Below are positions 1 through 64,000 of a DNA stretch of 64,000 bases, piece after piece; the stretch's first letter is position 1; every line of letters starts with the position of its first letter. The DNA is from Chryseobacterium sp. RU37D. GTDB lineage: Bacteria > Bacteroidota > Bacteroidia > Flavobacteriales > Weeksellaceae. Below the pieces are notes generated by a model. That model saw only the letters and a program-made list of their open reading frames with translations. It was not told the DNA's origin and searched no databases. The stretch spans positions 124,001-188,000 of the forward strand of contig NZ_FTMM01000001.1 in NCBI RefSeq assembly GCF_900156075.1. The letters are read 5' to 3'. A program made the position numbers and the translations under genes.

Positions 1-225
1 AAATTTAACCACTTCAATCCCAATTTCAATAATATCGCCCTGTTTTGCAGAGCTTACGAAATTAATTTCGGAAATAAATTTTGTGACCACTTTTGTATTT
101 TCCAATTGAATAATGGCATATAGTGCTGCTTCTTCGTCGATCCACTGTAGCAATCTTCCTCCGAAAAGAGAATGATTGGGGTTCAGGTCTTCGGGTTTAA
201 CCCATTTTCTGGTGTGATAGTTCAT
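1..225 (-). CDS. Acyl-CoA thioesterase, hotdog fold (YciA/ACOT-like), 3' end cut off by window
   Basis: This is the N-terminal 75 codons of a gene that runs off the left edge; the start ATG is at 225. The peptide begins MNYHTRKWVKPEDLNPNH and has the acyl-CoA thioesterase pattern LFGGRLLQWIDEEAA (about residues 20-34), with the conserved Asp at 30 of the WID motif. Proteins of this family are hotdog-fold enzymes that hydrolyse acyl-CoA to free acid and CoA in the cytoplasm. The visible part ends in a hydrophobic strand (GDIIEIGIEVVKF) typical of the hotdog sheet. The next gene upstream is the decayed DUF6157 gene, so it is probably transcribed alone. The substrate cannot be told from this fragment. 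Confidence 0.85.
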   Translation of the reverse strand, partial: MNYHTRKWVKPEDLNPNHSLFGGRLLQWIDEEAALYAIIQLENTKVVTKFISEINFVSSAKQGDIIEIGIEVVKF

Positions 226-334
226 CTTTGATAATTTTCTTTACAAATCTAGTGTTAAAAACTGGCTTTAGAAAAGAAATTGGATTTAGTTATCAAAAGA
301 GAATTATTTATTTTCTCAATTATTTACTTTTGGA

Positions 335-721
335 TCAAATAGCCTTTCCTTTTGTGACAAAACTGTCATTTACAAATTGTTGATATCCATTGTTTTACAA
401 AAGATAAATTGCAACTTTTTCATTTTCATTATGATGAATTCCAAGGCAGTACCTTTTCGCCAGGGAGAGCATCTGATGCAGACTGACCTTTTGAGAAAAA
501 CTTATCTGCTTTTTCATTTTCCGAAATATCATTTTTAAGGGCATAACAATTAAAAATAAGATTATCAGAAGTATATTTATATGGATTTTTTACAATCTGT
601 TTGAATGGGAGATTCGCTAATGTCTTTCTTTTTTTTCAGCAGAAATCTGTGACCGCGAGACGGGAAAATCTTGTGCAACTTCGATAAAAATATTGATGTA
701 ATTGATGGTATATCTTTTCAT
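335..721 (-). pseudogene. Decayed DUF6157-family gene (two frameshifts and a stop)
   Basis: Pieces of one protein lie in order on the minus strand in different frames. Piece one starts at the ATG at 721 with MKRYTINYINIFIEVAQDF and shifts frame at a run of eight A (plus-strand T run 629-636). Piece two reads KTLANLPFKQIVKNPYKY and FFSKGQ and ends at an early stop. Piece three, in a third frame, reads KRYCLGIHHNENEKVAIY and meets TAA at 395-397. Reading past that stop gives YQQFVNDSFVTKGKA and TGA at 335-337. Together they match, from memory, the whole layout of DUF6157 proteins (TFIEVAED, NPYKYTSDD, FFSKGQPCFR, KRYGWGIH, KVKAMRS), whose function is unknown. The total span fits the family's usual length of about 135 residues. 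The gene is not functional as written. Confidence 0.8.
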
Positions 722-1050
722 AATCCAATAAAGTTATTTAAATATAAGTTTTTCATTGTAAAATCTGATTATTCATACTTTGTAAAATCGGTTCATTCTT
801 ATTATTTGTTATTGATAATTATAGTTTTAATAATTATTCATGATTATTTAATAAACAATTAATACTTTTTAACAAAATAAAAAATTCGATGAAAAATTTA
901 TTAAAATATTTTTTAAAAAACCTTTGAAATGAAATTATTAATCGTATATTGCATGCGTCTATATTTGGAATCAATATTTGTTCATTTACTTTATGTTGTT
1001 TTTCTTTTATATACCAAATCATTTTTAACATTTTTAATTTTTTAACTCAG
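722..1050. other. AT-rich upstream region of the RRM gene
   Basis: About 330 nt with very low GC and no credible coding frame on either strand. A -7-like TATATTTG lies at 960-967, which would give the RRM gene a 5' leader of roughly 75-80 nt. No good -33 TTTG stands about 20 nt upstream of it. Long leaders are common for cold-inducible RNA-binding proteins, but no defined riboregulator fold can be claimed here. Confidence 0.4.
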
Positions 1051-1431
1051 ATGAACATTTTTGTTTCAAACATCAATTACGCAACTAAAGATTATGAGTT
1101 GCAGGATCTATTTTCAGAATTTGGAGAAGTTTCTTCAGTAAAAATCATTACGGATAAAGAAACTGGCCGCTCAAGAGGTTTCGGTTTTATCGAAATGGAA
1201 GACTCTGAAGGACAGCAGGCTATTGAAGCTCTTAACCAAAAAGAATTCAACGGAAAAACTCTTAACGTATCAGAAGCTAAACCAAGAGAAGAAAAGCCAA
1301 GAAGAACTTTTAGTAACAACGGCGGTGGAAACAGAGGCGGTGGAGGTTACGGAGGTAACAACAGAGGTGGTGGCAGCTATGGCGGCGGCGGAGGCTACAG
1401 TGGTGGCGGTAACGGCGGAAAACGTTGGTAA
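1051..1431 (+). CDS. RRM-domain RNA-binding protein with glycine-rich tail
   Basis: A 126-residue protein with one RNA-recognition motif at residues 1-78. RNP2 is IFVSNI (3-8) and RNP1 is RGFGFIEM (42-49). A glycine/arginine/tyrosine-rich tail follows from about residue 87 (repeats like GGGNRGGGGYGG). The layout is that of plant and cyanobacterial glycine-rich RNA-binding proteins, which bind single-stranded RNA and often act at low temperature. The start at 1051 is chosen because the RRM begins there; the open frame extends to 949 but adds only AT-rich non-conserved sequence. A strong terminator follows directly, so it is monocistronic. The RNA target is unknown. Confidence 0.93.
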   Translation: MNIFVSNINYATKDYELQDLFSEFGEVSSVKIITDKETGRSRGFGFIEMEDSEGQQAIEALNQKEFNGKTLNVSEAKPREEKPRRTFSNNGGGNRGGGGYGGNNRGGGSYGGGGGYSGGGNGGKRW

Positions 1432-1437
1432 AAATAT

Positions 1438-1463
1438 AAGCGGCTTTTTAGCCGCTTTTTTTA
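1438..1463 (+). terminator. Intrinsic terminator of the RRM gene
   Basis: A 6-bp perfect stem AGCGGC / GCCGCT with loop TTTTTA is followed by a run of seven T. It starts a few nt after the stop codon. Confidence 0.85.
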
Positions 1464-1568
1464 TACAAAACTAATGTAAACTTTATCTATAATTAGTATC
1501 TTAGATTGAGAAACAGCTGGCATTTGGCACAATTTTAGAAAACTTCTAACCAATCAAAATCAATTATA

Positions 1569-2327
1569 ATGAGAAGACATTTATTAGCAGTAATAATGAT
1601 GTTTTGTGGAGTACTTTTAAATGCACAAAACATTTTTGCCGGCCAGAATCTTCAGCCGGACAAAAAATACTGGTCAGACAACGGACAATATTATCTTGTA
1701 TTTCAAAGAGACGGCAACTTAGTTTTGTATAATAGATCATCGCGAGCCATCTGGGAAGCAAAGACAATGAACAGAGGGACACAGGCTATTTTCCAGAACG
1801 ATGGCAATCTTGTAGTATATGCTCCCGGAAACAGGTCTATATTTAGCTCCAATACCAGCGGAAGACGTGCCAACAAACTTGTTGTACAGGATGACGGAAA
1901 TGTAGTAATTTACAACCGTTCCACACCGCTATGGGCTACCAATACCAATAATAATGATTCTAATAACGGAAACGGAAATGGCTGGGGCTTCCGTGGAGGG
2001 AGTGTAAATCCCGGTCACGAATTTTATAAAAGCCAAAAAATTTATTCCGGTGATCGCGGCGTATATCTTGTGCTGCAAAACGACGGCAACCTGATTCTTG
2101 CTAGAAGCAACGGGGAGGTAATCTGGGCTGCAGCAACGGATAATAAAGGAAGCAAGGCAGAATTCCAGCAGGATGGGAATTTGGTTGTTTATGATTCTTA
2201 CAACAGAGCGGTCTGGTCATCAAACAGCAATGGTCGTGGAGCCACGAGGATGGATGTTCAAAATGACGGAAATCTTGTCATCTACAGAGATTCTACACCT
2301 ATATGGAGCTCAGGAACACGAAAATAA
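1569..2327 (+). CDS. Secreted bulb-type (D-mannose-binding) lectin, two B-lectin domains
   Basis: A 252-residue exported protein. Residues 1-20 form a signal peptide ending LLNAQ. Two B-lectin beta-prism domains (about 22-125 and 145-250) are joined by an Asn/Gly-rich linker (126-142). Each domain carries three copies of the mannose-site pattern QxDxNxVxY: Gln46, 76 and 107 in the first, Gln170, 200 and 231 in the second. The site at 170 is degenerate (QNDGNLILA lacks the Tyr). Plant and bacterial relatives bind mannose, and some bacterial ones are bacteriocins (LlpA type). There is no type IX sorting domain at the C-terminus, so export is probably only to the periplasm or via another route. 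Lectin function is inferred from the repeats; the ligand is not known. Confidence 0.88.
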   Translation: MRRHLLAVIMMFCGVLLNAQNIFAGQNLQPDKKYWSDNGQYYLVFQRDGNLVLYNRSSRAIWEAKTMNRGTQAIFQNDGNLVVYAPGNRSIFSSNTSGRRANKLVVQDDGNVVIYNRSTPLWATNTNNNDSNNGNGNGWGFRGGSVNPGHEFYKSQKIYSGDRGVYLVLQNDGNLILARSNGEVIWAAATDNKGSKAEFQQDGNLVVYDSYNRAVWSSNSNGRGATRMDVQNDGNLVIYRDSTPIWSSGTRK

Positions 2328-2348
2328 TAAGATTACTATAAACAGAAA

Positions 2349-2457
2349 GAGGCTGTCTCAAAAGTACGCCCTCTCTCGGACTCCTTGTCTGATAAATTTT
2401 GTCATTAAGGAGATTCTCTGAGCATTAGTTTACCTTTTGAGATAGACTCCTTTTTTT
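2349..2457. repeat. Long imperfect hairpin with GAGGCTGTCTCAAAA ends; MITE-like or terminator
   Basis: The left end (about 2349-2366) reads GAGGCTGTCTCAAAAGTA. The right end (2431-2450) is its imperfect reverse complement, TACCTTTTGAGATAGACTCC. Inside, CTCCTT (2381-2386) and AAGGAG (2407-2412) pair again. The outer arm is followed by a T run, so the structure can act as a terminator for the lectin gene. From memory, the GAGGCTGTCTCAAAA end resembles the terminal repeats of some Bacteroidetes insertion sequences, so this may be a non-autonomous relic. Confidence 0.55.
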
Positions 2458-2933
2458 CATTTTAGCTGATCTTTTTTCTTCTTTTTCTTTTTATCCTTGT
2501 TTTTTTTATCTTTCTTAGGATGTAAAATTTCATTGGCATATTCCAGCTTAGGTTCTTTAATTCTTGCCGGTTTTAGTTCGATCTTTAAATCAAGATAGCC
2601 TTTTAAATCTTCATTAGAAATAAGTTTTTCATTAAATAAAAACTCCAGAATTTCCTTCCCCGAATCATTAAAAAAATGATGCAAAAGCTCTTTCAGTAAA
2701 AATTTTCTGTACTCTTCCAAAGGAATCAGAATGGCATATTTGAAAATCCGGCCTTCTTTTTCTGTGGAAAGATATCCTTTTTCAACCAATATCTTCAGAT
2801 AGGTAGAAACGGTATTCTGGTGCGGTTTCGGATCAGGATGCTGTTCCATAATATCCTTTAAATAAAAAGAATTTAGCTTCCAGAACAGTCTCATTAAATT
2901 TTCTTCTGCAGATGTGAGGTGGCATATTTTCAT
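2457..2933 (-). CDS. BlaI/MecI/CopY-family winged-helix regulator
   Basis: A 158-residue cytoplasmic repressor. The winged-helix domain spans about residues 1-75, with the family hallmarks LTSAEENLMRLFWKLN and NTVSTYLKILVEKGYL (recognition helix and wing). A dimerisation region follows. The last 18 residues are almost entirely Lys and Asp, an unusual tail. The start at 2933 is preferred over the longer frame to 2996, because the extra 21 codons are the tail of the decayed PAP2-like gene read in another frame. Family members are normally paired with a BlaR1/M56 membrane protease; none is present here. The relic gene upstream ends one nt before this start. The target genes are unknown. Confidence 0.85.
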   Translation of the reverse strand: MKICHLTSAEENLMRLFWKLNSFYLKDIMEQHPDPKPHQNTVSTYLKILVEKGYLSTEKEGRIFKYAILIPLEEYRKFLLKELLHHFFNDSGKEILEFLFNEKLISNEDLKGYLDLKIELKPARIKEPKLEYANEILHPKKDKKNKDKKKKKKKDQLK

Positions 2934-2934
2934 A

Positions 2935-3445
2935 TCAGATCTTACTATTGAATTGCATATTGCAATATAAGTAAATAAAATATACCACGGAAACAATCAA
3001 ACCACCAAGCAATACTTCCCTCGGAGTATGCCTTTTTATAATAATTCTTATGGTTCCTACCAAAACGGCAATCATAGCCATACGAATCCCATTTTATTTT
3101 ATAAAACTACCACAAAAATATTAAAGGCCGTATGCCTCAAATTTTTAATAAAATAATTACTGACCTGTAGGGCAAAAATTAAAATAAACAGCATTACAAA
3201 ATCCAGCAGCCCGCTTTCAAAATAATGAAAGAGAAAGTAAGTAATCACACAACATGCAATAAAAATGTATAACGTTTTCTTCTGAACCTTATTGAAACAT
3301 CTATATTGTTATATTTACCGCTTTTAACATTCCATACAATCCATACAATCCAGATAATTCCGGTAAAATAATCATTAATAATATAGGTAGGAAATAAAGG
3401 AGCGAGTCTTTTTAAAGAATAAATCTGTTTAAACTTTGTAGATTT
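2935..3445 (-). pseudogene. Decayed PAP2-like membrane phosphatase gene
   Basis: Three overlapping minus-strand pieces in different frames form one hydrophobic protein of about 170 residues. The first (about 3445-3235) includes LAPLFPTYIINDYFTG and NNIDVSIRFRRKRY. The second (about 3291-3105) includes VITYFLFHYFESGLLDFV and LQVSNYFIKNLRHTAFN. The third (about 3090-2935) includes VGTIRIIIKRHTPREVLLGG and ends at TGA 2935-2937. The last piece resembles the third PAP2 phosphatase motif of flavobacterial proteins (HTPxEVLLG). The family call rests on this pattern only. Frameshifts and stops make the gene inactive. It lies directly upstream of the BlaI-type gene and may once have been co-transcribed with it. 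Confidence 0.5.
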
Positions 3446-3479
3446 TTACTATTGTTTAAATAGGTGACAATAACAATAC

Positions 3480-3554
3480 TCCGATGTTGTAACGGCATCC
3501 TTTTGTTTCGCTTCGCTACACAAAAGATATAGTGAAAAGGAGGAAATTGCTCCT
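3480..3554 (+). repeat. Dispersed flavobacterial hairpin element, copy 1
   Basis: The core reads CGATGTTGTAACGGCATCC, then TTTTGT, a short inverted stem, ACAAAAGATATA, and finally AAATTGCTCCTA. The same frame (CGATnGGA, CATCCTTTT, variable hairpin, AAAAGATATA, GCTCCTA) recurs at 27527-27622, and inverted at 11301-11389. No coding role is seen. Confidence 0.65.
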
Positions 3555-3768
3555 AAAAAATTTAAACAAGTTTAATATTTTAAAACACTTATGTAAATGA
3601 AAAATATAAATAACAGAGATTAAAGGATTAAAAAATCTGATATCCTTTTTGAGATTTATGTACCAATGAAGGCTGTTTTTCTTCCATGTTCTAGTTTGAT
3701 AATATAAATATAATACTATAGCTAAAAAAACAATGAGTATAAATACAATAAAAACAAAGTTTTTTTTA

Positions 3769-3776
3769 TAATTTTG
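3769..3776 (+). promoter_or_regulatory. -7 promoter element of pdhA
   Basis: TAATTTTG matches the Bacteroidetes -7 consensus TAnnTTTG and lies 37 nt before the pdhA ATG. No TTTG at the expected -33 distance is visible. Confidence 0.4.
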
Positions 3777-3813
3777 CTCAACTATTTCATAATAAATAAG
3801 CAAAGGCTAACAC

Positions 3814-4815
3814 ATGAAAGAATTTTCTAAAGAGGTATACCTGAAGTGGTATGAAGATATGACAATGTGGAGAAGGTTTGAAGACAAATGCCGTTCTCTT
3901 TATCTAAAACAAAAAATCAGAGGTTTTTTACATTTGTACAATGGTCAGGAGGCAATTCCTGCAGGGTTTACGCATGCAATGGATTTAACTAAAGATAGTA
4001 TGATTACCGCTTACAGATGCCATATCCATCCAATGGCAATGGGAGTAGATCCTAAGAGAATTATGGCAGAACTTTGTGGTAAAGCCACAGGTACATCAGG
4101 AGGTATGGGAGGATCTATGCACATTTTCAGTAAAGAACACAGGTTCTACGGAGGTCACGGTATTGTAGGAGGACAAATTCCTTTGGGAGCAGGTATCGCT
4201 TTCGCAGATAAATATTTTGACAGAAAGGCTGTAAACATTTGCTTCTTTGGAGACGGTGCGGCTAGACAGGGCTCATTACATGAAACGTTTAACATGGCGA
4301 TGAACTGGAAGCTTCCTGTAATTTTCGTTGTTGAAAACAACCAATATGCAATGGGTACTTCTGTTAAAAGAACAGCGAACCACGAAGATATCTACAAATT
4401 AGGTTTAGGATATGAAATGCCTTGTCTTGCTGTAGATGCAATGGATCCTGAAAAAGTAGCAGAAGCTGCTTACGAAGCTATCGAAAGAGCCAGAAGAGGA
4501 GACGGGCCAACTTTCATCGAGGCTAGAACGTACCGTTATAGAGGTCACTCTATGTCTGACGCTGAGCCTTACAGATCTAAAGAAGAAGTTGCAGTTCATA
4601 AAAATGATGATCCAATCGAGTTAATCAAACAAAGAATCTTGGCTAACAGCTGGGCTACTGAAGAAGAATTGGAAGCTATGGATAACAAATCCAGAGACTT
4701 CGTTGAAGAATGTATCGAATTCATGGAAAACTCTCCATATCCGGATCCTGAGAAAATATATGAGTATGTGTATGCTCAGGAAGATTATCCGTTCTTAGAT
4801 AAATTAGAAAACTAA
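3814..4815 (+). CDS. pdhA: Pyruvate dehydrogenase E1 component, alpha subunit
   Basis: A 333-residue cytoplasmic enzyme subunit that, with E1beta, decarboxylates pyruvate using thiamine diphosphate and passes the acetyl group to the E2 lipoyl arm. The ThDP-binding motif runs from GDG at 146-148 to NN at 175-176, the classical spacing. Other hallmarks are TSGGMGGSMHIF (about 94-105), KLPVIFVVENNQYAMGT and the phosphorylation-loop region TYRYRGHSMSDAEPYR. Length is normal for two-subunit E1 alpha. The E2 gene follows 108 nt downstream on the same strand. E1beta and E3 are not in the window, as is usual for flavobacteria. Confidence 0.97.
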   Translation: MKEFSKEVYLKWYEDMTMWRRFEDKCRSLYLKQKIRGFLHLYNGQEAIPAGFTHAMDLTKDSMITAYRCHIHPMAMGVDPKRIMAELCGKATGTSGGMGGSMHIFSKEHRFYGGHGIVGGQIPLGAGIAFADKYFDRKAVNICFFGDGAARQGSLHETFNMAMNWKLPVIFVVENNQYAMGTSVKRTANHEDIYKLGLGYEMPCLAVDAMDPEKVAEAAYEAIERARRGDGPTFIEARTYRYRGHSMSDAEPYRSKEEVAVHKNDDPIELIKQRILANSWATEEELEAMDNKSRDFVEECIEFMENSPYPDPEKIYEYVYAQEDYPFLDKLEN

Positions 4816-4827
4816 AAGATAATAAGT

Positions 4828-4914
4828 CAATTTGAAAGTTTGAAAATTTGAAAATGATTTATTATCATATCTTTTTTAATTTTCAAATTAACAAATTCCC
4901 AAATTTTCAAATTA
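4828..4914. repeat. Inverted repeat of TTTGAAAATTTG units between pdhA and pdhC
   Basis: The left arm (about 4828-4857) repeats AATTTGAAAGTTTGAAAAT. The right arm (about 4878-4914) carries the complementary AATTTTCAAATT and CCCAAATTTTCAAATT. The two can fold into a long AT-rich hairpin in the intercistronic mRNA. It may tune the E1alpha:E2 ratio or stabilise a transcript; this is inference. Confidence 0.6.
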
Positions 4915-4923
4915 AAAAAAATT

Positions 4924-6534
4924 ATGGCAGAAGTTATTACAATGCCACGTCTTTCCGATACAATGACGGAAGGTAAAGTGGCTAAATGGCATAAAAAAGT
5001 AGGAGATAAAGTAAAGGAAGGTGATATTTTAGCTGAAATTGAAACCGATAAAGCCGTTCAGGATTTCGAATCTGAGATGGAAGGTACTCTTTTATACATA
5101 GGTGTAGAAGAAGGCAGTGCCGCTGCTGTAGATTCTGTTTTGGCTATTATCGGTAATGAAGGGGAAGATATTTCTGGTTTAACAGGAGGAGCTGTTGCTT
5201 CCAGTACAACTGAAGAGAAAAAAGAAGAGCCTAAAGCAGAAACTAATGCTGCTCCGGTACAAGCTTCGGCTGAAGTTCCTGCAGGAGTAGAAGTGATTAC
5301 AATGCCTAGACTTTCTGATACAATGACAGAAGGTAAAGTGGCGAAATGGCACAAAAATGTAGGTGATACAGTGAAAGAAGGAGATCTTCTTGCTGAGATC
5401 GAAACCGATAAAGCCGTTCAGGATTTCGAATCTGAATTCAACGGAGTATTATTAAAGCAAGGTGTTGAAGAAGGCGGAGCTGCTCCGGTGGATTCAGTTT
5501 TAGCAATGATTGGCCCTGCAGGAACAGACGTTTCAGGAGTAGGAGCTGCAAAGCCAGCGGCTGCTTCATCAGAAAAACCTGCTGAACAAAAAGCAGAAGC
5601 GAAAACAGAAGAAAAACAATCAACTAACAACCAACAACAATCGGCAACTAGCAATAACGACAGAGTAGCAATTTCTCCATTAGCTAAGAAAATGGCTCAG
5701 GATAAAGGTGTTGATATTCATTCTGTACAAGGTTCTGGTGAAAATGGAAGAATTGTTAAAAAAGATATTGAAAATTATCAGCCATCTGCAAAACCAACAG
5801 TTCCAGCTCCGGCTGCAAGTCCTGCTGCTCAAGTTGCATTAAACTTTGTACAAGGTGAAGATACAGAAACTCCAAATTCGCAAGTAAGAAACATAATCGC
5901 GAAACGCCTTTCTGAAAGTAAATTCTCCGCCCCTCACTATTATCTGATGGTTGAAATCAACATGGATAAAGCAATTGAGGCTAGAAAAGAGATCAATTCT
6001 TTACCAGATACCAAAATTTCTTTCAACGATATGATCATTAAAGCGACTGCAATTGCTTTAAGAAAACATCCGCAGGTGAATTCAAGCTGGGCAGGTGACA
6101 AGATCATCCACAGAGGAAATATTAACGTTGGGGTTGCAGTAGCTATCCCTGATGGATTGGTAGTTCCGGTATTGAAGAATACAGATCAAATGTCTTACAC
6201 TCAGATTTCTGCTGCTGTAAAAGACATGGCCGGAAGAGCTAAGAATAAAGGTCTTAAAGCAAACGAAATGGAAGGTTCTACATTCTCAATCTCTAATCTA
6301 GGAATGTTTGGGATTGAAACATTTACAAGTATCATTAATCAGCCAAACTCTGCCATCCTTTCGGTAGGAGCAATTATCGAAAAACCGATTGTAAAAGACG
6401 GCCAGATAGTAGTTGGAAATACCATGAAGCTTTCATTGGCTTGTGACCACAGAGTGGTAGACGGTGCTACAGGTGCTCAGTTCTTACAAACTTTAAAAAC
6501 ATATTTAGAAAGCCCATTAACTTTGTTACTGTAA
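4924..6534 (+). CDS. pdhC: Dihydrolipoamide acetyltransferase, E2 of pyruvate dehydrogenase
   Basis: A 536-residue core subunit of the pyruvate dehydrogenase complex; it transfers the acetyl group to CoA. Two N-terminal lipoyl domains (about 1-77 and 122-198) each carry ETDKA with the lipoylated Lys at 43 and 163. Ala/Pro/Glu-rich linkers separate them. The peripheral-subunit-binding domain is at about 246-282 (ISPLAKKMAQDKG, NGRIVKKDI). The catalytic domain fills residues 310-536 and ends with DHRVVDG, active-site His 509. The two lipoyl domains are near copies of each other (ITMPRLSDTMTEGKVAKWHK in both), a recent internal duplication or gene conversion. A terminator follows. Confidence 0.97.
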   Translation: MAEVITMPRLSDTMTEGKVAKWHKKVGDKVKEGDILAEIETDKAVQDFESEMEGTLLYIGVEEGSAAAVDSVLAIIGNEGEDISGLTGGAVASSTTEEKKEEPKAETNAAPVQASAEVPAGVEVITMPRLSDTMTEGKVAKWHKNVGDTVKEGDLLAEIETDKAVQDFESEFNGVLLKQGVEEGGAAPVDSVLAMIGPAGTDVSGVGAAKPAAASSEKPAEQKAEAKTEEKQSTNNQQQSATSNNDRVAISPLAKKMAQDKGVDIHSVQGSGENGRIVKKDIENYQPSAKPTVPAPAASPAAQVALNFVQGEDTETPNSQVRNIIAKRLSESKFSAPHYYLMVEINMDKAIEARKEINSLPDTKISFNDMIIKATAIALRKHPQVNSSWAGDKIIHRGNINVGVAVAIPDGLVVPVLKNTDQMSYTQISAAVKDMAGRAKNKGLKANEMEGSTFSISNLGMFGIETFTSIINQPNSAILSVGAIIEKPIVKDGQIVVGNTMKLSLACDHRVVDGATGAQFLQTLKTYLESPLTLLL

Positions 6535-6554
6535 ATTTCTAAGTTTTGAATAAT

Positions 6555-6588
6555 AAAAACCTCTCAATTTTGGGAGGTTTTTTGTTTT
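6555..6588 (+). terminator. Intrinsic terminator of the pdhA-pdhC unit
   Basis: Stem AACCTCTC / GGGAGGTT (one G-T pair) with an AATTTT loop, followed by TTTTTGTTTT. Confidence 0.8.
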
Positions 6589-6845
6589 ACACTGAAAGAA
6601 TATCACTAGTCTTCTCAAAAACATAAGATTTCCACTCTGTTTGTCATAGAAATTGGGATGACAAAATTAGTAATAAATGAATTCCTGAGTTGGATATTTG
6701 TATCTTTGCCAACGAAAAATGTGAGATAGAATTTTAGAAATTATTGCGAACCTAGTATTTAAAATTCAAATAAAAAAATGACAACAAAGCGGATTTACCA
6801 CTCACAATTCACTTTAAAAATTTCTCATATTTCAAATCAATTTAC

Positions 6846-6853
6846 TATTTTTG
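6846..6853 (+). promoter_or_regulatory. -7 element almost touching the lolD-like start
   Basis: TATTTTTG lies only 4 nt before the ATG at 6858. If used, the transcript would be leaderless. A second -7-like TATCTTTG at 6701-6708 would give a leader of about 150 nt. Which is used cannot be told from sequence. Confidence 0.35.
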
Positions 6854-6857
6854 GATT

Positions 6858-7526
6858 ATGATTAAAGCAAGGAATATCCATAAGTCTTATGGAGATTTAG
6901 AAGTATTAAAAGGTGTTGATATTCACATAAAAATGGGTGAAGTTGTATCCATTGTAGGAGAGTCCGGAGCGGGAAAATCTACACTTCTGCAGATTCTAGG
7001 AACACTGGATCTGCCTACAAATTCCAAACAATATGGTACAGAAATCGCTATAGCCGGCGAATCTTTTATTAATATGAATGATAAGCAGCTTTCTAAATTC
7101 CGAAATCAGAATATTGGCTTTGTTTTCCAGTTTCACCAATTACTTCCAGAATTCACAGCATTGGAAAACGTTTTGCTTCCCACAAAAATTGCAGGAACTG
7201 GTGAAAAAGAAGCTGAGGAAAAGGCTTATGCTTTGTTTGAGGACTTAAGAATTGAGCAGAGGCTGCATCATAAACCGAATCAGATGTCTGGAGGGGAAGC
7301 ACAAAGAGTAGCTGTCGCAAGAGCTTTAATCAATTCTCCAAAAATCATATTTGCCGACGAGCCTACAGGAAATCTTGATTCAAAAAACGCTGATGATCTA
7401 CATAGATTATTCTTTGATTTGAGAGACAAATACAATCAGACTTTTGTAATTGTTACACACAACCCGAATCTTGCTGAAATCACAGACAGAAAACTGGTAA
7501 TGAAAGATGGAATGATCATCGATTAA
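6858..7526 (+). CDS. lolD: LolD-like ABC transporter ATPase
   Basis: A 222-residue ABC ATPase of the LolD/MacB/FtsE type, which powers lipoprotein release from, or substrate extraction at, the inner membrane. Walker A is GESGAGKST (34-42), the Q-loop region is [11 protein letters not shown], the signature is MSGGEAQR (143-150), Walker B is [12 protein letters not shown] (163-174) and the H-loop is IVTHN. The [14 protein letters not shown] segment is typical of LolD. No LolC/E-type permease gene is adjacent. The next gene, radC, begins 54 nt downstream and could be co-transcribed. It could instead be an FtsE/MacB-type ATPase. Confidence 0.85.
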
Positions 7527-7580
7527 ATTTCTGCACAAATGATAAAAAAACTCTTTTATTCCTCTTTTTCTCTCTAAAAA

Positions 7581-8258
7581 ATGTCCATTAAATTTTTAGC
7601 CGAAGACGACAGACCCAGAGAAAAATTTTTACTGAAAGGCAAGAATTCGTTATCGGATTCTGAATTACTGGCCATTATCATGGGAAGCGGAAGCAGGGAC
7701 GAAACGGCTGTGGAATTGGCAAGAAGAATCTTAACTTCCGTGAACAACAATTGGCATCAGCTGAGTCTGCTTTCGATTAAAGATTTAATGAAATTTAAAG
7801 GAGTAGGAGAAGTAAAGGCGATCTCAATTACAACCGCTTTGGAAATCGGAAGAAGAAGGGCAAGCCAGGAAATCCCGGAAAAGCCTGTTATTTCTAACAG
7901 TCATAATGCGTATCAGATTTTCAGGAATCATTTATCAGATTTGAGGACGGAAGAATTCTGGGCTGTTTTCCTCAATCAAAGTAACAGGGTTATTCATTTA
8001 GCACAGCTTACACAGGGCGGAATTAACCAATCCATTGTTGATATAAGGGTTTTGTTTAAAACCGCTTTAGACCACTATTCAACCGGAATCGTTATTGCTC
8101 ACAATCACCCTTCGGGAAACTTGAAGGCGAGCCGCGAAGATATTGAAATTACCCAGAAAATAAAAGAAGCCGGAAAACTTCTGAATATTCAGCTGTTGGA
8201 TCACCTGATTATCACTCAGAATTCATATTTTAGTTTTTCAGACGACGGATTGCTATGA
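7581..8258 (+). CDS. radC: RadC-family JAMM/MPN protein
   Basis: A 225-residue protein historically called DNA repair protein RadC, though a direct repair role is doubtful. An N-terminal UPF0758 segment is followed by a helix-hairpin-helix (FKGVGEVKA, about 72-80). The C-terminal JAMM metal-binding domain has HNHPSG with His174 and His176 and the downstream Asp at 187 (SREDIE). All residues needed for a zinc site are present. Its stop codon overlaps the start of the next gene by 4 nt, so the two are translationally coupled. Confidence 0.93.
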   Translation: MSIKFLAEDDRPREKFLLKGKNSLSDSELLAIIMGSGSRDETAVELARRILTSVNNNWHQLSLLSIKDLMKFKGVGEVKAISITTALEIGRRRASQEIPEKPVISNSHNAYQIFRNHLSDLRTEEFWAVFLNQSNRVIHLAQLTQGGINQSIVDIRVLFKTALDHYSTGIVIAHNHPSGNLKASREDIEITQKIKEAGKLLNIQLLDHLIITQNSYFSFSDDGLL

Positions 8259-9148
8259 TTAGAAGATTGAAATACAACGAAATTGATTTCGAAAAATATA
8301 CAGATTGTTTGGAAAATTCTGAGCAGAGAAAGTATTCTGCCACAAAGCTTTTTTTAGACATCACTTCCGACAAGCAATGGGAACTACTGGTTTATGGAGA
8401 TTATGAGGCTGTGATGCCGGTTGCTTTTATAAAAAGAATAGGAATTAAACTTGTTATCAATCCTAAACTCTGTCAGCAATTGGGAGTTTTTTCAAAGACG
8501 GATAATATTGAAATAAATGATCGGTTTTTACAATTTTTTCGAGAAAAATACAATATCTGGTATTATGCTTTTAATGATAGAAATAAATTTTCAGAACCGT
8601 TACAACTTCGAAAAAATTTTCTAATTTATCCTGAAAAATATGAAACAGTACGCCAGAAATATTCTCCAAAAAGAAAAAGAAAACTAAGGCTAGACGAAGA
8701 GGTTTCCACCCATTCCAAAATCATGGAAACCAAAATAAAAGATGCGGAAACTTTTATATCAGCCAATTTCATAGGAGCCAAAGATAATAACGATAAAGCT
8801 CATTTTTTAGAAATATTTACTAACCTGGAAAATTCAGGGCATTTGAAAATCGTAGCTTTTGTTTATAAAGAGAAAATTATTAATACCATTGCCGTGTTTT
8901 TTGATGAAAAGACAGTGGCACTTTTAGGCACTTTTAACGATAAAGATTATGTGAAGCTTTCCGGTGCTTCTACTATTATAGATCATGTCATTGCACAGAA
9001 TATAGCACAGAAAATCTTTGATTTTGAAGGAAGTGAGGTTCCTGCGATTGAAGAATTTTTCAGAGGATTTCGTCCTGAGCTGAAAATGTATCCGGTCATC
9101 GCAAATTCTAAAAAAGATGTCATCAGAAAGACTTTAAAATTGTTCTGA
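8255..9148 (+). CDS. GNAT/FemAB-like acyltransferase-fold protein
   Basis: A 297-residue cytoplasmic protein. The C-terminal half has the FemAB/GNAT-like (Acetyltransf_6) pattern: a beta strand with KEKIINTIAVFF, then LGTFND, a helix with ASTIIDHVIAQN, and finally FDFEGSEVPAIEEFFRGF. That FDFEGS...EFFRGFRPE ending is common in Bacteroidetes proteins of this fold, some of which transfer amino acids to cell-wall or lipid acceptors. No substrate can be assigned. The ATG overlaps the radC stop (ATGA), pointing to a shared transcript. It converges with the FkbM gene, with only one nt between the stops. Confidence 0.6.
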   Translation: MIRRLKYNEIDFEKYTDCLENSEQRKYSATKLFLDITSDKQWELLVYGDYEAVMPVAFIKRIGIKLVINPKLCQQLGVFSKTDNIEINDRFLQFFREKYNIWYYAFNDRNKFSEPLQLRKNFLIYPEKYETVRQKYSPKRKRKLRLDEEVSTHSKIMETKIKDAETFISANFIGAKDNNDKAHFLEIFTNLENSGHLKIVAFVYKEKIINTIAVFFDEKTVALLGTFNDKDYVKLSGASTIIDHVIAQNIAQKIFDFEGSEVPAIEEFFRGFRPELKMYPVIANSKKDVIRKTLKLF

Positions 9149-9149
9149 T

Positions 9150-9959
9150 TTAATGTTTTTTGCTGACAAACAGCACCGCATTTTTATTAAGTTTTATTGT
9201 AAAACCAAAAGGCTCCAGATCTTTGTTCAGGCGTTCTTGGGTGTAGTCTTGATGAATTTCAATAATGATATTTTCTACTTTTTCCAGCCATGAATTGTTT
9301 TTTCTTAAAAGCTCAACTTCTCCGCCTTCTATATCGATTTTAAGTAAATTTATTTCATTTAATTTGTATTCTTTCATTAAATTTTCAACGGAAATAGCCT
9401 TAATTTCAATGCCGGAGTCAGAAATTCTCTGATTATAAGAAAGTTCTTCACCTCCGAAATTCACCGTTCCGTTTTCAAAATAAATAGCAGCATTCACACA
9501 TTCAATGTTTTCGAATGAAGATGTATTTTCCTTCAATAAAAGGAAGTTTTCAGGAGAAGCTTCTACGGCAATGATTTTTGCATCCGGATATTTCAGACTC
9601 AGATAAATGGAAGTCAGACCGATATGCGCGCCCAGATCAACAATCACTTTTGGTTTGTCCTCAAGAAAATTTAAATGCCGATCATACGTTTTCTTCCAGA
9701 ATACTTCGTAAAAAATATCAATATCTCCTTTAAAAGTCCTCAGATAAAGAGCAAATTTTCTCTGATTTTTTGTGAAATGATAAACAAAGGTTTCGTCATT
9801 GCTCAGATCAAGTTTATTTTGTTTAAATTTTGAACTGTATCTTTTAGAATTAACAATAAAAGCAATAAATGTTTTGATATTACTACTCATTTTACCGTTA
9901 AAAGACAGTTTTGATATATAATTTTTGAAAGACACTTCTGTTTTATTTAGCAGCTGCAA
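9150..9959 (-). CDS. FkbM-family SAM-dependent methyltransferase
   Basis: A 269-residue protein with the FkbM methyltransferase domain in its C-terminal two thirds. SAM motif I is VIVDLGAHIG (105-114), the acidic end of strand 2 is IAVEASPEN, and the family-typical LLKIDIEGGE is at 205-214. FkbM enzymes O-methylate sugars or polyketides. Residues 1-90 are Lys-rich and less conserved. The gene stands alone between two plus-strand genes. No glycosyltransferase neighbours are present to name the substrate. Confidence 0.85.
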   Translation of the reverse strand: MQLLNKTEVSFKNYISKLSFNGKMSSNIKTFIAFIVNSKRYSSKFKQNKLDLSNDETFVYHFTKNQRKFALYLRTFKGDIDIFYEVFWKKTYDRHLNFLEDKPKVIVDLGAHIGLTSIYLSLKYPDAKIIAVEASPENFLLLKENTSSFENIECVNAAIYFENGTVNFGGEELSYNQRISDSGIEIKAISVENLMKEYKLNEINLLKIDIEGGEVELLRKNNSWLEKVENIIIEIHQDYTQERLNKDLEPFGFTIKLNKNAVLFVSKKH

Positions 9960-10069
9960 ATTAATACTATTTATGCTGATTGGAAAGAATATTTGATGCT
10001 AAAAATAAATTTTAAGGTTCTGTAGCAAGAATTGATGAAAAACATATTCAAAAACTACTAAATAATTAG

Positions 10070-10077
10070 TAATTTTG
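10070..10077 (+). promoter_or_regulatory. -7 element of the next gene; overlaps a false TTG start
   Basis: TAATTTTG (TAnnTTTG) ends 12 nt before the ATG at 10090. A TTG start codon at 10075 falls inside this box, so the true start is more likely 10090. Confidence 0.45.
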
Positions 10078-10089
10078 CTACCTCAAATT

Positions 10090-10602
10090 ATGACAAATTT
10101 TTCAGAATATTTGCCCTATGCATTTGCATTGATCATCACGATACCATTTTTGGTTTTGGTGAGACAATTTATATTCACTTTTATTAAACTTAAAGAGCAG
10201 GAAATCAGGCTTCTTTCTGTAAAATCAAATGCTGAAAACAAAACGCAGTCTTATGAAAGAATGGTTCTTTTTCTGGAAAGGATAAAGCCATTCAATCTCG
10301 TCCAAAGATTTGATAAAGGCCTTGCGGTTCATGAGTTTATCTTCTTGACGGAAAAATCCATCAATGAAGAGTTTGAGTACAATTCTTCCCAGCAGCTTTA
10401 TTTAACAAAAAATTCATGGAAAAATATAGTAGATTCCAAAAACGCTATAATAGATTTGTTTCACTCAACTTATGAAGGGTTAAAAGGCAACGCGAGTCTG
10501 GAAGAATTTAAAACAATTTTCATTATGAACTATATGAATGGTGAAGACTATATTTCAGCTACCATAGAAGATTTAAGAAGAGAAATTATAATAATAGCTT
10601 AA
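10090..10602 (+). CDS. Conserved flavobacterial membrane-anchored protein upstream of ppa
   Basis: A 170-residue protein not recognised by function. Residues about 9-30 form one transmembrane helix (YAFALIITIPFLVLVRQFIF). The rest is soluble, charged and mostly helical, with a short coiled stretch (KLKEQEIRLLSVKSNAE) right after the membrane. It ends 22 nt before ppa, so the two are probably one transcript. From memory, a homologue commonly sits before inorganic pyrophosphatase in flavobacteria. ATG 10090 was chosen over TTG 10075 because the latter is inside the -7 box. Confidence 0.75.
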   Translation: MTNFSEYLPYAFALIITIPFLVLVRQFIFTFIKLKEQEIRLLSVKSNAENKTQSYERMVLFLERIKPFNLVQRFDKGLAVHEFIFLTEKSINEEFEYNSSQQLYLTKNSWKNIVDSKNAIIDLFHSTYEGLKGNASLEEFKTIFIMNYMNGEDYISATIEDLRREIIIIA

Positions 10603-10624
10603 CTAAAAAAATAAATTTAAAATA

Positions 10625-11236
10625 ATGATTCCAAATTTTAAAGCACATCCATGGCACGGGATTTCTGCAGGAGAAGATGCGCCAAATGTTGTAAATGTTT
10701 TCGTGGAGATCGTTCCTTCAGACACTATTAAATACGAAGTAGATAAAGAAACAGGATTTTTGAAAGTAGACAGACCTCAGAAATTCTCAAATATTATCCC
10801 TGCATTGTACGGTTTTGTTCCAAGAACATATTGTGACACTGCTGTAATGAATCTCGCTGTTGAAAGAGGGGCAAACGACGTTACTATGGGTGATCATGAC
10901 CCTTTGGATATCTGTGTATTAAGCTCGCACAATATTCACGCAGGAGGATTGCTGATGGAAGCTATTCCTATTGGCGGTTTTAAAATGATTGATGGGGGAG
11001 AAGCTGATGATAAAATCGTAGCTGTAATGATCGGTGACCACGCTTTCGGACACTTCAGAGATATTTCAGAATTACCTGAGGCAGAAGTGAAACGATTAAT
11101 GCACTATTTTCTTACGTATAAAAACTTACCGGACGAGCCTGCAAAATGTAGAATTCAGGAGGTTTACGGTGCAGAACACGCTAAAAAAGTGATTAAGGCG
11201 TCTCAGGAAGATTACTCAAATAAATACGGAGGATAA
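10625..11236 (+). CDS. ppa: Soluble inorganic pyrophosphatase, family I
   Basis: A 203-residue cytoplasmic enzyme that hydrolyses pyrophosphate to two phosphates, pulling biosynthetic reactions forward. The family I signature DHDPLDICV is at 90-98, giving metal-binding Asp 90, 92 and 95. The substrate-site region PALYGFVPRTYC and later DHAFGHF also match. Length is slightly above the usual bacterial 175-180, as seen in Bacteroidetes. It ends at a strong terminator. A membrane-bound pyrophosphatase gene follows about 445 nt downstream, so the cell has both energy-wasting and energy-conserving routes. Confidence 0.95.
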   Translation: MIPNFKAHPWHGISAGEDAPNVVNVFVEIVPSDTIKYEVDKETGFLKVDRPQKFSNIIPALYGFVPRTYCDTAVMNLAVERGANDVTMGDHDPLDICVLSSHNIHAGGLLMEAIPIGGFKMIDGGEADDKIVAVMIGDHAFGHFRDISELPEAEVKRLMHYFLTYKNLPDEPAKCRIQEVYGAEHAKKVIKASQEDYSNKYGG

Positions 11237-11262
11237 AATTCTCTTTATTGAAGATAAAAATT

Positions 11263-11295
11263 AAGGATAAATGATTTTTCATTTGTCCTTTTTTG
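11263..11295 (+). terminator. Intrinsic terminator of ppa
   Basis: Stem AGGATAAATG / CATTTGTCCT with an ATTTTT loop, followed by TTTTTG and more T. Confidence 0.8.
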
Positions 11296-11300
11296 TTTTT

Positions 11301-11389
11301 AGAAGCTTTTCCCGCTTTTCATTACAATTCCTCATTACGACGAGGCTGCGCCGCTCCATTGCGGGATTTTTCATTGCAATCGGGGCTAG
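11301..11389 (-). repeat. Dispersed flavobacterial hairpin element, copy 3 (inverted)
   Basis: On the plus strand it reads AGAAGCTTTTCCCGCTTTTC, ATTACAATT, a GC-rich variable hairpin (GACGAGGCTGCGCCGCTCC and following), then TTTCATTGCAATCGGGGCTA. This is the reverse complement of the frame seen at 27527-27622 (TAGCCTCGATAGGAATGACA ... GGGAAAAAGCTCCTA). It lies directly after the ppa terminator. Confidence 0.6.
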
Positions 11390-11680
11390 GGTGACAGTTT
11401 TGGTGGCTTCGAGAGCCTCAACCATCATTGAACGGCGGTCTTTTCATCAAATAGGAACGTGCTTTAGCTTATTTAATTAATAAAAAATAAATTGGCTTTA
11501 GTCGAACTTATTAATATATTTCTATTAATCAAAATAACATTAAACCTAAAACTTTAAACTTTAAATCGTCTTTGATTAACCGTTTAACCAATAGCTTTTA
11601 AATAGTTATAAATATTTTTCGTTAGTTTCATGAGAATTATTCATTATATTTAATTCTCTATTACCAAAAAATATTAAACT
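11390..11680. other. Non-coding region upstream of hppA
   Basis: The first 80 nt are GC-richer and contain GTGGCTTCGAGAGCCTCAAC, a phrase of a kind seen in other Chryseobacterium intergenic regions (from memory). The remaining 200 nt are very AT-rich, with the repetitive phrase AAACTTTAAACTTTAAA. A hairpin GAGAATTA / TAATTCTC lies just before the hppA start. No convincing -7/-33 pair and no coding frame were found. The open frame 11271-11480 is the repeat read through. Confidence 0.4.
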
Positions 11681-14410
11681 ATGGATCTATTTACGTTAGT
11701 ACCAATTTTCGGTGTTGTTGCATTACTTTACACTTTTCTCCAGAGCAACTGGGTAAGTAAGCAGGATGCCGGAAATGATAAAATGAAACTTATTAGCGGG
11801 CATATCGCTGACGGTGCAATGGCCTTTCTAAAAGCCGAGTACAAGATTTTAACCTATTTCGTAGTTATTGTGGCCATTCTTTTAGCAGTGATGGGAATGA
11901 GCAATGCCAATTCACACTGGACGATAGGTATTGCTTTTGTGGTAGGAGCTATTTTCTCTGCATTGGCCGGTTTTATCGGGATGAAAATCGCTACAAAAGC
12001 CAATGTAAGAACAGCAGAAGCTGCAAAAACCTCGCTTTCAAAAGCGCTTAAAGTTTCTTTTACCGGAGGCTCCGTGATGGGAATGGGAGTTGCCGGGCTG
12101 GCCGTTTTAGGATTAGGAACACTTTTTATCATTATCAGGCAAATCTTCGCCCCAGATGCTCCGGTAGATTCCCACGAAATGGAAAGAACCATTGAGATCC
12201 TTACCGGTTTTTCTTTGGGCGCAGAATCCATTGCATTATTTGCAAGAGTGGGTGGAGGAATTTATACAAAGGCCGCAGATGTAGGGGCTGACCTTGTAGG
12301 AAAAGTAGAAGCCGGAATCCCGGAGGATGATCCCCGAAATCCGGCTACCATTGCCGATAACGTAGGGGATAACGTGGGAGACGTTGCAGGAATGGGTGCC
12401 GACCTTTTCGGTTCTTATGTGGCGACTGTTTTAGCTACAATGGTATTGGGAAGGGAAACCATTTCCGAAGATTCTTTCGGTGGTTTTGCCCCGATTCTTT
12501 TACCCATGCTTATTGCGGGAACAGGAATTATTTTCTCCATTATCGGAACTTTATTTGTCAGAATCAATGATAATGAAGACTCTTCCACATCTAGCGTACA
12601 AAATGCTTTAAACCTTGGAAACTGGGGAAGCATTGTTATTACAGCTATAGCTTCTTATTTTTTGGTAACTTATATTTTGCCTGAGAAAATGGTTCTCAGA
12701 GGTCACGAATTCACAAAAATGGGTGTCTTCGGGGCTATAATGGTAGGATTGGTAGTGGGTACTTTAATGAGTATCATCACAGAATATTATACAGCAATAG
12801 GTAAAAGGCCGGTTTCAAGTATTGTAAGACAATCTTCTACAGGCCATGCCACCAATATCATTGGCGGACTTTCCGTGGGAATGGAATCGACATTACTCCC
12901 GATTATTGTTTTGGCAGGCGGGATTTACGGATCCTATCTTTGTGCCGGATTATACGGAGTAGCCATTGCAGCAGCCGGAATGATGGCCACAACTGCAATG
13001 CAGCTGGCAATAGACGCGTTCGGCCCAATTGCAGATAATGCAGGAGGTATTGCAGAAATGAGCGAATTACCAAAAGAAGTCCGGGAAAAAACAGATATTT
13101 TAGATGCCGTTGGAAATACTACCGCCGCTACGGGTAAAGGGTTTGCAATTGCTTCTGCCGCGCTTACGGCATTAGCTTTATTTGCCGCATTTGTAGGTAT
13201 TGCAGGTATCGATGGAATTGATATTTACAGAGCTGATGTCCTGGCCGGATTATTTGTTGGCGGGATGATCCCATTTATATTTTCATCTTTGGCTATTACT
13301 GCGGTAGGACAGGCTGCAATGGCCATGGTAGAGGAAGTACGAAGACAGTTCCGTGAGATCCCAGGGATTTTGGAAGGAAAGGCACAGCCTGAATACGAAA
13401 AATGTGTAGCCATTTCCACAGACGCTTCCATTAGAAAAATGATGCTTCCTGGAGCAATTGCCATTATTTCACCCTTATTGATCGGGTTTATTTTCGGGCC
13501 TGAAGTTTTAGGAGGATTTCTTGCCGGAGCCACGGTAAGTGGTGTTTTAATGGGAATGTTCCAGAACAACGCAGGTGGAGCTTGGGATAATGCTAAAAAA
13601 TCATTTGAAAAAGGAGTTGATATCAATGGGAAAACCTATTATAAGGGTTCAGAACCTCATAAGGCCTCAGTGACAGGGGATACTGTGGGTGATCCTTTCA
13701 AGGATACTTCCGGGCCTTCCATGAATATTTTAATTAAATTAATGTCAATTGTTTCCTTAGTTATTGCCCCAACTTTAGCAATACTGCATAAAGATAAGAT
13801 AGAAGCCAACAGACAAGCAAAAATTGAAGCGCTGACCGGAGTTTCGGGGGTAAAAAGTACTGTAGTAACTACAGATTTAATGGAGTTAGGTCATAATGAT
13901 ATAAAAGGACGTTTGAACGAAAGCGGAGATTTTGTCTATGACACCGGAAATATCAAGGAAGTGGAATTGAAAGGCGGAAAGAAAATTTCTATTGGTGAAG
14001 GAAGTCAGTTATATCAATTATATAATTCAGTTAAAAATAAAGATCAGAAAATTTTGAATCCTAATAGTTGGTATACTATTGAAAACCTTTATTTTCAGAC
14101 AGGTTCCAGTGATTTAAGACCTGGTTCGGAAGTTCAGCTCTTAAATCTTGTTGAAATTTTAAACGCTTATCCTGATTTAAAGATAAAGCTGGGAGGCTAT
14201 ACAGACAATACCGGAAACGAAGAAAGCAACCAAAAGCTTTCAAACCTAAGGGCTCAAACCACAAAACTGAAGTTATTGGAATTGGGTATCGCGGGTGATC
14301 GTGTAGAGGCGGAAGGATACGGCTCTCAATATCCTGTCTGTCCGGAAAATGACACCAATGAATGTAAAGCGAAAAACAGAAGAATTGATGTAAGAGTTTT
14401 AAGCCTTTAA
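11681..14410 (+). CDS. hppA: Membrane-bound pyrophosphatase fused to an OmpA-like domain
   Basis: A 909-residue inner-membrane ion pump that couples pyrophosphate hydrolysis to Na+ or H+ export. The membrane core (residues 1 to about 700, some 16 helices) has the substrate site [19 protein letters not shown] (200-218), [17 protein letters not shown] (227-242), and [10 protein letters not shown] (478-487). Alanine after GNTT marks the K+-dependent subfamily, most of whose members pump Na+. After a variable segment, residues 797-909 form an OmpA-like domain with [17 protein letters not shown] and NRRIDVRV. OmpA domains bind peptidoglycan in the periplasm, so the C-terminus is probably outside. 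The extension is unusual against the usual 670-800 residues of the family. A terminator follows. Confidence 0.95.
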
Positions 14411-14427
14411 TCAATTTTAAAATATAT

Positions 14428-14455
14428 AAGCACTGCCTTGGCGGTGCTTTTTTTA
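14428..14455 (+). terminator. Intrinsic terminator of hppA
   Basis: Stem AGCACTGCC / GGCGGTGCT with a TT loop and a run of seven T. Confidence 0.85.
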
Positions 14456-14571
14456 TTGAAACTGATAACACAAATATTTTCTCGAACAAACACAAATCAT
14501 CTGTTCAATCTGCCAAATCTGCGAAGGAAAATAGTAAGAGATTGCTTCGTCACTACGTTCCTTGTAAGACC

Positions 14572-15711
14572 TCAAAGATTCTTCCTTAAATGATTCAAGG
14601 CATCAATAATCAAATCATCATTTTTCGCAAAGCTAAAACGTACATAATCAGAATTTTGTCTTGAATTATAAAAAGCAGATAAAGGGAGACAGGATACTTT
14701 TTTATCAACGGTAAGCCATTTTGAAAACTCAACGTCTGTCATGGTTTTAGAGATGTTTCTGAAATTAACCACTTGGAAAACAGCTCCTTCAGCCTTATTT
14801 TCAGTGACGAACGGTGTTTCTTTAATCAGATCATTAAAAAGGTCACGCTTTTTCTGCATTAGAATATGATTTTCAGAAGATTCAAAAACTTCCAGATATT
14901 TTGCCAATGCATATTGACATGGAGAATTCGCGCTGTACGAGATATACTGCTGGTGACAGCGGAATTTTGAAGTTAAATCCGGCGGAGTCAATAAATATCC
15001 GACCTTCCAACCGGTCGTGTGAAACATTTTCCCGAAAGAAAAAATGCAGAATGTTCTTTTCTTTAGTTCCGGATGGAGAAATGAGCTGAAATGATCAATA
15101 CCATCATAGCAATAAGTATCATAAATTTCCTCCGAAATCAAATAAATTTCCTGGCTTTTTATTAATTCATAAAGTCGGTCCCAATCATTTTTTGACCAGA
15201 TTTTACCCGTTGGATTTTGAGGAGAATTGACAATAATGGCTTTTGTTTTTTCAGAAATACAATTTTGAAGTTTATCCCAGTTTATATTAAAATCATTATC
15301 AAGATCATAATATACAGGAATACCACCATTTAAAAACACCGAAGGCCCATAAGTATAATAAGAAGGCTGGATGATAATAACTTCATCTCCTTGATTCAGA
15401 ATACATTTCAATGAGGTATATAAAGCAAAAGTTGCACAGGGAACAATGGTTACTTCATTTTCCAGAAGCTTAATGCTATTTATTCTTTTAAGGTTAAACC
15501 TAATGACATTCTCAATCAGCAATGGATTTCCTGCAAGTGGCTCATAATGATGGTTTTTAAGGTCTGCAGATTCTTTTAAATACACTCTGAGGCGCTCATC
15601 AATATCAAAATCCGGGATACCGAGTGACAGGTCAAAACTATTGTGTTTCGCCGCCAACTCAGACATATCCGTGAAAAATGAGTAATGACTGAATCCGTAA
15701 ATATTATTCAT
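14572..15711 (-). CDS. PLP-dependent class I/II aminotransferase (methionine aminotransferase-like)
   Basis: A 379-residue cytoplasmic aminotransferase of fold type I. The PLP lysine is Lys228 in SFGKMFHTTGWKVGY. The NSPQNPTGK motif (162-170), the SEEIYDTY segment (193-200) and YGPSV are all present. The SFGKxFHxTGWKxGY form is typical of the YbdL / kynurenine aminotransferase-like group, which in Bacteroidetes is named methionine aminotransferase and takes part in methionine salvage or 2-oxo acid exchange. Substrate choice is inferred from the subgroup. Single gene; the M28 peptidase gene is divergent upstream. Confidence 0.88.
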   Translation of the reverse strand: MNNIYGFSHYSFFTDMSELAAKHNSFDLSLGIPDFDIDERLRVYLKESADLKNHHYEPLAGNPLLIENVIRFNLKRINSIKLLENEVTIVPCATFALYTSLKCILNQGDEVIIIQPSYYTYGPSVFLNGGIPVYYDLDNDFNINWDKLQNCISEKTKAIIVNSPQNPTGKIWSKNDWDRLYELIKSQEIYLISEEIYDTYCYDGIDHFSSFLHPELKKRTFCIFSFGKMFHTTGWKVGYLLTPPDLTSKFRCHQQYISYSANSPCQYALAKYLEVFESSENHILMQKKRDLFNDLIKETPFVTENKAEGAVFQVVNFRNISKTMTDVEFSKWLTVDKKVSCLPLSAFYNSRQNSDYVRFSFAKNDDLIIDALNHLRKNL

Positions 15712-15798
15712 CCCGTTGCATTTAATTCAAATATAAGAAAAATACACATCCATTAAAGATTAAATAAATTTTGTTATTTTTAAGCAAATTATTTTATA

Positions 15799-16845
15799 AT
15801 GAAAAGACTATTTATTCCGCTACTTTCAATTGCTATGCTGGCAAGCTGTGGAACGGCAAGAACGTTTACCGATACATCTTCACCACAATTTGCATCCAAC
15901 GTAAAAGGTGACAAAGAGTTTCTTTCTGCCTACAGAGAGATTAAAGCTGATGATCTAAAGAAAAACCTATACGTAATTGCTTCAGATGAAATGGGAGGAA
16001 GAGATACGGGCAGCCCTGGCCAGAAAAAAGCAGGAGAATACATGATAAACTATTATAAAAGCCTCGGAGTTTCTTATCCGAAAGCTTTAGGTTCTTATTA
16101 TCAAAAAGTTCCGGCAGATTATATGAAGCAGAGGGGTGGAAGTAATCTTCCTGATTCCGAAAATATTCTGGCCTTCATTGAAGGAAGTGAGAAACCTGAG
16201 GAAATCATAGTAATTTCTGGGCATTACGATCATGTGGGAACAAAAGACGGAGTAGTATACAATGGAGCTGACGATGATGGAAGCGGAACGGTTGCCGTCA
16301 TGGAAATCGCAAAGGCATTTCAGGCCGCGAAAAAATCAGGAAACGGACCTAAAAGATCAATACTTTTCCTTCATGTAACGGGTGAAGAGCATGGCTTATT
16401 CGGGTCTGAATATTATACCGATAATCCTGTTTTTCCTTTAGCAAATACGGTGGTAGACCTGAATATTGACATGATCGGTCGTGATGATCCGGAAAACAGA
16501 GGAAAGCAGTATGTGTATGTCATTGGTTCTGAAATGTTAAGCTCTCAATTAAAAGTTATCAACGAAGCAGCAAATAAAAGAACGAATAATCTGGAACTAA
16601 ATTACAAATATGATGATCCCAACGATCCTCAGAGATTGTATTACAGATCAGACCACTACAATTTTGCAAAAAATAATATTCCGGTAGCATTTTTCTTTGA
16701 CGGCATTCATGAAGATTATCATAAGCCTACAGATGATGTGGAAAAAATAGATTATGCATTACTGGCAAAAAGAACCCAGCTTGTTTTCGCAACTGCCTGG
16801 GAACTGGCTAACAGGAAGGATAGAATTGTTGTAGATCAGAAATAA
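15799..16845 (+). CDS. M28-family zinc aminopeptidase lipoprotein
   Basis: A 348-residue envelope lipoprotein. The signal peptide ends in the lipobox LASC with Cys17. The M28 peptidase domain has the zinc ligands in GHYDHVG (His142), NGADDDGSG (about Asp158), the catalytic GEEHG (Glu196-Glu197), NIDMIGRDD (Asp224) and HEDYHKPTDD near the C-terminus. Such enzymes remove N-terminal residues from peptides outside the cytoplasm and probably feed amino-acid uptake. The gene is monocistronic, with a weak hairpin after it. All catalytic residues appear intact. Confidence 0.93.
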   Translation: MKRLFIPLLSIAMLASCGTARTFTDTSSPQFASNVKGDKEFLSAYREIKADDLKKNLYVIASDEMGGRDTGSPGQKKAGEYMINYYKSLGVSYPKALGSYYQKVPADYMKQRGGSNLPDSENILAFIEGSEKPEEIIVISGHYDHVGTKDGVVYNGADDDGSGTVAVMEIAKAFQAAKKSGNGPKRSILFLHVTGEEHGLFGSEYYTDNPVFPLANTVVDLNIDMIGRDDPENRGKQYVYVIGSEMLSSQLKVINEAANKRTNNLELNYKYDDPNDPQRLYYRSDHYNFAKNNIPVAFFFDGIHEDYHKPTDDVEKIDYALLAKRTQLVFATAWELANRKDRIVVDQK

Positions 16846-16868
16846 TTAATAATATTTATATGAATTTT

Positions 16869-16905
16869 AAGGGCAAATTTTTAAATGAGCTGTTTGTCTT
16901 TTTAT
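16869..16905 (+). terminator. Weak terminator-like hairpin after the M28 gene
   Basis: AGGGCAAA and TTTGTCTT can pair (one G-T) across an AT-rich loop, followed by a short T run. Confidence 0.3.
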
Positions 16906-16923
16906 ATTTAAAATAAATTAAAA

Positions 16924-17355
16924 ATGCTTCGAGAAGCCAAATTTGATGATATTCCCCAAATACAAAAAGTGAGGAATTCTGTTAAGGAAAATATGTTGTC
17001 TGATCCGAATTTAGTGACAGATAAAGATTGTGAAGAGTTTTTATTTAAAAGAGGTAAGGGATGGGTGTATGAAACTGATAACCAGATTGTTGGATTTTCT
17101 ATTGTTGACTTAAAGGAAAATAATATTTGGGCGTTATTTCTGCATCCTAATTTTGAAAAGCAAGGAATTGGAGGGCTACTTCATAATGTTATGCTGAATT
17201 GGTATTTTAATCAGACCAAAGAAAATTTATGGCTAGGAACTTCTCCCGATACAAGAGCTGAAGACTTTTACAGAAGAGCTGGCTGGAAGGAAATCGGAAG
17301 GCATGGAAAGGGTGAAATAAAATTTGAAATGTCTTTTAGCGATTGGAAAAAATAA
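16924..17355 (+). CDS. GNAT-family N-acetyltransferase
   Basis: A 143-residue single-domain acetyltransferase. The acetyl-CoA pyrophosphate loop is FEKQGIGGLLHNV (about residues 79-91), followed by WLGTSPDTRAEDFYRRAGWK, the usual end of the fold. It would acetylate a primary amine on a small molecule or protein; the substrate is unknown. The gene abuts the truncated integrase relic, whose open frame overlaps its last 20 nt on the other strand. It may be the first intact gene beyond a deletion junction. Confidence 0.88.
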   Translation: MLREAKFDDIPQIQKVRNSVKENMLSDPNLVTDKDCEEFLFKRGKGWVYETDNQIVGFSIVDLKENNIWALFLHPNFEKQGIGGLLHNVMLNWYFNQTKENLWLGTSPDTRAEDFYRRAGWKEIGRHGKGEIKFEMSFSDWKK

Positions 17356-17921
17356 ATAATATGAAACAAAAAGTTATATCTGTTGCCTTTAGATTTTTAT
17401 CAAATTGTGTAATTATATTTTTCAGTGTTGTAAATTTCTTTTCTGTATTTTTTGCAAGTGGTTTTAAGCCTTGAGTTTTATCTTCAACACTTCTATACTT
17501 AAGATAAAAATCTATAAGATCAATCAACTTTTCAGGTTTTGTAAGTTTTTTTTCAGTTTTGATTTTATGTACAAAGTAGTTTTTGGTTATATATTCTTTG
17601 ATTAGATTTTTTAGCTCCGGAGATGTAGCATTTAAATTATTATCAATGAATTTTGAATAGTTGATCTGAATAAACTGAGGTTATTATTTCTGTATTGAGA
17701 AGTCTTGTTTCTGATGATCTTGCACCCTTTATGATCTGATCTTCATTCCAACATTGATTATCACTATCCCAAAATTTTTTTTCAATAAAATAGGGTGTTA
17801 CTAAAACAAGATCAAAATTTTTATTAGGTCTGTATCTGAAATATATTTTTTGTCTTTCAGAATTTCCTCTTAAGAAAAAATTAACTGTTGCAATAATTTT
17901 ATAATTACTTGAATAGGTCAA
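17336..17921 (-). pseudogene. Truncated, frameshifted tyrosine-recombinase (integrase) relic
   Basis: Two minus-strand pieces form the front of a Bacteroidetes tyrosine integrase. The first (17921-17643) is the arm-binding domain, with ATVNFFLRGN, KIYFRYRP, YFIEKKFWDSDNQCWNED and SSETRLLNTEI. After a frameshift near 17665-17680 the second piece continues as the core-binding domain (YSKFIDNNLNATSPELKNLI, KLIDLIDFYLKYRS, LKPLAKNTEKKFTTLKNII). It stops at about 17375, before any catalytic Arg/His/Tyr box. The gene is dead. It lies just downstream of tRNA-Arg on the same strand, the usual place for an integrase, so it marks a former island. Confidence 0.82.
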
Positions 17922-17950
17922 ATATAAAAATTTACAATAACAATTAAAAA

Positions 17951-17973
17951 TTTGTTACCACATTTGTTACCAC
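17951..17973. repeat. Direct repeat TTTGTTACCAC, possible integrase arm sites
   Basis: TTTGTTACCAC occurs at 17951-17961 and again at 17963-17973, followed by a related CTACCAACAAA. It lies between the integrase relic and the tRNA. Arm-type sites of tyrosine integrases look like this, but the role is inferred from position only. Confidence 0.4.
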
Positions 17974-18064
17974 CAACTACCAACAAACTTGAACAAATTA
18001 AAACATGGTTAAATATAAATATTTTTAGAAAGTGTCTGAAAATGTTTAATATAAAAGGGTTTTC

Positions 18065-18100
18065 AAGAAAAAACAGGATATTCGAAAAACATCCTGTTTT
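18065..18100 (-). terminator. Terminator of tRNA-Arg
   Basis: A perfect 10-bp stem AAAACAGGAT / ATCCTGTTTT (18070-18079 and 18091-18100). On the minus strand it is followed by a T-rich stretch, 9 nt after the tRNA 3' end. Confidence 0.75.
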
Positions 18101-18108
18101 AATATATG

Positions 18109-18180
18109 TAGCCTCACCAAGAATCGAACTTGGATCTAAAGTTTAGGAAACTTCTATTCTATCCATTGAACTATGAGGCC
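18109..18180 (-). tRNA. tRNA-Arg (anticodon CCT)
   Basis: A 72-nt cloverleaf on the minus strand. The acceptor strands GGCCTCA / TGAGGCT pair with one G-T. The D arm is GTTC-AATGGATA-GAAT. The anticodon stem GAAGT / ACTTT encloses loop TTCCTAA with anticodon CCT (reads AGG). The T arm is CCAAG-TTCGATT-CTTGG. The discriminator base is A and CCA is not encoded. It lies next to an integrase relic, so it was probably used as an attachment site. Confidence 0.93.
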
Positions 18181-18648
18181 TTGATTTTTAAAATTTAAAG
18201 ATATAAAAAATCCGCAAGAATCAATGGAAGAAGAGATGAAAGAATCTGCTCTTTAGGAGCAGATTCAGTAGATAAAACATCTCATTTTTTTAATTAGACA
18301 ACAATAAAAAGCATAGCCGACAATGCTATGCTTAAATTTTTATAAATTTAATTGCGATTTCATAATTGAAAAAAGCAAAATATGTTTCCACTTCAGTTGT
18401 ATTACATAGTAAATTTAGGAAATAATTTTATTCTAAACAATAATTAAATGTTAAAATTCACATGTTATGCACATTTTTTTGTGGATAAATTTAGAAGATC
18501 TAGTCTTCATATGAATAACCTTCAATGAAAGAATTTAGTATTTTCTTGCTTTTCTTAACGTCCTTTTCCATGGTTGAAAAATATTAAGTTTCTAATTGGA
18601 AATTTACTTATATATTTTTGAATAAAAAAAAGACTCTCTTTATATTTC
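18181..18648. other. Gene-free region with two strong hairpins
   Basis: About 470 nt without a credible gene. Two perfect stems stand out: GAATCTGCTC / GAGCAGATTC (18242-18251, 18257-18266) and AAGCATAGC / GCTATGCTT (18309-18317, 18324-18332). The second is followed by a T run on the minus strand. A 23-codon frame on the minus strand (18571-18500, MEKDVKKSKKILNS...) is too short to call. Confidence 0.45.
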
Positions 18649-21438
18649 TTAAATCTCCAACTTTTCCTTTATATACTTCGCAGTATGAGATTTTTTATTT
18701 TTTACCAGGTCCTCTGGAGTTCCTGTGAAAATTACTTCACCTCCATGCTTACCGGCTTCCGGGCCTATATCAATAATATAATCGGCGGACTTGATAATAT
18801 CCGGCTGATGCTCAATGACAATCACCGAATGCCCAAGATCAATAAGAGCCTGAAGAGATTTAAGTAATTTCTGAATATCATGGAAATGCAGACCTGTAGA
18901 AGGCTCATCAAAAACAAACAAAGTCTTATCTGTTGTTACCCCTTTTACCAGGAATGAGGCCAGCTTCACACGCTGTGCTTCACCGCCGGAAAGGGTAGAA
19001 GAGCTTTGCCCCAGCTGTAGATATCCTAACCCAACATCCTGCAATGGTTTTAGCTTGGTTACGATTTTCTCCTCGTGATTATCTGTAAAAAATTCCAATG
19101 CTTCATCAACGGTCATGTGTAGAATATCAGAGATGTTTTTCTCATCATATTTCACCTCAAGGATTTCATTTTTAAAACGCGTTCCTTTACAAACCTCACA
19201 TTCAAGCTCAATATCAGCCATGAACTGCATGGATACATTGATTACGCCTTCACCTTTACACTCATCGCATCTTCCACCATCTACGTTGAAAGAGAAGTGC
19301 TTAGGCTTATAGCCCATCATTTTGGATATCTTTTGCTTTGAAAACAAATCGCGGATATCATCATAAGCTTTCAGATAGGTAACAGGATTTGATCTGGAAG
19401 ATTTTCCGATAGGGTTTTGGTCGATTAATTCAATATGCTTAATTAGCTTTTTTGGAAATTCTACAGCATCATAATCTCCTTTTTTACCGCCCATCCCCAA
19501 CTGAATCTGGATGTCATTCGTAAGGATTTCTTTCATTAAAGTAGACTTTCCGCTTCCAGAAACTCCGGAAATTACCACAAGGTTTTCCAAAGGAACATCT
19601 ACATTAATATTTTTAAGGTTATTTTGGCGAGCACCTTTTATATTGATCCATTCTTTAGCCTTTCTTCGTTTTGCCGGAACCTCAATCTCCAGTCTGCCGG
19701 TCAGGTATTTTGACGTTAAAGTATCCGCGTTTTTCAAATCTTTGTAATCACCTGCAAAAACAAGGTCACCGCCGAGATAACCAGCTTCCGGACCAATATC
19801 AATGATATAATCTGCAGCTTTCATCACATCTTCATCATGCTCGACAACAATTACCGTATTCCCGATATCACGAAGGTTTTTCAAAACATCAATCAGATTT
19901 TCAGTATCTCTTGAATGCAGCCCGATGGACGGCTCATCCAAAATATAAATTGAACCCACTAAAGAACTTCCTAAGCTCGTGGCAAGGTTAATTCTTTGGC
20001 TTTCACCGCCGGAAAGGGTATTGGAGGTTCTGTTCAAGGTTAAATATCCCAAGCCTACTTTTAATAAAAATTCAAGGCGGGTAGTAATTTCATATAATAA
20101 TCTTTTCGCAACTTCCTGATCGTGTTCTGATAATTTTAATTCTTTAATCAAGGGGAAAAGCTCATCTAAAGGAAGCTCGATCATTGACTGGATATTATGC
20201 CCGTCAACTTTCACCCAGCTCGTTTCCTCACGCAGTCTAAGGCCTTCACAAGTAGGGCAGAGTGTTTTGCCTCGATAACGGGAAAGCATCACACGATACT
20301 GGATTTTATATAAATTTTCCTCAAGCATTTTGAAGAAATTATTAACTGAAGGAAAGCTGGAGCTTCCGTCTCCTTTCCAAAGGTAATTTTTCTGTTCCTT
20401 GCTTAACTGATGATAAGGCTTATGAATAGGGAAATCTTTAGCTTTTTTAATGAAAGCTTTCTTCCATTCGCTCATGCTTTCTCCTCTCCAGGCCATCACG
20501 GCATCTTCAAAAATAGACAAGGTTTTGTTGGGCACTACAAGATCTTCATCAATCCCGATTACTTTTCCATAGCCTTCACAGGCCGGGCAGGCTCCGTAAG
20601 GATTATTAAAGCTAAAAAAATGAACATTCGGCTCTAAAAACTCAATACCGTCAAGTTCAAATTTATTTGAAAATTCTCTGATCTTCCCGGTATCAACATT
20701 TTTTAATGAACAATATCCACGGCCTTCATAAAATGCCATCTGAATAGAATCCGCAAGCCTTTGAAGAAAACTTTCATCCTCTTCGTATGAAAAACGGTCG
20801 ATCACAAGATTGATTTCCATTCCTTTTTCCGGAGTGAAACCGAAACTCTCCAGATCTTCGATTCCTGCTACATTTCCGTTGATTTCTAATCGAGTAAATC
20901 CGGCAAGTTTTAAAACATTTAAATTTTCACCGAAATTGGCAGTATCATATTCGTAAGGAGCCGTCAATAGGAAAGCATCTTTTTTTGAAGTTTTAATGAA
21001 ATCCACCACGTCGGAAACCGAATCTTTTTTGACCTCTTCACCAGAAATAGGAGAAAATGTCTTTCCAATTCTCGCAAACAGAAGCTTCATATAATCATAA
21101 ATCTCCGTTGACGTTCCTACTGTAGATCGCGGATTGGAAGAAATTACCTTTTGCTGAATTGCGATAGAAGGTGCTAAACCTTTAATATCATCAACTTTCG
21201 GTTTTTCCAGCTTACCCAAAAACTGACGTGCGTAAGAGCTCAAGCTCTCAACATATCTTCTCTGTCCTTCCGCATAAATCGTATCGAAAGCCAGTGAAGA
21301 TTTTCCGCTTCCGGAAACTCCTGTAATGACGATCAGCTTATTTTTCGGGATGAGAACATCGATGTGTTTCAGATTGTTAAGGTGTGCATTCTTAACGAAA
21401 ATCTGTTTTTTAATATCTATATCTGTTGTATTAGCCAT
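18649..21438 (-). CDS. uvrA: Excinuclease ABC subunit A
   Basis: A 929-residue DNA damage sensor of nucleotide excision repair; with UvrB it scans and marks lesions for UvrC. Two ABC ATPase modules are present. Walker A sites are GVSGSGKSS near residue 39 and GVSGSGKST in the second half. The signatures are TLSGGESQRI and [10 protein letters not shown], and the Walker B sites are YILDEPSIGLH and FVFDEPSTGLH. Zinc-finger cysteine pairs occur in CPACEGYGK, CPTCEGLR and CDECKGEG / CEVCKGTR. Length is standard. It stands alone, upstream of the tRNA region on the same strand. The very similar ABC halves are normal for UvrA. Confidence 0.97.
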   Translation of the reverse strand: MANTTDIDIKKQIFVKNAHLNNLKHIDVLIPKNKLIVITGVSGSGKSSLAFDTIYAEGQRRYVESLSSYARQFLGKLEKPKVDDIKGLAPSIAIQQKVISSNPRSTVGTSTEIYDYMKLLFARIGKTFSPISGEEVKKDSVSDVVDFIKTSKKDAFLLTAPYEYDTANFGENLNVLKLAGFTRLEINGNVAGIEDLESFGFTPEKGMEINLVIDRFSYEEDESFLQRLADSIQMAFYEGRGYCSLKNVDTGKIREFSNKFELDGIEFLEPNVHFFSFNNPYGACPACEGYGKVIGIDEDLVVPNKTLSIFEDAVMAWRGESMSEWKKAFIKKAKDFPIHKPYHQLSKEQKNYLWKGDGSSSFPSVNNFFKMLEENLYKIQYRVMLSRYRGKTLCPTCEGLRLREETSWVKVDGHNIQSMIELPLDELFPLIKELKLSEHDQEVAKRLLYEITTRLEFLLKVGLGYLTLNRTSNTLSGGESQRINLATSLGSSLVGSIYILDEPSIGLHSRDTENLIDVLKNLRDIGNTVIVVEHDEDVMKAADYIIDIGPEAGYLGGDLVFAGDYKDLKNADTLTSKYLTGRLEIEVPAKRRKAKEWINIKGARQNNLKNINVDVPLENLVVISGVSGSGKSTLMKEILTNDIQIQLGMGGKKGDYDAVEFPKKLIKHIELIDQNPIGKSSRSNPVTYLKAYDDIRDLFSKQKISKMMGYKPKHFSFNVDGGRCDECKGEGVINVSMQFMADIELECEVCKGTRFKNEILEVKYDEKNISDILHMTVDEALEFFTDNHEEKIVTKLKPLQDVGLGYLQLGQSSSTLSGGEAQRVKLASFLVKGVTTDKTLFVFDEPSTGLHFHDIQKLLKSLQALIDLGHSVIVIEHQPDIIKSADYIIDIGPEAGKHGGEVIFTGTPEDLVKNKKSHTAKYIKEKLEI

Positions 21439-21707
21439 AGTAAAATTAAGACTAACAAAATTACGAATTTTTAGCGGATTTTTTTATACATTTTAAAAGA
21501 CAAATAGCATGAATAGAAAACTCAGGTAACATTAATTAAAACTTTTATTTGAGATTAATTTTAAACAATTGATAAAGAACATATATTATTCATAGCATAT
21601 CATCAATCTTCAATTAAATATTATAATTTTATACTTTTTAATGGTGTGGTATTGTTTTGCATATTAAATTTATTTAAAATTGTATTCATAAATATGTAAT
21701 TATAAAA
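21439..21707. other. AT-rich region between uvrA and the micro-ORF
   Basis: About 270 nt that hold the divergent upstream region of uvrA and a possible leader for the micro-ORF. No full -33/-7 pair was found. Phrases such as GGTGTGGTATTGTTTTGCAT could hold a promoter, but this is not supported strongly. Confidence 0.3.
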
Positions 21708-21758
21708 ATGAGAAAATTAATTAGAGATTTAGTTACACATTTAATGAGAAAAAGATAG
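21708..21758 (+). CDS. Candidate 16-residue cationic peptide gene
   Basis: An ATG-started frame encodes MRKLIRDLVTHLMRKR, then TAG. The peptide is basic (five Arg and two Lys in 16 residues). With a heptad-like pattern of Leu/Ile/Val/Met it would form an amphipathic helix. A perfect 10-bp terminator follows 22 nt after the stop and has no other gene to serve, since uvrA is divergent and the TonB receptor starts beyond it. The peptide is too short for family recognition and could be a chance frame inside a small RNA gene. It is not assigned a function. Confidence 0.35.
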   Translation: MRKLIRDLVTHLMRKR

Positions 21759-21779
21759 AAATTACTAATTACTCCCAGA

Positions 21780-21808
21780 AAGATGCGGTTCCCAACCGCA
21801 TCTTTTTT
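21780..21808 (+). terminator. Strong terminator with no annotated gene before it
   Basis: A perfect 10-bp stem AGATGCGGTT / AACCGCATCT (21781-21790, 21794-21803) with a CCC loop and a run of T. It implies a plus-strand transcript ending here, ahead of the TonB receptor promoter. Confidence 0.85.
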
Positions 21809-21821
21809 ATGACAACTATCA

Positions 21822-21853
21822 TTTGTATGTCATCTTAAACTCCATTATTTTTG
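21822..21853 (+). promoter_or_regulatory. Bacteroidetes-type promoter of the TonB receptor
   Basis: TTTG (21822-21825), then 20 nt, then TATTTTTG (21846-21853) is a full match to the -33/-7 consensus. The ATG follows 35 nt after the -7 box. Confidence 0.65.
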
Positions 21854-21888
21854 GAACTTGTAAAAACTAACCGAGATACATCTGATCT

Positions 21889-23700
21889 ATGATTAAGAAA
21901 ATAGTAAGTGTTTTTTTCTTTGGAGCTTTATTTTTTATTCAGGCACAGGAAAAATCAACCGATATTGAAACCATTGAAATTCAGGGAAAGCTGATTTCTG
22001 TTCCTTATAAAATTGCCAATCAAAATATTACGGTCATTACAAAAGAGGAAATAGCCAACTCTCCTGCTAAAAGTATTGATGAAATTCTGCAGCAGGTTCC
22101 CGGTATGGATATCAGGAGAAGAGGGCCCAATGGAGTGCAGAGTGATCTTGGCTTTCGTGGAAGCTCTTTTGAGCAGGTGCTTCTGCTTCTGAACGGGGTC
22201 AGGATGAATGACTCTCAAACCGGGCACAATTCTATGAATCTGCCGATAGACCTGGAAGATGTGGAAAGAATCGAAGTGATAAAAGGACCCGGAGCAAGGA
22301 GATTCGGACAGAATGCCTACGCCGGTGTCATTAATGTAATTACAAAAACCCACATCGGAAAAAGGGTAAAAATAAGTGCTGAAGCAGGTGATTACGAAAG
22401 CTACAGCTTAGGCTTGAATGCGCAGTTGGGAAATGAAAAATTCTCGAATTCCTTACAGGCAAATTCTTCAGGATCTGAAGGTTATATGCATAATACAGAT
22501 TACGAAATCAGAAATATTTTTTATCAGAGTAAATTAAATATCAATAACGGTGATCTCCGACTGCAGGCCGGTTTTTCCGAGAAAAAATTTGGGGCAAACG
22601 GCTTTTATTCTTCTTCGCAGGCTACGGAGCAATATGAGGAAACACAGGCTTCGGTTGTAAGTCTTGCGCATCAGCAGAGCTTTGGAAAATTAAAAATTCA
22701 TTCAAATATATATTGGAGAAGAGGGCAGGATATGTATCTTTTTAACAGGCAAAAGCCTGAAATCTATCGCAATATGCACATCGGAAACAATGTGGGCGGC
22801 GAGGTAAATTCTAGCTATGAATGGGGATTAGGGACAACCGGAGTAGGTGTGGAACTGAGAAAGGAGTTTTTGGCAAGCAATAATCTAGGGAACAGAAACC
22901 GTTTTGTTTCTCAAATTTTCTTTGAGCATCATTTTTCTTTACTTGATAAAAAACTAAATATCAGCCCCGGATTTTCCTGGGCAAACTACTCTACTGAAGG
23001 AAATTTTTTCTATCCAGGTTTAGATGTTGGATATAACTTTAATCAGAATAATAAAGTTTACGGAAATATTTCCAGAGTTTCCCGAGTACCTACTTTTACA
23101 GACCTTTTTTATGTAAGCAAAACAGAACAGGGAAATCCTGACCTGAAACCTGAAAGTGCAGTTTCTGCAGAGATGGGATATGAGTTTCAGAATAAAGTTG
23201 TTACGGCAAAAATAAGCGGATTTTTAAGAAATTCGAGCAACTCTATCGACTGGACCAAAAAAACATTGAACGATCTCATCTGGTATGCCGGCAATGTAGA
23301 TAAAATCAATACAAAAGGTATTGAAATAGAACTGAATCACAGAATTTTAAACTGGCTGAAATATACTGTCGGGTATACTTATCTTGATAATAATTTCAAA
23401 GCTTCTGATGAATTTGTTTCAAGATATGTCCTGGAAAATTTAAAGCATCAGTTCATAGCAAAGCTGGAGACAAAATTCCTGAAAAATTTTACCAATGAAG
23501 TTGTTTACCGTTATAATGAAAGAGTGAGCCTTGGAAGCTATAATATTTTAGACGAAAAATTAAGTTTCGTTAAAAAAGACTTTTCAGTGTATATTTTAAT
23601 CAATAATTTAACAAATATTACATATACAGAAACTTTTGGGGTACAAATGCCAAAAAGATGGTTCCACATTGGTTTTTCTTATAATATCAATATTAACTAA
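21889..23700 (+). CDS. TonB-dependent outer-membrane receptor (BtuB/FepA-like)
   Basis: A 603-residue outer-membrane gated porin. The signal peptide is residues 1-19, ending FFIQAQ. The plug domain spans about 35-150 and shows ITVITKEEI, SIDEILQQVPGMDIR, GFRGSSFEQVLLLLNGVRMN, the conserved VERIEVIKGPGARRFG and AGVINVITK. The remaining residues form the beta-barrel and end in strands with aromatic residues (RWFHIGFSYNININ). It is short for the class, with no N-terminal carboxypeptidase-like domain and no SusD partner. It therefore resembles iron-chelate or cobalamin receptors more than SusC glycan receptors. The substrate is not determined. Confidence 0.92.
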   Translation: MIKKIVSVFFFGALFFIQAQEKSTDIETIEIQGKLISVPYKIANQNITVITKEEIANSPAKSIDEILQQVPGMDIRRRGPNGVQSDLGFRGSSFEQVLLLLNGVRMNDSQTGHNSMNLPIDLEDVERIEVIKGPGARRFGQNAYAGVINVITKTHIGKRVKISAEAGDYESYSLGLNAQLGNEKFSNSLQANSSGSEGYMHNTDYEIRNIFYQSKLNINNGDLRLQAGFSEKKFGANGFYSSSQATEQYEETQASVVSLAHQQSFGKLKIHSNIYWRRGQDMYLFNRQKPEIYRNMHIGNNVGGEVNSSYEWGLGTTGVGVELRKEFLASNNLGNRNRFVSQIFFEHHFSLLDKKLNISPGFSWANYSTEGNFFYPGLDVGYNFNQNNKVYGNISRVSRVPTFTDLFYVSKTEQGNPDLKPESAVSAEMGYEFQNKVVTAKISGFLRNSSNSIDWTKKTLNDLIWYAGNVDKINTKGIEIELNHRILNWLKYTVGYTYLDNNFKASDEFVSRYVLENLKHQFIAKLETKFLKNFTNEVVYRYNERVSLGSYNILDEKLSFVKKDFSVYILINNLTNITYTETFGVQMPKRWFHIGFSYNININ

Positions 23701-23751
23701 ATATTAATTCACCATGAATTAAACTTAATATTATGAAATTGTTAATTAATT

Positions 23752-23759
23752 TACATTTG
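23752..23759 (+). promoter_or_regulatory. -7 element of the DUF2490 gene
   Basis: TACATTTG matches TAnnTTTG and ends 14 nt before the ATG at 23774, so the gene can be transcribed separately from the TonB receptor. Confidence 0.4.
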
Positions 23760-23773
23760 CAAAAATTTTTTTG

Positions 23774-24490
23774 ATGAAACTATTTCTAAACCTAAGTTTA
23801 TTTTTATGTATTACCTTTTTAAAAGCACAGGAACACATTTCCAGCTTTGATGCGATTACCCTCACTTATAAGTTTCATCCAAAATTTTTCCTGTATGGTG
23901 AAGGACAGCTTCGTGGAAATGAAGATTATACCTATCCGGATTATTATGAGATAAAGGGCGGTTTGGGATATTATCTCACCAAAAATCATAAGCCTTTCGT
24001 GGGAATCGGAAGATATGTAAATTATAAATCGCACAGCCTGAGCAGGGAAGAGCTTCGCGTATGGCTTCAGGACGTCATTGATATAAAAAAGGGCATCGTA
24101 AAGTTTGAAAATCGTTTTCGAGTTGAAAAAAGCTGGTTTTATGAACCACAAACCGATAAAAGCTCACAAAGAATGCGTTACCGTTACCGTCTGAATGTAA
24201 GTGTTCCTTTAAATGCAAAAGAAGTAAAAAAAGGCACTATTTTTGCAAATGCTTACGATGAAGTTTTCCTTGTAAGCTCTATGAAACCTACTTTTGCAAG
24301 AAACAGGGTATATGGTGGATTTGGGTATCAGATTGATGATTATATCGGAATTGCAACCGGATACCTATGGCAGAGAGAGTTTGAAGCGTCGGGGAATAAA
24401 AATCTACATTTTATTTATTTAGCTTTAAATATTAATATTGACGGTACCAAACACCCTGTGAAAACATACGAATACCCAGGTGCAGATTAA
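23774..24490 (+). CDS. DUF2490-family outer-membrane beta-barrel protein
   Basis: A 238-residue exported protein. The signal peptide ends FLKAQ near residue 18. The rest shows the DUF2490 layout: alternating strands with LTYKFHPKFFLYGEGQLR, then WLQDVIDIKKG, FENRFRVEKSWFY, RMRYRYRLNVSVPL and GGFGYQIDDYIGIATGYLWQ. Family members are predicted small beta-barrels of unknown function. ATG 23774 is preferred to the TTG three nt upstream. Its last four nt overlap the end of the convergent M48 peptidase gene. Confidence 0.8.
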   Translation: MKLFLNLSLFLCITFLKAQEHISSFDAITLTYKFHPKFFLYGEGQLRGNEDYTYPDYYEIKGGLGYYLTKNHKPFVGIGRYVNYKSHSLSREELRVWLQDVIDIKKGIVKFENRFRVEKSWFYEPQTDKSSQRMRYRYRLNVSVPLNAKEVKKGTIFANAYDEVFLVSSMKPTFARNRVYGGFGYQIDDYIGIATGYLWQREFEASGNKNLHFIYLALNINIDGTKHPVKTYEYPGAD

Positions 24491-26532
24491 AATATTTTTT
24501 CAAGCTCAGCCTTAAAGTTAATCAGCTGTATTTTATAATCTGTATATGCTTTATTTAAAATCGACTGATATTCATTAATTAATGAGAATACGGCATCCAC
24601 TTCCTTCTGGATATACTTGTAGTTGTTGAAATAAATATATTCAGAATCAAGGAAATCTTTTAAAAGCCGCTTATCATCAAGTGATAAAAAATTTTTGTAT
24701 CTGGATTCTTCGATGAATTTTTTCAAGGTTTCTTTAAATATTTTTTCATTTTTAAGCAGACTAGACCTATGCTTGCGGATTTCTTCAACAGGAAGGATGA
24801 CCATCATAAACTGCAGATAGGGAATAAAATTGTTGATTGAATCCTGATAGACATCATATTCACTATCCAACGCAGCAAGGGTTTTATATTTTTCAAGTAG
24901 AATTTTCCTGTTTGCTTCATCTGCCTTATGATAAAAGTACCGGAAAATAGTTTTATCATTTTCCTTAATTTCAGACTGAATATTTTCAAGCTCTTTTGAA
25001 AATCTTGGGATTAAAATTTTTGCCTCGCTGGCTTTATACAATTTTCCGTTGCATTTAAATGTCCTTACCAGTTTAGGATTAGCAACCATCTGATGAAGCA
25101 CATAAAGATCAGTCTCAACACCAGCTTTCTCATGTACAAGAGATACTTTTTTATCTGTAAAGAAATCGTTGCTTTCGGATGTTTCATAGATTAATTCTTC
25201 TACATTTTCCAGAATCGGATTATGTCTTTCGTAATATCCGTTAAAGTCAGAAAAAATACTTTTATATGGATATTTTTCTTCATAAAGATCCAGAAATCTT
25301 TCGTTAGTACTTACAACTTCGCCTATGTTTTTAATATTATTCAGGGTTAAAAATTTACTCGTCAAAGCTTTGCATATTTCATCAAATCCGCGGATGATAC
25401 TTTTTGCAAGTGCATTATTTTCAGGGCAGTTTTTTGTTTTATTTTTCCAGATCGCCTCGATTCTTTTATCCGTTTCGGGGTGAAATGACCATTGATCTTC
25501 TATTTCTATTTTTGATTTGTTATATCGTCTAAGGTCTTCAATACCTACTTTGGGAAGATTATTTTCATATGAATGATGATTTCTTTCACTGAAAATTTTC
25601 ATCAGTAAAGTCTGATTTTCAAAAAGATTTTCAGGAAGATATTTGTTATTACTTTCTGCATAGAACATAAACACACTATTGAAAGCTTCGCTGCTTAAAT
25701 CCATTCTTAATAAAGAATCTGTCTGTTCTTTAGGATTGGTTACATAAGTGGCCACAGCGTCCGCGTGAAACTCCATTTCCTTTCTCAAAGAGGCATTATT
25801 TTTAAACAAAAAATCAGAAAAAAACTTTAAAATATATTGAAAAATACTTATAAAACCAACAGAAACCATTCCTGCAAGCTGAAAAGCCCAATGTCCGGAG
25901 CCATGCTTAAGTGAGTTTTCAAAATCTTTGTTGTTGTAAACAGTATCAAAAATAATTTTCTCGGCCTGGCTTACATAACCTCCTATCTTCATGCTTCGCT
26001 GTGAAAAGTGACCGAATTCATGAGCTAAAACCGTTTTAAGCTCTCCCACAGTAGAAGAGTTGATAAGTCCCATACCGATAGTGAGATTTTTTTTTACCGG
26101 TAAAAACATGCTCCAAAAAAGGGAATTATAGCTTACACTAGCATTCACTTCAGGAGAGAGAAACACCTTTCCCGGTTTCTGAACCTTTATTTCTGCGACG
26201 ATTTCATCAATAATAGCAAAAAGCTCTGGCTGCAGCTTCCTGTCGATCTCGATCAAATGTCTGTTGTTGTAATGATTTTTTATGAAAATAAATTTGATCA
26301 GGTAATAAAATACGACCAATCCGATACTAAATAATCCTAAACTCGCCAAAACCGTAAAATAGTTGGCATGAATGGCTATTATTTTTATTGCTCCGTAACC
26401 TAATAAAAAAATCAGCAGGAGCGAAGCCATAATTAATAAAAAATAAACGATAAAAAATATTGAAATTGAGAAAATTGCGGAAATCAGCTTAGATCTGTAA
26501 GCCGGAGAAATAAAAGGTAAATTATTCATCAT
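24487..26532 (-). CDS. M48-family membrane metallopeptidase
   Basis: A 681-residue integral membrane zinc protease. Two hydrophobic segments (about 18-48 and 58-85) precede the catalytic domain. HEFGH (171-175) gives two zinc His and the catalytic Glu; the third ligand is Glu254 in KEMEFHADAV. More membrane segments lie at about 215-245. The long C-terminal part (350-681) is Lys/Glu-rich, helical and not part of the classic HtpX fold, so the protein is about twice the length of HtpX. Relatives act in membrane protein quality control; the role of the tail is unknown. The HD-domain gene upstream is 12 nt away and likely co-transcribed. Confidence 0.9.
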   Translation of the reverse strand: MMNNLPFISPAYRSKLISAIFSISIFFIVYFLLIMASLLLIFLLGYGAIKIIAIHANYFTVLASLGLFSIGLVVFYYLIKFIFIKNHYNNRHLIEIDRKLQPELFAIIDEIVAEIKVQKPGKVFLSPEVNASVSYNSLFWSMFLPVKKNLTIGMGLINSSTVGELKTVLAHEFGHFSQRSMKIGGYVSQAEKIIFDTVYNNKDFENSLKHGSGHWAFQLAGMVSVGFISIFQYILKFFSDFLFKNNASLRKEMEFHADAVATYVTNPKEQTDSLLRMDLSSEAFNSVFMFYAESNNKYLPENLFENQTLLMKIFSERNHHSYENNLPKVGIEDLRRYNKSKIEIEDQWSFHPETDKRIEAIWKNKTKNCPENNALAKSIIRGFDEICKALTSKFLTLNNIKNIGEVVSTNERFLDLYEEKYPYKSIFSDFNGYYERHNPILENVEELIYETSESNDFFTDKKVSLVHEKAGVETDLYVLHQMVANPKLVRTFKCNGKLYKASEAKILIPRFSKELENIQSEIKENDKTIFRYFYHKADEANRKILLEKYKTLAALDSEYDVYQDSINNFIPYLQFMMVILPVEEIRKHRSSLLKNEKIFKETLKKFIEESRYKNFLSLDDKRLLKDFLDSEYIYFNNYKYIQKEVDAVFSLINEYQSILNKAYTDYKIQLINFKAELEKIF

Positions 26533-26544
26533 ATGTGTTTTTAG

Positions 26545-26988
26545 TTATTTATCAATCAGATAGTGATAAGCTTTTAAATATTTATTAAATCTTTTAATAT
26601 CTTTTGGGGTAAGCTCGCGGTTTACTCTTCTCAAATCCATATTATCGCGAAGATCATTGAGCTTTACTGCCACGGCAAGAGGAGAGCGTTCGGTTCTTTT
26701 TACAAAATCGTCATAGTTTTCATCCGGATCAAACTTTGTTAAACAGCTGATCGCGAAGATAATATATTCCGGAAAGCCTTCACTTCTCAGATAATCAAGG
26801 CTGAATTCCTGTGGATGATCTTCTACCACATCGTGAAGGACACCTACAATTTTTTCGTCGATGGTTTTGCCATATTCCATGACGCGCATGACGTGGGCGA
26901 TGTAGGGAGCGTGGTATTTGTCGGTTTGGCCTTTGTGTGCTTTATCTGCAATTTTAATAGCTTTATGTAATAGTTCTTCTTTTATCAT
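26545..26988 (-). CDS. HD-domain hydrolase, SpoT/MESH1-like
   Basis: A 147-residue cytoplasmic HD-superfamily protein resembling the hydrolase domain of RelA/SpoT. AHKGQ (17-21), PYIAHVMRVM with His32, the HD pair His52-Asp53 in VGVLHDVVED, and VKLNDLRDNMD, which stands in for the SpoT VKLADRLHN motif, are all present. Stand-alone members of this group hydrolyse (p)ppGpp or related nucleotides. The metal residues seem intact, but substrate specificity is inferred. The M48 protease gene follows 12 nt later in the same direction. Confidence 0.8.
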   Translation of the reverse strand: MIKEELLHKAIKIADKAHKGQTDKYHAPYIAHVMRVMEYGKTIDEKIVGVLHDVVEDHPQEFSLDYLRSEGFPEYIIFAISCLTKFDPDENYDDFVKRTERSPLAVAVKLNDLRDNMDLRRVNRELTPKDIKRFNKYLKAYHYLIDK

Positions 26989-27020
26989 TATTAGGTAAAG
27001 TAGAATACAAAAATAAAAAA

Positions 27021-27047
27021 TGCCTCAACATTTGAGACACTTTTTTA
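27021..27047 (-). terminator. Hairpin with T run between the HD gene and a gene-free region
   Basis: TGCCTCAA and TTGAGACA pair with one mismatch, flanked by A and T runs so that it could work in both directions. On the minus strand it would end a transcript from the 27.06-27.41 kb region. Confidence 0.5.
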
Positions 27048-27062
27048 GGAATATTTTAACAA

Positions 27063-27414
27063 TATTTTAATTAGCTGTTTTTTCTTCCACACTATATTGG
27101 ATGCATTCTTACTATTGAAACTTCTACCATTATTAGATTTTACTTATTTTTCTGCCGTACAGAATTTAAATTTTATAATACATTTTATCTTTTCTTTTAG
27201 AATAAGCAGAAGTATCTCTTGGTTTTGCAACAAGCATTTTGTAAAGGCTGTTTTGTTCATCTTTTTGTTGTATCTACAAATTTTTAAGATTAAATTTCCT
27301 AAGCTTAATGATATGCTTTTCGGAAGTTGTTGTTTCCTGTCTTTTTCCTGGGAAAAAATTATTATTGAACTTAATGTAGCTGTCTTTAATATTAGTCTTA
27401 TTATTTTATTATGA
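27063..27414 (-). pseudogene. Possible decayed gene of unknown family
   Basis: Read on the minus strand, several in-order stretches look coding but switch frames: SYIKFNNNFFPGKRQETTT, then LYKMLVAKPRDTSAYSKRK, then VKSNNGRSFNSKNASNIVW. Composition there is more protein-like (Lys, Asn, Ser) than the surrounding AT noise, and a terminator follows at 27021-27047. No family is recognised. The case is weak and the region may simply be non-coding. Confidence 0.2.
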
Positions 27415-27526
27415 ATTTTTTTTGAATTTGAATTGTAGCTTGTTTTCTTAAAATATATATAATATTATGTCATCAGCATTGCGTACTATGAAATTATTTC
27501 GGATAGTTAAATTTCTGGGTGAAACA

Positions 27527-27622
27527 TAGCCTCGATAGGAATGACATCCTTTTTGGTTGCGGGTTTTGCTTTGCTCCACCCACAACCAAAAAGATATAAT
27601 GGATAGCGGGAAAAAGCTCCTA
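27527..27622 (+). repeat. Dispersed flavobacterial hairpin element, copy 2
   Basis: It reads TAGCCTCGATAGGAATGACA, TCCTTTTTGGTTG with a variable stem (GTTGCGGGTTTTGC / CACCCACAACC region), AAAAAGATATAATGGATAGC, then GGGAAAAAGCTCCTA. This is the clearest of three copies (others at 3480-3554 and 11301-11389). It lies beside the terminator of the acyl-CoA dehydrogenase gene. Confidence 0.7.
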
Positions 27623-27654
27623 AAAAAAGCATCTCAAAAATTGAGACGCTTTGA
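27620..27654 (-). terminator. Terminator of the fad operon
   Basis: AAAGCATCTCAA / TTGAGACGCTTT (one mismatch) with an AAA loop. On the minus strand it is followed by a run of T, 25 nt after the acyl-CoA dehydrogenase stop. Confidence 0.75.
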
Positions 27655-27676
27655 AATCAAATTTATATTTAAAAGA

Positions 27677-29464
27677 CTAATAAGCTCCTTTATTGATGTA
27701 ATGTGCAGCGATTTTCTCTGTCAATGCCACTACATTCGGATGATTGGTATATTTTGTAAATCTTCTAAGGCCGGAAAGCATCATTCTCTGCTCGTCGCCT
27801 TCAGCGAAAGAAACGATTCCTTCTTTTGCTGCCACGATAATTTTTTCAACCGCCTTGTAAAGGTTTAGCTGGGCCATTGCCGCTTCCACAGATTCTGATG
27901 AGAAATGCTTTTCTGCTCTCAAAATTGCAGATTCTGCCATGTAGATTTGGTTAAGAATTTCAGAAGCATTCAATAACAAATGCTGTTGTTTCTCAATATC
28001 TATCATATATTTTTGAAGAGCCGCACCTGAAACCATTAAGAAAACTTTCTTAAGATTAGCAATAATTGCTTTTTCTTCGCTCATAAAAGCTGAATAATCC
28101 GGAACTTCAAATGACGGAATTCCCATCAGTTCTTTGCTGATCGCCATTGCTGGAGACAATAAGTCTAGTTCTCCTTTCATTGCTCTCTTGATCAACATTC
28201 CTACGGCCAGCAATCTGTTGATCTCATTGGTTCCTTCATAAATTCTTGAAATTCTTGAGTCTCTCCAGGCAGCTTCCATTGGCGTGTCTTCAGAGAATCC
28301 CATTCCTCCGTACACTTGAATTCCTTCATCTGCTGTATGTTGAGCCAAATCTGAAACAAAAACTTTAAGAATTGAACATTCAACGGCAAATTCTTCAACA
28401 CCTTTCAATTCTGCAGCCTGATGGTCCATTCCTTCGGCAACCAGTTCATCAATTTTATCCTGGATATTTTTCGCCGCTCTGTACGAACCTGCCTCACTTA
28501 CAAAAACGCCGGTTGCCATTTCAGCAATTTTCTTTCTGATTGCTCCAAAAGTCGAAATCGAAACTCCAAACTGCTTTCTTTCGTTAGAATATTGAATAGA
28601 GTGGTTTAAAATTCTTCTCTGCGCATCCAGACAAGCAGCTGCTAATTTAATACGGCCAACATTTAATGCATTTAAAGCGATTTTAAAGCCGTTATTTCTT
28701 TCACCTAAAAGATTCTCAACAGGAATTTTCATATCATTAAAGAAAACCTGACGGGTAGAAGATGCACGAATACCCAACTTGTGTTCTTCCTCACCGAAAG
28801 TTAAGCTTTTAGGGTTTTCCAGTTCGGAACGGTTAATAACAAAACCTGTAATGTTTTTATCATCATCAATTTTTGCAAATAATGTAAAAGTATCTGCAAA
28901 TCCTGCGTTTGAAATCCACATTTTCTGTCCGTTGATGATATAATGTTTTCCATCTTCAGAAAGTTTTGCTCTTGTTTTTCCTGAGTTGGCATCAGAACCT
29001 GCATCAGGTTCAGTTAAGCAATATGCTCCGAATTTTGTTCCTGCTGCTAAATCGGGAAGATATTTTTGCTTTTGAGCTTCTGTTCCATACAGAACAATTG
29101 GCAAAGTTCCGATTCCTGTGTGAGCTCCGTAAGCTGTTGCTAATGAACCGGTAACACCTGAAATGTAGTCACAGGCCAGCATGGTGGTCACGAATTCCAT
29201 TCCAAGCCCTCCGTAGTTTTCAGGAACGGCAATTCCCAAAAGTCCCATTTCACCAAGCTTACGCATTACTTCTTCAGTAAAGCCGTAATCTTTTTTCTCA
29301 AAGCGTTCTTTTTGCGGAACAACTTCTCTATCAATAAATTCTTTCGCAGAGTCGCGAAGCATTTTTTGTTCTTCAGAAAGTTCTTCCAAAGAGAAGATTT
29401 CATTAGCTTGAATTTCTTTTATTAAAAACTCACCTCCTTTCAATGTTTTATTAAGTGTAGTCAT
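27677..29464 (-). CDS. Acyl-CoA dehydrogenase
   Basis: A 595-residue flavoprotein that introduces the alpha-beta double bond in fatty acyl-CoA, the first step of beta-oxidation. The N-terminal helical domain includes FIDREVVPQKERFEKKDYGF. The central domain has CLTEPDAGSDANSGKTRA and KMWISNAGFAD. The C-terminal FAD domain has GGMGFSEDTPMEAAWRDSR followed by ISRIYEGTNEINR. About 150 further C-terminal residues make it longer than classic 380-residue enzymes, which is normal for this Bacteroidetes subgroup. Last gene of a fad operon, 17 nt after the thiolase; a terminator follows. Confidence 0.95.
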   Translation of the reverse strand: MTTLNKTLKGGEFLIKEIQANEIFSLEELSEEQKMLRDSAKEFIDREVVPQKERFEKKDYGFTEEVMRKLGEMGLLGIAVPENYGGLGMEFVTTMLACDYISGVTGSLATAYGAHTGIGTLPIVLYGTEAQKQKYLPDLAAGTKFGAYCLTEPDAGSDANSGKTRAKLSEDGKHYIINGQKMWISNAGFADTFTLFAKIDDDKNITGFVINRSELENPKSLTFGEEEHKLGIRASSTRQVFFNDMKIPVENLLGERNNGFKIALNALNVGRIKLAAACLDAQRRILNHSIQYSNERKQFGVSISTFGAIRKKIAEMATGVFVSEAGSYRAAKNIQDKIDELVAEGMDHQAAELKGVEEFAVECSILKVFVSDLAQHTADEGIQVYGGMGFSEDTPMEAAWRDSRISRIYEGTNEINRLLAVGMLIKRAMKGELDLLSPAMAISKELMGIPSFEVPDYSAFMSEEKAIIANLKKVFLMVSGAALQKYMIDIEKQQHLLLNASEILNQIYMAESAILRAEKHFSSESVEAAMAQLNLYKAVEKIIVAAKEGIVSFAEGDEQRMMLSGLRRFTKYTNHPNVVALTEKIAAHYINKGAY

Positions 29465-29481
29465 TATATTTTGTATTTTAG

Positions 29482-30663
29482 TTATAATAATTCAAAAATT
29501 GAAGCAGCACCTTGTCCTGTTCCGACACACATAGAAACCATACCGTATTTGTTTCCGCGTTTTCTCATTTCGTCAAGAAGCTGAACGGTTAATTTTGTTC
29601 CTGTACATCCAAGTGGATGACCAAGTGCAATTGCTCCTCCGTTAACATTTAAAATCTCAGGATTTAAGCCTAATTCTTTTTTAATGGCAACAGATTGAGA
29701 TGCGAATGCTTCGTTTAATTCTATTAATTCAATATCTTTTAATTCTAAACCTGCTTGTTTTAATGCTTTTGGAATCGCATAAATCGGTCCCATTCCCATG
29801 ATTCTTGGCTCAAGACCTGCTGCAGCATAAGCTACTAATCTGGCTTCTGGTTCAATACCTAATTCTTTCACCATTTCTTCGCTCATTACCATTACGAAAG
29901 CTGCTCCGTCACTCATTTGAGAAGAGTTTCCGGCTGTTACGCTTCCTCCGTTGGCAAAAACGGGTCTTAATTTAGCTAAACCAGCCAAAGAAGTATCTGC
30001 TCTTGGACCTTCATCTACTGAAAAATCAAACTTTTTAGTCTGCATTTTCTGGTTTTCATCCAAGAAATTGTATTCAACAGGAATTGGAACAATCTGGTTA
30101 GCAAATCTGCCTTCCTGATTGGCTTTTAAAGCTTTCATATGAGATTCAAAAGCGAACTGATCTTGTTCTTCTCTTGTAATTTTGTACTGTTTCGCCACTT
30201 CTTCCGCAGTGTAACCCATTCCCCAATAATAATCAGGATTGGTTTTGGCAATATCTGTTTCAGGAACAGGTTTGTAACCACCCATTGGAATGTAAGACAT
30301 TGATTCTGTACCTCCGGCGATAATGCAATCCGCCATTCCTGCCTGAATTTTTGCAGAAGCAATCGCAATTGCCTCACTTCCTGAAGCGCAATATCTGTTC
30401 ACCGTAACTCCGGGAACTTTGTCTGTATTTAAACCCATTAAGGAAATCAAACGTGCCACGTTCAAGCCTTGTTCAGCTTCTGGCATTGCATTTCCTACGA
30501 TAAGGTCATCGATTCTGTTTTTGTCTAATTGCGGAAGTTCAGCCATTAATTTTTCAATCACGGTTGCCGCCATTACATCGGGTCTTGTAAATCTTAAACT
30601 TCCTTTTGGAGCTTTTCCAACGGCAGTTCTGAAACCCTTTACTATATATGCTTGTTTTGACAT
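29482..30663 (-). CDS. fadA: Acetyl-CoA C-acyltransferase (3-ketoacyl-CoA thiolase)
   Basis: A 393-residue thiolase that cleaves 3-ketoacyl-CoA with CoA, the last step of beta-oxidation. The acyl-accepting Cys92 is in NRYCASGSEA, the active-site His349 in GHPLG, and the second Cys379 in SMCVGTGQG. Length is typical. It lies between the RAYT element and the acyl-CoA dehydrogenase gene, all on the minus strand. The 660 nt between fadB and fadA are occupied by the inserted RAYT/REP unit, with no terminator visible. Confidence 0.95.
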   Translation of the reverse strand: MSKQAYIVKGFRTAVGKAPKGSLRFTRPDVMAATVIEKLMAELPQLDKNRIDDLIVGNAMPEAEQGLNVARLISLMGLNTDKVPGVTVNRYCASGSEAIAIASAKIQAGMADCIIAGGTESMSYIPMGGYKPVPETDIAKTNPDYYWGMGYTAEEVAKQYKITREEQDQFAFESHMKALKANQEGRFANQIVPIPVEYNFLDENQKMQTKKFDFSVDEGPRADTSLAGLAKLRPVFANGGSVTAGNSSQMSDGAAFVMVMSEEMVKELGIEPEARLVAYAAAGLEPRIMGMGPIYAIPKALKQAGLELKDIELIELNEAFASQSVAIKKELGLNPEILNVNGGAIALGHPLGCTGTKLTVQLLDEMRKRGNKYGMVSMCVGTGQGAASIFELL

Positions 30664-30698
30664 TTTTTTGTTAATTAAAAATTAGTTTAAAAGTTTTT

Positions 30699-30774
30699 GC
30701 CTCGTAGAGGTAAACTGTTCATAGCTTTTTTGTTTTGCAATATGTGCGGAGCTCCGTAGGAGCGACCTGTTAAT
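30699..30774. repeat. Two REP-like units on the 3' side of the RAYT gene
   Basis: Unit L1 (30699-30724) is the palindrome GCCTCGTAGAGG with tail TAAACTGTTCAT. Unit L2 (30746-30774) is GCGGAGCTCCGTAGGAGC with tail GACCTGTTAAT. The tail of L2 contains the RAYT stop codon in complement. The same palindromes and tails recur in reverse orientation at 31239-31322. Confidence 0.75.
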
Positions 30775-31234
30775 CTTCAATCCACTCAAATAAATATTTC
30801 GGATCATATTCAATTTCAAATTTTGACATAAAATCCAAATATTCTTCTTGAAATGTTTTCTTTTTATGATGTTCTTCTTGATTTAAAATATATTTAACAA
30901 CAGAATCTAAACTGCTTTTAGAATAGGAAAAAGCTCCGTATCCTTCCTGCCAATTAAATTTTCCATTCATCCATCCTTTTTCATTAATGAATTTTGATGA
31001 ACCTGCTTTAATATCTCTTACTAAATCTGAAATTGAAACTGTTGGACTCATACTTACAAGAATATGTACATGATCCGGCATTGCAAAAACTGCGAATAAT
31101 TTTTGACTTCTATGAGAAATAATACCTGTAATAAATTTATGTAATTCTTCTCTATTTTCTTTTGAAATCAGATTTTGTCTTCCTTTGACAGCGAAAACAA
31201 TTTGAATATAAATTTGTGTGTATGTATTTGCCAT
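30770..31234 (-). mobile_element. IS200/IS605-like REP-associated tyrosine transposase (RAYT)
   Basis: A 154-residue HUH-type Y1 transposase. The HUH motif is His55-Val-His57 in MPDHVHILVS. The catalytic tyrosine is probably Tyr115 in SVVKYILNQEEHH, after WQEGYGAFSYS. The C-terminal EYDPKYLFEW is common in Bacteroidetes TnpA-like proteins. All catalytic residues appear intact. It sits within the fad operon in the same direction and is bracketed by four REP-like units, the arrangement known for RAYTs that act on REP sequences rather than moving as ordinary insertion sequences. No accessory tnpB gene is present. Confidence 0.85.
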
Positions 31235-31238
31235 AAAA

Positions 31239-31322
31239 ATTAACAGGTCGCCTCTACGAGGCTCGACTCGATGTTTTCTAAAATTATTCTGCTATTAACA
31301 GTTCGCTCCTACGGAGCTCGCC
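31239..31322. repeat. Two REP-like units on the 5' side of the RAYT gene
   Basis: Unit R1 (31239-31265) is ATTAACAGGTCGCCTCTACG then AGGCTCG, the reverse complement of palindrome GCCTCGTAGAGGC with tail GACCTGTTAAT. Unit R2 (31292-31322) is CTATTAACAGTTCGCTCC then TACGGAGCTCG, the reverse of the GAGCTCCGTAGGAGC type. R1 ends 4 nt before the RAYT ATG; R2 abuts the fadB stop codon. Confidence 0.75.
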
Positions 31323-31323
31323 A

Positions 31324-33717
31324 TTAATTTCTCAACGGTTTACCATTTTGTAACATATACTGAATTCTCTCCAATGTTTTTCTTTCACCACAAAGTTGCA
31401 AGAACGTCTCTCTTTCAAGATTCAATAAATATTGTTCCGTAACGACTGTAGGTTCAGAAAGATTTCCGCCGACCATAACGTTGGCTAACTTATCTGCAAT
31501 CTTTTTGTCGTGTTCAGAGATGTAATTTCCGGTTAACATCTGGTCGGTTCCAACATAGAACATTCCTAATGCATCTTTACCCAAAACTTTTACTCGTTGC
31601 TCAATTGGTTGAGTATACCCTTGTTCTGCCAATAATTTGGCTACCTTTTTAGCCTCAGCAATCTGTCTGTTTTTGCTTACAGAAACGATATCTTTTCCTT
31701 TTTCAAGAATTCCCATATCATAGGCTTCATAAGCAGAAGTTGCCACTTTACCCATTGCGATATTCATAAAAGCTTCACGAAGTCTGTTATTTTTTACATC
31801 ATCGTTGTGGAATTCTCTTGACGTTCTCAAAGTCAATTCTTTCGTTCCGCCACCACCAGGAATTACACCAACTCCGGTTTCAACCAATCCGATGTAAGTT
31901 TCTGCAGCTGCAACCACTCGGTCGGCATGCATTGTCATTTCGCAACCACCACCAAGCGTCATTCCGTGAGGAGCAACGACTACAGGAATAGAGGAGTAGC
32001 GAACTCTCATCATGGATTTTTGGAAGTAAGCAATTGCCATGTTCAAATCATCCCAATCCTGTTCGATTGCCATCATTAAAATCATGGCTAAATTGGCTCC
32101 AACAGAGAAATTAGTCGCTTGGTTTCCAATCACTAATCCGTCATATTCTTTTTCAGCTAAATCAATGGCTCTGTTTAATCCATCCAACACTTCACCTCCC
32201 AAAGAGTTCATTTTAGAACGGATCTCGAAGTTGATAATTCCGTCACCTAAATCTTCAATCGCTGCACCGGAATTGCTCCAAAGCGTTTTATTTTTTCTTA
32301 TATTATCTAAAATAATGAAAGCATCCTGACCAGGAATTTTTTTATAATCACGGGAATTTTTATCAACATAAATGCTTTGTCCTTCATCATTTACTTTATA
32401 GAAAGTCTCCACATGCTGCACCCAGTCTGAAACTTGGTAACCGGCTTCTGTAGCCAATTCAATACCTTTTTGAACACCGACTGCATCCCAAATTTCAAAT
32501 GGTCCGTTTTCCCAACCGAAACCGGCTTTCATCGCATCATCAATTTTGTAGATGTCATCAGAAATTTCCGGAACTTTATGAGAAACATAAGCGAATAATG
32601 CCCCCAACGATTTTCTGTACAATTCTCCAGCCTTGTCTTTTCCGCCAATTAAGACTTTGAATCTGTCAATTGGTTTGTCTATATTTTTAGTTAATTCTAA
32701 AGTCGGAAAAGAAGATTTTCCTTGAAGCTCGTATTCTAAAGTATCAAGATTCAACCCGTGAATTTCAGATTTTCCTTCAGTATTTTTCACTTTTTTGTAG
32801 AACCCTTGCTCTGTTTTTGAACCTAACCATTTATTATCAATCATTTTCTGGATGTAATCAGGAAGTGCAAAAACATTGTTGAAATCATTTGCTTCGGCAC
32901 CGCTCTGGCGAACACCATTTGCTACCATCACCAAAGTATCCAAACCAACAACATCAGCAGTTCTGAACGTCGCAGATTTTGGACGACCAATCACAGGACC
33001 AGTTAATTTATCAACTTCAGAAACCGTTAAACCTAATTTCTGAACGTTGTGAAGCAAATCCATCATTGAAAATACTCCGATTCTGTTCGCAATAAATGCA
33101 GGAGTATCTTTTGCCAAAACCGTTGTTTTTCCTAAGAATTTAGCACCGTAATTCATGTAAAAATCAATGATTTCCGGAAGTGTGTCGTTTGTTGGAATAA
33201 TCTCTAAAAGAGGAAGATATCTCACAGGATTAAAAAAATGCGTTCCTGCAAAATAATGTTTAAAATCCTCGCTTCTTCCTTCCGTTAAAAAATGGATTGG
33301 AATCCCCGATGTATTAGAAGAAATCAACGTTCCCGGCTTTCTGAATTGTTCGATTTTTTCGTAGACTGATTTTTTGATGTCAAGTCTTTCAACTACAACT
33401 TCAATGATCCAGTCTGTATTTTTTATTTTTGGTAAATCATCATCAAAATTTCCAACCTTAATTCTATCTGCGAATTTAGGAGAATAGAGTAGTGCCGGAC
33501 TTGCTTTTTTGAGTTTTTCAAAGTTTTCCGCAGCGATTCTGTTTCTTACTGCTTTATCATCTTTGGTCAAACCTTTTTTCTGTTCCATTTCATTCAGTTC
33601 AAAAGGAACGATATCCAGAAGCGACACCTGGACTCCGATGTTGGCAAAGTGCGCCGCGATACCACTTCCCATAATTCCTGAACCTAGAACCGTAACATGT
33701 TTGATTCTTCTTTTCAT
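31324..33717 (-). CDS. fadB: 3-hydroxyacyl-CoA dehydrogenase / enoyl-CoA hydratase (FadB/FadN-like)
   Basis: A 797-residue bifunctional beta-oxidation enzyme with the dehydrogenase domain first. NAD binding is at GSGIMGSGIAAHF (12-24), the 3HCDH core includes GTHFFNPVRYLPLLEIIPT, and the dehydrogenase C-terminal domains include KDTPAFIANRIG. The crotonase-like domain is in the last third, with VAPHGMTLGGGCEMTMHADR and GLVETGVGVIPGGGGTKE. The order dehydrogenase then hydratase is that of FadN, the reverse of E. coli FadB. It follows the MarR regulator gene and precedes fadA, with a RAYT between. Confidence 0.95.
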   Translation of the reverse strand: MKRRIKHVTVLGSGIMGSGIAAHFANIGVQVSLLDIVPFELNEMEQKKGLTKDDKAVRNRIAAENFEKLKKASPALLYSPKFADRIKVGNFDDDLPKIKNTDWIIEVVVERLDIKKSVYEKIEQFRKPGTLISSNTSGIPIHFLTEGRSEDFKHYFAGTHFFNPVRYLPLLEIIPTNDTLPEIIDFYMNYGAKFLGKTTVLAKDTPAFIANRIGVFSMMDLLHNVQKLGLTVSEVDKLTGPVIGRPKSATFRTADVVGLDTLVMVANGVRQSGAEANDFNNVFALPDYIQKMIDNKWLGSKTEQGFYKKVKNTEGKSEIHGLNLDTLEYELQGKSSFPTLELTKNIDKPIDRFKVLIGGKDKAGELYRKSLGALFAYVSHKVPEISDDIYKIDDAMKAGFGWENGPFEIWDAVGVQKGIELATEAGYQVSDWVQHVETFYKVNDEGQSIYVDKNSRDYKKIPGQDAFIILDNIRKNKTLWSNSGAAIEDLGDGIINFEIRSKMNSLGGEVLDGLNRAIDLAEKEYDGLVIGNQATNFSVGANLAMILMMAIEQDWDDLNMAIAYFQKSMMRVRYSSIPVVVAPHGMTLGGGCEMTMHADRVVAAAETYIGLVETGVGVIPGGGGTKELTLRTSREFHNDDVKNNRLREAFMNIAMGKVATSAYEAYDMGILEKGKDIVSVSKNRQIAEAKKVAKLLAEQGYTQPIEQRVKVLGKDALGMFYVGTDQMLTGNYISEHDKKIADKLANVMVGGNLSEPTVVTEQYLLNLERETFLQLCGERKTLERIQYMLQNGKPLRN

Positions 33718-33802
33718 TGATTTATTATTTGTAATTGTTTAATGCGTTTGTCATTTTCAACGAGATACAAAATCATTTGAAACTATACCCATAGTAAAAT
33801 GA

Positions 33803-34255
33803 TTATTTTTTATTATTAAGATCGGTAGCGATTTTCATAATTTCGCTCATCACTTGTTTAAAGGTCTCAAGTCTTTCCGAAGAAATTTTTTCCATTACTC
33901 TTTTATTGAAGTTGACAACAACTTCTTTTGAAAGATTTCTTGAGTTTAGGCCTTTATCAGTAAGCTTGATGATTACTTCACGCTTATCAGTGGTAGTTTT
34001 TTCCTTGTAGATATAACCATTGTCTTCCAAGAGCTTAATAATTCTTGTAAGTGATGTCGGTTCGATAGCCATCTTAGGACCAAGGTTTGTACTTCTTGTT
34101 CCTTCTTTAGGGTCGATCTTTAGAAGAGTGAGGGCCTGAACAGCCGTAGAATCATGCTCTTGTGCTAGTTCCGTATACATTTTTGAAACGGCTAACCAGG
34201 TCTGTTTTAAAATTAAGTCAACGTTTTCTATTTTATCCTTATTACTATCCATCAT
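33803..34255 (-). CDS. MarR-family regulator of the fad operon
   Basis: A 150-residue winged-helix repressor. The helix-turn-helix is in the middle (TRSTNLGPKMAIEPTSLTRI) followed by the wing IYKEKTTTDKREVIIKLTDKG, the most conserved MarR segment. It is the first gene of the minus-strand fad set, 85 nt ahead of fadB, so it probably senses a fatty acyl compound and controls beta-oxidation. Two ATGCATGCAT operator-like palindromes upstream suggest autoregulation. The ligand is inferred from context only. Confidence 0.9.
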   Translation of the reverse strand: MMDSNKDKIENVDLILKQTWLAVSKMYTELAQEHDSTAVQALTLLKIDPKEGTRSTNLGPKMAIEPTSLTRIIKLLEDNGYIYKEKTTTDKREVIIKLTDKGLNSRNLSKEVVVNFNKRVMEKISSERLETFKQVMSEIMKIATDLNNKK

Positions 34256-34277
34256 TCTATATTGAAATGGTTTTACC

Positions 34278-34285
34278 CAAATTTA
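34278..34285 (-). promoter_or_regulatory. -7 element of the marR-fad promoter
   Basis: On the minus strand the sequence is TAAATTTG (TAnnTTTG), 22 nt before the ATG at 34255. Operator site 1 lies 7-22 nt upstream of it, where the -33 region would be. Confidence 0.45.
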
Positions 34286-34292
34286 CTAAATA

Positions 34293-34308
34293 TTATGCAT
34301 GCATAGTA
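34293..34308. promoter_or_regulatory. Operator-like palindrome, site 1 (ATGCATGCAT)
   Basis: TTATGCATGCATAGTA contains the perfect palindrome ATGCATGCAT (34295-34304) in the spacer/-33 region of the marR promoter. An almost identical inverted copy is at 34374-34391. Confidence 0.65.
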
Positions 34309-34373
34309 TTTTTTAAAGTTAAAATTTGTTAATAAACTGATAATAAATTAATTAAAATATATGAAAAGCATAA

Positions 34374-34391
34374 TAGTATGCATGCATAAGA
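34374..34391. promoter_or_regulatory. Operator-like palindrome, site 2 (ATGCATGCAT)
   Basis: TAGTATGCATGCATAAGA carries the same core at 34378-34387. The centres of the two sites are 83 nt apart, close to eight helical turns, which would suit co-operative or looped binding. Confidence 0.65.
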
Positions 34392-34417
34392 TATGAAATG
34401 AGTAAAGAAAAATAGTA

Positions 34418-35341
34418 TTAATAAATGGTTTTCACGAAATTAACGATTTCTTCGAAAGATCCACATTGATGTTTTATTGTGGTACTGGAAATTATCCAAG
34501 TGTTATTTTGGAGTTCAAAATTCAAAGCAGAAAGATCTCTTTGAAAGTTCTTTTGAAGGAGAGAATATAGCATTTCCTTGTAGAAATCAGGTGCAATAAT
34601 CTTTGGCGCAGCAAAATTCTTATTAATTTTAAATAGTGAGGGATTAATTAATTCTTCGTGCTGGAGTAGAACATCTTCCACAATTCCTGAGTACAATTGA
34701 TTATCCTTTAGATACCAGATTTTATCTGCAAACTCTTTTGCCAATCGCCAGTCGTGTGAGGAAAAAAGAATAAGCTTATTTTGTTTTTTGGCTAATTTTC
34801 TGAGCGTTTTTAGAATAATGATTTTATTTTGTTCATCCAGATGGGTAGTGGGCTCATCAAGAATAATGACAGGTGAGTTCTGTGTCAAAGCTCGTCCAAT
34901 AAATGCTTTTTGAAGATTTCCGTCTGAAAGGTTTTTAAGCAAAATATTTTTATACTGAGCCAAATCCAGCTGTTCTATAATATTCAAAACTTCCTTCTGG
35001 TCATCATTTTTAAGCTCAAAATAAAAAGGGTAATAAATATATTTTCCCAGAGAAATTAAATCTTCAACCGTATAATTCTGTGGAATAACTGCTTTTGAAA
35101 AAACAACAGCAACATACTCGGCAATTTCTTTAACAGAAAGATGTTTTACATTTTTATTATTAATAAAAATTTCTCCGCTTAAAAGTGTGATTTGATGTAA
35201 AATAGATTTAATTAAAGTTGTTTTTCCAACACCGTTGTTGCCAATCAATAAGCAAACCTCTCCTAAATTCAAATGGGCATTTGCATTTGAAATTAAGGTT
35301 TTATTGTAGCCGATGTTTGCTTGATTGATTTTTAAGTGCAT
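34418..35341 (-). CDS. FecE-type ABC transporter ATPase (iron-chelate/cobalamin uptake)
   Basis: A 307-residue ATPase. Walker A is GNNGVGKTT (34-42). The signature is LSDGNLQKAFIGRAL (138 on), with LSDGN in place of LSGGQ, as in some FecE/BtuD relatives. Walker B is VIILDEPTTHLD (158-169) and the H-loop is LFSSHDW. About 80 extra residues follow the ATPase domain. It should power the FecCD-type permease encoded 700 nt upstream on the same strand; the two are separated by the GxxExxY pseudogene and its repeats. The substrate-binding protein is not in the window. Substrate is inferred from the class. Confidence 0.88.
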   Translation of the reverse strand: MHLKINQANIGYNKTLISNANAHLNLGEVCLLIGNNGVGKTTLIKSILHQITLLSGEIFINNKNVKHLSVKEIAEYVAVVFSKAVIPQNYTVEDLISLGKYIYYPFYFELKNDDQKEVLNIIEQLDLAQYKNILLKNLSDGNLQKAFIGRALTQNSPVIILDEPTTHLDEQNKIIILKTLRKLAKKQNKLILFSSHDWRLAKEFADKIWYLKDNQLYSGIVEDVLLQHEELINPSLFKINKNFAAPKIIAPDFYKEMLYSLLQKNFQRDLSALNFELQNNTWIISSTTIKHQCGSFEEIVNFVKTIY

Positions 35342-35350
35342 TCTGTTGGT

Positions 35351-35405
35351 TTATCGCAAAGGCGCAAAATTTCTTTTACAAAAATACTGTTTTAAGGCGC
35401 AAGGA
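35351..35405 (+). repeat. CGCAAAGGCGCAAA repeat, unit A
   Basis: About 55 nt: TTATCGCAAAGGCGCAAAAT, TTCTTTTACAAAAATACTG, TTTTAAGGCGCAAGGA. Nearly the same sequence is found inverted at 35980-36036 and partly, in direct orientation, at 35849-35901. Confidence 0.8.
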
Positions 35406-35438
35406 ATTTGACTTTGTCAAATTTTTTATGATGTTTAT

Positions 35439-35816
35439 TTATAAAAAGTTTACAATTCTTGTTACACCATTTTTAAAAACATCAGATTGAAAATTTAATA
35501 ACAATCCTAGCTTACAATTTGTCATTTTCAGATAAGTCAAAAGTTGAGCTTTATGTGTTGGATTTATATACTCAACAGTTTTGATTTCTAAGATTAATTT
35601 ATTTTCGACAATTATGTCTAATCTAAAAGCATTTTCAATTTTTAATTCTTCATAGATAATGGGAAGAAACTTTTGTTTCTCTACAAAAAGTTCGGCTTTG
35701 GTCAATTCATAAAATAAGCATTGCTCATACACATGCTCAAATAATCCGGCTCCAAGTTTCTTGTGTATTTTCTATCCTGTTTCAAAAACTATTTTTGATA
35801 ATTCATTTTCTGTCAT
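35439..35816 (-). pseudogene. GxxExxY protein (PD-(D/E)XK-type) gene with a nonsense codon
   Basis: The full frame starts at ATG 35816 (MTENELSKIVFETG), meets TAG at 35774-35772 as codon 15 where relatives have Leu, then continues KIHKKLGAGLFEHVYEQCLF to the stop at 35439. GLFEHVY is the family-naming GxxExxY motif. The nuclease-like core follows: FRLDIIVENKLILEIKTVE, with the Asp and Glu-x-Lys of PD-(D/E)XK enzymes. Without the stop it would be 125 residues, a normal length. Restart at the GTG at 35732 would lose the motif. Function of the family is unknown. It separates the two ABC transporter genes. Confidence 0.85.
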
Positions 35817-35848
35817 TTGTGTTGTGTTCTTTATTTATTGTTTTTTTG

Positions 35849-35901
35849 TTAATCGCAAAGGCGCAAAGATTTCTAATTTTCAACCCGTTTTAAGGCCCAA
35901 G
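35849..35901 (+). repeat. CGCAAAGGCGCAAA repeat, unit B
   Basis: TTAATCGCAAAGGCGCAAAG, ATTTCTAATTTTCAACCC, GTTTTAAGGCCCAAGA: a diverged direct copy of unit A on the other side of the GxxExxY gene. Confidence 0.7.
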
Positions 35902-35979
35902 AAAATCGAAGATTTTCAGCAAACAATGTGCTAATTTGACTTTACAAATATGCAGGTTTAAATTTTATCAAAGATAAAA

Positions 35980-36036
35980 TCCTTGCGCCTTAAAATAGTA
36001 TTTTTGTAAAATAAACTTTGCGCCTTTGCGATTAAC
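35980..36036 (-). repeat. CGCAAAGGCGCAAA repeat, unit C (inverted)
   Basis: Its reverse complement reads GTTAATCGCAAAGGCGCAAA, GTTTATTTTACAAAAATACT, ATTTTAAGGCGCAAGGA, matching unit A almost base for base. With unit A it bounds the GxxExxY region as inverted ends of about 55 nt. Confidence 0.8.
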
Positions 36037-36041
36037 AAAAG

Positions 36042-37013
36042 TTAAACTTTATTCTGTCTCAAAAGCATCATCAAAATTACAGGGATTCCAAAAACTGAAC
36101 TTATTACATTTAAAGGAATTTGAGATTTTTCCGCGATAATGGAGAAAAATAACATCATCAACATTCCCAAAAACATATTCAGAATCCATTGCTGCCATAA
36201 TTTTGCCGGATTGTAAATTAATCTGCAAAAATGCGGGACAATAATTCCTATAAATAAAATAGGTCCTAAAAAAGCTGTAATTGAAGCAGAAAGGAGGGAA
36301 GAAGCGGTTATAGTTAAAATTTTTAACTGATTCAAATTTACTCCCAGACTTTGGGCATATGAGCTTCCCAAAGAATTTCCAATTAATGGTTTTACAGCTT
36401 TAAAACAAAGTATTGAACCAATCAAAATAAAAATCGACAATACATAAATTTGATTTCGTGTCACCATATTGTTCGCTCCAAAAGACCATAAAATATAATT
36501 CTTTAGGCTCTGATTTTCTGCATAAAACTGAAGCAGAGAAACAATTGCCCCGGCAAACGCAGAAATCAAAAATCCAAAAATGACTAAGTAAGATTTATCC
36601 TGGAATTTCCTGGAGATTGACAGCAAAACCAGCATCAAAATTAAACTCCCAACAATTGAAGACAAGCTTAAAAAACTGTTTTGAAGAAACTCCGGAAACT
36701 CAACGTTATATGAAAAAAATATATAAAAAGCCACAGAAAGGCTCGCTACTGAGGTAATTCCCAAAATATCAGGACCAGCAAGTGGGTTTTGGAAATATTC
36801 CTGCATCAAAAACCCGGATGTAGGAATGGAAATACCAGCTAAAAGCATTACCAGAACACGGTTGACACGAATTTCAGCGATCTGGCTATTGGAGGATTCC
36901 GAAAAAAAATCAGGAAGATCTAAACTTAAAAATCCTGTGTTCAGATTAATAACCGCAGTGAAAATAATAGCGATCAATAACAATAAACACAGGATTTTAA
37001 ACTTATTTGACAT
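36042..37013 (-). CDS. FecCD/BtuC-type ABC transporter permease
   Basis: A 323-residue inner-membrane permease with about nine or ten hydrophobic helices. Family hallmarks are VNRVLVMLLAGISIPTSGFL near residue 52, NPLAGPDILGITSVA (about 72-86), and GPILFIGIIVPHFCRL near 250. It imports iron-siderophore, heme or cobalamin from the periplasm with the FecE-type ATPase. The cognate ATPase lies downstream beyond the GxxExxY pseudogene. The TlpA-like lipoprotein gene ends up 18 nt before this start and is probably co-transcribed. Confidence 0.92.
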   Translation of the reverse strand: MSNKFKILCLLLLIAIIFTAVINLNTGFLSLDLPDFFSESSNSQIAEIRVNRVLVMLLAGISIPTSGFLMQEYFQNPLAGPDILGITSVASLSVAFYIFFSYNVEFPEFLQNSFLSLSSIVGSLILMLVLLSISRKFQDKSYLVIFGFLISAFAGAIVSLLQFYAENQSLKNYILWSFGANNMVTRNQIYVLSIFILIGSILCFKAVKPLIGNSLGSSYAQSLGVNLNQLKILTITASSLLSASITAFLGPILFIGIIVPHFCRLIYNPAKLWQQWILNMFLGMLMMLFFSIIAEKSQIPLNVISSVFGIPVILMMLLRQNKV

Positions 37014-37030
37014 AAAAAAGTCCGTAAATC

Positions 37031-37585
37031 TTATTTTAAAAGAGAATTGATTTTCTCATTAAGCTCTTTTTCATTAATCATACCTAAGGTCTCATCGGTC
37101 TTATCACCTTTTCTCATGAAAGTAAACGGAATTGCACCGCCGTCCCATTGTTTAAAATTTCTCTTAAAGAAGTTTCCATCCAGAAGCTGTCCATCCAAAA
37201 GAACCGTATGATCCTGAATACCACGTTCTGCAGTAAAGCGAGGAACTTCCGAATTCCAAACATCCTTTTGGTCTAAACTTACGAAAGTAATTTTTACAGG
37301 TTTTCCGTTCAATTCCTGAATTTTATTCTTAAAGTGTGGAATCTCTTTTACACAAGGACCACACCAGGTAGCAAAGAAATTGGTTACATACAGCGTATCA
37401 TTTTTCTTACCCAAAAACTCAGAAATTTTCTCTGGCGTAACAATTTTTAAAGCAACCCCAGAAGCTTCAGGTTTAGAAGCTATGGCAGAATCTGCAACTG
37501 ATGTAGTTTCCTCATTTTTTTGACTTTCTTTTTTGCAGCCTGCCAAAGCAAACAAAACAAGCGTGGATAAAATTATCTTCTTCAT
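37031..37585 (-). CDS. TlpA/ResA-like thiol-disulfide oxidoreductase lipoprotein
   Basis: A 184-residue periplasmic lipoprotein. The lipobox is LAGC with Cys17, followed by a Ser/Glu/Ala-rich linker. The thioredoxin-fold domain starts near residue 46 and has the redox motif TWCGPCVKE (Cys75, Cys78). It reduces or isomerises disulfides, for example in c-type cytochrome maturation. It is the first gene of the FecCD-FecE minus-strand group, though a functional link to metal uptake is not obvious. The reductase gene upstream is divergent, only 32 nt away. Confidence 0.9.
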   Translation of the reverse strand: MKKIILSTLVLFALAGCKKESQKNEETTSVADSAIASKPEASGVALKIVTPEKISEFLGKKNDTLYVTNFFATWCGPCVKEIPHFKNKIQELNGKPVKITFVSLDQKDVWNSEVPRFTAERGIQDHTVLLDGQLLDGNFFKRNFKQWDGGAIPFTFMRKGDKTDETLGMINEKELNEKINSLLK

Positions 37586-37600
37586 AAATTATTTTTTATC

Positions 37601-37608
37601 TATTTTTG
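37601..37608 (+). promoter_or_regulatory. -7 element of the ferredoxin-reductase gene
   Basis: TATTTTTG ends 9 nt before the ATG at 37618, implying a leader of only a few nt. Confidence 0.35.
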
Positions 37609-37617
37609 AATTGAAGT

Positions 37618-38742
37618 ATGGAACAACAAATCTATAAAGGGAAACTGATACAGTTTCATTGGCTAAAAATAACGAAAAAGGAAGACCTGACCAAAAATAC
37701 TTTCGCACTTGAATTTGAAATTCCCAAGAATTTAAGGGAAAATTTTAAGTTTGAAGCCGGTCAGTTTGTAAGTATAAGATTTAAATCTCACGGCAAAGAT
37801 GTCATTAATGATTACTCGATGACTTCAGCACCTTACGAAGGAAAAATAGCTTTGGGTATAAAGGTAAAATCACCAGACGGAGAGACTTCGCAGCTTTTTA
37901 AAAACTACAATATCGGTGATGAACTGCTTATAAGCGAACCTTCCGGAAGATTCACCCTGGCTTCAAAGCCAAGTGAATTCAGGACCATTATAGGCTTTGC
38001 GGCAGGAATTGGCATTACCCCTATTTTAAGTCATTTTAAAAATATTCTTCATAACGAGCCCAGAACAAGAATGTTTCTGTTTTTTGGAAATAAAACCAAT
38101 GAAGATCTTATCTACAGAGATCAGTTGGATAGTCTTGCGAGAACCTTCGGCAAAAGGCTGCAGATATTTTATTTCTTCTCACAGGAAAAAACATCGAACA
38201 GCTTTTTCCAAGGGAGGCTAGATGATAAAAAATTAAGCTTGATAGTTAATCAAATTCTACATTTAGATGATACTGATGAGGAATCTACTATCTGGGATGC
38301 TGTAGACGAAGTTTTAATATGTGGAAAAGGGGATATGATTAAAACTCTGGCCAACGCATGCTATCATCACGGCATTCCAAAGAAAAATATTCACTTTGAG
38401 CTTTTTGAAGAATATAATGACGATATTTATCATGTCGAAAAAAAGTTTCCGCTGATAAAAAATGTTGATGTAGAATTTAAAATGTTAGGAGAGATGCATC
38501 ATACCAAGCTTCCTGATAACAAAGAAAAGCTGCTTCAGCAATTATTAGCTCAGAAGTTTCCGGTTCCTTATTCCTGTAAATCAGGTATTTGCGGAAGCTG
38601 CGAATGTATTTTAGAAGAAGGGGAAGTTGAGCTGCTGGAAAATGAATATTTGACGGAAAAAGAAGAAGAAAAAGGACATATTTTAGCTTGTATGTCGATT
38701 GCAAAAAGCAAGAAAATAAAACTTAACTTTGATCTTATTTGA
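37618..38742 (+). CDS. FNR-type oxidoreductase with C-terminal plant-type [2Fe-2S] ferredoxin domain (PaaE-like)
   Basis: A 374-residue electron-transfer flavoprotein. The FAD domain has the DYSMTSAP motif, the NAD(P)-binding domain has GFAAGIGITPILS, and the C-terminal ferredoxin domain binds [2Fe-2S] through Cys320, 325, 328 and 358 (YSCKSGICGSCEC ... HILACMS). The order FAD, NAD, ferredoxin is that of PaaE and related oxygenase reductases. No oxygenase genes are nearby, so it may serve a fatty-acid hydroxylase or desaturase elsewhere. An insert at about 205-222 (HLDDTDEESTIWD) is not typical. Its stop overlaps the next start by 4 nt. Confidence 0.9.
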   Translation: MEQQIYKGKLIQFHWLKITKKEDLTKNTFALEFEIPKNLRENFKFEAGQFVSIRFKSHGKDVINDYSMTSAPYEGKIALGIKVKSPDGETSQLFKNYNIGDELLISEPSGRFTLASKPSEFRTIIGFAAGIGITPILSHFKNILHNEPRTRMFLFFGNKTNEDLIYRDQLDSLARTFGKRLQIFYFFSQEKTSNSFFQGRLDDKKLSLIVNQILHLDDTDEESTIWDAVDEVLICGKGDMIKTLANACYHHGIPKKNIHFELFEEYNDDIYHVEKKFPLIKNVDVEFKMLGEMHHTKLPDNKEKLLQQLLAQKFPVPYSCKSGICGSCECILEEGEVELLENEYLTEKEEEKGHILACMSIAKSKKIKLNFDLI

Positions 38743-39356
38743 GAATTATAAAAACCATATTTAGCCTGATTTTCATATCAATAGAAATAGGAATTCTGCT
38801 GATATGTCTTGCTAATGCCTGGGTTTTTGCACTGACGGACGGCAGGACCTATACAAAAATCTCAAAAATCCCGCCGAGGGAAGTCGCTCTGGTTCTGGGA
38901 ACTTCTCCAAAAATGAAATCCGGGCTTTCTAACCCTTATTTTACTAAAAGAATGGATGCGGCAGCGCTTCTCTATCATCATGGGAAAATTAAGCACATCA
39001 TCGTAAGCGGCGAAAAAAGTAAAGGTTATAACGAGCCGGCCGCCATGAAAAATTACTTGATCTATCAGGAAGGTGTCCCTGAGGAAATTATTATTGAAGA
39101 TCCTAAAGGCTTTAATACCTACAAAAGCATTCTGCGATGCAAACACGTTTATAAGAAAGATAATGTAATTATTGTTTCACAGGGGTTTCATAACCTCCGG
39201 GCTTTGCTTTTCGCGAGAAACAACAGTATGAATGCTCTGGGCTTTGATGCACAAGACGTTTCAAGGCCGGAAAGCTACTACAGAAACCAGTTTAGGGAGA
39301 TACTCGCGAGAACGATTGCTGTAGTATATTTTGGTTTGGGAATTTCGCCGGATTAG
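38739..39356 (+). CDS. SanA/YdcF-family (DUF218) envelope protein
   Basis: A 205-residue protein with one N-terminal transmembrane helix (about 5-27) and a DUF218 domain outside the cytoplasm. Motifs are VALVLGTSPKMKSG, RMDAAALLYHHGKIKHIIVSG, and IIVSQGFHNLRALLFAR. The SanA group affects envelope permeability (vancomycin resistance at high temperature in E. coli); the biochemical activity is unknown. The start is a TTG that overlaps the stop of the reductase gene, so translation is coupled. It converges with the tamL gene and overlaps it by 4 nt. Confidence 0.88.
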   Translation: MRIIKTIFSLIFISIEIGILLICLANAWVFALTDGRTYTKISKIPPREVALVLGTSPKMKSGLSNPYFTKRMDAAALLYHHGKIKHIIVSGEKSKGYNEPAAMKNYLIYQEGVPEEIIIEDPKGFNTYKSILRCKHVYKKDNVIIVSQGFHNLRALLFARNNSMNALGFDAQDVSRPESYYRNQFREILARTIAVVYFGLGISPD

Positions 39357-41950
39357 AAAGGATAACCAAATGCAATGTTCAGCGTAGGCTTGAATGGTTG
39401 GAAATATTTCAGCCTCCATCTGTCGCCTTCAGGTTTGTTCGGATCATAGATTTTATAGGCAAGGTCAAGACGTAATGTAATGTAAGCAACATTCACCCTT
39501 AAACCAACGCCGCTACCAATACCCACCTGTTTGAAGAATTTATTAAATTTAAATTCGTCACCATATCCGTCATTATAATTTTTTAAGCTCCAGGTGTTAC
39601 CAATATCCGTAAAAATCGCTCCTTCATACATGTCATTAAACGGTACTCTTAATTCTACATTGGTAGTAAGCTTCACGTTATCTGTAATATAGGTACGAAC
39701 CCTTTCATCAACCTGTGAATCTGCAGGCCCAAGGCCTCCAAAAGCCACCCAGGCTCTGATATCATTAGAACCACCATTAAAATAAGATCTGATTACTGGC
39801 ATACTTTCAGAATTTCCGTAAGGAATTCCAATCCCCACAAACTGGCGAAGGACTAAAGTATTTCTATTAAATTTAAAATATTTCCTTACATCAAAATCAA
39901 ACTTCACAAACTGAGCATAAGGTATTCCGAAAATGGTTCTTTCCGGAGCTGTTACAATACCCCCGTCATTTCTTTTTTGATTAAAAATACTGAAAATGTT
40001 TCCGCCTAATTCCACTTTTCCATTAAAATAAAAAGCATTCGGATAATCTTTTTTACCAATTTCATTATAAACGAAATTATAGATCATTGAAGAAATCAAA
40101 ACATCCTGAGTCTGCCTGTCTTTATTGACCAAAGTACCAATGAAGGCATTATAGAGACCATCGTACTGCGGGTCTAGATTTTCCTGATAATCTAGGTCAT
40201 CCACTATCTGTTGGGAAACTTGGTCTCTGGTGAGTTTACCCGCAGTGAAATCAGTTTCAACCGCAGGATGAGACTGAAAATAATTTGCGAAAATTTCATC
40301 CAATACCTCCCTGTCATTCACAAAATAGTCATAATAGGCAGATTTATTTTTGGTTAAACTTAGCTGGGTATTAAATAATGTCAGTCGGTGAGATACTTTA
40401 TCATTTACTGTAGCCAGGTAATTTAAACCGGTATTAAAATTCACCCTTCCCAATCCGATATTATTCTGAACTGAAGCTCCTAAAATAATAGAGGAAGTAG
40501 GGCTGTACCTTTTAGGTAGTAATTTATAATAATCAAAAGGCAATAGCAGCTTTGGAAAGTTTAATGACGCCTGCGCAGATAATTCGTAAGCTAATACTCT
40601 TTTGCTGATATCTTTAGGGCTTCTGATGGAGCCAAATGTTCCGGCAAGGCTGGTAGAAAGGTTTTCTGCACCTCCAAAAATATTTCTTGTGGTAAGATCA
40701 ACAGAAGGAGATACCCCCAAATTCAACAGCTGGGAATAATTAATATCCGTTGCTAGCTTTAATTCATATTTAGGAAGCGGTTTCAAAATATACATTACAT
40801 CAACAATGCTGTCATTAGGTGCTGTATCTCCGCCACTTCTTAAAGAATCTCTTGATTTAAGAATACTAAAGTTATTCATTGACAACAGATTTCTTTTAGT
40901 CAAATCAAGTTTTTTTTGATCATAAATCTGTTTTGGGCCTACCGTAATTGCTCTCCAGATTGCGCGGTCTTTATATTGATTATTCGTCTTATGAAATCTG
41001 ATGCCCCTTAAGCTGTCCTTGATTGTCTTTTTATGAAAGTCGTTCATTTCGTCAACAATAGCAACATCTATATTCCCAATAGTTGCCACTTTATAAGGTG
41101 TATCTAGAGAATCCTTATGAACTTCCAGGGTTAAGGGAATCTGTTTTCTGCTTTTAAGAGAATCTGCAATGAAATAAATTTCATCTCCAAGACTGTTAAA
41201 TTTATAATATCCATAATCTCGCATCAAATCATTAATTCTTGTAACCTCTTTTTCAAGAACAGTCTGATCAAGAATCTGGCCTTGTTTTATGAGCGTTTCA
41301 TGAATTTTTTGCTGATAAATATTTTTTACCGTTGGGTCTGGTATATTATAATAATATTCTTTTATGTAAGTCGGATCTTTATGGGTAATGAAGTAGGTAA
41401 CTGCCGCTTTTTTAGCTGCAGAATCAAGATCATGCTTAAATTTTACTTCTGCATCCCAATATCCACGATAAGTCAATCTTTTTTTGATAGATTCAGCACC
41501 TTTTTCTGTTTTTGTCTGATCCAGAATTACAGGAGCAGAGCCCCAGCTATGATATAACCTGTCGAAGAAGAGGCTTTTCCCAATGCTGCTTTTCATATTA
41601 TATTTTACAAAAAGTGAATCCCTTAACTTTTGATCTCTCAATTCATTAGGATATGTCATGTATTCATTAAGCAAAGTATCATATTTGGGATTTGCGGCAT
41701 TATACAGCCACAAACTTAATGGCATGAAAAGAAATTGTCTTTTATTGGGTTTTTGCTGAACATAGCTTCGCAGCTCACCATCGAAAGTTTCTTTTTTATC
41801 TTCAAACTCAAAATTATTTTTTACAAGCAGATATTCGCCGTCGGGAACTTTTTTCGTTGTACTGCATGCATACAATAGACCAACAAATGTTGCAAATGAA
41901 ATAATTTTATAATATTTTTGAGGAGAATTCTTATAATGCTTACAGCTCAT
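39353..41950 (-). CDS. tamL: TamL, BamA/TamA-family outer-membrane lipoprotein
   Basis: An 865-residue outer-membrane protein of the Omp85 superfamily. The signal peptide ends in LLYACS with lipid-bearing Cys29, a feature of Bacteroidetes TamL. POTRA-like domains fill residues of about 40-400 (for example KRLTYRGYWDAEVKF). The 16-stranded Omp85 barrel is at about 400-865, with GGSNDIRAWVAFGG, which carries the Arg of the conserved (V/I)RG(F/Y)-like loop, and a terminal aromatic strand LNIAFGYPF. It should insert or translocate outer-membrane or surface proteins together with TamB. The start overlaps the start of the divergent rRNA/tRNA methyltransferase gene by 15 nt. Confidence 0.92.
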   Translation of the reverse strand: MSCKHYKNSPQKYYKIISFATFVGLLYACSTTKKVPDGEYLLVKNNFEFEDKKETFDGELRSYVQQKPNKRQFLFMPLSLWLYNAANPKYDTLLNEYMTYPNELRDQKLRDSLFVKYNMKSSIGKSLFFDRLYHSWGSAPVILDQTKTEKGAESIKKRLTYRGYWDAEVKFKHDLDSAAKKAAVTYFITHKDPTYIKEYYYNIPDPTVKNIYQQKIHETLIKQGQILDQTVLEKEVTRINDLMRDYGYYKFNSLGDEIYFIADSLKSRKQIPLTLEVHKDSLDTPYKVATIGNIDVAIVDEMNDFHKKTIKDSLRGIRFHKTNNQYKDRAIWRAITVGPKQIYDQKKLDLTKRNLLSMNNFSILKSRDSLRSGGDTAPNDSIVDVMYILKPLPKYELKLATDINYSQLLNLGVSPSVDLTTRNIFGGAENLSTSLAGTFGSIRSPKDISKRVLAYELSAQASLNFPKLLLPFDYYKLLPKRYSPTSSIILGASVQNNIGLGRVNFNTGLNYLATVNDKVSHRLTLFNTQLSLTKNKSAYYDYFVNDREVLDEIFANYFQSHPAVETDFTAGKLTRDQVSQQIVDDLDYQENLDPQYDGLYNAFIGTLVNKDRQTQDVLISSMIYNFVYNEIGKKDYPNAFYFNGKVELGGNIFSIFNQKRNDGGIVTAPERTIFGIPYAQFVKFDFDVRKYFKFNRNTLVLRQFVGIGIPYGNSESMPVIRSYFNGGSNDIRAWVAFGGLGPADSQVDERVRTYITDNVKLTTNVELRVPFNDMYEGAIFTDIGNTWSLKNYNDGYGDEFKFNKFFKQVGIGSGVGLRVNVAYITLRLDLAYKIYDPNKPEGDRWRLKYFQPFKPTLNIAFGYPF

Positions 41951-42670
41951 ACAATAAAAGTTTTACAGTCTTTAGATAAAAAGAAATTCAGACAAAAATA
42001 CAATTTGTTTTTGGTTGAAGGTAATAAAATCATTTGTGAACTTTTTAATTCTAACTTTAAAATTAAAGAAATATTCTCTATCGATCCGCAAAAATTAGGC
42101 CGGACGAATTTTCCTGTAACCCATATCTCTGAAAATGAGCTAAAAAAAATTAGTTTTCTTCAGCATCCTAAAGATTCTGTTGCGGTCTGTTATCTTGAAG
42201 AGGAAAAAAAGTCATGGGATAAGAACATTCAATTGGTTTTGGATGGCATCCAGGATCCGGGAAACCTGGGAACAATTATCAGGCTTGCAGACTGGTTTGG
42301 GATTGAACAGATTATCTGCAGTGAAGATACGGTTGATTTTTATAATCCAAAGGTAATTCAGGCTACAATGGGGTCTTTTACGAGGGTAAATATTTTTTAT
42401 ACCAATTTGGTCGACTATCTTTCAAAAACAGAAAATATAAATATCGGAACAGATATGGATGGGGAAAATATCTATCATTTTAAAAAGCCTGATAAAATGA
42501 ATTTAATTCTGGGCAATGAAGGCAACGGAATGCGTCCGGAAACTGAAAAACTTCTCCAAAAAAACATAATGATACCGAGATTCGGAAAATCACAGTCTAC
42601 AGAAAGCCTGAACGTTTCTATGGCAGCAGGGATTATTTTGGGACAATTATTTTCTAATGGAAGAGATTAG
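41936..42670 (+). CDS. SpoU/TrmH-family RNA 2'-O-methyltransferase
   Basis: A 244-residue SPOUT enzyme that methylates ribose 2'-OH in rRNA or tRNA. The substrate-binding domain includes FRQKYNLFLVEGNKII; the knotted SAM domain has LDGIQDPGNLGTIIRLADWF, then LILGNEGNGM and STESLNVSMAAGIILGQL. All three SpoU motifs are present. ATG 41936 is used because MLTAHTIKVLQSLDKKKFR is the normal family beginning; the ATG at 41918 adds six codons. The starts of this gene and tamL overlap head to head, so their promoters lie within each other's coding sequence. Confidence 0.9.
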   Translation: MLTAHTIKVLQSLDKKKFRQKYNLFLVEGNKIICELFNSNFKIKEIFSIDPQKLGRTNFPVTHISENELKKISFLQHPKDSVAVCYLEEEKKSWDKNIQLVLDGIQDPGNLGTIIRLADWFGIEQIICSEDTVDFYNPKVIQATMGSFTRVNIFYTNLVDYLSKTENINIGTDMDGENIYHFKKPDKMNLILGNEGNGMRPETEKLLQKNIMIPRFGKSQSTESLNVSMAAGIILGQLFSNGRD

Positions 42671-42727
42671 ATTTTAGAAGTTAGTAGTAAATAGTTTAAC
42701 TAACCTCTAACCTCTAGTCTCGAACTT

Positions 42728-43225
42728 CTATATAAGCTGTTCCATACTCGAAACACTTTTATTTTTTTGATAATTTTCAAGTTTTTTTCTTACGAATTTT
42801 AAAGCGATAGGAGCGAGGTATATTAATGCAGCACCAAGAATTTTTTTCTTCCAATTGGAACTTTTTAAATTCTTTTTTGCATAATTTCCCACAAATGCAG
42901 TAACTGCCAATTTCATAAGCGCATCACCTGCACCACCCTTAAAAGCTGAACTGGCAATACCCATAGCAGCATTCTTGCTAATAAAAGCATCTTTGATTTC
43001 TGATGTAATCTGCTTAGCTATAATATCTTTCCTGAGAACAACCTTTTCATCACCGTCTTCATCTACTTTTTCCTGCAGATACTGATCTGTCAAACCATTA
43101 GTGAATGCACTCAAACTTTCCTTTGTGTTCTTAAACGTAAGAAGGTTTTCCAGATCATTGATTTCGGATTTCAACATTTTTTTCTTTCTTCTCAGTTCCT
43201 CCAAGCTTTCATACTTTCTGCCCAT
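42728..43225 (-). CDS. Conserved protein of the holin/YtxH gene group
   Basis: A 165-residue protein of unknown function. The N-terminus (about 5-30) is a charged coiled coil (LEELRRKKKMLKSEINDLEN). A hydrophobic stretch near 125-145 (KKILGAALIYLAPIALKFV) may touch the membrane. It starts 3 nt after the holin-like gene stop, so both are on one transcript. The context suggests an envelope-stress role; nothing in the sequence proves it. Confidence 0.7.
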   Translation of the reverse strand: MGRKYESLEELRRKKKMLKSEINDLENLLTFKNTKESLSAFTNGLTDQYLQEKVDEDGDEKVVLRKDIIAKQITSEIKDAFISKNAAMGIASSAFKGGAGDALMKLAVTAFVGNYAKKNLKSSNWKKKILGAALIYLAPIALKFVRKKLENYQKNKSVSSMEQLI

Positions 43226-43228
43226 AGT

Positions 43229-43537
43229 CTAATGATTTAAAAATTTAATAACCTGATCTGCTACATAATTTACAATTTTCTTTTTAAAAATAACAATAAA
43301 AATCATTATTAAAAGATAAAATGCCGCAATAATAAGGAATCCGTAGGAATAATTATCCAAAGCTTTTCCTATAAGGAAGGCGATCCCAAAATTGAATAGA
43401 ATAATGAAAAAACCAAAAGCCACAAGCAGTATCACAAAATAAGTGATCATACCTGCAGAAAGCGAAGACTTTTCTGTAGCTTCTATTTTCAGCAGATCAA
43501 TCCTCTTTGACGCGTATTCTTTAATAGTTTCAATCAT
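43229..43537 (-). CDS. Holin-like (Phage_holin_3_6) small membrane protein
   Basis: A 102-residue protein with two strong transmembrane helices (about 30-57 and 65-88) and an amphipathic N-terminus (ETIKEYASKRIDLLKIEATEK). This matches the actinobacterial Holin-X/Phage_holin_3_6 family, which despite the name is chromosomal in many bacteria and usually sits next to YtxH-like and small stress proteins. The role is unknown. It lies between the ytxH-like gene upstream and the coiled-coil gene downstream. Confidence 0.8.
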   Translation of the reverse strand: MIETIKEYASKRIDLLKIEATEKSSLSAGMITYFVILLVAFGFFIILFNFGIAFLIGKALDNYSYGFLIIAAFYLLIMIFIVIFKKKIVNYVADQVIKFLNH

Positions 43538-43557
43538 TGTTTTTTTTTAAAGTTATA

Positions 43558-43592
43558 AAAAAAGGAACTTTGTTGTATAAAGTTCCTTTTCA
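43558..43592 (-). terminator. Terminator between ytxH-like and holin-like genes
   Basis: A perfect 12-bp stem AAAAGGAACTTT / AAAGTTCCTTTT (43560-43571, 43579-43590). On the minus strand it is followed by a T run. It probably reduces read-through from the ytxH-like gene into the holin pair. Confidence 0.8.
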
Positions 43593-43617
43593 TAATTTAT
43601 CTAAAATAAATTATTTA

Positions 43618-43962
43618 TTATTTTAGATCATTTAGTTCTGACTCTACATTTTTTACTACATCTGCAGTTTTAGAAACAATTTGATCTTTATATTTATCAT
43701 ATCCATCTTTCATAGTATGAGCTACGTTGCTCGCTGTTTCTTTGAAAGTAGAAGAAATATTACTGTATTGGTCTTTTACTTTTTCGGAAACTTCTCCATA
43801 TTTATTTTTAGCCTGATCTTTAAGATCGTTTGCCTTAGTTTTTATCTTCTTTCTAGTTTCCTTACCTTCTTCAGGAGCATAAAGCATTCCTAAAATTACA
43901 CCTGCTGCAGCACCTGCAAGAAGTCCTGCCAAAATACCCGCTGTATTGTTTTTTCTAGACAT
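43618..43962 (-). CDS. YtxH-domain protein
   Basis: A 114-residue small envelope protein. The N-terminal glycine-zipper transmembrane helix GILAGLLAGAAAGVILGMLY is followed by APEEGKETRKKIKTKAND, the YtxH hallmark, and a long charged helix with LEA-like Lys/Asp/Val repeats. YtxH proteins are general-stress proteins of unknown mechanism. It starts a stress-type group with the holin-like and coiled-coil genes, but a strong terminator directly after it suggests it is expressed more than they are. Confidence 0.88.
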   Translation of the reverse strand: MSRKNNTAGILAGLLAGAAAGVILGMLYAPEEGKETRKKIKTKANDLKDQAKNKYGEVSEKVKDQYSNISSTFKETASNVAHTMKDGYDKYKDQIVSKTADVVKNVESELNDLK

Positions 43963-44056
43963 TTTTTGTTTTTTTAATAGTTAAAATAATATTAGTTTTT
44001 ATGTATTGAAGCCTACAATTAACATACCAAAGAAAGGAATGTCTTATTAAAAAATG

Positions 44057-44731
44057 TTAAATCTTTCGAATGTGAGATAAAATACTCTCGACGGTTTCCT
44101 CTTTGGTAAGATTAGTATTATCGATCACAATAGCATCATTAGCTTGCTTCAAAGGAGCAATTTCCCGCTCACTATCAATCTTATCTCGTTCTATAAGATT
44201 ATCTTTTACCTGCTTTTCATCAGCCTTAATTCCCAAAGAAAGCAGCTCATTATATCTTCTTTTGGTACGTTCGTCAATACTTGCTGTTAGGAAAAATTTA
44301 TAGTCAGCATTTGGCAGAACTACTGTCCCAATGTCGCGTCCGTCCATAATAATGCCACCTTTTTCTGCCAAAGAACGTTGAGACTGGAGTAAAAAATCTC
44401 TTACTTCCTTCTGTTTTGCAACAAAACTTACATTATCGGAAACTTCATTTGTTCTGATAGCTTTTGATATATCAATATGATTAAGAAAAAGAACCAATTC
44501 TCCGTTGTTATTTTTAAATTCAAGCTCAATTTGGTCAAAGGAAGAGAAAAGCTCATTAAAATCAATAGAATCATCATCATTAAGGCAGTTCTGAAGTGCG
44601 AACCACGTCACGCCTCTGTAAAGCGCACCCGTATCCAGATGAATAAGCCCAAGCTTTTCAGCAATGACTTTTGATATTGAACTTTTCCCGGTAGACGAGT
44701 AGCCGTCGATAGCTATTACAGATTTTTCCAT
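44057..44731 (-). CDS. cmk: Cytidylate kinase
   Basis: A 224-residue cytoplasmic kinase that phosphorylates CMP and dCMP with ATP. The P-loop GYSSTGKSS is at 10-18. LDTGALYRGVTW, MDGRDIGTVVLPNADYKFFL and the lid region RRYNEL are all conserved. It lies downstream of porQ on the same strand, a pairing common in Bacteroidetes. A hairpin sits in the 92-nt gap. Confidence 0.96.
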   Translation of the reverse strand: MEKSVIAIDGYSSTGKSSISKVIAEKLGLIHLDTGALYRGVTWFALQNCLNDDDSIDFNELFSSFDQIELEFKNNNGELVLFLNHIDISKAIRTNEVSDNVSFVAKQKEVRDFLLQSQRSLAEKGGIIMDGRDIGTVVLPNADYKFFLTASIDERTKRRYNELLSLGIKADEKQVKDNLIERDKIDSEREIAPLKQANDAIVIDNTNLTKEETVESILSHIRKI

Positions 44732-44766
44732 ATTGCAAATTTCAAGAAATTTTCTTAAAAATCAAG

Positions 44767-44793
44767 AAACCTTAAGATATTTCTTAAGGTTTT
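44767..44793 (-). terminator. Hairpin between porQ and cmk
   Basis: AACCTTAAGA / TCTTAAGGTT, a perfect 10-bp stem with a TATT loop (44768-44777, 44782-44791). The T run on the minus strand is interrupted (TTTCTTGATTTTT), so it may only attenuate. Confidence 0.6.
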
Positions 44794-44823
44794 ATTTTAT
44801 TTTAAAATATTTCAGTTAATTAT

Positions 44824-45816
44824 TTAATATCCTGCATGGCTCGTAAGATCCACAGAAATACCTATCTGATTGACATTGGAAGAGTTGTGATACCTCACAT
44901 GAGCATAATCAATCCTGAATCTCGAAAGCTTGATCCCGAAACCGGCAGAAAGCCCTGAGAAGTTTCTCTGATCTGCCACCGCTAGCTCATTTCCTCTTTT
45001 TACATTATATCCAAGCCTGATATTGAAACTTTTTTCTGGGAACAATTCTGCACCTATAGAGAAATGGTCGGCAATTTTTCTGCCCGCATTTACTTCCTGC
45101 CCGTTTACATTATATTGAGAAGAAATATTGAATTCCTGAAGGTCATGTGCCGTAATTGTAACAGCCAGAGGAATTGCTTTTAATATCCTGGTATATCCTA
45201 AATCTATCCTGAATGGAAGATTTTCCCTTGTTCCGTTGAAAGATTTAAACTGATACCCGAAATTTCTTAAAATTAATGATGCGGTTTCCTTATTTTTTTT
45301 ATTATGATAGGTAACTCCGAGATTTCCTGCGACGGCAGAAGAAGTATAGTTATCAATTTTTGAAGTAATGAAGTTTAATCCTCCGCCAATGGTCCAGTCT
45401 TCTTCAAACTGATAGGCATATCCGGCTCCGATGGCAACATCTGAAGCTTTAAATGTACCATTTTCAAAACCGCTTTCATCCGTTCTCGGGATGTCTCCAT
45501 AGCTCATATATCGAGCATTGATCGTAGCCATATGGCCGTTATCAAAGTCTTTTGCATACGCTATGGTTCCGTATTTTGAATCCGCAAGATAGGCTGTTGC
45601 ATTTACAGAAAGCTGGTTATCAGAATCTTTATTTAGCAAAGAGGGGTTTGCAATAGCAAAGGATACATCACGATCTCTAATGGAAATGGCATCACCTCCC
45701 AAAGCCGCCTGTCTTGCAGAAACAGGAAGGTTTAAAAAAGGGAAAACGTTTGTTCCTGTTTGTGCATAAGAAACAATTCCTGATAGAAATAATGAAAAAA
45801 TGACAATTTTCTTCAA
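44824..45816 (-). CDS. porQ: PorQ, type IX secretion system protein
   Basis: A 330-residue outer-membrane beta-barrel protein of the PorV/PorQ family. The signal peptide ends GIVSYAQ near residue 19. Next comes FPFLNLPVSARQAALGGDAI, the strongly conserved family start, then SFAIANPSLL. PorQ joins PorZ at the cell surface and helps present A-LPS to the sortase-like attachment complex that anchors type IX cargo. The rest of the T9SS is elsewhere, as usual. cmk follows in the same direction. Confidence 0.9.
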   Translation of the reverse strand: MKKIVIFSLFLSGIVSYAQTGTNVFPFLNLPVSARQAALGGDAISIRDRDVSFAIANPSLLNKDSDNQLSVNATAYLADSKYGTIAYAKDFDNGHMATINARYMSYGDIPRTDESGFENGTFKASDVAIGAGYAYQFEEDWTIGGGLNFITSKIDNYTSSAVAGNLGVTYHNKKNKETASLILRNFGYQFKSFNGTRENLPFRIDLGYTRILKAIPLAVTITAHDLQEFNISSQYNVNGQEVNAGRKIADHFSIGAELFPEKSFNIRLGYNVKRGNELAVADQRNFSGLSAGFGIKLSRFRIDYAHVRYHNSSNVNQIGISVDLTSHAGY

Positions 45817-45834
45817 TTCAGTTTATTATTAATG

Positions 45835-45864
45835 CAAAAATAATCCTTTTTCGTACTTTTCAAA
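45835..45864 (-). promoter_or_regulatory. Promoter of porQ
   Basis: On the minus strand TTTG (45864-45861), then 18 nt, then TATTTTTG (45842-45835), ending 18 nt before the porQ ATG. It matches the Bacteroidetes consensus with a slightly short spacer. Confidence 0.5.
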
Positions 45865-46088
45865 ATATTTCTCACATTATTTATTGGTAAATATTCAAGT
45901 TTTGTGAAAATAGGGGTTTTTATTATGATGGTGTGGGATTTTTAATTATTTTTCTCAGAATTAAATCTTCAAGGTTTCAAAAAACTAGGTTTATTTATTT
46001 GCGGAATGTTATAATCAACCTTAAAAACAGCTTACAATGTAACATTTAAAAATTTCAGACAGAATTAAAAATCAACCCTATTAATGAT

Positions 46089-46096
46089 TATATTTG
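46089..46096 (+). promoter_or_regulatory. -7 element of pyrH
   Basis: TATATTTG matches TAnnTTTG, 52 nt before the pyrH ATG at 46149. Confidence 0.4.
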
Positions 46097-46148
46097 CACA
46101 GTCAAAATTTTGACAACATACGAACTAAAAAGTTATTTAAAAATAAAG

Positions 46149-46856
46149 ATGAAATATAAAAGAATCCTTCTAAAACTGAGTGGTGAAGCCTTAATGGGAA
46201 ACAGACAGTATGGTATTGACAACGAAAGGCTGCAGGAATACGCTGCTGAAATCAAAAAAGTAGTCGACAAAGGCTGTGAGGTTGCCATTGTAATTGGAGG
46301 AGGAAATATTTTCCGTGGCGTTGCAGGAGCTGCGAAAGGAATGGACAGGGTACAGGGAGATTATATGGGAATGCTTGCAACAGTGATCAACGGAATGGCT
46401 CTGCAGGGCGCTCTGGAAGATGCAGGAATTAAAACAAGACTTCAGTCTGCCATTGAAATGGATAAAGTAGCGGAACCTTTCATCAAAAGAAGAGCAGTAA
46501 GACACTTGGAAAAGGGAAGGGTTGTGATCTTTGGAGCAGGTACCGGAAACCCATATTTCACAACGGATACTGCAGCAACATTGAGAGCGATCGAAATCGG
46601 GGCAGACGTTATTTTAAAAGGAACAAGAGTAGACGGTATCTACGACAGCGATCCTGAAAAAAATGCAGACGCCGTAAAATATAATTCATTATCTTTCGAC
46701 GAAGTTTATGCTAAAAACCTGAAAGTAATGGATATGACAGCATTTACTTTGAGCCACGAAAACAAATTGCCGATCATTGTTTTTGATATGAACAAAGATG
46801 GTAATCTTGAGAGAATTGTAGATGGCGAAAATGTGGGTACTTTAGTTGACTTATAA
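46149..46856 (+). CDS. pyrH: UMP kinase
   Basis: A 235-residue hexameric kinase converting UMP to UDP. The start [17 protein letters not shown] is the family start; the upstream TTG frame from 46110 adds 13 non-conserved codons. GGGNIFRG (about 52-59), [13 protein letters not shown] and [13 protein letters not shown] are the standard motifs for ATP and UMP binding. frr follows about 120 nt downstream, the usual pyrH-frr pair that links pyrimidine supply with ribosome recycling. Confidence 0.96.
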
Positions 46857-46976
46857 TAAAAGAGCCAAGTGAAATAAAACATAATAAAGCTTGTAAATTA
46901 ATAGCTTTTTACTTTTAACCTGTTTTTTAACTTGAACCTTCAATAAATGTGTAACTTTTCAAATTTTAAATATATA

Positions 46977-47531
46977 ATGGAAGAATTAGATCTTATATTA
47001 GAATCTGTAAAACAGGACATGGATGCAGCAGTAAAGCATTTGGATCATGCTTTTCAAAGAATCAGAGCCGGGCGTGCTTCTACAACAATGGTTCAGGATG
47101 TAATGGTGGAATATTACGGAGCATTGACTCCCATCAACCAGGTTGCAAATGTTTCTATTCCGGATGCCATGACGATTTCTATTCAACCTTGGGATGCTAA
47201 AGCCATTAATGATATTGAGAAAGCCATTGTCAATTCAAATTTAGGTTTTGCTCCTTCCAATAACGGAATTAATATTATCCTTAATGTACCGCCATTAACA
47301 GAGGAAAGAAGAAGAGATTTAGCAAAACAGGCAAAATCTGAAGCTGAAAATACCAAAATCGTAGTAAGAAATGCGAGACAGGACGGTTTGAAAGAACTTA
47401 AAAAACTGGAAGGTGTTTCTGAAGATGTTATTAAAGGGGTAGAAGCAGATATTCAGGTACTTACTGACAAATATGTAAAGCTTTGCGATGAGCATCTTAA
47501 AGCCAAAGAAGCTGATATTATGAAAGTCTAA
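46977..47531 (+). CDS. frr: Ribosome recycling factor
   Basis: A 184-residue two-domain protein that, with EF-G, splits the post-termination ribosome. The three-helix-bundle motif HAFQRIRAGRAS, then YYGALTPINQVANVSI, WDAKAINDIEKAI and PPLTEERRRDLAKQAK are all conserved. The start at 46977 (MEELDLILESVKQDM) is chosen over the in-frame ATG at 46947, whose extra ten codons are AT-rich and not conserved. It ends at a bidirectional terminator. Confidence 0.96.
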   Translation: MEELDLILESVKQDMDAAVKHLDHAFQRIRAGRASTTMVQDVMVEYYGALTPINQVANVSIPDAMTISIQPWDAKAINDIEKAIVNSNLGFAPSNNGINIILNVPPLTEERRRDLAKQAKSEAENTKIVVRNARQDGLKELKKLEGVSEDVIKGVEADIQVLTDKYVKLCDEHLKAKEADIMKV

Positions 47532-47554
47532 TTTTTAGTTCTTTGAGAAAAATA

Positions 47555-47589
47555 AAAAAGCGGTTTCCATTTAAGAAGCCGCTTTTTAT
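47555..47589. terminator. Bidirectional terminator between frr and the LptF/G gene
   Basis: AAAAGCGGTTTC / GAAGCCGCTTTT with a CATTTAA loop, A run before and T run after. It serves frr on the plus strand and the convergent permease gene on the minus strand. Confidence 0.85.
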
Positions 47590-47615
47590 TTTATAATGTT
47601 TTTAATCTTTTAAAT

Positions 47616-49076
47616 TTACTGATACCTCTTATGTTCATTATCCTTAACAAATAATTTTGTAACCGGCTTGAAGAATGCTTTATATTTTTCTGCATCAAAT
47701 AATTGTGAATCCGTAAGGGCTTTATAGGTCATCCAAACCCCGAAAGGGAAAAGGACAATATTAGGAATCCATGCTGCGAGATAAGGATTTATTTTTCCTG
47801 ACCAGGCCATATTTTCCGTACTTACATTGATTACATAGAAAATAATAAAAATTACAATCGCAATGATCACAGGAAGTCCCATTCCCCCTTTCCTGATAAT
47901 AGAACCCAAACTCGCTCCAATCAGGAAAAAAATGATACAGGTAAAAGAGTAAGAAACAATTCTCTGCTGATAAATTACTACTTTGCTGTAATATTTTACC
48001 CCAGGATTAATCTCGTTATTTTTCGTGTCTAAGGTATTTTTAAGATTACCTAATCTGTTGTAAGCATTAAAAATCATTTCTAATTTTTTATCGCTTTTTA
48101 CTGTATCCAGTTTCACCAGCTGTTTTGGTTTTACCTTCGCTTTATTCGTAGTGGCATCCATGTAGCTGATCACGGAATTGGTCTGGCTCAGCACATCATT
48201 ATTAACGTTGGTAAAGAATTTATCATTGTCTTTTTTTGTTTTATCAATGGTGGTATTCAGCTCATTAAAGGTCTGGAAACGGTAATCATCCGTGATTTTT
48301 TCTTCCTCAATTGCTTTGTTGATAATTTCACTTACATCAAAATGCGAAACCAGAGTATCAAATTTAATGGCCTGATCCGGCTGTTTTAATCGTACATTGT
48401 CGCCTTTACCGGCAAAGTTATCTTCATAAACATAACCGTTATATAAAACCAGTTTCAGATAATTTTTATTAGCAGCCGGAATAAATTTCCCTTTTTCTGC
48501 TACAATAGACTGTTGGTTTTCGTAATTACTGGCTTTTCTGTGAACAAAAACTCCGTCAATATTTTCTCCATTTTCTCCCGAAATTTTATCAAACTTGACC
48601 ATATATCCGGGTATCTGATCGATAAACTGCCCCGGTGTAAAGTTCAAAGCAGGCTTGGTTTGGGCAATATTAAAAAGCATATTTTTTGCCTTTCTCTGAA
48701 AATCCGGAATAATATTATTGGAAAAAAAATAGAGCATGACAGACATTATCATTGTCACTCCCAAGAGCGGAAGCATGACCCTTGTCAACGAAATTCCAGC
48801 CGCTTTCATGGCTGCAAGCTCATACCGTTCACCAAACTCCCCGAAAGACATGATACTGGCCAGAAGAATGGTGAGCGGCAAAACCATACTGATAACACTT
48901 ACCCCAAGATAAAAAAGAAGCTTCATAATCTGCCAGTAGCTCAATCCTTTTCCCATAAACTGTCCTAGCTGAACCCAGATAATGTTTACAATAAATATGA
49001 AAAACAATACACTGAATATAAAAAAAAATGGCCCAAAAAAGGTTTTTATGATGTATCGGTCTAGTATTTTTAACAT
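47616..49076 (-). CDS. LptF/LptG-family lipopolysaccharide transport permease
   Basis: A 486-residue inner-membrane permease. Three helices at the N-terminus (about 12-120, starting LKILDRYIIKTFFGPFFFIF) and three at the C-terminus (about 375-460) flank a large periplasmic jelly-roll. With LptB it extracts LPS from the inner membrane. The N-terminal DRYIIKTF and SFGEFGERYELAAMKAAGIS are family hallmarks. The periplasmic part is long, with a Lys/Asp/Asn-rich insertion around 245-340. Whether it is F or G cannot be decided. Confidence 0.9.
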   Translation of the reverse strand: MLKILDRYIIKTFFGPFFFIFSVLFFIFIVNIIWVQLGQFMGKGLSYWQIMKLLFYLGVSVISMVLPLTILLASIMSFGEFGERYELAAMKAAGISLTRVMLPLLGVTMIMSVMLYFFSNNIIPDFQRKAKNMLFNIAQTKPALNFTPGQFIDQIPGYMVKFDKISGENGENIDGVFVHRKASNYENQQSIVAEKGKFIPAANKNYLKLVLYNGYVYEDNFAGKGDNVRLKQPDQAIKFDTLVSHFDVSEIINKAIEEEKITDDYRFQTFNELNTTIDKTKKDNDKFFTNVNNDVLSQTNSVISYMDATTNKAKVKPKQLVKLDTVKSDKKLEMIFNAYNRLGNLKNTLDTKNNEINPGVKYYSKVVIYQQRIVSYSFTCIIFFLIGASLGSIIRKGGMGLPVIIAIVIFIIFYVINVSTENMAWSGKINPYLAAWIPNIVLFPFGVWMTYKALTDSQLFDAEKYKAFFKPVTKLFVKDNEHKRYQ

Positions 49077-49213
49077 TCGTCAAAATTAAACAAAAAGCCC
49101 ACAAAGTTTTCTTTGCAGCTCTTATATTTTATGAAATTTTTATAATTAAGCAAAAAGGTTAAAATGCAACAGCGCAAATTTGCTTTTAAAATATCCGCGA
49201 TTTACCTTTTTGC

Positions 49214-49861
49214 TTATAATTCAGTTATGATATAATTTTTAAACTTATTTTTATCAAAAACAAACATATTTTGATCCAGATCCTGGTTTTCTTTATAATC
49301 TTTAATGGCTATCACCGCGACATCTTTATTGCTTCCGTACTGCTCAAGCTTTACCATTTGTTTTCTTTCAGAATCTACAAAAAGATATACATATTGTATC
49401 CCGTTTGATTTGATAGGGGTAAGCTTAATGAAATCAGTATTCACTCCGTTTACGAATTTCTTACCATTATAGATAACATTGTAATCATTTCTGTAAGTAG
49501 AAAGATAATTAATAGGGGAGAACATGGTACTGCTGGCGTTAGGTTTAGCTACAGTCACTTCCATATCTTCAGTGTTGACATTGTAGATTTTGTTTCCGTC
49601 GAAAATCTGTTCTGTTTCCATAATTTTCAACTTGTATTTGTCTCCGGAAGCATAATAAATTCCAGGTTCTGTTTTAGTAACCTGCCCATTTACTCCTCTT
49701 CCGAAGGAAAATTTGAAGTAGGTATTCTTTTTTGATTTGTAATTTGCCGTAATATCATCTAATATTTTTTTGGCTTTTGCGTCAATTTTCTGTGCACTTG
49801 CTAGTCCCGCTGCACCTACAACCAATCCGCTCAATATAACTTTAGAAAAAATATTTTTCAT
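49214..49861 (-). CDS. lolA: LolA-like outer-membrane lipoprotein carrier
   Basis: A 215-residue periplasmic chaperone. The signal peptide ends GLASAQ near residue 23. The LolA beta-half-barrel follows: AKKILDDITANYKSKKNTYF, PGIYYASGDKYKLKI, YNVNTEDMEVTV and LYLFVDSERKQMVKLEQYG. LolA ferries lipoproteins from the LolCDE complex to the outer membrane. The gene follows ftsK on the same strand, the usual flavobacterial order, and precedes the LPS permease. Confidence 0.88.
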   Translation of the reverse strand: MKNIFSKVILSGLVVGAAGLASAQKIDAKAKKILDDITANYKSKKNTYFKFSFGRGVNGQVTKTEPGIYYASGDKYKLKIMETEQIFDGNKIYNVNTEDMEVTVAKPNASSTMFSPINYLSTYRNDYNVIYNGKKFVNGVNTDFIKLTPIKSNGIQYVYLFVDSERKQMVKLEQYGSNKDVAVIAIKDYKENQDLDQNMFVFDKNKFKNYIITEL

Positions 49862-49972
49862 TTTATTTAATAATCTTTATTCTTTAGACTTTTTTATTGT
49901 TAAAGGTTAAAATTTCAAAGCACTAAACTCCGTTAATAGAAACTTCAATTCTAATGGTTAAAATTCAAAATT

Positions 49973-52528
49973 TTAACCTCGCAAATCTTCCAAAAACTGT
50001 TCCAAAGAATGCAGGTCACTGATCAGGACTTCCCTTGCTTTGGCTCCATTGAAGCCTCCTACAATTCCACTGGCTTCCAATTGATCCATAATTCTTCCGG
50101 CCCTGTTATATCCTAATTTTAATTGCCTTTGAAGCATCGATGTAGAACCCTGCTGTGTAGAAACAATGATTCTCGCGGCTTCTTCAAACAAGGTATCCTT
50201 TTCATTCGGGTCGAAAGCTCCTACAGTACTCGTAGAATCTTCAGAAACATATTCAGGAAGAAGGAATGCTGATGAATATCCTTTTTGCTCACCAATAAAT
50301 TCTGCCAGCCTTTCCACTTCGGGGGTGTCTACGAAAGCGCATTGAAGCCTCAAAATTTCATTTCCATTAAAATAAAGCATATCTCCTTTACCAATCAGCT
50401 GATCCGCTCCCGGAGAATCCAGAATCGTTCTGGAATCCACACTTGAAATTACTCTGAAAGCCGCTCTTGCAGGGAAGTTAGCTTTGATCATACCCGTAAT
50501 TACGTTTACAGACGGTCTTTGTGTTGCAACAATCAGGTGAATTCCTACTGCTCTAGCAAGCTGTGCTAATCTGGCAATCGGTAATTCCACTTCTTTTCCG
50601 GCTGTCATGATCAAGTCTGCAAACTCATCCACAACCAAAACAATATAGGGTAAGTAACGATGTCCGTTTTCAGGATTTAATTTTCTTTCTGCGAACTTTT
50701 TATTGTATTCTTTTAAGTTTTTACAGAAAGCATTTTTCAAGAGATCATACCTTGTATCCATTTCGATACAAAGGGAGTTCAATGTATTGATTACCTTATT
50801 CGTATCTGTAATGATAGCTTCTTCGGCATCCGGAAGCTTTGCAAGATAATGTCTTTCAATTTTTGAATATAATGAAAGTTCCACCTTTTTCGGGTCTATC
50901 ATTACAAATTTCAATTCGCTTGGATGTTTTTTGTAAAGAAGAGAAGTTAAAATTGCGTTAATACCCACAGATTTACCTTGTCCTGTAGCACCTGCCATCA
51001 GCAAGTGAGGCATTTTTGATAAATCTGCCATGAAAATTTCATTGGAAATCGTTTTACCGAAAACCACAGGAAGATCCATATCCGTATTCTGGAATTTTTG
51101 AGAAGAAATCACCGAACGCATAGATACCATCGTAGGATTTTTTCTAGGAACTTCAATCCCGATTGTCCCTTTCCCAGGCATTGGTGCAATAATCCTTATT
51201 CCTAAAGCAGAAAGGTTCAAGGCAATATCATCCTGCAGCTTTTTGATCGCAGCCACGCGGATTCCTGCTTCAGGAACAATTTCGTATAAAGTCACCGTAG
51301 GCCCGATTGTCGCTTTAATCTCGGCAATACCTACATTAAAGTTTTTAAGCAGTCCAACTATTTTATTTTTGTTTTCTTCTAATTCTTCTTTATTGATAGA
51401 AATTTCTTCGCTTCCGTAATCTTTCAGAAGATCAACGGGAGGCATCTGAAATTGAGCAAGGTCCAGTTTATGATCATATAAACCATGCTTTTCGACCAAT
51501 TCCTGGGATTTTCTTTCAGAATCATCCAAAATATCTACAATAGGGGCAACTTCCACATTAAACTTAATATTTTCCTGAGCATTAGTATGTACAGATACTG
51601 AGGGCTTAATATCAAAAGCCTGTTCCGGGCTTGAAGTAGGAATGGCCGGTTTTGCATTTAAATTTAAATGTACAGATTGTGAAAAATCATTTTTAGGATC
51701 TTCTTCGAACGATGTCTGGTTCGGAGTAACAATCGTGTCCAGATTGGTGAAAACCGGAACTTCAGGAAAGCCTTTCGGAATGCTTACATGTTCTGGTTCT
51801 GTCATTTTTACAGAAGGTTTTTCTACAAGTTCGGTTACTGTTATTTTTGAAGGAGTTTCCTCTGCTTTTTCAATTTCTTCGATCAGTTCTTCATCAGCTT
51901 CAAAATTTTCATCTGAGCTCGGCATCATAGATTTTACTCTTCCGATGGTATTTTCATTAATATCATTCAGCCTTGATTTGATAGAGCTCGGACGAAGGTT
52001 AAATTCTAAAATAAAATATAAAACAATACTCGCCACCAGAACCAACCAAAGCCCCACAGAACCAATGATAGCATTGAGAGACTCCATGATCTGATAGCCG
52101 TAAACACCGCTCAAAACGCCTTGACCTTTTGTAATGGCTCCAAATAAAATTGGAATCCAGCAAATGAAAAACAAAGAATGACCAACGGTTTTCCATGGTT
52201 TAAAAATTTTCTTTTTTAAAATGATAGTCCCGAAAACCAGGAATAAAAAGGCTATGATAAATGAAGCCACCCCAATACTTTCAAAAATAAAAATATTCCC
52301 GAGCCAGTCGCCCAGTTTTCCGAAAAGATTAGAAGACTTTATGCTCTTATCCAGCATAGTGCCTGCCTGGCTTTGGTCAGCCTTCCAATTCATTAAGTAT
52401 GAGGTAAATGAAAGGGTGAGCACTACAGAAAAAAGTATGAAAGTAAGCCCGAAAAATACCCGTGGCTTAGATAAAAATTTGCCTTTCTCAGACGATTCCT
52501 GCTGTTTGTTTTGTGTGTTTTTATCCAT
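49973..52528 (-). CDS. ftsK: DNA translocase FtsK/SpoIIIE
   Basis: An 851-residue inner-membrane DNA pump that clears the chromosome from the closing septum and aids dimer resolution. Four N-terminal membrane helices (about 27-190) are followed by a Pro/Glu-rich linker, the alpha and beta motor domains, and the gamma winged helix. Walker A is GATGQGKSVG near residue 512, Walker B is VLVVDEFADLI, and RAVGIHLIVATQRPSVNVI is the family hallmark. The gamma domain (STSMLQRQLKLGYNRAGRIM) would read KOPS-like sites. lolA follows 111 nt downstream. Confidence 0.96.
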   Translation of the reverse strand: MDKNTQNKQQESSEKGKFLSKPRVFFGLTFILFSVVLTLSFTSYLMNWKADQSQAGTMLDKSIKSSNLFGKLGDWLGNIFIFESIGVASFIIAFLFLVFGTIILKKKIFKPWKTVGHSLFFICWIPILFGAITKGQGVLSGVYGYQIMESLNAIIGSVGLWLVLVASIVLYFILEFNLRPSSIKSRLNDINENTIGRVKSMMPSSDENFEADEELIEEIEKAEETPSKITVTELVEKPSVKMTEPEHVSIPKGFPEVPVFTNLDTIVTPNQTSFEEDPKNDFSQSVHLNLNAKPAIPTSSPEQAFDIKPSVSVHTNAQENIKFNVEVAPIVDILDDSERKSQELVEKHGLYDHKLDLAQFQMPPVDLLKDYGSEEISINKEELEENKNKIVGLLKNFNVGIAEIKATIGPTVTLYEIVPEAGIRVAAIKKLQDDIALNLSALGIRIIAPMPGKGTIGIEVPRKNPTMVSMRSVISSQKFQNTDMDLPVVFGKTISNEIFMADLSKMPHLLMAGATGQGKSVGINAILTSLLYKKHPSELKFVMIDPKKVELSLYSKIERHYLAKLPDAEEAIITDTNKVINTLNSLCIEMDTRYDLLKNAFCKNLKEYNKKFAERKLNPENGHRYLPYIVLVVDEFADLIMTAGKEVELPIARLAQLARAVGIHLIVATQRPSVNVITGMIKANFPARAAFRVISSVDSRTILDSPGADQLIGKGDMLYFNGNEILRLQCAFVDTPEVERLAEFIGEQKGYSSAFLLPEYVSEDSTSTVGAFDPNEKDTLFEEAARIIVSTQQGSTSMLQRQLKLGYNRAGRIMDQLEASGIVGGFNGAKAREVLISDLHSLEQFLEDLRG

Positions 52529-52792
52529 AATATCAATCTGGCAAATTTAATGTTTTTTCAACATTAAACGAATGCTTTTTTACTTAAAAGAAATGTTAAT
52601 TTGATTATATCGAATCTTCGATTTCAATAAGCCAAAAACCTCCAAGAATTTAATTAAGGCTTTATATAAAAAAGTTTAAACTTATCATCTGCGTAATCTG
52701 CGGGATAAAATAAGATTCAAGTATTTTTTGAACTAGTTCAAATGCCAGGATTTTTCCCATGCCTAATTTTGTCTCATAAAATTTAAACAAAA
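52529..52792. other. Region between ftsK and the isochorismatase gene
   Basis: No gene. A perfect hairpin TTTAATGTT / AACATTAAA lies just upstream of ftsK (about 52547-52570). CATCTGCGTAATCTGCGGGA (52686-52705) is a phrase also found in part near 58970. The palindrome at 52727-52742 is described separately. Confidence 0.45.
52727..52742. promoter_or_regulatory. Perfect 16-bp palindrome, FNR-box-like operator
   Basis: TTTGAACTAGTTCAAA is a perfect palindrome of the TTGAn-N4-nTCAA type bound by Crp/Fnr proteins. It lies 21 nt upstream of a -7-like TAATTTTG (52764-52771) ahead of the isochorismatase gene. A Crp/Fnr-family regulator is encoded directly downstream of that gene, so it is the likely binder. 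Confidence 0.6.
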
Positions 52793-53428
52793 ATGAAAAA
52801 TTTATTGAAAAGCACATTGGCTTTATGTTTAACCTTAATTTCATTAATAACAATTAACGCACAAAAAAGAAACATGGAAAATACAGCATTATTAATCATC
52901 GACGTACAAAATGATTATTTCAAAGGAGGTAATATGACGCTTCCTGGGGCAGAAGAAGCAGGCAAAAAAGCACAACAGGTGTTGGAATATTTTAGAAAAA
53001 ACAACCTTCCTGTAGTTCATATAAAGCATATCGCTACTAATGAGGGTGCGACTTTCTTTCTTCCGGAAACCAAAGGTGCAGAAATCAATGCTCTTGTAGC
53101 TCCTAAGTCCGGAGAAAAAGTAATAGTAAAACATTTCCCTAACAGTTTTAGAGACACAGATTTGTTAGAATATCTTCATTCAAAAGGGATAAAAAACCTT
53201 GTTATTACCGGAATGATGACTGACGTTTGTGTAGAATCTACAACGAGAGCCGCATTTGATTTCGGTTTTAGTAACGTAATCATTGGTGATGCTACTGCCA
53301 CAAGAGAAAGAGACCTAAACGGTAAAGTTGTAAAAGCAGAAGAAGTACAGCGTTCATTTTTAGCTGGTATTTCTGCACTAGGAGGGCTTTACGCTAAGAT
53401 AGTTAACACAAATGACTTTTTAAAATAA
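52793..53428 (+). CDS. Exported isochorismatase-family cysteine hydrolase
   Basis: A 211-residue isochorismatase-like hydrolase. The catalytic triad is Asp37 (LIIDVQND), Lys113 (VIVKHFPNSF) and Cys146 (MMTDVCVEST). The family acts on isochorismate, nicotinamide, ureas and similar C-N or ether bonds. Residues 1-24 form a signal peptide ending INAQ, which is unusual because most relatives are cytosolic and start at a position like Met28 here (MENTALLIIDVQND). Start at 52793 gives an exported enzyme; start at 52874 would give a cytosolic one. Substrate unknown. The Crp/Fnr regulator gene follows in the same direction. Confidence 0.88.
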   Translation: MKNLLKSTLALCLTLISLITINAQKRNMENTALLIIDVQNDYFKGGNMTLPGAEEAGKKAQQVLEYFRKNNLPVVHIKHIATNEGATFFLPETKGAEINALVAPKSGEKVIVKHFPNSFRDTDLLEYLHSKGIKNLVITGMMTDVCVESTTRAAFDFGFSNVIIGDATATRERDLNGKVVKAEEVQRSFLAGISALGGLYAKIVNTNDFLK

Positions 53429-53502
53429 CCGATCTTTTTTAAGTTCGTAATAAAGATATCAATATAATTTTGGTATCTTTATTTTTGTTTAAAAACCTAT
53501 TG

Positions 53503-54084
53503 ATGTACAACTTGCTTTATCAAAATATTTCCCGCCACATCCATCTTTCGGAAGAAGAATTTCAGCTTTTTGCAGAACCTTTTGAACTTAAAAAATCTAA
53601 GAAAAAAGAAATTGTTTTGCATGAAGGTGAATATTGCAATTTCGAAGGTTTTGTTTTGAGCGGATGTTTTAAAATTTATTTCTTAAATGAAAACGGGTTT
53701 GAGCAGACTTTATATTTTGCCGTTGAAAACTGGTGGATTACAGACTTAGACAGCCTTATCAACAACGTTCCCAGCACATTGAACATTGAAGCAGTGGAAG
53801 AAAGTGAAGTTTTAATGATTTCAAAAAAAGAAAAGGAAAATCTATACGAAACCCTGCCACAGACTGAAAAGCTTTTCAGGATTATGAATCAAAAGTCTTC
53901 TGTTGCCCTACAAAGGAGAATTTTATCCTTAATGAATAAAACCGCAGACAAAAGATACCTTGAATTTTTAGAAAAATACCCCGGTCTGGAACAACGCCTT
54001 ACACAGCAGCAAATCGCCTCATACTTGGGAATTTCACATGAATTTTTAAGCAAGATCAGAAAGAAAACAACTTTAGGCAAATAG
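53503..54084 (+). CDS. Crp/Fnr-family transcriptional regulator
   Basis: A 193-residue regulator. The cyclic-nucleotide-binding-like beta-roll covers about 15-125 (EIVLHEGEYCNFEGFVLSG), then a dimerisation helix and a helix-turn-helix at about 165-190 (LTQQQIASYLGISHEFLSKI). Effector residues for cAMP are not conserved and there is no Fnr cysteine cluster, so the signal is unknown. ATG 53503 is used; the TTG at 53470 lies next to the promoter-like TAATTTTG (53465-53472). It probably controls the isochorismatase gene upstream through the palindrome at 52727-52742. Confidence 0.9.
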   Translation: MYNLLYQNISRHIHLSEEEFQLFAEPFELKKSKKKEIVLHEGEYCNFEGFVLSGCFKIYFLNENGFEQTLYFAVENWWITDLDSLINNVPSTLNIEAVEESEVLMISKKEKENLYETLPQTEKLFRIMNQKSSVALQRRILSLMNKTADKRYLEFLEKYPGLEQRLTQQQIASYLGISHEFLSKIRKKTTLGK

Positions 54085-54235
54085 AAATTTTAACAGTTAA
54101 TATCAATTTAAAGCTTGTAAAATTTAAATTTTCTTCAATAAAAATATACTTATTAAGAATCTTTCAAAATAACGAATATCACCGTGAAAGTGACAAAAAA
54201 CAGCTTTTTTTGACGTCTTTGTGGTTTATCATCCT

Positions 54236-54243
54236 TATTTTTG
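54236..54243 (+). promoter_or_regulatory. -7 element of the ccsBA gene
   Basis: TATTTTTG ends 19 nt before the ATG at 54263. Two TTTG boxes upstream are at 14 and 23 nt, neither at the ideal 19-21 nt. Confidence 0.4.
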
Positions 54244-54262
54244 CATGTCAAGTATATAAATC

Positions 54263-57200
54263 ATGAAGAAGCTCCAGGATATTCTTATCTCGACCAGGAC
54301 AATGGCTGTATTGTTGCTGGTGTATGCATTTGCAATGGCTTATGCAACTTTCTTAGAAAACGACTACGGAACTCCCACAGCAAAAGCATTAATCTACGAA
54401 GCAAAATGGTTTGAACTGATCATGTTTCTGCTGATTCTCAATTTCATAGGAAATATCGGAAGATATAGGCTCTGGAAAAGGGAAAAATGGCCGGTTCTGG
54501 TTTTCCACCTTGCATTTATATTGATTTTCATTGGTGGTGCCATTACAAGATACATCAGTTTTGAAGGAACGATGCATATCAGAGAAGGAGAGACCTCAAA
54601 CGAAATTGTTACCGACAAAAATTTCCTTAAAACTCAAATTGAAGAAAAGGGAGACGTTCTTAATTATCAGGACATTCCTTATTTAATGTCTCCTTTACAT
54701 AAAGATTTACAGGCAACATATGATTTCCACGGAAAGCAGGTGAAGGTTGTTGCTAAAGAATATGTTCAGAGAAAAAAAGACAGCTTGATTGCCGAGCCAA
54801 ACGGCACCGAATACCTTCATTTGGTTTCTACAGGAAATACCGGAAGACAGAATATTTTCATCAAACCGGGCGAAACCAAGTCGATCAACGGAACATTGGT
54901 TACCTTCAACAGATCCATCGAAGGGGCTGTAGAATTCAAAAATGAAGGCGGAAAATTATTCATTAAAACTCCCGTTGACGCATCATTTATGACAATGGCA
55001 ACTCAGGCGACGGGAAATACGGTTAAAAATGAATTCCAGCCGTTGGCTTTGAGAAGTTTATACTCAATTAATGAATTGAAATTGGTTGTTCCTGAAGGTC
55101 TTAAAAAAGGAAGATTAATGGCAATTGAAGGTGACAGAAAGAAAGATCAGGCTGTTCCTGACATGCTGACTGTTGAAATTCAAGGGCCAAAAACTAAGCA
55201 GCTTGTAGACCTTTCGGTTGAAAAAGGAAACCCGAATGCTTACAAACAGGTGACAATGGACGGGCTGAACATCATGATTGGTTTCGGTCCGAAAATTTAC
55301 AACACACCTTTCTCGCTTAAGTTAGATGATTTCGTAATGGAAACATACCCCGGAAGTTCATCTCCGAGTGCTTATGAAAGCCACATTAAAATCATTGACG
55401 AAGGTAAACAGACGCCTTTTAAAATTTATATGAACCACGTTTTGAATCATAAAGGATACCGTTTCTTCCAATCCAGCTTTGATCCGGACAGAATGGGAAC
55501 TGTTCTTTCCGTAAATCATGATTATTGGGGGACTTTGATCTCTTATATCGGTTATACATTCTTATTCGGAGGGATGTTTTTCATGTTCTTCTGGAAAGGG
55601 ACTCATTTCTGGAAATTAAATAAAATGCTGAAAGACGTTAATAAAAAAAGAGGGACAGCTGTACTTTTACTGGTTTTAAGTTTAAGCTTAAATGCCCAGA
55701 AAATTGAAACGCACGGTACAACAGATGGCAGCAGAGAGCACATCCACGTAGAAGGTGAAACTCATAATCATGCTGCCGAAACAACTCAGACTCAGCAGCC
55801 AAAACAGAATTCTCTTGCGGCTCCTTTAGCTAAAATGAAAACTATTTCTGCGGACGAAATTATTGCCAGAAATAAGATTGATAAAGACCATGCGGATAAA
55901 TTCGGGTATCTCTTGGTGCAGAATTTTGATGGAAGAATTGTTCCGATCAATACCGAAGCTTTAGATGTTTTAAGAAAATTATATAAAAAAGACGAATTCA
56001 AAGGAACGGACGGGAAATCTCTGACGGCCAATCAGTGGTTCCTTTCCATCAATACAGATACGCCGAGCTGGACAATGGTTCCGATGATTAAAATCGGGCC
56101 AAAAGGTGGTGACGAATTAAAGAATAAAACCAAGGCCAATGATGAAGGTTATACTTCATTAATGAACCTTTTCCCAGCCGACGCCAACGGAAATCTTACC
56201 TATATTCTGGAACACGACTATAATACGGCGTTCCGAAAAAAACCTGGAGAACAGACGAATTATGACAAAGAAATCATTGCTGTAAACGAGAGAGTTCAGA
56301 TCTTCAACGAATTTTTCAGCGGACAGTTTATGAGAATTGTTCCTGTAAAAAATGATGCCAACCATACATGGCATTCGTGGCTTGACCAAAAATTTGAACC
56401 GGATATGGAATCCCAACAGATAATGGGGCCTTATTTTGCAGAAGTTTTACAGGCTCAGCAGTCAGGAAACTGGAGCAAGGCTGATGCGGAATTAAAAAAA
56501 TTATCAGATTATCAGCAAAAATGGGGTAAAGCCGTTGTTCCTGCAAAATCAAAAGTTGATCTTGAGGTTTTCATGAATAAGGTTAATATCAATTTCAAAT
56601 TATTAATTTTTTATACATTAATAGGAGGATTATTATTGATTTTAGGCTTTGTTGAGTTATTCAGATCAAGTAAAGTTTTAAATAAAATCATTAAAGCCAT
56701 TATCATTATTGGCATTGTTGGATATATTTTCCATTTCCTAGGACTGGTTGCAAGATGGTATATTTCAGGACATGCCCCTTGGAGTAACGGTTATGAAGCT
56801 ATTATTTTCATTTCGTGGGTGGGAATTACTGCAGGTTTAATACTATATAGAAATTCTAACGCATTGATTCCTGCTGCAGGATTTATGGTGGCTGTAATCA
56901 TGATGGGCTTTGCTCATGGAGGTTCAGCGCTTGACCCACAGATTACACCGCTTGTTCCGGTTTTAAAATCTTACTGGCTGATCGTTCATGTGGCAATTAT
57001 TACTTCGAGTTATGGCTTCTTCGCCTTATCCATGATTATTGCGGTGATTAGTCTGGTATTTTTCATTATTTCAAGCAAAGGAACATATAAATTACATCAT
57101 GATACCACATTAAAAGAACTTGCGATCGTTTCCGAAATGTCCTTAACAATAGGATTATTTGCACTTACCGTAGGAAACTTCTTAGGAGGGATCTGGGCAA

Positions 57201-57520
57201 ATGAATCGTGGGGAAGATACTGGAGCTGGGATCCAAAAGAAACATGGGCATTTATCTCCATCATGGTCTATGCTTTCGTCCTTCACATGAGACTTGTTCC
57301 GGGATTGAGAAGCAGATGGGCATTTCATGTGGCAACGATGTTTGCTTTCTGCTCAATGGTGATGACCTATTTTGGGGTTAATTATTATTTAAGTGGACTT
57401 CACTCGTATGCGGCGGGAGATCCGGTTCCGGTTCCGGCTTGGGTGTACATCGGTCTTGCAACGATGCTGACATTATCTTCTGTATCATATTTTAAATTTA
57501 AAATGTTAAATAAAAAGTAG
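54263..57520 (+). CDS. ccsBA: Fused CcsB-CcsA cytochrome c biogenesis protein (system II)
   Basis: A 1085-residue inner-membrane protein that exports heme and ligates it to apocytochrome c. The N-terminal half is ResB/CcsB-like (helices at about 14-30, 50-65, 75-95, large periplasmic part to 425, another helix near 435). A middle segment at about 470-520 has a signal-peptide-like helix (TAVLLLVLSLSLNAQ) and then a His-rich stretch (THGTTDGSREHIHVEGETHN). The C-terminal CcsA half carries the tryptophan-rich WWD region WANESWGRYWSWDPKETWAF near 978-997 and several heme-ligand His. Natural CcsBA fusions are known in Bacteroidetes. A terminator follows. Confidence 0.94.
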   Translation: MKKLQDILISTRTMAVLLLVYAFAMAYATFLENDYGTPTAKALIYEAKWFELIMFLLILNFIGNIGRYRLWKREKWPVLVFHLAFILIFIGGAITRYISFEGTMHIREGETSNEIVTDKNFLKTQIEEKGDVLNYQDIPYLMSPLHKDLQATYDFHGKQVKVVAKEYVQRKKDSLIAEPNGTEYLHLVSTGNTGRQNIFIKPGETKSINGTLVTFNRSIEGAVEFKNEGGKLFIKTPVDASFMTMATQATGNTVKNEFQPLALRSLYSINELKLVVPEGLKKGRLMAIEGDRKKDQAVPDMLTVEIQGPKTKQLVDLSVEKGNPNAYKQVTMDGLNIMIGFGPKIYNTPFSLKLDDFVMETYPGSSSPSAYESHIKIIDEGKQTPFKIYMNHVLNHKGYRFFQSSFDPDRMGTVLSVNHDYWGTLISYIGYTFLFGGMFFMFFWKGTHFWKLNKMLKDVNKKRGTAVLLLVLSLSLNAQKIETHGTTDGSREHIHVEGETHNHAAETTQTQQPKQNSLAAPLAKMKTISADEIIARNKIDKDHADKFGYLLVQNFDGRIVPINTEALDVLRKLYKKDEFKGTDGKSLTANQWFLSINTDTPSWTMVPMIKIGPKGGDELKNKTKANDEGYTSLMNLFPADANGNLTYILEHDYNTAFRKKPGEQTNYDKEIIAVNERVQIFNEFFSGQFMRIVPVKNDANHTWHSWLDQKFEPDMESQQIMGPYFAEVLQAQQSGNWSKADAELKKLSDYQQKWGKAVVPAKSKVDLEVFMNKVNINFKLLIFYTLIGGLLLILGFVELFRSSKVLNKIIKAIIIIGIVGYIFHFLGLVARWYISGHAPWSNGYEAIIFISWVGITAGLILYRNSNALIPAAGFMVAVIMMGFAHGGSALDPQITPLVPVLKSYWLIVHVAIITSSYGFFALSMIIAVISLVFFIISSKGTYKLHHDTTLKELAIVSEMSLTIGLFALTVGNFLGGIWANESWGRYWSWDPKETWAFISIMVYAFVLHMRLVPGLRSRWAFHVATMFAFCSMVMTYFGVNYYLSGLHSYAAGDPVPVPAWVYIGLATMLTLSSVSYFKFKMLNKK

Positions 57521-57540
57521 ATTAAAAAACGTCATAAATA

Positions 57541-57573
57541 GAATCCCTGAAATTAATTTTTCGGGGATTTTTG
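57541..57573 (+). terminator. Intrinsic terminator of ccsBA
   Basis: AATCCCTGAAA / TTTTCGGGGATT (one G-T) with a short loop and a T run. Confidence 0.75.
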
Positions 57574-57599
57574 TATTTAATAATTAATAACAGCAGTAT

Positions 57600-57739
57600 G
57601 ATGCAACAGATGCTGAGCGGAGTCGAAGCATTTTAATAAAAACTAAAACCCTTAAAAAACTCAAAACTTATAACTCATAATTCAAAACTTTTCCATATCT
57701 TTATGATATCAAAATAATATCAAATTAATAATTCATATC
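57600..57739. other. Upstream region of the SPFH gene with a repeat phrase
   Basis: It contains ATGCTGAGCGGAGTCGAAGC followed by AT (57610-57631), a dispersed phrase related to the GGCTTCGAGAGCC phrase at 11405-11419. The rest is AT-rich, with repeated AAAACTTATAACTCATAA-like runs. No gene seen. Confidence 0.4.
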
Positions 57740-58606
57740 ATGGAAAAAATCTTAAGACCAATGTCGGGATACCTTACGTTAGTTATTTGCCTGGGGCTGT
57801 TTATAGCTTCTATTTATCTTTTTATTACGGGAGTTGACCAAAATATTGCTTTGGTTGTTGTCGCTTTATTATGCTTCATTCTTTCGTGCTTTTTCTTAAA
57901 AGGTTTAATGATCATTCAGCCGAATCACTCAAGAGTTTTAAACTTCTTCGGAAAATATGTGGGAACAGTGAAAGAAAATGGATTATTCTTTATCAATCCT
58001 TTATATTCATCCCAAAAAATCAGCTTACGTTCTGAAAATTTACAAGGTCAAACCCTGAAAGTAAATGATAAAATGGGTAACCCCATCGAAATTGCAGTTG
58101 TAATTGTCTGGAAAGTAGGAGATACCTACAAAGCGGCGTTTGACGTTGAACGTTACTCAGATTTTGTAAAAATGCAGAGCGAGGCGGCAGTGCGTCATTT
58201 GGCGATGAGTTTTCCTTATGATAATTTAGAGGATGACCATGCTCCAATCACTTTAAGAGAGGGCGGGGATAAAATTAACGCGATCTTGGAGCAGGAACTA
58301 ACAGACAGACTTTCAAAGGCAGGAATTACAATTCAGGAGGCAAGAATTTCACACTTGGCTTATGCTTCAGAAATCGCAGGGGCTATGCTTCAAAGACAGC
58401 AGGCAACAGCCATTGTAGCAGCAAGAACAAAAATCGTGGAAGGTGCAGTGGGGATGGTAGATCTAGCCTTAAAAAAGCTTTCAGAAGAAAATATTGTTGA
58501 ATTGGACGATGAAAGAAAAGCAGCCATGGTAAGCAATTTGATGGTGGTTCTTTGTGGCGAAAAAGCAGCAACCCCAATCCTTAATGCAGGAACTTTGTAT
58601 AATTAA
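57740..58606 (+). CDS. SPFH/Band 7 (stomatin-like) membrane protein
   Basis: A 288-residue protein. Two close hydrophobic segments (about 10-32 and 36-58) anchor it. The SPFH domain covers about 60-230, with IQPNHSRVLNFFGKYVGTVKENG, the VWKVGDTYKAAFDVERY strand-helix and LREGGDKINAILEQELTDRL. A helical tail follows. Such proteins oligomerise into membrane microdomain scaffolds. The small ribbon-helix-helix gene downstream is a frequent partner in flavobacteria. Confidence 0.9.
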   Translation: MEKILRPMSGYLTLVICLGLFIASIYLFITGVDQNIALVVVALLCFILSCFFLKGLMIIQPNHSRVLNFFGKYVGTVKENGLFFINPLYSSQKISLRSENLQGQTLKVNDKMGNPIEIAVVIVWKVGDTYKAAFDVERYSDFVKMQSEAAVRHLAMSFPYDNLEDDHAPITLREGGDKINAILEQELTDRLSKAGITIQEARISHLAYASEIAGAMLQRQQATAIVAARTKIVEGAVGMVDLALKKLSEENIVELDDERKAAMVSNLMVVLCGEKAATPILNAGTLYN

Positions 58607-58647
58607 TAATGAAGAATTAAATTATTCTTAAAACTTTGCTGAGTACT

Positions 58648-58713
58648 AACGCCTTTGCGAAGTAAAAATATACACAATAATTTAAAGAAAACCTTTGCGC
58701 TCTTTGCGTTAAA
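58648..58713. repeat. CTTTGCG repeat pair related to the CGCAAAGGCGCAAAG family
   Basis: AACGCCTTTGCGAAGT and, 30 nt later, CCTTTGCGCTCTTTGCGTTA. These share their core with the units around the GxxExxY pseudogene. They lie between the SPFH and ribbon-helix-helix genes. Confidence 0.55.
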
Positions 58714-58724
58714 CAATTAGAAAA

Positions 58725-58913
58725 ATGAAATCAGATAAAACTCAAAACACTCCCGAAAGCAAAGGTAAAAAATCCTTCGTCATAAGGATTGATGAGTCTA
58801 CTTACAAGCTTCTGGAAAAATGGGCCAATGATGAATTCCGAAGCGTAAACGGGCAGATTGAGTATTTGCTTCATCAAAATCTGATTAATTCAGGAAGGAA
58901 GAAAAAAGAATAA
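58725..58913 (+). CDS. Small Arc-like ribbon-helix-helix protein
   Basis: A 62-residue protein. The ribbon SFVIRIDESTYKLLEKW and the two helices WANDEFRSVNGQIEYLLHQNL match the Arc/MetJ ribbon-helix-helix DNA-binding fold; the ends are Lys-rich. It would bind DNA as a dimer. It follows the SPFH gene in the same direction and probably shares its transcript. The targets are unknown. Confidence 0.82.
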   Translation: MKSDKTQNTPESKGKKSFVIRIDESTYKLLEKWANDEFRSVNGQIEYLLHQNLINSGRKKKE

Positions 58914-58921
58914 AATTGGGA

Positions 58922-59013
58922 TTAAGTTTTTCTCGCACATTGCACAGATTTTTTTATCCAATTTAAAACGTAAACATCTGCGTAATCTGTTAAATCAACG
59001 AGAGAAAAAAACA
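58922..59013. repeat. Imperfect inverted repeat with ATCTGCGTAATCTG core
   Basis: The left end TTTTTCTCGCACATTGCAC then AGATT and the right end AATCTGTTAAATCAACGAG then AGAAAAA are imperfect reverse complements. The middle has CATCTGCGTAATCTG, also seen at 52686-52700. Probably a small non-autonomous repeat. Confidence 0.5.
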
Positions 59014-59027
59014 GCGAATCAACATCA

Positions 59028-59057
59028 AAAAAAGCAGAGAAAATATCTCTGCTTTTA
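59028..59057 (-). terminator. Terminator of the small membrane-protein gene
   Basis: AAAAGCAGAGA / TCTCTGCTTTT, a perfect 11-bp stem (59030-59040, 59046-59056) with a T run on the minus strand, 22 nt past the stop at 59079. Confidence 0.8.
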
Positions 59058-59078
59058 TGTTCCATATTATCAATTAAA

Positions 59079-59276
59079 TTAATCAAATATCGTAGAAAAA
59101 TAATTAGTAATAACCGTCCAGAAATTCTTTCCCAAAAAATAGATAAGGATAGAGGTAATAATTCCCTTTACTGTAAAAAATATAATCCCACCGATTCCGA
59201 ACTTCTTCACCAGACTTTTCCATTTGGAGGTTTTCTTTTCATCTCCGGGCTCGTTGATCGTCTTATTATTTTTCAT
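59079..59276 (-). CDS. Small single-span membrane protein of unknown function
   Basis: A 65-residue protein, not recognised. Residues 1-26 are hydrophilic and basic (NNKTINEPGDEKKTSKWKSL). Residues of about 27-48 form one membrane helix (GIGGIIFFTVKGIITSILIY), then LGKNFWTVITNYFSTIFD. A perfect terminator follows it on its own strand and the composition is protein-like, both of which argue that it is a real gene. It is divergent from the aldehyde dehydrogenase gene. Confidence 0.6.
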   Translation of the reverse strand: MKNNKTINEPGDEKKTSKWKSLVKKFGIGGIIFFTVKGIITSILIYFLGKNFWTVITNYFSTIFD

Positions 59277-59410
59277 TTCTGAATTTCGAATGATTCTTTA
59301 CAAAGATAATCATGTTTATAATTAGTCCAAATAAAAAAATATGTTAAAATTAAAATTTTGCAGTTCGTTTAATATTTTTAACTTTAGGGAAAACGAAAAG
59401 TAAAATTTTT

Positions 59411-60961
59411 ATGTCTAAAAAAGTAAAGGATTTTGGGATTGAAAAGATTCTCAAAAATCTAGGAATTAAAGATGAAAATAAGGGGACTTCAGTAGGCGGA
59501 AAATACTTTGCATCCGGAAAAAGCATAGAAAGCTATTCACCGGTTGACGGTAATTTGATTGCTAAAGTAAAGACTTCCGGCGAATCCGATTACAACAAGG
59601 TAATTGAAATTGCTGAAAATGCTTTCAAAGAGTTCAGGCTGATTCCGGCTCCTAAAAGGGGAGAAATTGTAAGGCAATTAGGCCAAAAATTAAGACACTA
59701 TAAAGATGATTTGGGAAAGCTTGTCTCTTACGAAATGGGAAAGTCTCTACAGGAAGGTCTTGGTGAAGTGCAGGAAATGATCGATATCTGTGACTTTGCT
59801 GTTGGGGTTTCAAGACAGCTTCACGGCTACACCATGCACTCAGAAAGACCCGGCCACAGAATGTATGAGCAATATCATCCGCTGGGAATCGTGGGAATCA
59901 TTACAGCTTTCAACTTTCCTGTAGCAGTTTGGGCCTGGAATACGGCTTTGGCCTGGATCTGCGGAAACGTTACAGTCTGGAAACCTTCAGAAAAAACGCC
60001 ACTTTGTGCGATTGCTTGTCAAAATATTATGAATGAAGTTTTAAAGGAAAATAATCTTTCTGAGGGAATTTCAAGTGTATTGGTTGCGGATCACGAAATC
60101 GGGCAGAAATTAGTAGATGACAAAAGAATTGCGCTGGTTTCTTTCACAGGTTCTACAAGAGTCGGAAGATTGGTTTCTACCAATGTTGCCCAGAGATTCG
60201 GGAAATCTATCCTTGAATTGGGAGGAAACAATGCCATCATCATTTCTAAAGATGCGGACATCGATATGTCTATCATCGGAGCGGTTTTCGGGGCAGTTGG
60301 AACAGCAGGCCAGAGATGCACTTCAACGAGAAGATTGATCATCCACGAGAGCGTTTATAATGAAGTAAAAAACAGACTGGTAAAGGCTTACGGACAATTG
60401 AAAATCGGTAATCCTCTGGATGAGACAAACCATGTAGGGCCGCTTATCGATACGGATGCCGTAAATATGTATCAGGAAGCCATTAAAAAAGGGAAAAAAG
60501 AAGGTGCAAAATTCATCGTTGAAGGTGAAGTTTTAAAAGGAAAAGGCTACGAATCCGGATGCTACGTAAAACCTTGTATCGCAGAAGTGAAAAATTCTTA
60601 TGAAATCGTTCAGCATGAAACTTTTGCTCCCATCTTATATCTTATCAAATACAAAACTTTAGAAGAAGCAATTGCTATTCAAAATGATGTTCCTCAAGGC
60701 TTATCTTCAGCTATCATGACCCAGAACCTAAGAGAGGCAGAGTTATTCCTTTCTCATGCAGGTTCAGACTGCGGAATTGCCAACGTTAATATCGGAACTT
60801 CAGGAGCGGAGATCGGCGGAGCTTTCGGTGGTGAAAAAGAAACCGGAGGCGGCAGAGAATCCGGATCAGACGTTTGGAAATACTATATGAGACGTCAAAC
60901 GAATACTATAAATTACACAACCAATCTTCCTTTAGCACAAGGAATTAAGTTTGATCTTTGA
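59411..60961 (+). CDS. ALDH7-type aminoadipate-semialdehyde dehydrogenase
   Basis: A 516-residue NAD(P)-dependent aldehyde dehydrogenase. The catalytic Cys303 is in GQRCTSTRR and the general-base Glu269 in LELGGNNA. The N-terminal part and QLHGYTMHSERPGHRMYEQY, HPLGIVGIITAFNFPVAVWA are typical of the ALDH7/antiquitin group, which oxidises 2-aminoadipate 6-semialdehyde to 2-aminoadipate. The next gene encodes lysine 6-transaminase, which makes exactly that aldehyde, so the two form a lysine degradation unit. The 115-nt gap shows no terminator. Confidence 0.92.
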   Translation: MSKKVKDFGIEKILKNLGIKDENKGTSVGGKYFASGKSIESYSPVDGNLIAKVKTSGESDYNKVIEIAENAFKEFRLIPAPKRGEIVRQLGQKLRHYKDDLGKLVSYEMGKSLQEGLGEVQEMIDICDFAVGVSRQLHGYTMHSERPGHRMYEQYHPLGIVGIITAFNFPVAVWAWNTALAWICGNVTVWKPSEKTPLCAIACQNIMNEVLKENNLSEGISSVLVADHEIGQKLVDDKRIALVSFTGSTRVGRLVSTNVAQRFGKSILELGGNNAIIISKDADIDMSIIGAVFGAVGTAGQRCTSTRRLIIHESVYNEVKNRLVKAYGQLKIGNPLDETNHVGPLIDTDAVNMYQEAIKKGKKEGAKFIVEGEVLKGKGYESGCYVKPCIAEVKNSYEIVQHETFAPILYLIKYKTLEEAIAIQNDVPQGLSSAIMTQNLREAELFLSHAGSDCGIANVNIGTSGAEIGGAFGGEKETGGGRESGSDVWKYYMRRQTNTINYTTNLPLAQGIKFDL

Positions 60962-61076
60962 TCAAAGATCCAGAAATTCTGAAATTGAGAGATTCAGAAA
61001 TTAGTAGCTTTTTAATAGTAAATAATTTTTTAATCTTTTAAATTTTAATTATTAATCCTCTAAGATTATTATTAAT

Positions 61077-62402
61077 ATGGAACAAACAATCGACATACAA
61101 ACAAATAAAGTTAAAGAAACAGTAGGCAGGCACGTTTTGGCAGACGGTTTTGATTTCGTGATGGATATCGAAAAATCCCACGGCTCATGGCTTTATGATA
61201 AATTGACAAACAGAGAATATTTGGATATGTTCTCCATGTTCGCTTCGGCATCTATCGGGTACAATCACCCATATCTGGTTGAAAAATCAGCATGGCTGGG
61301 AAAAATGGCCGTTAATAAGCCCACTTTAGCCGATGTTTATTCTGAAGAATATGCACATTTTCTTGAAGTTTTTGAAAGAGTTGTAATTCCTGAAGAGCTA
61401 CAATACGCTTTCTTTATTGAAGGTGGAACTCTGGGCGTAGAAAATGCACTGAAGGCGTGTTTCGACTGGAAAACTCGCAAAAATTTTGAAAAAGGCCTTA
61501 ATATTGAAGCAGGGATTTCTATCCATTTTAGACAGGCATTTCACGGAAGAAGCGGCTATACTTTAAGCTTAACAAACACTGCTGATCCTAGAAAGTATCA
61601 ATATTTTCCAATGTTTAATTGGCCAAGAATTTTAAATCCTAAATTAACTTTTCCAATCACAGAAAAAAATTTGGAAGAGACTATTAAAAATGAGAAATTA
61701 GCTTTACTTCATATTGAAGAGGCTATTCTGATGCATCCTGATAAAGTAGCTTGTATTATCATCGAACCTATTCAGGCCGAAGGTGGTGATAACCATTTCA
61801 GAGATGAGTTTTTATCCGGCTTAAGGAAAATTTGTGATGAAAACGAAATCTTATTGATCTTTGATGAAGTTCAAACTGGTATCGGAATTACAGGTAAAAT
61901 GTGGGCGTTCCAACATTTCACTGCAAAACCGGACATTATTTCTTTTGGTAAAAAAACGCAAGTTTGTGGGGTTTTAGCCAATAAAGAAAAATTCGATGAA
62001 GTCCCGGATAACGTGTTCAGAGAAAGCTCAAGAATCAATTCTACTTTTGGGGGTAACTTTATAGACATGCTTCGTTTCCAACTGGTAATGGAAGTGATTG
62101 AAAAAGAAAACCTTGTAGAAAATGCCAGAGTTGTCGGTGATTACTTACTGGAAGGCTTAAAAAAATTAACAGAAAAATATCCTGAAAAATTATCGAACGC
62201 AAGAGGAAGAGGCTTGATGTGTGCCATCGATATGTCGACTCACGAACAAAGAAACCAGCTGAAAGACGAGCTTTGGAATGATGGAATGATCATTCTGGCA
62301 TGCGGTGACAAATCGCTTCGGTTCAGACCTCATTTGAACGTTACAAAAGAAGAAATACAACTTGCTTTAGACAAAATTGAAAATAACATTAATAAAATTT
62401 AA
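61077..62402 (+). CDS. lat: L-lysine 6-transaminase
   Basis: A 441-residue class III PLP aminotransferase that moves the epsilon-amino group of lysine to 2-oxoglutarate, giving 2-aminoadipate 6-semialdehyde (which cyclises to piperideine-6-carboxylate). PLP-binding features are FIEGGTLGVENALK (about 116-129), IFDEVQTGIGITGK and the Schiff-base Lys in SFGKKTQVCG (Lys292 or 293). The SFGKKTQ form separates LAT from ornithine and GABA transaminases. It works with the ALDH7 enzyme encoded upstream. Confidence 0.93.
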   Translation: MEQTIDIQTNKVKETVGRHVLADGFDFVMDIEKSHGSWLYDKLTNREYLDMFSMFASASIGYNHPYLVEKSAWLGKMAVNKPTLADVYSEEYAHFLEVFERVVIPEELQYAFFIEGGTLGVENALKACFDWKTRKNFEKGLNIEAGISIHFRQAFHGRSGYTLSLTNTADPRKYQYFPMFNWPRILNPKLTFPITEKNLEETIKNEKLALLHIEEAILMHPDKVACIIIEPIQAEGGDNHFRDEFLSGLRKICDENEILLIFDEVQTGIGITGKMWAFQHFTAKPDIISFGKKTQVCGVLANKEKFDEVPDNVFRESSRINSTFGGNFIDMLRFQLVMEVIEKENLVENARVVGDYLLEGLKKLTEKYPEKLSNARGRGLMCAIDMSTHEQRNQLKDELWNDGMIILACGDKSLRFRPHLNVTKEEIQLALDKIENNINKI

Positions 62403-62464
62403 ATTCAAAAATTTGTAATTTTCAAAAAAACTTTATATATTTAAATACTCAAACGGGATAGAGT

Positions 62465-62695
62465 ATGGAAAGAAGTACAAGAGTATCAGTTTTTGAAAGT
62501 GATAAACCTTCAGAAATACAATTAATCAAATCAAAATTGGAAGACGCACAAATCACCAACAGTGTTGAAAACAATTACATTACATTTACAACAACGCCAA
62601 CTGCAACATCGTTAAAAGTAATGGTAGATTTGAAAGACGAGAAGAGAGCCTTTGAAATAATTGATGCTTATCTTCAACAATATGAAAATCAATAA
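62465..62695 (+). CDS. DUF2007-family small protein
   Basis: A 76-residue protein with the DUF2007 (putative signal-transducing) fold: strand VSVFESDKPSEIQLIKSKLE, helix, then VMVDLKDEKRAFEIIDAYLQ. It resembles a PII-like ferredoxin fold, and its function is unknown. It begins 63 nt after lat and could be read through from it. A strong terminator follows, closing this transcript. Confidence 0.82.
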   Translation: MERSTRVSVFESDKPSEIQLIKSKLEDAQITNSVENNYITFTTTPTATSLKVMVDLKDEKRAFEIIDAYLQQYENQ

Positions 62696-62730
62696 AAACA
62701 ATTTCATAATTTTAAATTTTACTACTTCTA

Positions 62731-62767
62731 ACCGAAAATTAATTAATATTAATTTTCGGTTTTTTTA
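62731..62767 (+). terminator. Terminator after the DUF2007 gene
   Basis: A perfect 13-bp stem ACCGAAAATTAAT / ATTAATTTTCGGT (62731-62743, 62748-62760) followed by a run of T. Confidence 0.85.
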
Positions 62768-62785
62768 ATTAATATTTTTCAGAAT

Positions 62786-63298
62786 ATGGATTCAGAATTT
62801 AAACTAAGAAAAGCTGCAATCGAAGACAGAGAAATTATCTGGAATATTTTACAACAAGCCATTGAAAGAAGAAAGCTCGACGGAAGCACACAATGGCAGC
62901 AGGGCTATCCAAACCCGGAAACCGTAGAAAGTGATATTGCAAAAGGTTTCGGATATGTAATGACAGTAGATGAAAAAATTGCGGTTTATACAGCTTTGAT
63001 TCTGAATGACGAGCCGGCATATAGCACCATCGAAGGTGAATGGCTGAGCAACGGAGAATTTGTTGTTGTTCATAGAGTAGCTGTTGACGAAAAATTTGCA
63101 GGGCAGGGAATGGTGAAGAAATTATTTGACTATATTGAAGAATTCACAAAATCACACGGAATTCTAAGCATTAAGATTGATACCAATTATGATAATATCG
63201 CCATGTTGAAAATCCTTGAAAGCAAAGGCTATTCTTATTGTGGAGAAGTTTTTCTGGCCGGCGGAATGCGAAAGGCTTTTGAGAAGATTATAATTTAA
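62786..63298 (+). CDS. GNAT-family N-acetyltransferase
   Basis: A 170-residue single-domain acetyltransferase. The central strand and loop VVHRVAVDEKFAGQGMVKKLFDYIEE (split as VVHRVAVDEKFAGQG and MVKKLFDYIEE) hold the acetyl-CoA site, followed by IKIDTNYDNIAMLKILESKG and GYSYCGEVFL. The N-terminal IWNILQQAIERRKLDGSTQW is found in Bacteroidetes homologues of unknown substrate. It is isolated between two terminator or promoter regions. Confidence 0.87.
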   Translation: MDSEFKLRKAAIEDREIIWNILQQAIERRKLDGSTQWQQGYPNPETVESDIAKGFGYVMTVDEKIAVYTALILNDEPAYSTIEGEWLSNGEFVVVHRVAVDEKFAGQGMVKKLFDYIEEFTKSHGILSIKIDTNYDNIAMLKILESKGYSYCGEVFLAGGMRKAFEKIII

Positions 63299-63371
63299 CC
63301 AAAAAGTTAAATCAACTTTCATTGAATTTTTAAAACGATAGGAATTCATAAACTCTATCGAGTTTGTTCGT

Positions 63372-63386
63372 TTAGTTCAGAACTAA
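63372..63386. promoter_or_regulatory. Operator-like palindrome before the GbsR/MarR gene
   Basis: TTAGTTCAGAACTAA is a perfect palindrome (7-bp arms, centre A) lying just upstream of the -7 box TACTTTTG (63391-63398), where a repressor would block RNA polymerase. The regulator encoded next is the likely binder. Confidence 0.55.
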
Positions 63387-63390
63387 GTTA

Positions 63391-63398
63391 TACTTTTG
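63391..63398 (+). promoter_or_regulatory. -7 element of the GbsR/MarR-efflux promoter
   Basis: TACTTTTG (TAnnTTTG) ends 17 nt before the ATG at 63416. A TTTG at 63363-63366 is 24 nt upstream, a little far for -33. Confidence 0.45.
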
Positions 63399-63415
63399 CT
63401 TCAAATTTATATACC

Positions 63416-63871
63416 ATGCATAAGAGTATAGAAATTGATGAAAAAATTTTCCAGGATGCCGTAAAGTTTTATGGCATCATTTTCAACTTACCCCCATTGG
63501 CTTCAAAAATATATGCTTACCTGCTTTTTGATTATAAAAAAGTAGGGATTACTTTTGACGAGTTTGTGGATGTACTTTCTGCAAGTAAAAGTTCCGTATC
63601 TACCAGCATCTTGCTTTTACTTAACGCAGAACTTATCGTTGATCACAATAAAATGGATGAGCGGAAAAGATTTTTTTTCATCAATGAAGAATATAAAAAG
63701 ATAAGATTTGAAAAAATAGTTCAAAAGATGAAAGACGAATTAAAACTACTGGATGATTTAGATCAATTTAAAAAAAATCGTGATGATGGACACAATGAAC
63801 GAATGGAAGCATATAAACTTCTTTTAAACAAAAACATTAAAAATATTCAGGAATCTCTTAATAAACTATAA
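63416..63871 (+). CDS. GbsR/MarR-type transcriptional regulator
   Basis: A 151-residue winged-helix regulator. FYGIIFNLPPLASKIYAYLL, then VGITFDEFVDVLSASKSSVS (the helix-turn-helix) and the short wing MDERKRFFFINEEYKKIR match the GbsR-like branch of the MarR superfamily. A charged helical C-terminus likely dimerises. Only one nt separates its stop from the start of the RND adaptor gene, so it is the first gene of an efflux operon and most likely its local repressor. Confidence 0.88.
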   Translation: MHKSIEIDEKIFQDAVKFYGIIFNLPPLASKIYAYLLFDYKKVGITFDEFVDVLSASKSSVSTSILLLLNAELIVDHNKMDERKRFFFINEEYKKIRFEKIVQKMKDELKLLDDLDQFKKNRDDGHNERMEAYKLLLNKNIKNIQESLNKL

Positions 63872-63872
63872 A

Positions 63873-64000
63873 ATGAATAATAAGCTAGTTATACTTTCTA
63901 TTGCAGCGCTTTCTTTGGTGGCCTGCAAAAAAGAAACTCCCAAACAAGATGGTCCAAAACCATATCCTGTGGTAAATGTGGAGATGAAAAATATAGTAGG
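63873..64000 (+). CDS. RND efflux periplasmic adaptor lipoprotein, 5' part only
   Basis: The first 42 codons of a gene cut by the right edge. MNNKLVILSIAALSLVACKK gives a lipoprotein signal peptide with lipobox LVAC (Cys18). The following PKPYPVVNVEMKN is the usual start of AcrA/MexA-type membrane-fusion proteins in Bacteroidetes. It would link an RND pump to an outer-membrane channel. The call rests on this short stretch and on the regulator directly upstream. Confidence 0.7.
   Translation, partial: MNNKLVILSIAALSLVACKKETPKQDGPKPYPVVNVEMKNIV

Follow-up and report, generated by a model that had tools for sequence, protein, structure and literature searches.

What kind of system is formed by a small single-strand DNA transposase gene and the hairpins around it when both lie inside a fatty-acid-breakdown operon? 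In Chryseobacterium sp. RU37D, and likewise in many relatives, such a gene, tnpA, is located between two fatty-acid-breakdown genes. We analyzed the locus in a stretch of 64,000 nucleotides, referred to here as the window; the features are listed in Table 1. An earlier note on this DNA had described tnpA as a RAYT transposase gene bracketed by four units, each a palindrome joined to a tail, and had read the whole as a flavobacterial REPtron.

Table 1. The tnpA locus of RU37D: genes and flanking units (positions in the window)
Feature	Description	Position	Strand
tnpA	Y1/HUH transposase-like nuclease, 154 aa, TnpA_Y1 subclass 1.2	30770..31234	-
fadB	3-hydroxyacyl-CoA dehydrogenase/enoyl-CoA hydratase; host gene upstream of tnpA	31324..33717	-
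fadA	thiolase; host gene downstream of tnpA	29482..30663	-
acyl-CoA dehydrogenase gene	next operon gene after fadA	27677..29464	-
outer left unit	stem-loop GCTCCGTAGGAGC (31305-31317) and outer-type tail GAACTGTTAATAG (31292-31304)	31292..31317	-
inner left unit	stem-loop GCCTCGTAGAGGC (31250-31262) and inner-type tail GACCTGTTAAT (31239-31249)	31239..31262	-
inner right unit	stem-loop GCTCCGTAGGAGC (30751-30763) and inner-type tail GACCTGTTAAT (30764-30774)	30751..30774	+
outer right unit	stem-loop GCCTCGTAGAGGT (30699-30711) and outer-type tail AAACTGTTCATAG (30712-30724)	30699..30724	+

All four units were found where the earlier note had placed them. In each, a 5-bp stem closes a 3-nt GTA loop, and the adjoining tail has CTGTT as its core. 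The details of the earlier description were also confirmed: all four tails are directed at tnpA, both stem types are present on the left and on the right, the tnpA stop codon (30770-30772) lies inside the tail at 30764-30774, and a few bases separate the fadB stop from the outer left unit. A further rule, absent from that description, is that the tail class is set by position, the inner tails being GACCTGTTAAT and the outer tails A-ACTGTT(A/C)ATAG. Weeksellaceae follow this rule and so, for the most part, does Flavobacterium, even though the two groups have the left stems GCTCC and GCCTC in exchanged positions. The 5' flank of a unit is GA, AA, or TA, or GGTC or GTTC in the opposite reading. 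An inverted repeat of ~25 nt around tnpA is made up of the outer left unit and the inner right unit.

We compared the occurrence of the units with that of controls. A 25-nt unit pattern, searched with up to 3 mismatches, matched 67/98 genus genomes, and the reversed-pattern control matched 0/98. In three sets of homologues (77 loci), perfect GC-rich hairpins were present beside tnpA at about 1-2.4 per 250 bp but elsewhere in the same loci at only 0.09-0.31 per 250 bp. Hairpins flanked tnpA on both sides in 21/22, 25/27, and 17/28 loci of the three identity bands, and a stem common to both sides was present in 18/22, 22/27, and 13/28 loci, respectively (53/77), versus 2/1331 control pairs. When units were selected by the tail only, with the stem unused, 165 of the 197 distinct contexts were preceded by a perfect 5-bp stem, compared with 0-1 in shifted registers. 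The paired stems of these tail-selected units were of 7 sequence types. As all seven are paired, these results indicate that both arms of the stem have changed in sequence without loss of pairing.

We examined the class and fold of the protein. In its motifs (DHVH, WQ, and YILNQEEHH), TnpA agrees with TnpA_Y1 subclass 1.2 as given in Table 1 of PMC6006769, and H55, H57, W95, Q96, Y115, Q119, and H123 were invariant in an alignment of 17 diverse homologues. TnpA matches Pfam PF01797 (Y1_Tnp) and passes the NCBIfam IS200 model NF033573 (73.5 bits, cut-off 55), but fails the RAYT model NF047646 (37.3 bits, cut-off 80). The predicted structure (pLDDT 90) was closest to the TnpA proteins of ISDra2 and IS608 (Z about 12); E. 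coli TnpA_REP 4ER8 came next (Z 10.5). The name RAYT used in the earlier note therefore fails in the strict sense, and membership in the classical RAYTs (class 2) was rejected on the Y motif (YILNQ, not Y..NP), the model score, and the absence of the GTAG foot from the hairpins. The RU37D genome contains 4 Y1 genes, all with a Y motif of the subclass 1.2 type, and the other three are 36-51% identical to the window TnpA; the low copy number and diverged paralogues of subclass 1.2 are thus both found in RU37D. Each of these three genes has its own flanking inverted hairpins, different in sequence from the tnpA units, and a search with one pattern for a dispersed family of the paralogue at L004 gave one poor match only. 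Subclass 1.2 has been published as low-copy, not IS-like, without REPs, and generally without terminal structures (PMC6006769), where "no REPs" is a reported observation and not part of the definition. From this published picture tnpA departs, in that inverted hairpin units flank most of its homologues. No reports of repeats for subclass 1.2 were found in our searches of the literature available without subscription.

Pattern searches of the RU37D genome, a check proposed in the earlier note, detected units also between pyrB and carA and near a 5S rRNA-like sequence. Restriction of the units to the tnpA locus, which the note had named as refuting its reading, is therefore false. At pyrB-carA, the number of units varied from 0 to several among 27 genomes. 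This spacer (L204-L230) also holds at least three other palindrome families besides the GACCTGTTAAT units: CCATGGGTGAAACCCATGG, TGTAC-rich inverted repeats without an ORF, and CCCCTCC...GGAGGGG...GACGGGGTGG. At contig ends (L008 and L009, 1440-1560), unit-like hairpins adjoin a GGCAAATA tandem repeat near a probable 5S rRNA sequence. Other genomes contain tandem arrays of units with periods of 51 bp, 102 bp, and about 145 bp. One of them, G082 (L192, L193), carries an array of ~17 units with the 51-bp period and, at fadB-fadA, an array of alternating GCTCC and GCCTC units immediately upstream of tnpA.

Besides single units and tandem arrays, there is a well-defined element of 155-161 bp that reads ATTAACAGGTC-stem ... 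stem-GACCTGTTAAT and encloses two outward-pointing units of the outer type. Its unit order, <I <O O> I> (I, inner type; O, outer type), is that around tnpA (O> I> gene <I <O) turned inside out. We collected 17 sequenced copies at 8 distinct loci. At ubiB-DUF2256, the element was present in the genus genomes G041 and G093 and in the other-family genome G330 (L271), left a remnant in G009, and was absent from 21 other genus genomes; downstream of a dipeptidase gene, it was found in 4/30 loci compared and in three further genomes. Some copies at different loci (L184-L187, L261-L272) are alike beyond the core as well, with the flanks TCTGATTAAATCAAAGCATA and TCATGCCGTAAATATTGATATTTTCAATG at opposite sides, and there may be a larger composite repeat that includes these flanks. 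A search for a TGTCCGATAAAA-like terminal inverted repeat at the outer edges of the element gave only two copies that clearly exceeded shuffles. No precise empty site of the element was found at the two loci examined, the flanking spacers being too diverged, and neither a precise empty site nor a target rule was found for any unit.

By pattern searches, from which all genome-wide unit counts derive, the units numbered 0-33 per genome, which is low for a REP family. Units besides the two of tnpA itself were present in 35/39 genomes with tnpA, and any unit in 24/55 genomes without it, counts that ignore relatedness among the genomes. The units could have been moved or amplified by something else, such as another transposase, replication slippage, or recombination, with tnpA carrying some of them by chance. 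The 24 genomes that have units without a tnpA ortholog are consistent with this explanation, as are the 51-bp and about 145-bp arrays, which resemble slippage products, and the flanking sequence common to some of the ~160-bp copies. However, the units are commoner in genomes with tnpA, within one genome the subclass 1.2 paralogues are flanked by inverted hairpins distinct from those of tnpA, and the tail class tracks position relative to tnpA in two families. We consider such a mover unlikely.

The fadB-fadA junction was compared in 24 genus genomes, RU37D counted. The earlier note had proposed this comparison and had named identical presence in all relatives as the mark of an ordinary IS; the junction proved to be polymorphic. 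The element was present in 6 genomes, unit remnants without the gene in 2 (L099, L116), a four-helix-bundle ORF flanked by inverted repeats of its own in 14, another ORF in 1 (L115), and neither of the two elements in 1 (L096). One of these four-helix-bundle ORFs was tested and belongs to the 23S_rRNA_IVP family (PF05635). In other families of the order, fadB and fadA are mostly separated by a short spacer. The junction is an old, repeatedly used site and not one of recent insertion.

Several observations concern the other small genes of this region. A 23S_rRNA_IVP-like ORF replaces tnpA at fadB-fadA in L095, L100-L107, L110-L112, L114, L117, and L123, flanked by repeats of several families (types TGTAAAATGTA..., TTAGA..., and GACTTGAGA...). 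ORFs of this kind were also observed between fadA and the acyl-CoA dehydrogenase gene (L018, L020, L025, L037, L046, L047, L058). In Flavobacterium flevense (L042, ~4836-5000), fadB is followed by the initial codons of a broken four-helix-bundle ORF and then by the outer left unit, as if one small element had inserted into another.

We also traced the inheritance of tnpA. The gene is at fadB-fadA in 40/80 of the nearest homologue loci, spread over two families, with the remaining homologues elsewhere; the carriers at this junction are Chryseobacterium, Kaistella, Epilithonimonas bovis, Amniculibacterium, a few MAGs, and ten genomes of the Flavobacterium group. An ortholog (≥83% identity) was present as a single copy in 39/98 genus genomes and as two copies in none. 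Within Chryseobacterium, dN/dS of tnpA was about 0.1, which corresponds to purifying selection. Distances of tnpA tracked those of fadA and fadB (rho 0.42-0.57 within Chryseobacterium and 0.71-0.81 over all; 0.46-0.78 with fadB), and 0/500 permutations gave values as high. The residence at a single locus, the dN/dS, and the correlation of distances indicate that tnpA has mostly been inherited in place and retained by selection. A recent insertion between fadB and fadA lacks support, as the gene resides there in two families and its history is mostly vertical. Synonymous divergence of tnpA was about half that of fadA and fadB, and its GC content was 29%, compared with 39-42% for its neighbours; the AT-rich composition may account for part of the low synonymous divergence and occasional horizontal exchange for the rest. 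Among phage and plasmid records, no close relative was found except for one 61% match on a Bernardetia plasmid.

These data bear on whether the locus is an ordinary insertion sequence of the IS200 family with two hairpins per end, the dispersed units being its decayed copies. TnpA does pass the IS200 model, its nearest structures are those of IS608 and ISDra2, and L099 and L116 hold unit-only remnants at fadB-fadA. By contrast, there is one ortholog per genome (39/98) and never two near-identical copies, 40/80 homologues lie at the same locus, the units are inverted across tnpA, unlike the ends of IS200/IS605, and the dispersed copies show the inside-out order <I <O O> I>, not that of end-to-end remnants. 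An ordinary IS is in our judgment quite unlikely. That the hairpins act chiefly as RNA elements of the fad operon (terminators or stabilizers), kept for regulation, is very improbable: the RNA fold of the fadB-fadA region is more stable than shuffles (z -5.4, 20 shuffles) and the inverted repeat around tnpA would suit such a role, but many relatives lack units at fadB-fadA, units also occur at unrelated sites such as pyrB-carA and ubiB-DUF2256, and an Rfam search matched no family.

The best explanation, which we consider probable, is that an IS200-class (TnpA_Y1 subclass 1.2) single-strand nuclease underlies a REPtron-like system that has probably been domesticated. The REPtron of the earlier note is thus retained as far as the Y1/HUH enzyme, the inverted REPtron-like units, and the dispersed gene-less units are concerned, and is given up as a RAYT in the strict sense. 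By analogy with studied relatives (PMC8266576, PMC6006769), TnpA would bind a unit as a hairpin on single-stranded DNA. It would then cut via Tyr115 in the conserved CTGTT tail, probably at CT, as a CT 3' of the stem is the cut point of studied TnpA_REP enzymes. Remaining joined through Tyr115, it could paste unit-bounded single strands elsewhere, which would spread the units as small inside-out elements and arrays. The inside-out order would fit a product in which two unit pairs had been joined by their outer sides. Meanwhile, tnpA itself would remain at one locus and be inherited with it, or be lost, leaving unit remnants. The hairpins lie in the presumed fad transcript, and, as this region folds more stably than shuffles, an effect on fadA expression is possible. 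Against this REPtron-like explanation stand the units in 24 genomes without the ortholog and the flanks shared by some copies, and the involvement of another mobiliser is possible. The low copy number, the negative searches for a precise empty site or a target rule, and the synonymous divergence of tnpA, about half that of its neighbours, also weigh against it.

We compared the system with those already known. Like TnpA_Y1 subclass 1.2 (PMC6006769), it has DH[IV]H, WQ, and Y---Q--HH motifs in a protein of ~150 aa, occurs in Bacteroidota, and is low in copy with diverged paralogues; unlike the published subclass, its tnpA is bracketed by inverted hairpin units that are also found elsewhere in the genome. 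With the RAYT/TnpA_REP REPtrons of E. coli, Stenotrophomonas, and Pseudomonas, it shares a single gene with inverted hairpin flanks, dispersed units without the gene, and vertical inheritance (PMC2817692, PMC8266576). In S. maltophilia, too, the REPs form perfect palindromes around a 3-nt loop, and they are cut at a CT (PMC2817692, PMC8266576). It differs from RAYT REPtrons in having a class 1 and not a class 2 protein, no GTAG or GTGG at the hairpin foot, 5-bp stems, two position-specific tail classes, and a low copy number. The protein class, the fold, and the hairpins adjoining the gene are like those of IS200/IS605 (IS608, ISDra2), whereas the lack of near-identical multiple copies and of an adjacent tnpB, the inverted four-unit bracket, and the long residence of tnpA at a single locus are not. 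The ~160-bp element resembles REPINs/BIMEs and MITEs in being small and non-autonomous, with inverted units and a conserved length, but its four units are ordered inside-out relative to the tnpA bracket.

The element is best classed neither as a classical RAYT nor as an ordinary IS. We tentatively propose, at somewhat less than even confidence, that it represents a second kind of REPtron, in which a subclass 1.2 nuclease recognizes two tail classes, holds a fixed four-unit bracket, and spreads inside-out four-unit miniatures, while its gene stays for very long at a single junction in a metabolic operon, to which other small selfish genes are drawn as well. For subclass 1.2, which had been described without repeats or IS behavior, the units provide candidate substrates with which its activity can be tested directly. 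The hairpin grammar here differs from that of RAYTs, with no GTAG foot and with a conserved tail that adjoins the stem on one side. These results suggest that the partnership with REPs arose, or persisted, on both sides of the divide between IS200 and RAYT, and fadB-fadA is a junction at which different small selfish genes replace one another across the genus.
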